Assembly (NCBI RefSeq): GCF_000003605.2
Contig: NW_003155740.1
Location: 677,087 to 703,330, forward strand
Reading direction: 5' to 3'
DNA: 26,244 nt
Source: Saccoglossus kowalevskii
Lineage: Eukaryota > Hemichordata > Enteropneusta > Harrimaniidae
Part shown: one piece after another, positions 1-26,244 of the stretch
How positions within the stretch are numbered: position 1 is the first letter of the stretch
How the letters are laid out: each line of letters opens with the position of its first letter
Notes under the pieces: model-generated
Told to the model about the DNA's origin: nothing
What the model saw: the letters and a program-made list of their open reading frames with translations, nothing else
The model's database searches: none
Translations under genes and position numbers: made by a program

Positions 1-233
1 CCGAACGCGTCCCGTACACACAGCACTGTACGCAGGGCTAGCTCCAAGTAAATTACTACACAAGTAAGTTATATGCTGGCTTTGTGTGCTTTCTGTATAC
101 ACTGGTGAGTGGTGATTCATCATTCGAGCAAGCAAATAAAACTCGTTAGTATCATACATTTCCCTCACATCCATCTATGACTTTCACAGAGTGTTATAGT
201 GTGAATAATGCTGAATATTTGTTTGTTTTCTAG
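1..233 (+). other. 5' flank of the first visible PAIP1 exon, probably intron
   Basis: The stretch ends in a pyrimidine-rich acceptor (GTTTGTTTTCTAG) directly before the exon at 234. Candidate donors near 48 and 70 (CAAGTAAAT, CAAGTAAGT) look acceptable, but in the phase the exon at 234 requires, the sequence before each contains a stop codon. I therefore see no upstream exon here and read it as intron. Confidence 0.5.
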
Positions 234-3200
234 TCTGTAGAACAAGTTAATTTTAGATACACAGGTGCAAGAATGTGTAATTATTTATCAAGGCATATGA
301 ATGTGGAGACAGATAGTGGTACGTTTAGGCAGCATCTACTGAAAAGGTAAGTAATATATCAAGGCATGCATTTATAAATGTAAAAATGGATAGTGGTACA
401 TTTAAGTTTTTCATCAAGTTGTGCTTTCAGGCTTACATCACATGCATGTGCTGCAGATTTAAAAGCCAGAACAAAAAAAAATATCTACCCAGCAGTGGTA
501 CTTCCTGTCTATTGCAGTCCCTACAAAACCATGCATGATCGTGATAAGAAAAGTAGTATTTGACCTCAGTTAAACTACATGACTTGAGGCACACCATAGA
601 GCTGATTTAATCAATCAGTGTTCATTTAACAAAAAATTGCATCATTTCAATTCATTCTTCTAACGTATAATGGTGAGCTGACAGCCAAATAAATGAATCT
701 TGGCTGGCAAAGATGACTTCCTGCTTTATACACTGTTGAGATTATATTCAATTTCAGGCTACATCAAGAATTTGAAAAAAAAGATGAGAGCATAAGAAAT
801 CCTCAAACCATTCCAAGACTTCTTGGCTTTACTTTATTTGTTGCAGAACTTTTTGAAAATTTTGAGGTGAGTTTTTGAGTACATATATATATTGGTCTTC
901 TTTCAGTACTGATCACTGTTAGCAATAGTTCTTTTGAATTTATGATTGGAAGTTCTTGATTTCAATTTCTGCAAAAAAGGATCAACAAATCGCTATGCGG
1001 AGCCAAAACAGTTCTTTAAGCATACGACTTTGGAGGAACCTTGTTTGACTGGGCATAATAATGCATTACAATAGAGAGATGGTTACACAAGCCTAGTCAT
1101 ATAGTTGCACACATTGAATATGGTTTCTGTGGCATAATGTAATATATATGTAAAATAAGCATTTACAATTTTTACCTTGCCCATACCATCAAAGATGGAA
1201 GGGAAAGGTATATTAAGGGAAAAATTTCTGTCTGGCATTGTCGTTGTTGTTGTCGTCGTCGTTAATAATTGGTATTGTGTGCACAATAACTTTACTAATT
1301 CTATTCCAAACTTGGTCACCTCATTCATCAGTATAAAGTATTCCCTGAGTATGAACAACAGACGTTCTATATGAAAATATGCACAAATTGAGAAAATCTG
1401 ATAAAATATTTTGACTGTTTCTACTTGACTGATCACTGTTGATACACATTCAAAGGTCTCTGATCTCAGTGGAAATATGCATTGTTGTATGTGCTCAATG
1501 AAGCAAATCATTTATCTTGTAATATTATCCTATGAATTGGGTGCCAAACTGTGATAAAGATCTGAAGCTAATAGAAAATCTATTTAGTCCAAAGAATAAA
1601 AAAACTAGTACATAAAAAATGTACAAAAAGCAAAATGTTGCATCCACATTTTGAAAAGAAAATTGTACTCAAAAATATGTATTCTGTATTTGACAAACAG
1701 TTCATTCAACAAATGAAAATTCACAGGAATTTGTTTTAGCTATTATAACAGAATGATAGAGCTTTTATAATACTAATTTAAAAATGCACTTCAAAAACAA
1801 AGATTGCAGTGTTTGAAGATGTAGATTCTCAGGAGGCAACAGTACTGTTGATTTCTCTCTCCACTGGACACCAACTAACTAAGTTGATTTGCAAACAATG
1901 ATTGCAACATAAAAGCGATTCATAAAGGGCGTTTTTTTTTTTTTACTTTTCAAATAATACAGTAGTCACACAATGAATATAATAAGGCAGTTCATATTTG
2001 TCTTAGTGAATCATTAATTTTTGTCAGACACCTGTACAAAAAACTTGTACAAAAGCCAGCTAAGATTTTCTGTTTTTCATGTTTTATGAATCTATTCACA
2101 TCAAAATGCAGCACTTTTTTTTAGATAAAGCATTTGTTTTTATACTAAAATATCTGAATTACTTTGAGCAAAGCTGGAAATTATGTCCCTTAAAATAATT
2201 AAACAAATTAAACACCAATGTTTTTGTAACATATTTGCATCTATCAAGGACATTCGGTAGACTGATTCCCCACTGTTTTTTCAACCCCAAAACTTGTTTG
2301 TATTCAAAATTAATTATGAAAATGCATATTCATATTGAAACAAACTATGATAAAGGGAATAATATTATTATAAAACTATGTTTAACTCTTGTGTTTAGTG
2401 CATGAACCGTGTGTTGATGGATGGATGGATGGATAAATGGATGAATAAGTAGATGGATCACTTCACATAGGAGCACAATTCTAGCTTCCCTAGTGGCCAA
2501 AATAAGTTAGTTAAAAATAACAGTGACAATCAAGGCCATAAGATGTCACCTGACTCAATATGACACATGAAAATGTTCCTATTTTTGTTTTAACTAATTG
2601 AATAACTTGTTGCCATACATCTACATGAATACATCTCAACACAAACATCCTGTATATTTTTTATCATACAGTGACTGACAAATCTTACACAGTTTTTACA
2701 TGCTACAGTTTATATGCATTTGGTTTACTTTAGGCTTACTGTGTCTGGATATTCTTACTTATATAAAACTTACTTTCTGACAGATTATTGTGAATGATCA
2801 GCCAGAAAGACTCCATGTACTCAGAGAAGCATTGGGAGATTTGAGTCTGACACTCCTCAGTCACCCGCAGGATGGTAATATAAAATGCGTCATAAATGTT
2901 TTAAAGGTAAGTTAACACACATTCTCGCAAACATACTTGAAGTCATAGCTGCCAAATGATATCATATCTACACATAGGGAATTTGGTACTTTACACATTT
3001 GCCATCAGCCTGTAAGTTCACGTTTCGTTGACCAAGGTAGCAAGTTCTTCAAACTAAGATAGAATCAACAATCAATTTTGAATCGGTCAATGCCTGATGC
3101 TGTTCATTGTATGAAGTTGATTGGTCCGAAGTTAAATTTCAATTTTCGCAGCTGCTATACAATAATTATTGATAATTTCCAAACATCATCTCTTACACTG

Positions 3201-6200
3201 GCCATATACATCAATATAATTTTGTTCTATTAACAATTTTAGAGTTGTACACTTTGAGAGCTTTATTAAGGTCTTGGAACTATTGTGTGAAATAAGTATT
3301 AATTATCTGAATTTGATAGGTTTTTGAAAAAAAAGGGGGAATTATAATGCTGCAATCAAAACAGAAGCAAATACTTGTAAATCCATGAGCATTGAAAACT
3401 GTTCATTAGCATTTAATTTAGTAAATCAAATTTGAACACAATCAGTGTTCGAACACTTAAATTCAAATTTGAAACATTCATATGCTCACAATTCATGCAA
3501 ATTCAAAGATGTTTTCCAATGATTCAGTATTTTGCACATGCAGAAATTGAGATACTTTACTAGGACTATATGAAAAGTTTAATGCTCTTCTATAACAATT
3601 TATTCCAGTTAACTGGTTCAAATCTAGAGCACTGTGAAAGAAAGAAAACCGGTTCTTCCAAATATATGGATGCAATATTTGTGAAAGTTAATGAGCTCTC
3701 GACAAGTGACAAAATCAACATGTAAGTATAAACTGATCACCGATAACATAGTTGCTGTTACACCTGATCTGTGATTGGTCCTGAGATCAAATCTTACCAG
3801 GGTTGAATACCAAAAATAGGGATTGGCTTTCTACTCTACTCTACTTACAAATGTCCCTCAGATTCAATGGGAAGGCCAAATCCGCTTGGCAAGATTCATT
3901 CACTTACAAATGTGACTTTGGGTCAGCTTTGAATAAAATACAACATTTTATGTGTTTGATAGGGCCTAGTTGATGCCGGGGTGGTGCATTTCATGTACAT
4001 TGCCGTTTGATATTGTGCTGTCTAATTACTTAATTTTCCTAAATTAACCAATATTATAGGTGTTACAAAAATATCTTGAGTACTAATCAACAAATTTTAA
4101 TGAAACTTTGTACATAGATGCTTTTAGATAATCCACAGATCAGGATTGAAATCAATGTTAATTACCTACTTTGTATGAATATGGTCACATGACCTCGTTA
4201 GTATGCTTTACTTATTATCTCAGGCACTTTTGCAGTCAGAGATGTGCATTTAGTGAAGGCATCAGACAAGAAATACGACTATTTTATCAGATGGCTAAAA
4301 ATGTTCATTTGGCTTGATTAATATGCATAACTGCAACCAGTGCTATAATGAAGGCATCAATTGGACAAGGGATATGACTAACATATTAGATGACTATATA
4401 TATACTGGTACATTGTATATATGGCCATGTAATCTCAATAATATGCATAACTTAAATATCTTAAGTACTTTTGCAGATAGGGAAATGCAACTAGTGATAC
4501 ATGTATTATTTTGTTGTCAGACAAGATATACGAGTGAATTATAAAGTCGTCATATATGGTTATATTTTCTCTAAATATTTATAATTGTTATACCATAGCT
4601 ACTTGGAACTATCCTAATCCCTGCTTACAGTTATATTTTTAAATGCAGTATTTGTAAATGATAAAGGCAAGTCCATGGTCAAAATGCGACAATTTTTGTT
4701 TGTGTGTATTGGAGATGTGTGTTATAAATATAGTAAATACAGTATTCCTTATGTGTACTTCATGCCTTCAATACCCTCGGGACACAAGAGTTCTTTTTGA
4801 GCTTGAGTCTGCTGATTCTAGAATTTACTGTCCATTTCCCACAAATTTGTTTCTGGTCTTCCACTAACCCTTTGCCATTAAACTGTGATGAATCAAATTT
4901 ATATTATGTCACTTTTGCAGACAATGGCCAGGAGGCCTCAAAAACAATGAATGGTTTCTTAATTTCAGAAAAATATATAGGTTCATAAAGTTATTTTCTC
5001 TGTACATAAGTCTTATTTATGAAATGTACTGTACTGTCTGTACTGTATTATCTTTATTAGTAACGCATACAGATATACATTATTGTATATATTTATCCCC
5101 TGTTTGAACGCAATCCGAAAACAAGGAATTATGAATTGATCTGTGTTTGTTCCCGATAAACCTGTGTCATGGACATGCCTTAGTCGAATACAAGTTCATA
5201 CACACACATATATCTTTGGATATGATATACATATACATGTCCATTTGTTTCATAATCTAATTCAAGATGGTCAAATGGTGCCATTTTAAAGTTAAAAATT
5301 CAACAAAATCATTTCCGCCATTCTGGAACCAGATCTTGGTCATGTATGGATAGAGTTCAAACTTGTTACATACATGAGACATATTATGGACGTATAACTG
5401 GTGGCATTTTTTTTTTTTTTTAATCTAATAAATGTGGTTTTTATATATACATTATATATCTTGTTGCATATATGCACATGTATCTGTTTGATCATCAGAT
5501 TCAAAATGGCCAAATGGCGGCCATTTTAATATGAAAATTTCATCAAAATCAAGCGTTTGCGCCATTCTAGACCCAGGTCTCAGTTATACATTTGTTTCAT
5601 GTTCTGATTCAAAATAGCTGACTCATTTCTGTTTTGTTTCTTATTGAAAGAACAACGAACTCTGTCATGTCATGCTTCATATATTAATGATTTATTTTTA
5701 ATAGCTCAATCAGAGAGATGTTAATGAAACTGTTGTTGTTAAGAGCAGTTGGATGGAATAGAGACGAAGAAACACCAAAAGCAGAGCCACCTGCTCAGGC
5801 AGCTTCTGCGCCAGCTCAAGAATTCAGTGTAAGAATATAGATAGAGGAATTGTTGTTCTGTGTTTTACTTTACCTCATAGGATGTTTTCACATCGGCTTA
5901 TTAATTGAAATTGAATTCAAACCCAATGAAAACTTTTTCCAGTTCTATATGCTAGTACTACTTTATTATGAAGCAATCTCACTAAAATTATCTAGGTAAA
6001 GGGAATTCTTTGTTGTTTGTAAAACAGGATTTACTGTATGATATTTAAAACTTGTGTAGTGCTCAGATTATTAAAGCCGGGGAGTCCTCACCTAAACATG
6101 CATCAGGTGGCCATAGTGTGTCAGTGTCTAACCTTGAGCCTTTTCGTTCTCAGTGTGTGCCACTATCATCGCTTGGGACTCAATTCCTGCGCATGCGCAG

Positions 6201-7857
6201 GTGACACCTCTATCTTTTTAAACAAGAATACAGTTTTGTATTTATTATGTGAACTTTCTCTCATTGAGTTAACTATACATGTGTATACATGCTGTATTAG
6301 AATAGCGTTAATTGCATGTAATCTAAAAAATGATCACTTCCAAAATATTGTTGTGCATATGTTTATCTGCATCTGAGATATTTTATCTTATTCGCAATGC
6401 TTTATGCATACAACTCATCTTCTTTTCCAGAATGAACCAATATTTTTTGCTCCAGATGGCAGACAAATCTCTGCCCAAGAAGCAGGTATGATATCATTCT
6501 GTATATATATTCAGACCATCATCCCTTAATATTCCCAGTAAAGCTGTGCTTTCAGAATGCAACTTTAAATATTCATAGCATTTGTATTTGTAAATTATTC
6601 AAACTTCATATCATTTCTTATGTGTTTCAGGTTTCTATAATTATGATGAGTATGATGAAGAGTACTATGGTAATGATTATGAAGTTGATTATCAACAATG
6701 GTCCAAGTGAGTATTTCACTCTATTTATGGTGATTTTCAAACATGTATAATTGATATTTCATTTGAACACGGATCAGAATTAATTTTTTGGTCATAGAAT
6801 AACATATTATGGCCATACAATTGTGATGTAATGTTTTCTGAAAATAGGGGTGTGGTATGATCATGATGTTTACTTGATTTAACAATTCCTATGGTTTACA
6901 CCCATTTTCCTCTATTGATTTATAAATCTTTTTGTATAACTGAAAACACTGCTGGCCCCAAAAAAGTATCATTTGTTGTGGATTGGTTGTTCATAAACTT
7001 TTCAAATGTAATCTTTGGGTTCACTCTACATGTGTGTTTTACTAATATCACATGAACCACTCAACAGAAACTGTTTACACTGATGCTTTGGAATAATACG
7101 TAGACCTAATTAGTTTGGGGTCAAATACATGTGCATTAATTACCTAATTTTCATAATAATTATTTCACTTTTAGCTTGTTTAAGAGAGACCTGATTAGCT
7201 TTTGGCAGAAATCTGTTTGAACTAATTATCTAACTAGTAATTATTAGCTAGTTTTTAATGTTTCTGGGTATATTTGAATAATTTCTCAATGTATTTCAAT
7301 AAAGATTGGTTCATAATTGGTACTCCGGCTAAACTTAGTAATTTTAAGTAATTTGGCCAAAAATCAAATCTGAAAGTAATTATACTAATAGTTATACTGA
7401 TCACAACTAGACGCTTTGCACTGTTTATCACCCAAGTTATTTATCATCACCACTTCAATAAATCAGTCATGCATTGCTGTTCAAAGAATGCTAAACTAGG
7501 AAGTAAGTAATGTTTGATGTACAATGTTCCTCTGATACTGCAGTATTATGAATAAAACATTCAGAAACAGCTCAAGTGGTGTGCATTCAAAATTGATCTT
7601 AATTAAAAAATTTCATCAAATATTATTTTGGTAATATACTCCATTTTTAATCGCCGAACAGAAAGTCCTGACTTGATGACACCCTAAGATGCTGAAAACT
7701 AAATCACAATCAAGAAACTGGGTGAAGTTTTCTATGATTCTTTTCTTGTTTTTGCAGTGAAGATGATGAGTACTATGAAAATGCAATTGTATTAGATGAA
7801 GAAGCCTGTGCTGACTATGAACAATTTTTGAGAGAAACCACTGGTGGATATTCATAG
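234..7857 (+). CDS. PAIP1: PAIP1-like polyadenylate-binding protein-interacting protein 1, 3' part (8 exons)
   Basis: Eight exons splice into one open frame of 813 nt (270 aa plus TAG): 234-346, 758-866, 2784-2906, 3609-3721, 5705-5828, 6431-6485, 6631-6706 and 7758-7857. All introns begin GT and end AG, and the codon phases match at every junction. Residues 1 to about 170 read as the C-terminal part of a MIF4G domain, with the PAIP1-type motifs YTGARMCNYLS (exon 1), LKLTGSNLE (exon 3/4 junction) and LMKLLLLRAVGWN (exon 5). An Ala/Pro linker (exon 5) leads to NEPIFFAPDG (exon 6), which matches the post-MIF4G segment of PAIP1. The tail is highly acidic and tyrosine-rich and ends in a DEEACADYEQFLRE segment resembling the C-terminal PABP-binding motif. 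In the family, PAIP1 bridges cytoplasmic poly(A)-binding protein with eIF4A/eIF3 to promote cap-dependent translation. The N-terminal exons (start codon, PAM2 motif) lie upstream of the window. Identification rests on remembered family motifs, not a database search; a divergent MIF4G paralogue is the main alternative. Confidence 0.85.
1239..1263. repeat. GTY trinucleotide microsatellite
   Basis: About eight consecutive GTT or GTC triplets, GTT in the first part and GTC in the second. It encodes poly-Val or poly-Thr in spurious open frames on either strand and lies inside intron 2. Confidence 0.8.
2415..2457. repeat. GATG tetranucleotide microsatellite
   Basis: Five perfect GATG units are followed by degraded ones (AAATGGATGAATAAGTAGATG), an ordinary decaying tetranucleotide repeat inside intron 2 of the PAIP1-like gene. 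Confidence 0.85.
4216..4520. repeat. Degenerate tandem repeat, period about 120 bp
   Basis: Related segments recur near 4225, 4320 and 4440: ACTTTTGCAG with AGTGAAGGCATCAGACAAG, then AATATGCATAACTGCAACCAG with ATAATGAAGGCATCAATTGG, then AATATGCATAACTT with ACTTTTGCAGATAGG. The copies are too diverged to fix a unit exactly. They may belong to the TTTGCAT-type dispersed family next to them. Confidence 0.4.
5225..5610. repeat. Diverged tandem duplication inside PAIP1 intron 4, period about 240 bp
   Basis: The phrase near 5264-5345 (TCAAATGGTGCCATTTTAA, later TCCGCCATTCTGGAACCAG, then ATCTTGGTCATGTATGG) recurs near 5501-5590 (CCAAATGGCGGCCATTTTAA, then TGCGCCATTCTAGACCCAG, then GTCTCAGTTATACAT). 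The preamble ACATTTGTTTCATGTTCTGATTCAAAAT appears a third time in part at about 5587-5615. The second copy retains GGCGGCCATTTTAAT, a YY1-like string, probably by chance. Confidence 0.6.
6075..6217 (+). mobile_element. TTAA-flanked MITE, copy 1 (in PAIP1 intron 5)
   Basis: A 143-bp non-coding element bounded by TTAA on both sides (6071-6074 and 6218-6221). The left end AGCCGGGGAGTCCTCACCT pairs imperfectly with the reverse complement of the right end, AAAGATAGAGGTGTCACCTG, as terminal inverted repeats. The interior aligns with copies at 15807-15951 (opposite strand) and 19386-19542, sharing GGCCATAG-GTGTCA and TCGCTTGGGACTCAA. It carries a perfect palindrome CCTGCGCATGCGCAGG (6186-6201). TTAA target sites fit piggyBac, Kolobok or Sola3 derivatives; which one cannot be decided without an autonomous partner. 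The open frame across this position is only MITE sequence. Confidence 0.8.
6707..7757 (+). other. Intron 7 of the PAIP1-like gene with a TTTGCAT-type dispersed repeat
   Basis: A 1051-bp intron between the acidic-tail exons. About 7040-7260 matches the dispersed family also seen at 4020, 19880 and 21900: CAGAAACTGTTTACACTGATG, GACCTAATTAGTTTGGGGTCA, TTAATTACCTAATTTTCATAA and a second partial unit with GAGACCTGATTAGCTTTTGG. Nothing else was recognised. Confidence 0.6.
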
Positions 7858-8140
7858 CGTTAATTTTCTGTATTTGTTCTTGCTGTTACGTCCATAAATG
7901 CAGGCTTCTATTTTATTTTTTTAGTAAAAAAAACTGTTATGAGCTTTTGTGACGTAAATAGAAATACTGATATATAGGTATTTCGATTTGTTCTCTGGAT
8001 ATTTCAAACAGCTTGTTGTAAATTTTGACTTCACATATTCTTTTACATAAAATGGAGCTATCAAAATATCATTTGCGTAATAGATTAGATAGAATGTATG
8101 TAAAACATGTTATGAATAAATATTTTAACTGACAACTGTT
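7858..8140 (+). terminator. 3' UTR and poly(A) signal of the PAIP1-like gene
   Basis: The TAG stop is followed by about 260 bp of AT-rich non-coding sequence and then AATAAA at 8115-8120. A GT-rich stretch (TGTTGCAGTGTGGTT, about 8138-8152) follows and could be the downstream cleavage element. No other canonical AATAAA was seen between the stop and this point. Confidence 0.65.
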
Positions 8141-9700
8141 GCAGTGTGGTTAATATAAAACTTGTAGTTGTATGTACTCTAATCTCCTATACTAAGATGA
8201 ATGCAAATTTTCACTTTACAAAAAAATATGCAAAATGTGTCCATACAGCTCCAATTAGAGCACACTTTACTAGAGAACAACCTGTAACACAAGTTCTGAT
8301 TGGTTACTGATCCTACACAACCTAAAAGTAATTTGCAGATATACTGTGAGGTGGTGGACACCATGGACTTGCATGCATTCAGTCTATTAAATAAGAGGGG
8401 AAAAAATTACCACATTTTTCTGTTTCAAAAGTTTTGCATCAATGTTGATTTTGACAAGTCAACTACTTTTTGGGCTCTTTTTAACCCAAAATGTAATATT
8501 TTTTTGAAGGAAAGCAGTAATAGGCTTTTTTGAGCCATTTCAATAGGAAGTTTTGTTAATGCAATTTTTTCATGAAATATAAATAGTACCGGTACTTCAG
8601 AGACGACCATAACTGTTTTTTATCATGTGTCCCAGAAAGAAATTTTAAGATATGACAAAATCTATTTACCATAGAAACAGACTAAATGGTTTACAAATAT
8701 CTATGATTGTTATTTTTTGTTCCAAAAGTATTTCATGACAATACGTGTGGGTCTGAATTTTATAAGCAACAGCATATAATAAAGCCACATGGTACATTTC
8801 AAAGAAGTCTGGTGATAACTTTTAATTATGGTAGCCAACTACCTTAATAACTGAAGCCTTAGTGTATCAAATTTTAATCACATTGGCCTGTTGAGCCATG
8901 CTCCATGCATGAACACACTTGTCGATCTATGCAATTGAATCTTCAAACATTCCGTCTCTGTAATAGAGCATAAAGTGGGCTAAGTACATACAAGTAGTCA
9001 CATAGAAGAATTGAGAGTGCAAGGGTCAACTCGTGTAGAACTACATGAAAATTAACCATTTTGTGAAGCTATCAGGATGATGTATTTACATGGGGTGTGG
9101 GTATTATGATAGAAAAGCCTTAAAGATAATGACAATTCATGAAAGGTCAAAGTCGCCAAAAATGACTGTTACATGTAGCTGATTTGTAAAAGAGTACTAG
9201 TAAGGCCAATGGCAATCTAAACTAAAGTAGATTGAGATTGTTGAAATTTGGGCAATGTCAAATTTGTTTTATTCATTTCAGTATAAGGCTTCTAGATTTA
9301 GGCAAAACCGATTGGGTTAATGAACTTATAAATTAGGTGTTGATAAAAGTATAAGAAAACAAAATTGTGTATATATGCATGTCATTCCTGCAGCGGTGCA
9401 CCCACCTGTTGATCCAGATTGAACCATGTGATGGTAGAGCAAGCCATTTCTATAGTTGTTTCAATTGTGTATGCTGACATCCATCACTCAAGTCGACTAC
9501 CATGCAGTCAAATGGGGACAAATGCAAGATGTTATTGGAAGAAGGGCGTACGACTGACAACAGACATAGCAAATCCTATTGAGGGAATAGTCATTTACGA
9601 AATTGTTTAGTGTATGTCTTTGAGATCACCTAGCGCCCTATGCCACCCAAATACTTATGTGAAGATTACTAGCAGTGTTGATATTAACTTACTGTAGTGT
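8141..9700. other. Intergenic stretch, nothing recognised
   Basis: AT-rich sequence after the PAIP1 poly(A) site. The open frames here (up to 77 aa, on both strands and overlapping each other) have no family signature, no consistent splice context and no repeated structure that I can see. Confidence 0.5.
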
Positions 9701-9718
9701 AGCAACATTGATATAAAC

Positions 9719-9750
9719 ACTATCGTTCAAAGAATGACAGAAACGATAGT
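9719..9750. other. Short perfect hairpin
   Basis: ACTATCGTT (9719-9727) is matched by its exact reverse complement AACGATAGT (9742-9750) across a 14-nt loop. A 9-bp stem is close to chance in 26 kb, so no function is proposed. Confidence 0.3.
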
Positions 9751-12700
9751 AATTTAGTTGAATCTTGTTTCTCTGTCATCTTTCTTTTTATCACGTATGC
9801 GTTCGTGATCCACGGTCGTTTGGTACCATTCCTTATAACAGCGGGCCGACAATTTGTCGATATTTGGTTAAAAGTCGTATTTAATTTTATGTTACAGGCC
9901 ACTGTGCATAAACATCTTTCCGCAGTTATAATAACGTATTGACTATCATGATCCGGGCGCCCTCATACGACAATTCTTTCGAACCAATTCACGAAACTCG
10001 AATATGAGGTCCGCTATTGTAATGCAATGTGGGGGATGACAGTTTTGAATCGCTTGCATGGCTGCATGCTTACATATGTCTGACGAAGTACTCCAGTTCC
10101 ATGACCAGGCTGAATTATGTACGTATACGTCTCACTGTAACCTAATCGTGGTCTGTGTTAATATTTATTTATATATTATAGCTGTGACAATATTTTGTGT
10201 CAATATCAGTTCATGGCTAACCATTTTAGTAATAATCGATATGTGGATTTTTTTTAAATTTACTGTCAATCTTTTTTTGAGAAAAACTGTCAAATAATCA
10301 CAATTTATCAGTGATCTCCAGACCACGTTTCGTCATTAAAATAATTCCAGTTTTGTCATATCTTTAGACATGAACAAATACATACAGTTTTTAGGCACCG
10401 TATATAATTTGTCGATAAACCAAAATCGATAAACCAAAAACCTGCTTGCAGGCATGGCTCGAATAAAACATTAATTGACAATGAAATGTATTGCCAGGGA
10501 TGTAAATAATTATGGTGCCCTGCATCTTGGACCATAGTACGTTTCTTGCGAGTTTGGATGATTGAAGTTCAAATTCTTCTTTTTCGCGATATTGTTGATT
10601 TCAAGTTCTAAATCTGATTATGCTAATCGGAAATTTCACACAACTGCCAGAATTCGTGTTAGATTGGCGAAGAGTCAGTATTCGCTGAAATTGTAGATCT
10701 TAGAAAGTAACTCCAAACCGTGAGTAGAAATTCTACATCGGTAAATATAACAATCGCAATTTGTCACGAAGGTGCGTAAAGACTACATGCACGCTGTGTG
10801 ACGTTGACAGCCAATGACACCCCCCCCTCAAACACGTCCGCCGCGCGTATACATTACAACTGTCAGTCTTTTTTAAACCCGTAGTAAATTACTAACCCCG
10901 GGGCTAATGTACATTCAGTACTCGTAAAACGGTATATAAGGGTTTGGGTTACTGTGTTTACTATACTGTCTGGCTAATAGCACAATATTTGCATTAGTCA
11001 ATGTATTCAACGCCACGGAGAAAAGTCTGCAAAAATGTCACATGGGGCGTGGAAAGTTCAACTTCAAACAAATATTCATATAATGTATCACCATGGTATT
11101 TACATATTTTAGTAATTCATATAGCGGTAATTGACTAATTATGTATTCAAGTCGTGACATGCTGTCGCTACTACTCGTAATTGAAAAAAAAAACAATTGT
11201 GTACACCCCCCCCCCCCGTCTGTACTTACAACGGAGACGCCAAACACTCAATGTAAATAACACCTAATAGCATTTCAAGTTTCCCATCGAGTCGATATCG
11301 TTTGTATGAAAAGACATACATGTCATTGATGGTTCTAAACATACAGCCATTAGTTTTCTCAAATACTATCATGATAATCCCTCATGTTTACACCTTTCTA
11401 TAGGAAACATAGACGATGCATAATGACATAAACTATTGTAAAGAGTGTCATAAATTATTACCACGATCTCATTTACTTTTATTGATTTTAAATAACACAA
11501 TGCGTTCCCATGGCAACTGATATTCAATGGTTCATTCTTGCGTGGAATGTAGCAGTTATTTCTCCGAATACTACATGCAATTGACAATATATATATGGTC
11601 ACCTCAGTTGAGGGGGGGGGGGTCGATGACATCATATAATAATTATCAAGTATATGGCCACGACGTTATCGATTGAAAAACATTCCGTAGTTGGGATCAC
11701 TCAATCTAATATATATAATATAAGTTCAAATTCTATGTTCATTGTAATATTGTACTACTGCCGTGTGATACTAAGCATATGTGAAATGCATTGTGGGTAT
11801 TATGAATATCATAACATCTTATTTCAAAGACCCTATTTAAATTAAAAAGTTTAAATATATGTATATATGGATGGCGACATACTTTTCAATATTTGCTGGT
11901 GATATTAAAGGGCGGTGGTCGTCGCGCAGCGCGTGTTCGAATTTCATGTCAATAAACAATGTATTTTATACGCGTTGTACAAGTCGCTATGAGTCCCATA
12001 TCGAACACCATATACATATACACCTTCTACAGAAATTGGAGAAAATTCACAGCGAAAATAGTCCACCAGTTCAAACAATAGCATCGTGCAGAGAACAGGT
12101 GAAATAATGTATCACGTGATTCACAAACAACGAACACTTGTATGATTTTAAGTGAGTACCCACAATCCAAAGCGGGATAGTTTGTTGACAACGGTGCCTG
12201 TGTCATCACTGCTTCACTTTCTAACTTACGATGTCGAATTTCTACGAAAGCTGGATAATTCTGAGTTAGCGGAATCCCGCACGCTGTGCAGCTTCCAAGC
12301 CAACAGGTGATAACTGTGGTTAAGTTGCCTGGAAAATTACTAAAGTGATGTACTATGTAAATTTGCTTTTTTAACGAGACGTTAATAATTTAGATGTTTT
12401 TAATACCCTGTTTCGTCACGGGTATAAGCGCGCATATTCAGCAGACACCGTCGTTTCATATTGCATATGACCCTCGCCCTAGTTACGTTGTGTTGATTTG
12501 GACAGCGTGAGTGTTGACATATGACAGAAAAGGGAATATGCGGGGCTTTGTTGGTAGAAATCCACGACACTTTCTTGTATTGATATTTTTTTAACAATCG
12601 ATTTGCATTATAATACTGATCTTATTTGTTTCAATATAGATTATAGAATCGACTGACGGTCCGCTGGCAACGAGTGGCGGTGTGATAACAGAACTCACTT
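9751..12700. other. Intergenic region upstream of the dynein light chain gene
   Basis: No gene could be supported. It contains three C or G homopolymer runs (10820-10827, 11206-11217, 11612-11622), a doubled TCGATAAACCAAAA (about 10412-10438) and scattered CpG. Short open frames (11859-12107 +, 11369-11635 - and others) resemble nothing recognisable. Confidence 0.45.
11206..11217. repeat. C12 homopolymer run
   Basis: Twelve uninterrupted C residues follow an A10 run at 11184-11193. A G11 run lies at 11612-11622 and a C8 run at 10820-10827, so three G/C homopolymers fall within 800 bp of otherwise AT-rich DNA. Confidence 0.9.
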
Positions 12701-12884
12701 GTTGATAGGTCGATGTACAGCAAAAAGAGTTAGCTCTTGACGACGTTGCCATCATACCGAGAAATTTGATTCCCTGTCTCCTCTGGTTGACTCAATCGAT
12801 TTTAAGTGACTGACTTTGGGCAATTATTTCTCGTGGCATTACGGAAGGTGATTCGTCATCCACGCTGTTGTTAAGAGGGACAAT
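12701..12884 (+). promoter_or_regulatory. Probable 5' leader and promoter-proximal region of the Tctex1 gene
   Basis: Base composition changes from AT-rich to mixed and CpG-containing just before the start codon. An in-frame TGA at 12849-12851 closes the reading frame upstream of the ATG, so the N-terminus is bounded. Only imperfect RFX X-box half-sites are present (for example GTTGCCATCATACC near 12745), and no TATA box is placed convincingly. The transcription start cannot be seen. Confidence 0.3.
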
Positions 12885-13484
12885 ATGTTGGCCGCTCTAA
12901 AAGCTGCTGCTGCGAGCAGTCAACAGAATGATGGACTGCAAAGGGACAAATCACCGGCGCCCGCCGCCCCGAAGCCCAGCAGTGAGTCCACTGCGACAGG
13001 TGCAACCGGTGAGAAAAGTGATAAACCCGCAAGACCGTCGATAAGTTTGTTTGGCAAGAAGACGTCCATGTGGAACACACTGCATAAGATGATAGCAAAA
13101 GAAAAAGCCGCGCCCGCACAGAAAAAGTATGAGAATACCTACAAAATGAAACCAGATCCAGGCAGCGAGTTCCGATCTCATTTAGTTCGCCAGACCATCG
13201 AGGACATACTGTGCACCAGGCTAGAGGGGGAGAAATATGACCCCAAAAAAGCGGCACAACTGGCACGAAACCTGTCTGACGTCATAAAAACCAGAGTGAA
13301 GAAATTACACATCCCTCGCCATAAAATAGTCGCACATGTGATCGTCGGGTCGTGCCAGGACCAAGGTTTGAAATTGGGAAGCAGGTGCGTATGGGACGAG
13401 AAAACAGACAACTTCGCGTCGGGTTCTTTTAAAAATGGTTCGATATTCTGCGCAGCAACAGTTTATGGGATATATGTTGAATAA
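12885..13484 (+). CDS. Tctex1-domain dynein light chain, DYNLT4/DYNLT5 (TCTEX1D)-like, single exon
   Basis: An uninterrupted 199-aa frame. Residues 1-80 form a low-complexity, Ala/Pro/Ser/Lys-rich tail with PSISLFGKK at 51-59. Residues about 82-199 are a complete Tctex1 domain: YENTYKMKP (82-90), the helical region with TIEDILCTRLEGEKYDP (104-120), LSDVIKTRVK (130-139), LHIPRHKIVAHVIVG (141-155), and the C-terminal strands SRCVWDEKTDNFASGSFKN plus ATVYGIYVE. The ENTY motif, IPRyKi and the ending VYGIYVE are those of the DYNLT4/DYNLT5 branch rather than DYNLT1/3. Family members bind dynein intermediate chains or act in ciliary/axonemal dynein assemblies; a ciliary role here is inference. The start is the first ATG after an in-frame TGA. 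Length fits the branch (about 180-220 aa). The coding part has no intron; a retrocopy origin is possible, but the frame is intact. Confidence 0.9.
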   Translation: MLAALKAAAASSQQNDGLQRDKSPAPAAPKPSSESTATGATGEKSDKPARPSISLFGKKTSMWNTLHKMIAKEKAAPAQKKYENTYKMKPDPGSEFRSHLVRQTIEDILCTRLEGEKYDPKKAAQLARNLSDVIKTRVKKLHIPRHKIVAHVIVGSCQDQGLKLGSRCVWDEKTDNFASGSFKNGSIFCAATVYGIYVE

Positions 13485-13775
13485 TACATTATAACGTCAC
13501 CAAGCTAGTAACGGAATGTAGTCTTGTGTAGTTATTTAAACAGTTTGTCAAGACCGATCGTGAGTTCAAGTACTTGAAGTCACTTCTTGATCGGAATGCC
13601 CTCTTCAATATCCATCCATCACTCGCCGCTAAACGCCGAGATAGTATTTGTTCATCGAACAATATTGTTACGTTGCCGCACTGTAGGCTGGCAAAACAGG
13701 ACGCATTCGTGTATTTACTCAGGAGTCAAGGTACACATCACTTGTCATTTTAACTTCTATTGAATAAAATCGAAG
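13485..13775 (+). terminator. 3' UTR and poly(A) signal of the Tctex1 gene
   Basis: After the TAA (13482-13484), about 280 bp without coding signal lead to AATAAA at 13763-13768. No genomic A-tail follows, so a recent retrocopy with a preserved poly(A) tract is not supported. Confidence 0.5.
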
Positions 13776-15806
13776 AACGAGTTACCGTTATTGTCTATAG
13801 AGCGACTGCAACAGACGTGGTACAAAGGACTCGTATCGCATTCATAGGCAATCCATCCTAATATCTTTACTACAGGCTCAGTTTAAGTCAGAAACGACTA
13901 TTGTAGTGTGTTATTTCTATTGATTTAATCAAGCTCACAGTTTCCCACGTACATGCGATGTCAGCGTACAATACACCGAGGAGCGCACCATTGTATTCGT
14001 GTTTAACTACATCGATCTGGTATCGTAGTTTACATCATGATGAGAACATTAACGATGAGACTCGTGCAATGTTTGACGGAACCTGGATTGTTAGTGGTTT
14101 ATTTTAAGCAATACATTCACACATGTCTACCAGTCCCGAATTGTAACATAATAATTTATTAAGAGCATTAATTACAAACACACACAACAACTGTACACGT
14201 AGACTGTGTCTATAATTAGCGTTTGTAATGAATTAGTATTTTATAATTAGAGAGGCGTTACTGACGACCTTTCTCTGCGTGTGTCGATAGAAGACCTTCA
14301 GCATATTTGCATGTACTGCATCACATACTAGCTCTGAAGTAATAGGTTGAATATTCTCTCAAATCACAAAAAAAATAAAAATCACAATCACCTTAAACAT
14401 TTCTTAATTTCGTAAACTAATTTGCATATCAATGGTTTAGAGCGGAATCGTTGTAATTATTACAGTCAATGTATGTATCTCAATGTATTTTATATCTTAC
14501 ATGTTTGTGTGCCTTATTAATTATTTAAACATACGCAAATTAGGTTTCCACTTACAATAATCAACTTAGCAAGTATTTTAATAATCAGACATACACCCTA
14601 TTTACGTTCAGTATTTGGCGGCCATGTTAGAGTCCCGTTATCTTTAATGAGGCGGTGTAGGTGAAATTATATATTTTAGCATTTTTGAAAATTGTTTGGT
14701 TTGATATTGCATCCTTTTAAAACAATAGAACATAATTTTTATTCAAATGAATTTCTTGTTGACAGCAACGACCAGAATTCCCACGACGAAATAATGAATA
14801 AGCTATCGTATACATTATTACAATCGTTTTCGTATTTTCACATATACTCACAATTATCCACATTGCCTGTTGCTTTATATTGTCCTCGTTTAACTTTAAT
14901 TGTATTTAGCGTACGTGGGATATATCAATGACCTTTTATATGCAATAAACTTCTAGTCTTTATCGCAGTGGTCGTGACTAAGCAGTGTAATTGTCCCCGC
15001 ACAATAACGTTAGTACGATTGATTTAATACTGATCAATGTGAACGTTTATTATAATTGCTATGTTTATATATCAATTTCACTCCTATGCATTTCTGGGTG
15101 AATGTTAATTAACATCCGGTTAAGTTACAACGTGATGGGTGTAGTCATACAGGATGTGTCTTTAATTCACAACGGTAGTGAGAGACGGTTCAAAACTTTA
15201 TCAGTCTTTCGACACGTTTTTAGTGGTTCCACATGGACGAAGAGTTACAGTGACGTGAAGAGACGCCATATTGTTTTGATCTGTGTTACACATCAACATG
15301 AAGGTAATATTATTCAGAAATGTGTTCTAGAAACAGAGTATTAATTTTAGCCGAGATCTTAGTTTCATAGTATGTGTCCAGAATAGATTTCTGTATAAAA
15401 TTATCTTTATTTTGATGAATATGTCGATGTTGAGTACAGTGTGAATGAATTACATGCATTTTCTTTTCTAGTAATTCGTTGAAACAAGTAGTGACCAAAT
15501 TTCATAACAAAGAAAAGATATCCAACAGACGTTTGCTTTGATCAATGGTTTTGTTTCAAATTTAAATTCCACATATAAATACATTTTTTTTATATTATAT
15601 GATATTTTTGAAGTTGGTTAATCTTTTCGACCTGAATATCAACAAATTAAGACAATTGAGTATTTTCTTTGGACTTTATAAGCTCATGACGTGAGATTGA
15701 CCTACCATCAACTCATCTCTACATCATGCATTTTTAGAACTTCAAATACCGCATCCAACTATTAAATGTGGCGTATCTTTTCTCGCAGGAGGTGGGAAAA
15801 ACTTAA
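13776..15806. other. Intergenic stretch, nothing recognised
   Basis: AT-rich sequence with short overlapping open frames on both strands (14692-14931, 15102-15344, 15310-15498). None shows family motifs or splice-consistent context. No strong repeat was seen until the MITE at 15807. Confidence 0.5.
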
Positions 15807-15951
15807 AGCTGGAGGGTCGCCAACTGCGCATGCACGGGAATTGAGCCTCAAGCGACGATAACAACACACGCTAAAAATTGGTATACGCTTGTTTGTAAAC
15901 AATGACACGCTATGGCCTTCCGGCGCATGCACAGGAGACAACTCCACCGCT
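15807..15951 (-). mobile_element. TTAA-flanked MITE, copy 2 (inverted orientation)
   Basis: A 145-bp element between TTAA at 15803-15806 and TTAA at 15952-15955. Read on the minus strand it begins AGCGGTGGAGTTGTCTCCTG and contains GGCCATAGCGTGTCATTG, TTTACAAACAAGCG, TATCGTCGCTTG and a terminal GCGACCCTCCAGCT, aligning closely with copy 3. It carries TGCGCATGCAC near one end and GGCGCATGCAC near the other. The open frames overlapping it on both strands are MITE-derived. Confidence 0.82.
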
Positions 15952-15955
15952 TTAA

Positions 15956-17235
15956 GTAAGCCTCTTCTGTGTTTTGGCCGCTGGATAAATGACAATATGT
16001 CACTTATCATACGAAATCTATTTGAACTAACTTCGGGATTTTATTCATACTGTGTTGCATTCCGAAAAAAATATATTTCAGTTGTACGACCTCATAGATA
16101 TTGTCATTTAAAAATACTCCCAACGATTCACAGACATGGCCAGATAGGTAGCAAACGAAGCTGCAATTATCGACGACTGATGGCGCTGTATATATCAAAC
16201 AACTAGGTCAGACATTCCCAGGCAATATGGATATCAAGTTCAAATTAATATTGTTTGCACTATATAAACAAATCGCTCCATCTACTATTACTATCACATT
16301 TCCTTTGTCATGATTTTTGGTTTCATTTAGGCCAAAAACGAAATCTGTTTCTGATCCAAAGTCACTTGAACCTGAAGCGTTGCGGTGATACATGTATCTT
16401 TCTCTGAATAATAAGATTTCCTTATTGTGGTTTTGGCTCTCTATATAGTCAAGGTCAAATGAAATCTATTGACATCTGTCTGATGTATTTTGCACCATCA
16501 AATAGTCCACTTACTGCGTGACTCACACTTATACTTTAGGCGGGACGGCCTCTATGTGGTTTTGTGCAACTGTGTGCAAACAATTGTGGATTTACTGTTC
16601 TTGGGTTTAAAAATACGACTTGATTTCTCATTTTTGTTCATCGCTGTATGGTCAAAATGGTTCCAGATCGTGCCTGACGAGATTTCAGGAATTTTGGTAA
16701 GATCTGTTATATATTAGAATTCATTGCTAAACTCTTAGTATATTAAATAATTTAAAATTGATGATATGTAATTTTGTCTGTTTGTTATGTGATACGGTGT
16801 ATCAAAGAGCCCCATGCTGACCAAGGCTTAATAAGAATGACCCGTATTTCAGTCTTTCAATAGAGAGAGTAATGTTTTGAGATCTGATAGGCCTTTCTAC
16901 CGGAAATGATATACATATAATCGTGTATCAATGGGGTATTGTGAATTATATGCAATTACAGTATATCCCAGACAAATAAATGAGTTCATCGTTATACAAA
17001 CCATCACAATGCATTTCTATATATATTGAAAAGTGCTCGTCGTGACCTTAAGTTATATACACATATGTGAACATTGAATTCCTGCGGTGCTCACATTATA
17101 TCTAAATAATTGTTCACTAAATCATTAAAACACAGCATATATTTGAAATTAAAGTGATTACGTGTTGACAAATCCAATAAAACTTAAAACGCATTATTCA
17201 CTCCAAAGTAGTTAACGCATTATGTGTATAATAAA
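15956..17235. other. Intergenic stretch, no supported gene
   Basis: Open frames of 60-75 aa on each strand (16007-16198 -, 16208-16393 -, 16490-16717 +) lack recognisable domains. The frame at 16208-16393 has a moderately protein-like composition, but no start, splice or homology evidence. Nothing else stands out. Confidence 0.4.
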
Positions 17236-17276
17236 CAAATCACTAAGGCCGCAAAGTTTCCTTGGCAAGTTTCGCA

Positions 17277-17435
17277 ATGATCGCCTATACGACTGCAGCT
17301 GCATCCCATGTTATCGAAATTGTGTCACATGTCGTTCGCGCAATGAATGAAGTAAATAACACTATGACCAACGTACCGACCGAAGCAATGATAGATCTCA
17401 GGGAGCATCCGAAGAAAAAATCATCGTCGATGTAG
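17277..17435 (+). CDS. Possible 52-aa small ORF of unknown function
   Basis: This frame, ATG to TAG, lies in a short block (about 17240-17485) richer in G+C than its surroundings. The product begins MIAYTTAAASHVIEIVSHVV and ends with a Lys/Ser-rich EHPKKKSSSM. It is mostly hydrophobic or amphipathic in its first half. The frame is open back to a TAA at about 17244-17246. The opposite strand is also open across the same block after a good acceptor (pyrimidines then TAG at about 17482) and would give a membrane-segment-like peptide. I recognise neither product. Which strand, if any, is coding cannot be settled. Confidence 0.2.
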   Translation: MIAYTTAAASHVIEIVSHVVRAMNEVNNTMTNVPTEAMIDLREHPKKKSSSM

Positions 17436-17485
17436 TGACACCAAAAGCAGACTAGGAAGAAACTATAAAGGACGTCAATCTAAAA

Positions 17486-18270
17486 AAACGCTTGTTAATC
17501 TGGCGAAAGATGTTTTAAAATAGACATAACTTACCGATTTTTCAGTCAATTTTTAAAATCATTGAATCATGAACAAAATAATTATACCCAATTCATGATT
17601 TATCAAAAAATTGTTACTTTCTTGTTTATTTGTCCTGGTTTATAATCGTTGATGAAAATGTCATATAACTTTCGAAAATGACTAATTTCATGTATATATT
17701 AATCGATGATTAATCCTTGATTTTAAAAACATGTGCAATTTATATGTTTACGAATAAACTTTGTCATTTATATGTATACATTACTATCTTTATAATAAAT
17801 GGAACAAACTCATTTATATATAATCTATATACAGTATATGCCTCGATTAATTACAAATACAGTTGACATCTTATATGGTTAATTTACAAATATGTCACGA
17901 TACAAATATTGAAGCATAATAATTATATGTGTAGAATGTTAACAGTCACATCTTATTTATATATAATACACTATATTATACATCTGTCACCGTAACGCCA
18001 TAAGTAACGCCGTAATTTTGTGGTATTTTACGGGTATTTTCATCCTACCATATAAGGAAATGCGAATGATTACGCGCGTAAGCGTCCTCTAATAATAAAA
18101 ATAAACATGGCTGCCACCGGAGTCTGACCGGATTCAAGAAGTTCGCTGATTCTCTATGGGGTGAGATTACCGCCAAAATTGTCTCAATTGTTTTTTTCAT
18201 TATTGTTTTATTGTATTTTCATGTGATTGTCTATTTGTTTTGAAATTACTTGTATAATAATATAGAATAC
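17486..18270. other. AT-rich intergenic stretch, nothing recognised
   Basis: Very AT-rich DNA with many short ATATAT and TTTATA runs and no open frame of note. ATGGCTGCC at about 18107 is followed by an in-frame TGA after six codons and was not taken as a gene start. Confidence 0.5.
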
Positions 18271-18274
18271 TTAT

Positions 18275-18535
18275 TTGAACTTTATTGTTACATTATTGTC
18301 ATATTTCGCTGTTATTCCCCATTATTCGATCATTATTTCTCCATTATTTCATTATTTCGTTATTATTGACACATTATTTCACTTTTGTTGTTTGTTTTGC
18401 CATTATTTCACTTATTTGCTTATTTCATTATTATCTCACAATTATTTGGACATTTCATGATTATTGTCACATTATATCAACATTATTTTTTACGGAATAT
18501 TATTATGTCATTATTTGGTTGCTATTTGTTCAGTT
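18275..18535. repeat. Degenerate CATTATTT-rich tract
   Basis: The words CATTATTTC, CATTATTG and CACATTATTTCA recur about fifteen times at irregular spacings of 9 to 20 bp, all on the plus strand. It reads as an old, drifted short tandem array. The two long open frames across it (61 and 106 aa, Phe/Ile/His/Tyr-rich) are products of the repeat. Confidence 0.6.
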
Positions 18536-18692
18536 CAGTGTAGGTATTTCATATTTTTGTGGATGTAATAATTTATTTTGTTATAACATTAGGCTATACT
18601 TATGACATTCTTTGTCGCTCCACTTTTCAAACCATGTTTCCGGGTCTTTTCCCATGACACCTTGCGGTGATTGTGAATCTGAACTTTTTAAA

Positions 18693-18740
18693 ATGGCGGG
18701 TAGCGCGAACAGTGTTTTGACTGAAGCTGTGCGGGTCCGG
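18693..18740 (+). CDS. Possible first coding exon (16 codons), gene unknown
   Basis: AAAATGGCGGG gives a good start context. Sixteen codons (MAGSANSVLTEAVRVR) run to CCGG followed by GTGGGT, an acceptable donor. About 60 bp upstream, TTTCCGGGTC contains an ETS-type core common in housekeeping promoters. No downstream exon on the plus strand could be tied to it, so this is a weak call and could be chance. Confidence 0.15.
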
Positions 18741-18741
18741 G

Positions 18742-19381
18742 TGGGTGGGGGTGTAATACATAGAACTTGCCTAATGGAGAAATGGTTCTGTTTTTTAGGG
18801 GGATTTTAGGTATAAGTATCGGTCTTATTTCTGTTCAAGATAGGTATAAATATCAGTAATATTTTTCCGATTTGGTATACTTATGTAAGTGACAAAGGTG
18901 TTTCTATGCTCAAAATACATATTTTAATAAATAAATATACAATGCAACTGTTAGCTTACATGTGCTTCTATTGGAGATGCTCTTCTAATAAGCAAATACG
19001 GTAACTGTTTTATTTGGAATAAACAGTGATGACAGAAATGGTACTTTGGTATAAATATGGGTATACATTTTGCCACTATCCAGGTATAAAAATGGACACC
19101 TTTTTGAGCACTCAGGGGCACCTCTCTACCCAGCTGTGTATCAACTGCTCCTCGGGGCTTCAGCTAGTCCAATCTGATTAAAATAAGATCCTGGTTGGCT
19201 TATTTTTTTTTTATATAATTACTATAATTATTATTTATTTTAATTATTTACTATAATTATTATTATTTATTTTAATTACTTTTTAGCGTTACAATTATTT
19301 TGCAGCAATGGTTTTCTTCGGTGGTTTTTAATGAGTGTAGTAGTGTTGTTCAATAAGGTCGTTCTGATGTCCCTTCATATA
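18742..19381. other. Intergenic stretch with AT-rich duplication
   Basis: No gene was seen. Phrases such as GGTATAAGTATCGGT, GGTATAAATATCAGT and GGTATAAATATGGGTATA recur between 18807 and 19095, suggesting an old short repeat. At 19212-19277 the phrase TACTATAATTATTATTTAT is duplicated in tandem. Confidence 0.4.
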
Positions 19382-19385
19382 TTAA

Positions 19386-19542
19386 AGCAGGGGAGTCGTC
19401 ACCTGCGCATGCGTTAGATGGCCATAGCGTGTCATTGTTTACAAACAAGCGTCTATGCATGAGCCTTTGCGATTTTAGTGTGTGTTGCTATCGTCGCTTG
19501 GGACTCAACTCCCGTGCGTGCGCAGGTGACGGCCCTCCCGCG
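19386..19542 (+). mobile_element. TTAA-flanked MITE, copy 3
   Basis: A 157-bp element between TTAA at 19382-19385 and TTAA at 19543-19546. The left end AGCAGGGGAGTCGTCACCTG and the reverse complement of the right end CGCGGGAGGGCCGTCACCTG form inverted repeats that continue into GCGCATGCG / GCGCACGCA. The interior holds GGCCATAGCGTGTCATTG, a palindromic TTGTTTACAAACAA and TATCGTCGCTTGGGACTCAA. It is the best-preserved copy of the three and has no coding capacity. Confidence 0.85.
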
Positions 19543-19879
19543 TTAAACACTTCAATAGTTGTGAGTCACTTAAAATTGTTTTTGGATTAATATAAAATTA
19601 TTGCAGCATTTATAGCTTTTTTGTGCTGTCAAGTAAATCATTCATAATATTCCAGGTCTTCCTAGCATCATTGTTGACATATGTGAGAAAAAATGATATA
19701 ACGTGGCTGTGACGACTTGTATATATTAGCAATATCGCATACATGTAGATTGCCAATAATCGCTGTATTAATTCTAATTCACGTAAAACTGTAGTAAATC
19801 AGAATTACAACACAAAATAAGTTAGCTCCAAAAGTTTGTTTCCAGAGATATTGCCACGAGAGAACGCTATCACAAAGTC

Positions 19880-20240
19880 ATATTAATAACTTAATTTGCA
19901 TGGTAATTAGCACATTTTCAGCTGTTCCATGATTGTTCCATTTATATCTAAAGAACCACTCATTGAATTTTTATGAAACTTGGATCATAGATGCTCTGAA
20001 TTGATGCCAGGTTTTTATTAGTTTTGGGTGAAATTCTGTACATAGTAATTACCTGATTTGCATAATGATTTGTAAATTTTTTCCTGATATCTCAAGCACT
20101 AATCATCACATTTCAATGAAACTTGGTACATAAATCCTCTAAAACTATACAGAGACCTGATTAGATTTGGGGTAAAGAATTTTGCATATTAGTCACCTAA
20201 TTTGCATAATTAAAGCATTGTCAACAACATAGTCCCTTTC
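19880..20240 (+). repeat. TTTGCAT-type dispersed repeat, tandem copies
   Basis: At least two successive diverged units, each with a phrase like TCAATGAAACTTGGTACATA, then AGACCTGATTAGATTTGGGGT, then CACCTAATTTGCATAATTA and a run-in of ATATCTCAAGCACTAATCA. Related copies occur at about 4020-4200 and 7040-7260 (same strand, in PAIP1 introns) and at about 21880-22080 (opposite strand). No coding capacity or terminal structure is apparent. Confidence 0.7.
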
Positions 20241-20945
20241 ATGTTATTAATAATGAAAGATGTAGTCTGATTATATTTAAATATTGGGATAGTATTTAGC
20301 ATATTACTAACAAAATGTGCATGAACGCTTACAGTTATGCATAGTCTGCATATTTTGCATATTTTGTGATTTTATTTACTTTTGAGAAAAATGTCTGACA
20401 ATTGCTTAAATTTCAATGAAATCGAAAAGTAACTGGAAACAACAATAAACTTGTTATATCATGTTTTTATACCATATTTAACCAACATCTGTACAATCAA
20501 CTTTGTAAAATGAACAGAAATTACTACCAGTCTGCCATTTTGAATCAAATCACGAAAAAAAAATGACATGCATCAGTAACGAAGGGGATGGAGCAAGTAG
20601 GGAGGACTGGTGTTAGTTACAGGAATTAAAAAAAAGGCATTTTACGTTTTTACAGGAAATAAAATGAAAGTTCCGTTTACAGTAAAATATAGGTTTTTAC
20701 ACTTTACAGATAAAGACAATTCCATTTTACATTTTTATAATAAATTTGAAAATTTGTGTTTAAGAATCAAAATTGGAAATAGCGTTTAATGTAGAAAATG
20801 CTGTATACACTTATAAAAAAAATAAGATCTTTATACATATTACGGATGATTATAATTGCTGTCTACGAATTTACGTTATTTATTTATTTAAATTATATTA
20901 TTACGAAAAAAACAATTGATTTATAGCTTAAGAAAATACCCCTTT
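20241..20945. other. AT-rich intergenic stretch
   Basis: No gene. Between 20625 and 20740 the phrase TTTTAC with TTTACAGT or TTTTACA recurs irregularly, another drifted short repeat. Nothing else was recognised. Confidence 0.4.
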
Positions 20946-21250
20946 GCCGACCTTCAGTAACCCATCATGACTAAGGTCAATACCAAGTTTGAATGAAATC
21001 GGTCAAGGCATGTCCGAGAAACGGTCGATGATATATCCAAATGTTGATTTTTTTGTGTTTTTTGAGACGAAAAAATCTGTCAGTCGGTCAAAGGTCAACC
21101 AAACCAAAAATAAATCGATGTGCATATGTCTCCCAATGTGACTTGTGTTTGTACCCAGGTTTGAAGAAAAGTTGTCAAGGTATCCCTGGAAAACGAATGG
21201 AGCCCAAACCATAAGTCCTTGTTTCGGACTACGTCCGCCGGGGACTAATT
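20946..21250. repeat. Dispersed repeat fragment with paired GGTCAAGG phrases
   Basis: Two related phrases lie about 175 bp apart: AAGTTTGAATGAAATCGGTCAAGG, recognisable from its halves AAGTTTGAATGAAAT and GGTCAAGGCATGTCCGAGA near 20987, and GGTTTGAAGAAAAGTTGTCA with AGGTATCCCTGGAAAACG near 21160. The segment ends in TTCGGACTACGTCCGCCGGG, a GC-rich string unlike its surroundings. It looks like a fragment of an interspersed repeat; the 69-aa minus-strand open frame here is a shadow. Confidence 0.4.
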
Positions 21251-21627
21251 ATCATGCAACTTTTATTTTTCATACGTCTATCCTTGTTTGTATCTGAATT
21301 AAAAGACACATAGGAAATGGATATATATGTAAAGTCAACCTAATAGTTGCTAAAATCTATTGGTATTCAGTCTACTTAGATATGCGCACACTGGAAATTT
21401 TTAGACAAAAGGGACAATGAAAAATGTATCAATTGTGTTTGGCAAATAAAAACAAAATTTCCCATTTTGGAATTATGTTATATCACGATAATTAAACATT
21501 ATACATAACATACTTTGACTGAGGTATAGCACGTTGAGCACTACCTAGATATTTGCTTGTTAACTTCAGAGTTGCAGTACATGATTTAGCGTCTGTTGGC
21601 TATCATGCTAACAACCAAACTCTTCAA

Positions 21628-23843
21628 CTACAATGCTACAATGCCACCAGAGTTGTCTTCAAGCGGATTAATTGTATTCGCCACTACTTCTAATTCATCA
21701 TATAGGAGAGGAGAATGACGATTAGGAATGACAACTGCTGCTGCTTCTTGTTCTGGAACAGGTCCATGCCAGTCAATCCGGTATTCACTTATTTCATCCT
21801 GTGAGTAAAAATTACATCAATAAATTAAGTACACACAAATAAATATGCTTATAATAATGTTATTCCAAATAAAATCACATATATGCATTATTTTAGAGCA
21901 CCTATGCATCAGTGGTTCTTGAGATATCAGTGGAACTGCTTTAAATTAGCAAATTAAGTAACCAAATTGTACGGATTTCAACCAAAAACTAATCAGGTCT
22001 GTGCCTTTCATAGAGGGTCTACGTGCCAAGTTTCATTGAAATCTGATGACAAGAACAGACACAAAAAATACAAACTAGTTTATGACTATTGTGTAATTTG
22101 TACGTATTCGTAAATTGTACAAAATCCAAGTTAAGAATTTAATAAAGGTATTTGTATCTAACAATAAGTTACATACATTAGCGTTAATATAGACAACGTT
22201 GTATAATATTTGTTACTTACCGCAGTGCTTGGCTCAAATTATTCCTGCATAACTCTATACCTAGATTCTGCCATAATCAGACACCCTTGAATCCAGAGCT
22301 GTATTGGGGTGAATATATTTTCAGAGCATAGCTTGTGTTTGTTCCATCCATCTTGACAGTTTTGATTAATAATAATAGTGAATGCAAAACAAGTCAAGAT
22401 CATTATCTGAATCAAGATCATGGTGGTCCTCCAAGTAATAAAACAGATAATAATATTTAAAGTGCATGCCTTAGAAGGCATCTCTCCACATCTTTTCAAT
22501 TCTCTGGTTGTTTACACGATTCCCAGCAATACAGCTACCTCTACCCTCTCTTTCAGGGTGGCTTAACATAAACCGGGTAACACCCTGTTTTATTCACCTT
22601 TATCAGCTCTAACGCGTGTGGGGGATATTGTATATTTCTACAACATGGCGAAAACAATCAAGTACAGTGGAAGCTTTGTTATTATCAATACTTTGTTATT
22701 ACACAACACACCACACACCGAGAGTACCCATTCACACCTCCACGAAGTACAAATTTCCACCTGTTAACCAATAAGAAATAGCGTAGTTCTTTTTACCAGC
22801 ATATACATCATGGGTTCAATGGGGACATTTGTTGCATTATTATTAGTTGAACTACACTAAATTAAGTTAAAGCCGCTGTAATATCCTTGGCCGCCCTACA
22901 AAGTTTCATTTATTTGCAATACAGGTGAGTTATATTAGTTACAAAAATATGCACAATATCATGATAATTCTTTGTTCAACAATCGACAATTGACTAAACT
23001 ACTAAATCTCCGTTTTGAATTCACAGGACGGACTATATTTTACTCATGGTAAAACTGCATCGTTACGTACTTCCCAGGTTATATTAGTTGTATTCAGTGC
23101 CCACGCGAAGCAGTATTCTAACAGCATTGCATGTTGGCATTTATTGTAATGGCATTTAGAAATAACTTATAATAACTTAAAACGATAAACGGTGCAACAC
23201 ATAAGATGTAATCTCGAACGTCCTTATCTTTCGGATTTGATTTCTGGCAAATCACAATTAAAAAGGGTTCCGCGTTTTCAACTACGCTTTGCTACAATTT
23301 TAAAGAATGTTTTGGAGTCCCAGATCCGGATTGACGGGAGAAGTAAGGGATTTAAGTAATTAATAATAAATACATTTAAATGTATTGTTAAAATATTTTA
23401 TTTCACGGTCAATACTACTGAACTTACCTAATGAGTTTGTGGTTACCATCTATGTGCCAGAGGGCATTTGGGCATGTTACGTTGTAATTTCGTCTCAAAA
23501 CCGTATTAGTTCGTCTGCTATCCACCCCAGTGTCCACCCCATGTGGGTCGACCCGAGTCCTTAGGCTTTTGCGTACGCGGAATATTGGTAGCCACTTTCC
23601 TTGGGCTATGAGAAGTCCATGCAATCTCGTCATTCCCGTATTTGGGAGTAGTTCGATAACATCTGAAACTATTCTGTTAAGTTTGTTGTCGGTAATCTGA
23701 GTGTATTTGCGGGCGTATTTAACATGTATGTTTCTGGTACGCATGGAAACACTTAGCATTGTCGATATCGATGGCTCGGTAAAACGTTCATTAAGCAGAA
23801 ACTGTAACTGTTCCTTACATATATCAACTCCACCAGAGAACAC
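21628..23843 (-). pseudogene. Decayed spliced DDE/rve integrase-like gene (3 exons visible)
   Basis: Read on the minus strand, three exons with intact splice sites assemble: 23843-23428, 22760-22221 and 21798-21628. Exon A gives an N-terminal helical DNA-binding-like region and ends with NALWHIDGNHKLI, holding the first catalytic Asp. Exon B continues WKFVLRGGVNGYSR, then [25 protein letters not shown] (second Asp), [21 protein letters not shown] (third catalytic residue Glu), FYYLEDHHDLDSDNDLDLF and GWNKHKL...TPIQLWIQG. Exon C gives EYRIDWHGPVPEQE and ends INPLEDNSGG...TAG. This matches a multi-copy integrase-core family found in many invertebrate and fish genomes. Stops occur in the expected frame at 22590-22592, 22471-22473, 22366-22368 and 22239-22241, and frameshifts lie near 22690-22720, 22620-22624 (C run) and 22560-22590. 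It is thus not translatable as one protein. Intron 2 carries a TTTGCAT-type repeat. Classification to a named transposon superfamily was not possible. Confidence 0.8.
21880..22080 (-). repeat. TTTGCAT-type dispersed repeat, inverted copy in the integrase pseudogene intron
   Basis: The reverse complement reads TTTCAATGAAACTTGGCACG, then AGACCTGATTAGTTTTTGG, then TTACTTAATTTGCTAATTT and ATATCTCAAGAACCACTGAT, the same order as the plus-strand copies near 19960-20230. It lies wholly inside the intron between pseudogene exons B and C (21799-22220). Confidence 0.65.
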
Positions 23844-23913
23844 CTATGTCGTCCGATAAGTTACAGACAACATGAATGCATTGTCGTTTGCTAGATTAAT
23901 CTAATTTCGAGCA

Positions 23914-24041
23914 TCAGTTCTTGCCGAGTCTTTGGCTTTGTGTGGCGAGAATATTCTCAACAACTCTAACAGCATCATTTACAGCGCCACGACAAGCTTC
24001 GACAGCCTGTCCTGAGATCGAGAAAAGTCACCCGCGGCCAT
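23914..24041 (-). pseudogene. Possible N-terminal exon of the integrase-like pseudogene
   Basis: On the minus strand an ATG in good context (TTAAAATGGCC, ATG at 24041-24039) starts MAAGDFSRS. A second frame then continues QAVEACRGAVNDAVRVVENI to a TGA at 23916-23914. The helical EACRxAVNxAVR pattern fits the N-terminal segment of this integrase family. Joining the two frames needs either a one-base frameshift or an internal acceptor (TTTTCTCGATCTCAG). No clean GT donor towards the exon at 23843 was found (only a GC donor candidate), so the link is tentative. Confidence 0.35.
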
Positions 24042-24145
24042 TTTAATTGAAGCAGAGTTGCGGACGATGCCCCAAAACATGTTTTTTTTGTTAAATAATT
24101 AAAATAAATATATTGTAAAATGTTGTCATTGATAGTAACATAATC

Positions 24146-24280
24146 GTGTTTGACCGAGCCTGGTTGACGCCAGGATAGCGCATTAAAATTGCCATTTGAT
24201 AGAGAGAGGTCACACAGTCCTGTCATGTAGTCCCAAACACGAATATGACTTCTGTGGCAAAATGCACTATGTGTCAGCAC
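24146..24280 (+). repeat. Dispersed repeat (GTTTGACCGAGCCTGGTTGA type)
   Basis: GTTTGACCGAGCCTGGTTGA, GCCATTTGATAGAGAGAGGT and CGAATATGACTTCTGTGGCA with AAATGCACTATG recur in diverged form at about 1044-1160 (TTGTTTGACTGGGCATAATA, then CAATAGAGAGATGGTTACAC, GAATATGGTTTCTGTGGCAT, AATG) and in part at about 3955-4015 (GTTTGATAGGGCCTAGTTGA, then TGCCGTTTGATA). It looks like an old interspersed family of at least 115 bp. The 101-aa minus-strand open frame crossing here is a shadow. Confidence 0.5.
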
Positions 24281-24460
24281 TATCGACTACGGCAACCGAG
24301 ATGGCTCACAACATGGCATTTTATAAAACCATTTTCACAATTAATTTTTATTTATAATTCCTTTTCAATAACCATTTTCGGTTCTGAAATCGATTTTTAA
24401 AACCCACTTTCGCTTCTGATATATGTTTTCATTATAAAAAAACACTTGTTTGAATCCATT

Positions 24461-24825
24461 TTCGTTTTTAAAATCCGTTTTCAAAATCCGTTTTCATTTT
24501 CAAAATCCATTTTTTGATTTCAAAATCCATTTTCGTTTTCAAAATCCATTTTCATTTTTTAAATCCATTTTCATTTTCAAAATCCATTTTTGATTTCAAA
24601 ATCCATTTTCGTTTTTAAAATCCATTTTTGATTTCAAAATCCATTTTCGTTTTTAAAATCCATTTTTGTTTTTAAAATCCATTTTTGATTTCAAAATTCA
24701 TTTTTAAAACCCATTTTTGATTTCAAAATTCATTTTCGTTTTTAAAACCCACTTTGTTTTCAAAATCCATTTTCATTTTTAAAATCTATTTTTTAATCCG
24801 TTTTTGTTTTTAAAATCCATTCTCA
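24461..24825 (+). repeat. 19-bp tandem array, left arm of the foldback element
   Basis: The word AAAATCCATTTT starts at 24522, 24541, 24560, 24579, 24598, 24617, 24636 and 24655, each exactly 19 bp apart; variants (CCGTTTT, CCCATTTT, CTATTTT) extend the array both ways. Units differ mainly at CG/CA/TG after TTTT and at TTTC versus TTTT before AAAATCC. About 19 units are present. Looser relatives (ACCATTTTC) occur further out at about 24327 and 24371. Confidence 0.9.
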
Positions 24826-25018
24826 CGTTTTTGTTGACATTTGAAGTATAGGTATATACGTATTTTTCACGTTGACGCAAATTTTCCATCAGAATTTACA
24901 TAAGAATCGCTGTTGTTTCTCGCCTATCGCTTTAACTGTTTTTACTAAGATTCTCATTTCGATTCGATATTCGATTTGTGTTTAGTTTACCATTTCACCT
25001 TGACCTGATAGTTTTTTT

Positions 25019-25141
25019 GATTTCCACCAGTGATGTTTCCATGACAAGGCTTCTCTACGTAAGTTATTCTTCAGGCTATAACTTTAGCCGTGGTTCCGCG
25101 GCGATTTTGGTTCATAAAGGGCTCTTGGTTTCACCGGTTGG
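25019..25141 (+). repeat. Inner inverted-repeat arm, left
   Basis: Aligns with the reverse complement of 25340-25470 over about 125 bp. Shared blocks are TTTCCATG, AAGGCTT, TACGTAAGTT, CTATAAC, GCCGTG-TTCC-CGGCG and AGGG-TCTT. Differences are scattered substitutions and small indels, so both arms have diverged since they were made. The 62-aa open frame over it has no homology that I recognise. Confidence 0.8.
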
Positions 25142-25339
25142 TCACAGTCAGCTGGCGCACACCTGATATAATAAAATAAACCTTGGAGCTCTCATTTTAT
25201 CAGCTGTAACGTTGATACTCAGATTAGAACAAGTTATAGCTGTGGGTCTGCTGTGTTATCGTACCGGATAAGATACTGTTGGTATACAAGGCAGCGCCAT
25301 CGGTGTTTGTACAGGCATTCAACGCCACAGCGTAAGCCG

Positions 25340-25470
25340 ACAGATGAAGCTAAGAACCCTCTATGGATCCACAAACGCCGTGGAATCACGGCCAAATAGG
25401 TTATAGTCTTAAGAAGAAGAACTTACGTAAATAAGCCTTACCATGGAAATGTCACCGGTGGTAATAACAA
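25340..25470 (-). repeat. Inner inverted-repeat arm, right
   Basis: Reverse-complement partner of 25019-25141. Its minus-strand reading runs CACCGGTGACATTTCCATGG, TAAGGCTTATTTACGTAAGT, CTATAACC, GGCCGTGATTCCACGGCG and AGAGGGTTCTTAG. The span between the arms (25142-25339) shows no clear continuation of pairing. Confidence 0.8.
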
Positions 25471-25539
25471 ATTCGGAATCCGAGTTACAATTCCTAGTCA
25501 CGTGGTATGAGGTCAGAGGGCGAGGTCACAGGTTAAAAA

Positions 25540-25735
25540 GTGAAAATGAAAATGGGATTTTGAAAATGAAAATGGATTTTAAAAATGAAAATGGATTTTA
25601 AAAATGAAAATGAATTTTGAAAATGAAAACGGATTTTAAAAACGAAAATGAATTTTGAAAATGAAAATGGAATTTGAAAACGAAAATGGATTTTGAAAAT
25701 GAAAACTGATTTCAAAGATGAAAATGGATTTAAAC
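25540..25735 (-). repeat. 19-bp tandem array, right arm of the foldback element
   Basis: On the plus strand GGATTTTAAAAATGAAAAT units recur every 19 bp (for example GGATTTT at 25574 and 25593). This is the reverse complement of the left-arm array. About ten units are present. The 60-aa minus-strand frame rich in Phe, Ile and His, with repeated FKIHF words, is a product of the array, not a gene. Confidence 0.9.
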
Positions 25736-25787
25736 AATTGTTTTTTAAAATAAAAACAGAATCCAGAAATGAAAGTGGTGTTTAAAC

Positions 25788-25941
25788 AAGCAGCCTGTCG
25801 GCTGAGATAGCTCCGCTGTTAGCAATGCACATTTCAATTAAAGAACTGAAGACATCATTAGACAAAGCAGCCTGTCGGCTGAGATAGCTCCGCTGTTAGC
25901 AATGCACATGGCAATTAAAGAACAGAAGATATCATTAGAAA
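25788..25941 (+). repeat. Two tandem 77-bp units
   Basis: AAGCAGCCTGTCGGCTGAGA starts at 25788 and again at 25865. The two 77-bp units differ at only about five positions (for example CATTTCAA versus CATGGCAA), so the duplication is far younger than the neighbouring arrays. Each contains CAGCCTGTCGGCTG, a short imperfect palindrome, and ends with a CATCATTAG or TATCATTAG phrase also found in the next repeat. Confidence 0.9.
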
Positions 25942-26244
25942 ATGAACAAATTTGAGAGAGGTCCACATGTAGTACCTATATGTATAATATATCAAAGCAA
26001 TTGGACTTGCGGTTTTCAACAAGAAGTCGAAAATATCACTTTTTACCAAAAATTACAAAAATATTCATCAAAATTAGAGAATTAAAGATATCATCATGAA
26101 ATGAACAAATCTGAGAGAGGTCCACATGTAGTACCTATATATGTAATATCAAAGCAATTGGACTTGCGGTTTTCAACAAGAAGTCGAAAATATCACTTTT
26201 TACCAAAAATTACAAAAATATTCACCGAAATTAGAGAATTAAAG
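25942..26244 (+). repeat. 159-bp tandem repeat, about 1.9 units, running off the window
   Basis: TGAACAAATTTGAGAGAGGT near 25942 recurs as TGAACAAATCTGAGAGAGGT near 26101, and the following GGACTTGCGGTTTTCAACAA plus GAAGTCGAAAATATCACTTT are identical in both. Only a few substitutions and a small indel in the TATATGTATAATATATC part separate the units. The unit end AATTAAAGATATCATCATGA resembles the end of the 77-bp unit, suggesting one composite satellite that continues beyond 26244. Confidence 0.85.

Follow-up and report, generated by a model that had tools for sequence, protein, structure and literature searches.

Near one end of the window, which is the whole stretch of 26,244 nucleotides analysed from Saccoglossus kowalevskii (contig NW_003155740.1), two inverted arms carry opposed tandem arrays of a 19-bp unit. 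Is this structure one copy of a mobile foldback family or a local inverted duplication of tandem repeats that never moved, and if it is mobile, which transposase moves it? The features of the locus are as follows.

22266..23843, minus strand: PF24764 integrase-core gene, broken up by stops and frame changes, outside the element (profile matches)
24146..24282, plus strand: abundant short repeat, with the element inserted into its 3' part (repeat search of the genome)
24282..24287, no strand: presumed left copy of the target duplication, 6 bp (ATCGAC), placed by analogy of position with ten two-ended copies; no right copy in the window
24288..24316, plus strand: 29-bp terminal inverted repeat (TIR), A end, beginning TACGGCAACCGAGATGGC (78 genome matches at 3 or fewer mismatches)
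24317..24452, plus strand: outer arm A, with degenerate array-like units
24453..24792, plus strand: 19-bp tandem array of arm A, 18.5 copies
24833..25141, plus strand: inner arm A, with its inverted core at 25014-25141
25142..25336, no strand: loop, 195 bp
25337..25540, minus strand: inner arm B, with its inverted core at 25337-25471
25541..25731, minus strand: 19-bp tandem array of arm B, 10.0 copies
25732..25788, minus strand: remnant of outer arm B, the remaining arm and the B-end TIR missing (66 bp at 25721-25786 are 92% identical to a related copy, L009, in the inner portion of its B outer arm)

The two inner-arm cores were 76% identical as reverse complements. The best inverted self-match over the element reached 239 bits, whereas 100 dinucleotide shuffles gave no score above 42.8, and with the arrays excluded (24826-25540) the inverted match scored 93.3, compared with at most 34.6 in 100 shuffles. 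The DNA folding energy of positions 24288-25790 was -301.6. Twenty shuffles averaged -151.9 (sd 8.4), and ten other stretches taken from the window ranged from -108.6 to -154.0. The earlier note on this DNA had described opposed arrays of about 19 and 10 copies and mirrored arms around a loop of about 200 bp, and both descriptions agree with the copy numbers, strands, loop length and inverted matches given here. The note had placed the element at 24390..25788. Its right limit stands, since the outer arm is cut near 25788 without a TIR and the contig is N beyond the end of the window, but its left limit does not, because the TIR lies about 100 bp further out and the true start is 24288. The sequence from the truncated B arm to the contig gap holds two adjoining tandem duplications, at 25788-25939 (77 bp, twice) and 25926-26244 (157 bp, twice). 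Elsewhere in the window, a short repeat is present in three copies (6069-6205, 15803-15955, and 19380-19546) that are 70-78% alike and lie in two orientations; by eye, they have inverted ends and TTAA borders like a MITE of the piggyBac or Kolobok type. An open reading frame of the Tctex-1 dynein light chain family was also found at 12885-13481 on the plus strand (PF03645, 99.6 bits).

The imperfect match between the arms (76% at the inner arm) and the missing end of the window copy would both be compatible with a local inverted duplication. In the 572-Mb assembly (4830 contigs), the 123-bp inner arm had 24 matches including the window, with inverted pairs on four contigs. Twenty places (L009-L028) were retrieved, one of which was the window itself; 10 of the 19 others had a TIR at both ends, and the other nine were one-ended or had no recognised TIR. 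The seven modules (outer arm, array, and inner arm on one side, a loop, and the same three in mirror order on the other) kept their order in nine of the ten two-ended copies, with some modules partial. The exception (L022) had no match to the A inner arm, and in another place (L025) about 0.7 kb of other sequence splits the B inner arm. No transposase gene was seen in the family copies that were read.

The 29-bp TIR TACGGCAACCGAGGTGGCTCACAACATGG was found outside the outer arm in the ten two-ended copies with 0-3 mismatches. At 3 or fewer mismatches it had 78 matches in the genome, and a reversed-pattern control had none. A 6-bp target site duplication (TSD) was exact in eight of the ten two-ended copies and agreed at five of six positions in the other two, whereas pairing of flanks across loci (n = 90) gave no exact duplication and two at five of six. 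Among five further TIR-bounded places (L029-L033), the TSD was exact in two, five of six in one, four of six in one, and absent in one. Because target duplications flank its copies, the family has transposed. The TSD of the window copy is only presumed because its B-end TIR is missing and the sequence beyond the window is N. Four of the five further places (L029, L031, L032, and L033) are short TIR-bounded relatives of 356-862 bp that keep the outer arm, and the inner arm is partly kept in three of these four; they are probably deletion derivatives.

The 137 bp to the left of the window copy belong to a repeat of which 40 copies, the window's included, were scored among 893 candidates, and the other 39 were 93-96% identical. 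Three of five sister copies compared, all in the same orientation, continue past the point where the window's repeat breaks off at the TIR, and the two in opposite orientation likewise continue (by eye). Judged by these sister copies, the element sits inside a member of this abundant family of short repeats. In the sister copies the unit is longer; by eye it shows stretches resembling the A and B boxes of tRNA genes, and it has an A-rich tail, for which reason the repeat is probably a tRNA-derived SINE. Empty sites for the ten two-ended copies were sought among the 20 retrieved places and none was found; the matches were the copies' own flanks and one 49-bp match between L011 and L017.

With 24 inner-arm matches, target duplications at unlinked loci, and insertion into a repeat copy, the probability left to a local inverted duplication is close to nil, and the first two of these observations rule it out. 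The earlier note had suggested a foldback family, perhaps an undescribed one, as against such a duplication; for the mobile family, the multicopy inner arm, the recurrence of the arm-array-arm order at other loci, and the target duplications bear it out. The window element is thus one damaged copy of a dispersed family that has no gene of its own. Its long multidomain inverted arms, which carry tandem repeats and differ in length, and the mobility seen in dispersed copies with target duplications allow us to assign it with high confidence to the foldback transposons.

The arms of this family have a fixed polarity. In a tree of 19 inner arms, the nine A arms grouped in a single clade (support 99/99) that excluded the ten B arms; L011B was left out as too short, L022A and L025A because they had no match, and L019A was half N. 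The family has therefore spread as a unit without homogenisation of arms within copies, and arm homogenisation by gene conversion was not supported. The cores of the window copy, L009, and L010 are 97.5-98.3% identical, and in such near-identical copies the growth and loss of arrays could be tracked. In the nine full-order copies, the arrays (Tandem Repeats Finder) ranged from 8.1 to 24.5 copies in A and from 7.8 to 17.9 copies in B. Alignment of the window copy with L009 opens a 38-bp gap in array A and one of 57 bp in array B, equal to two and three units. Against L010, the gaps were 89, 63, and 51 bp and were not exact multiples of 19, and the window copy also had a 21-bp gap against both L009 and L010 that was not an exact unit multiple, with the placement of gaps inside repeats being approximate. 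The earlier note had attributed the unequal arrays to slippage or unequal exchange after insertion. This proposal fits the whole-unit differences between the window copy and L009, but the gaps against L010 are not whole units; slippage or unequal exchange is a plausible mechanism, and its timing after insertion a presumed one. In addition, unit-like sequence starts directly behind the TIR, and the match in the L009 outer arms was reached by 1 and 0 of 300 base shuffles; for this reason, the outer arm may be a decayed part of the array.

The ends of the family bear on the transposase that moves it. IS3EU elements are described as usually having a 6-bp TSD and TA..TA ends (PMC10045372), and a set of fungal IS3EU families as having the ends TAYGG..CCRTA (PMC12730594). 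The 6-bp TSD of the ten two-ended copies agrees with this, and the family ends TACGG..CCGTA fit both TA..TA and TAYGG..CCRTA, the longer motif being one defined on fungal families. Polintons also have a 6-bp TSD. Dada elements have TSDs of 6-7 bp, and Polinton ends are AG..CT. A non-autonomous Polinton or Dada element would therefore account for the 6-bp TSD of the family. However, the family ends are TA..TA (TAC..GTA) and not AG..CT, and although Dada elements are described as targeting tRNA or snRNA genes, Rfam gave no matches in the 18 loci examined. An origin from either group is very improbable.

The family may instead be mobilised by another superfamily, for example a Mutator-like one as in Tm1, with the IS3EU-like ends being convergent. 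TSDs of Mutator-like elements (MULEs) are usually 8-11 bp, compared with 6 bp in this family, but those of the wider MuDR-containing group are 4-10 bp, and the 6-bp TSD does not exclude that group. The same reading gains from the fact that no complete transposase-bearing copy was seen. It is opposed by the combination of TSD length and TAYGG..CCRTA ends, which fits IS3EU, and by C88, the single contig found to combine the TIR with a similar array and, close by, a transposase match, which is to an integrase core. We regard mobilisation by another superfamily as unlikely, although clearly less so than a Polinton or Dada origin.

Contig C88 was found by searches with PF24764, an integrase-core family that we infer to be the IS3EU transposase family, and with an 18-bp form of the TIR. 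The profile search of this genome gave 59 matches, grouped into 45 clusters, and none of 14 control genomes contained a match. Of the 45 clusters, 20 begin no more than 20 kb from the start of a contig, a pattern suggestive of contig breaks close to these elements. The 18-bp TIR search gave 99 genome matches at 2 or fewer mismatches and none in the control. C88 begins with a perfect 18-bp TIR whose identity to the family extends over 22 bp, and a PF24764 match of 39 bits with one stop lies 4.8 kb inward of it. Behind the TIR, the first 600 bases contain an array-like stretch that shares its unit type and strand with the family: 266 of 581 positions agree with some rotation of the unit in 15 or more of 19 bases, compared with none on the other strand, and regularity is highest at 306-598, where an 18-bp unit is repeated 16.3 times. 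Random placement would be expected to give 0.039 such TIR-integrase pairs, a figure to be read with the pair having come from a targeted search.

No element was seen in which two TIRs enclose a transposase. On C88, the sequence read covers the first 600 of 13,631 bases. Among the 78 matches of the 29-bp TIR, none shared a contig with PF24764 except on the window contig, where the integrase gene lies outside the element, and on C2715, where the two are about 880 kb apart. One integrase locus (L055), considered as a source of integrase-element ends, had no such TIR within 4.5 kb, a distance shorter than the 4.8-kb spacing in C88 and too short to decide. Another candidate for a transposase-bearing relative (L034) was rejected as a solo arm with an unrelated Tc1-like open reading frame (by eye) far off.

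The integrase gene in the window itself lies 445 bp from the foldback TIR and is one of the 45 clusters. One of its open reading frames matched PF24764 at 26.6 bits against a cut-off of 26, four of six further pieces matched the family, each below the cut-off, and the genome search gave 82.9 bits with eight stops inside 22330-22710. The interruptions may be either decay or introns. In NCBIfam, the open reading frame matched IS3 (E = 0.033) and IS481 (E = 0.082) transposases far below the cut-offs. The gene was rejected as the element's own transposase because it lies outside the TIR with the short repeat in between, and its closeness to the foldback may be due to chance. A search for TA..TA pairs flanked by a 6-bp duplication gave ten pairs, the best of which were AT-rich (e.g., 19264-24110) and were taken as chance. 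When pieces of the window's integrase gene were compared with L009-L048 by tblastn, the best non-self match had an E value of 0.065.

Because of the 6-bp TSD, the TA..TA and TAYGG..CCRTA ends, and the association of TIR, array, and integrase core on C88, we prefer an IS3EU-type superfamily, and an IS3EU-type mobiliser is probable from these sequence features. We put at roughly three in four the probability that this is a non-autonomous foldback family moved by an IS3EU/GingerRoot-type transposase encoded elsewhere in the genome. A complete copy would carry on each side the 29-bp TIR, outer arm, 19-bp tandem array, and inner arm, with a short loop between the sides. The transposase, most likely of the IS3EU/GingerRoot type and acting in trans, would bind the TACGG..CCGTA ends, to which the arrays would probably add extra binding sites, and the element would be moved with a 6-bp target duplication, after which array length would drift as repeat units are gained and lost. 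In the foldback copies as well as in C88, array-like sequence begins a short way inside the TIR, and the role of arrays as transposase-binding sites could therefore be tested directly. More tentatively, and at slightly less than even odds, the foldback lineage arose within IS3EU, with the array in C88 as the ancestral candidate transposase-binding array, rather than a product of decay, and the foldback as its gene-less mirror form.

Finally, we compared the family with known foldback systems. Drosophila FB and sea urchin TU elements carry tandem repeats within inverted arms. The earlier note had likened the window element to them, and by description the architecture is indeed alike, but the termini, with their IS3EU-like ends, indicate another transposon superfamily. 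Tetris of Drosophila virilis shares flanking, tandem-repeat, and inner arm domains, lacks autonomy, and has repeats resembling its flanking domain (PMC4079207). Its units are about 220 bp instead of 19 bp, the likeness is one of description, and Tetris is not assigned to a superfamily (PMC4079207). The Mutator/foldback element Tm1 of root-knot nematodes is described as having arm tandem repeats of 13-15 bp with copy numbers unequal between arms and between copies, but it differs in its 9-bp TSD and other terminal motifs (PMC3169594). Galileo has long inverted repeats that are lengthened in some copies, by tandem repeats in one, but these repeats are about 140 bp and its transposase is of the P superfamily (PMC4168063). 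From IS3EU/GingerRoot elements (PMC10045372, PMC12730594), the family differs in that no coding capacity was seen and its arms of several hundred base pairs carry tandem arrays. The 6-bp TSD and the TA..TA and TAYGG..CCRTA ends are shared, and one contig bears a matching TIR together with an integrase-core match. In the open-access literature searched for IS3EU and foldback, no foldback IS3EU element was found; the one paper found to mention both uses the word foldback in its reference list only. The superfamily chiefly linked to foldback structure is Mutator, Galileo of the P superfamily being one of the exceptions, and IS3EU-type ends on a foldback element, if true, would represent another independent origin of this structure.
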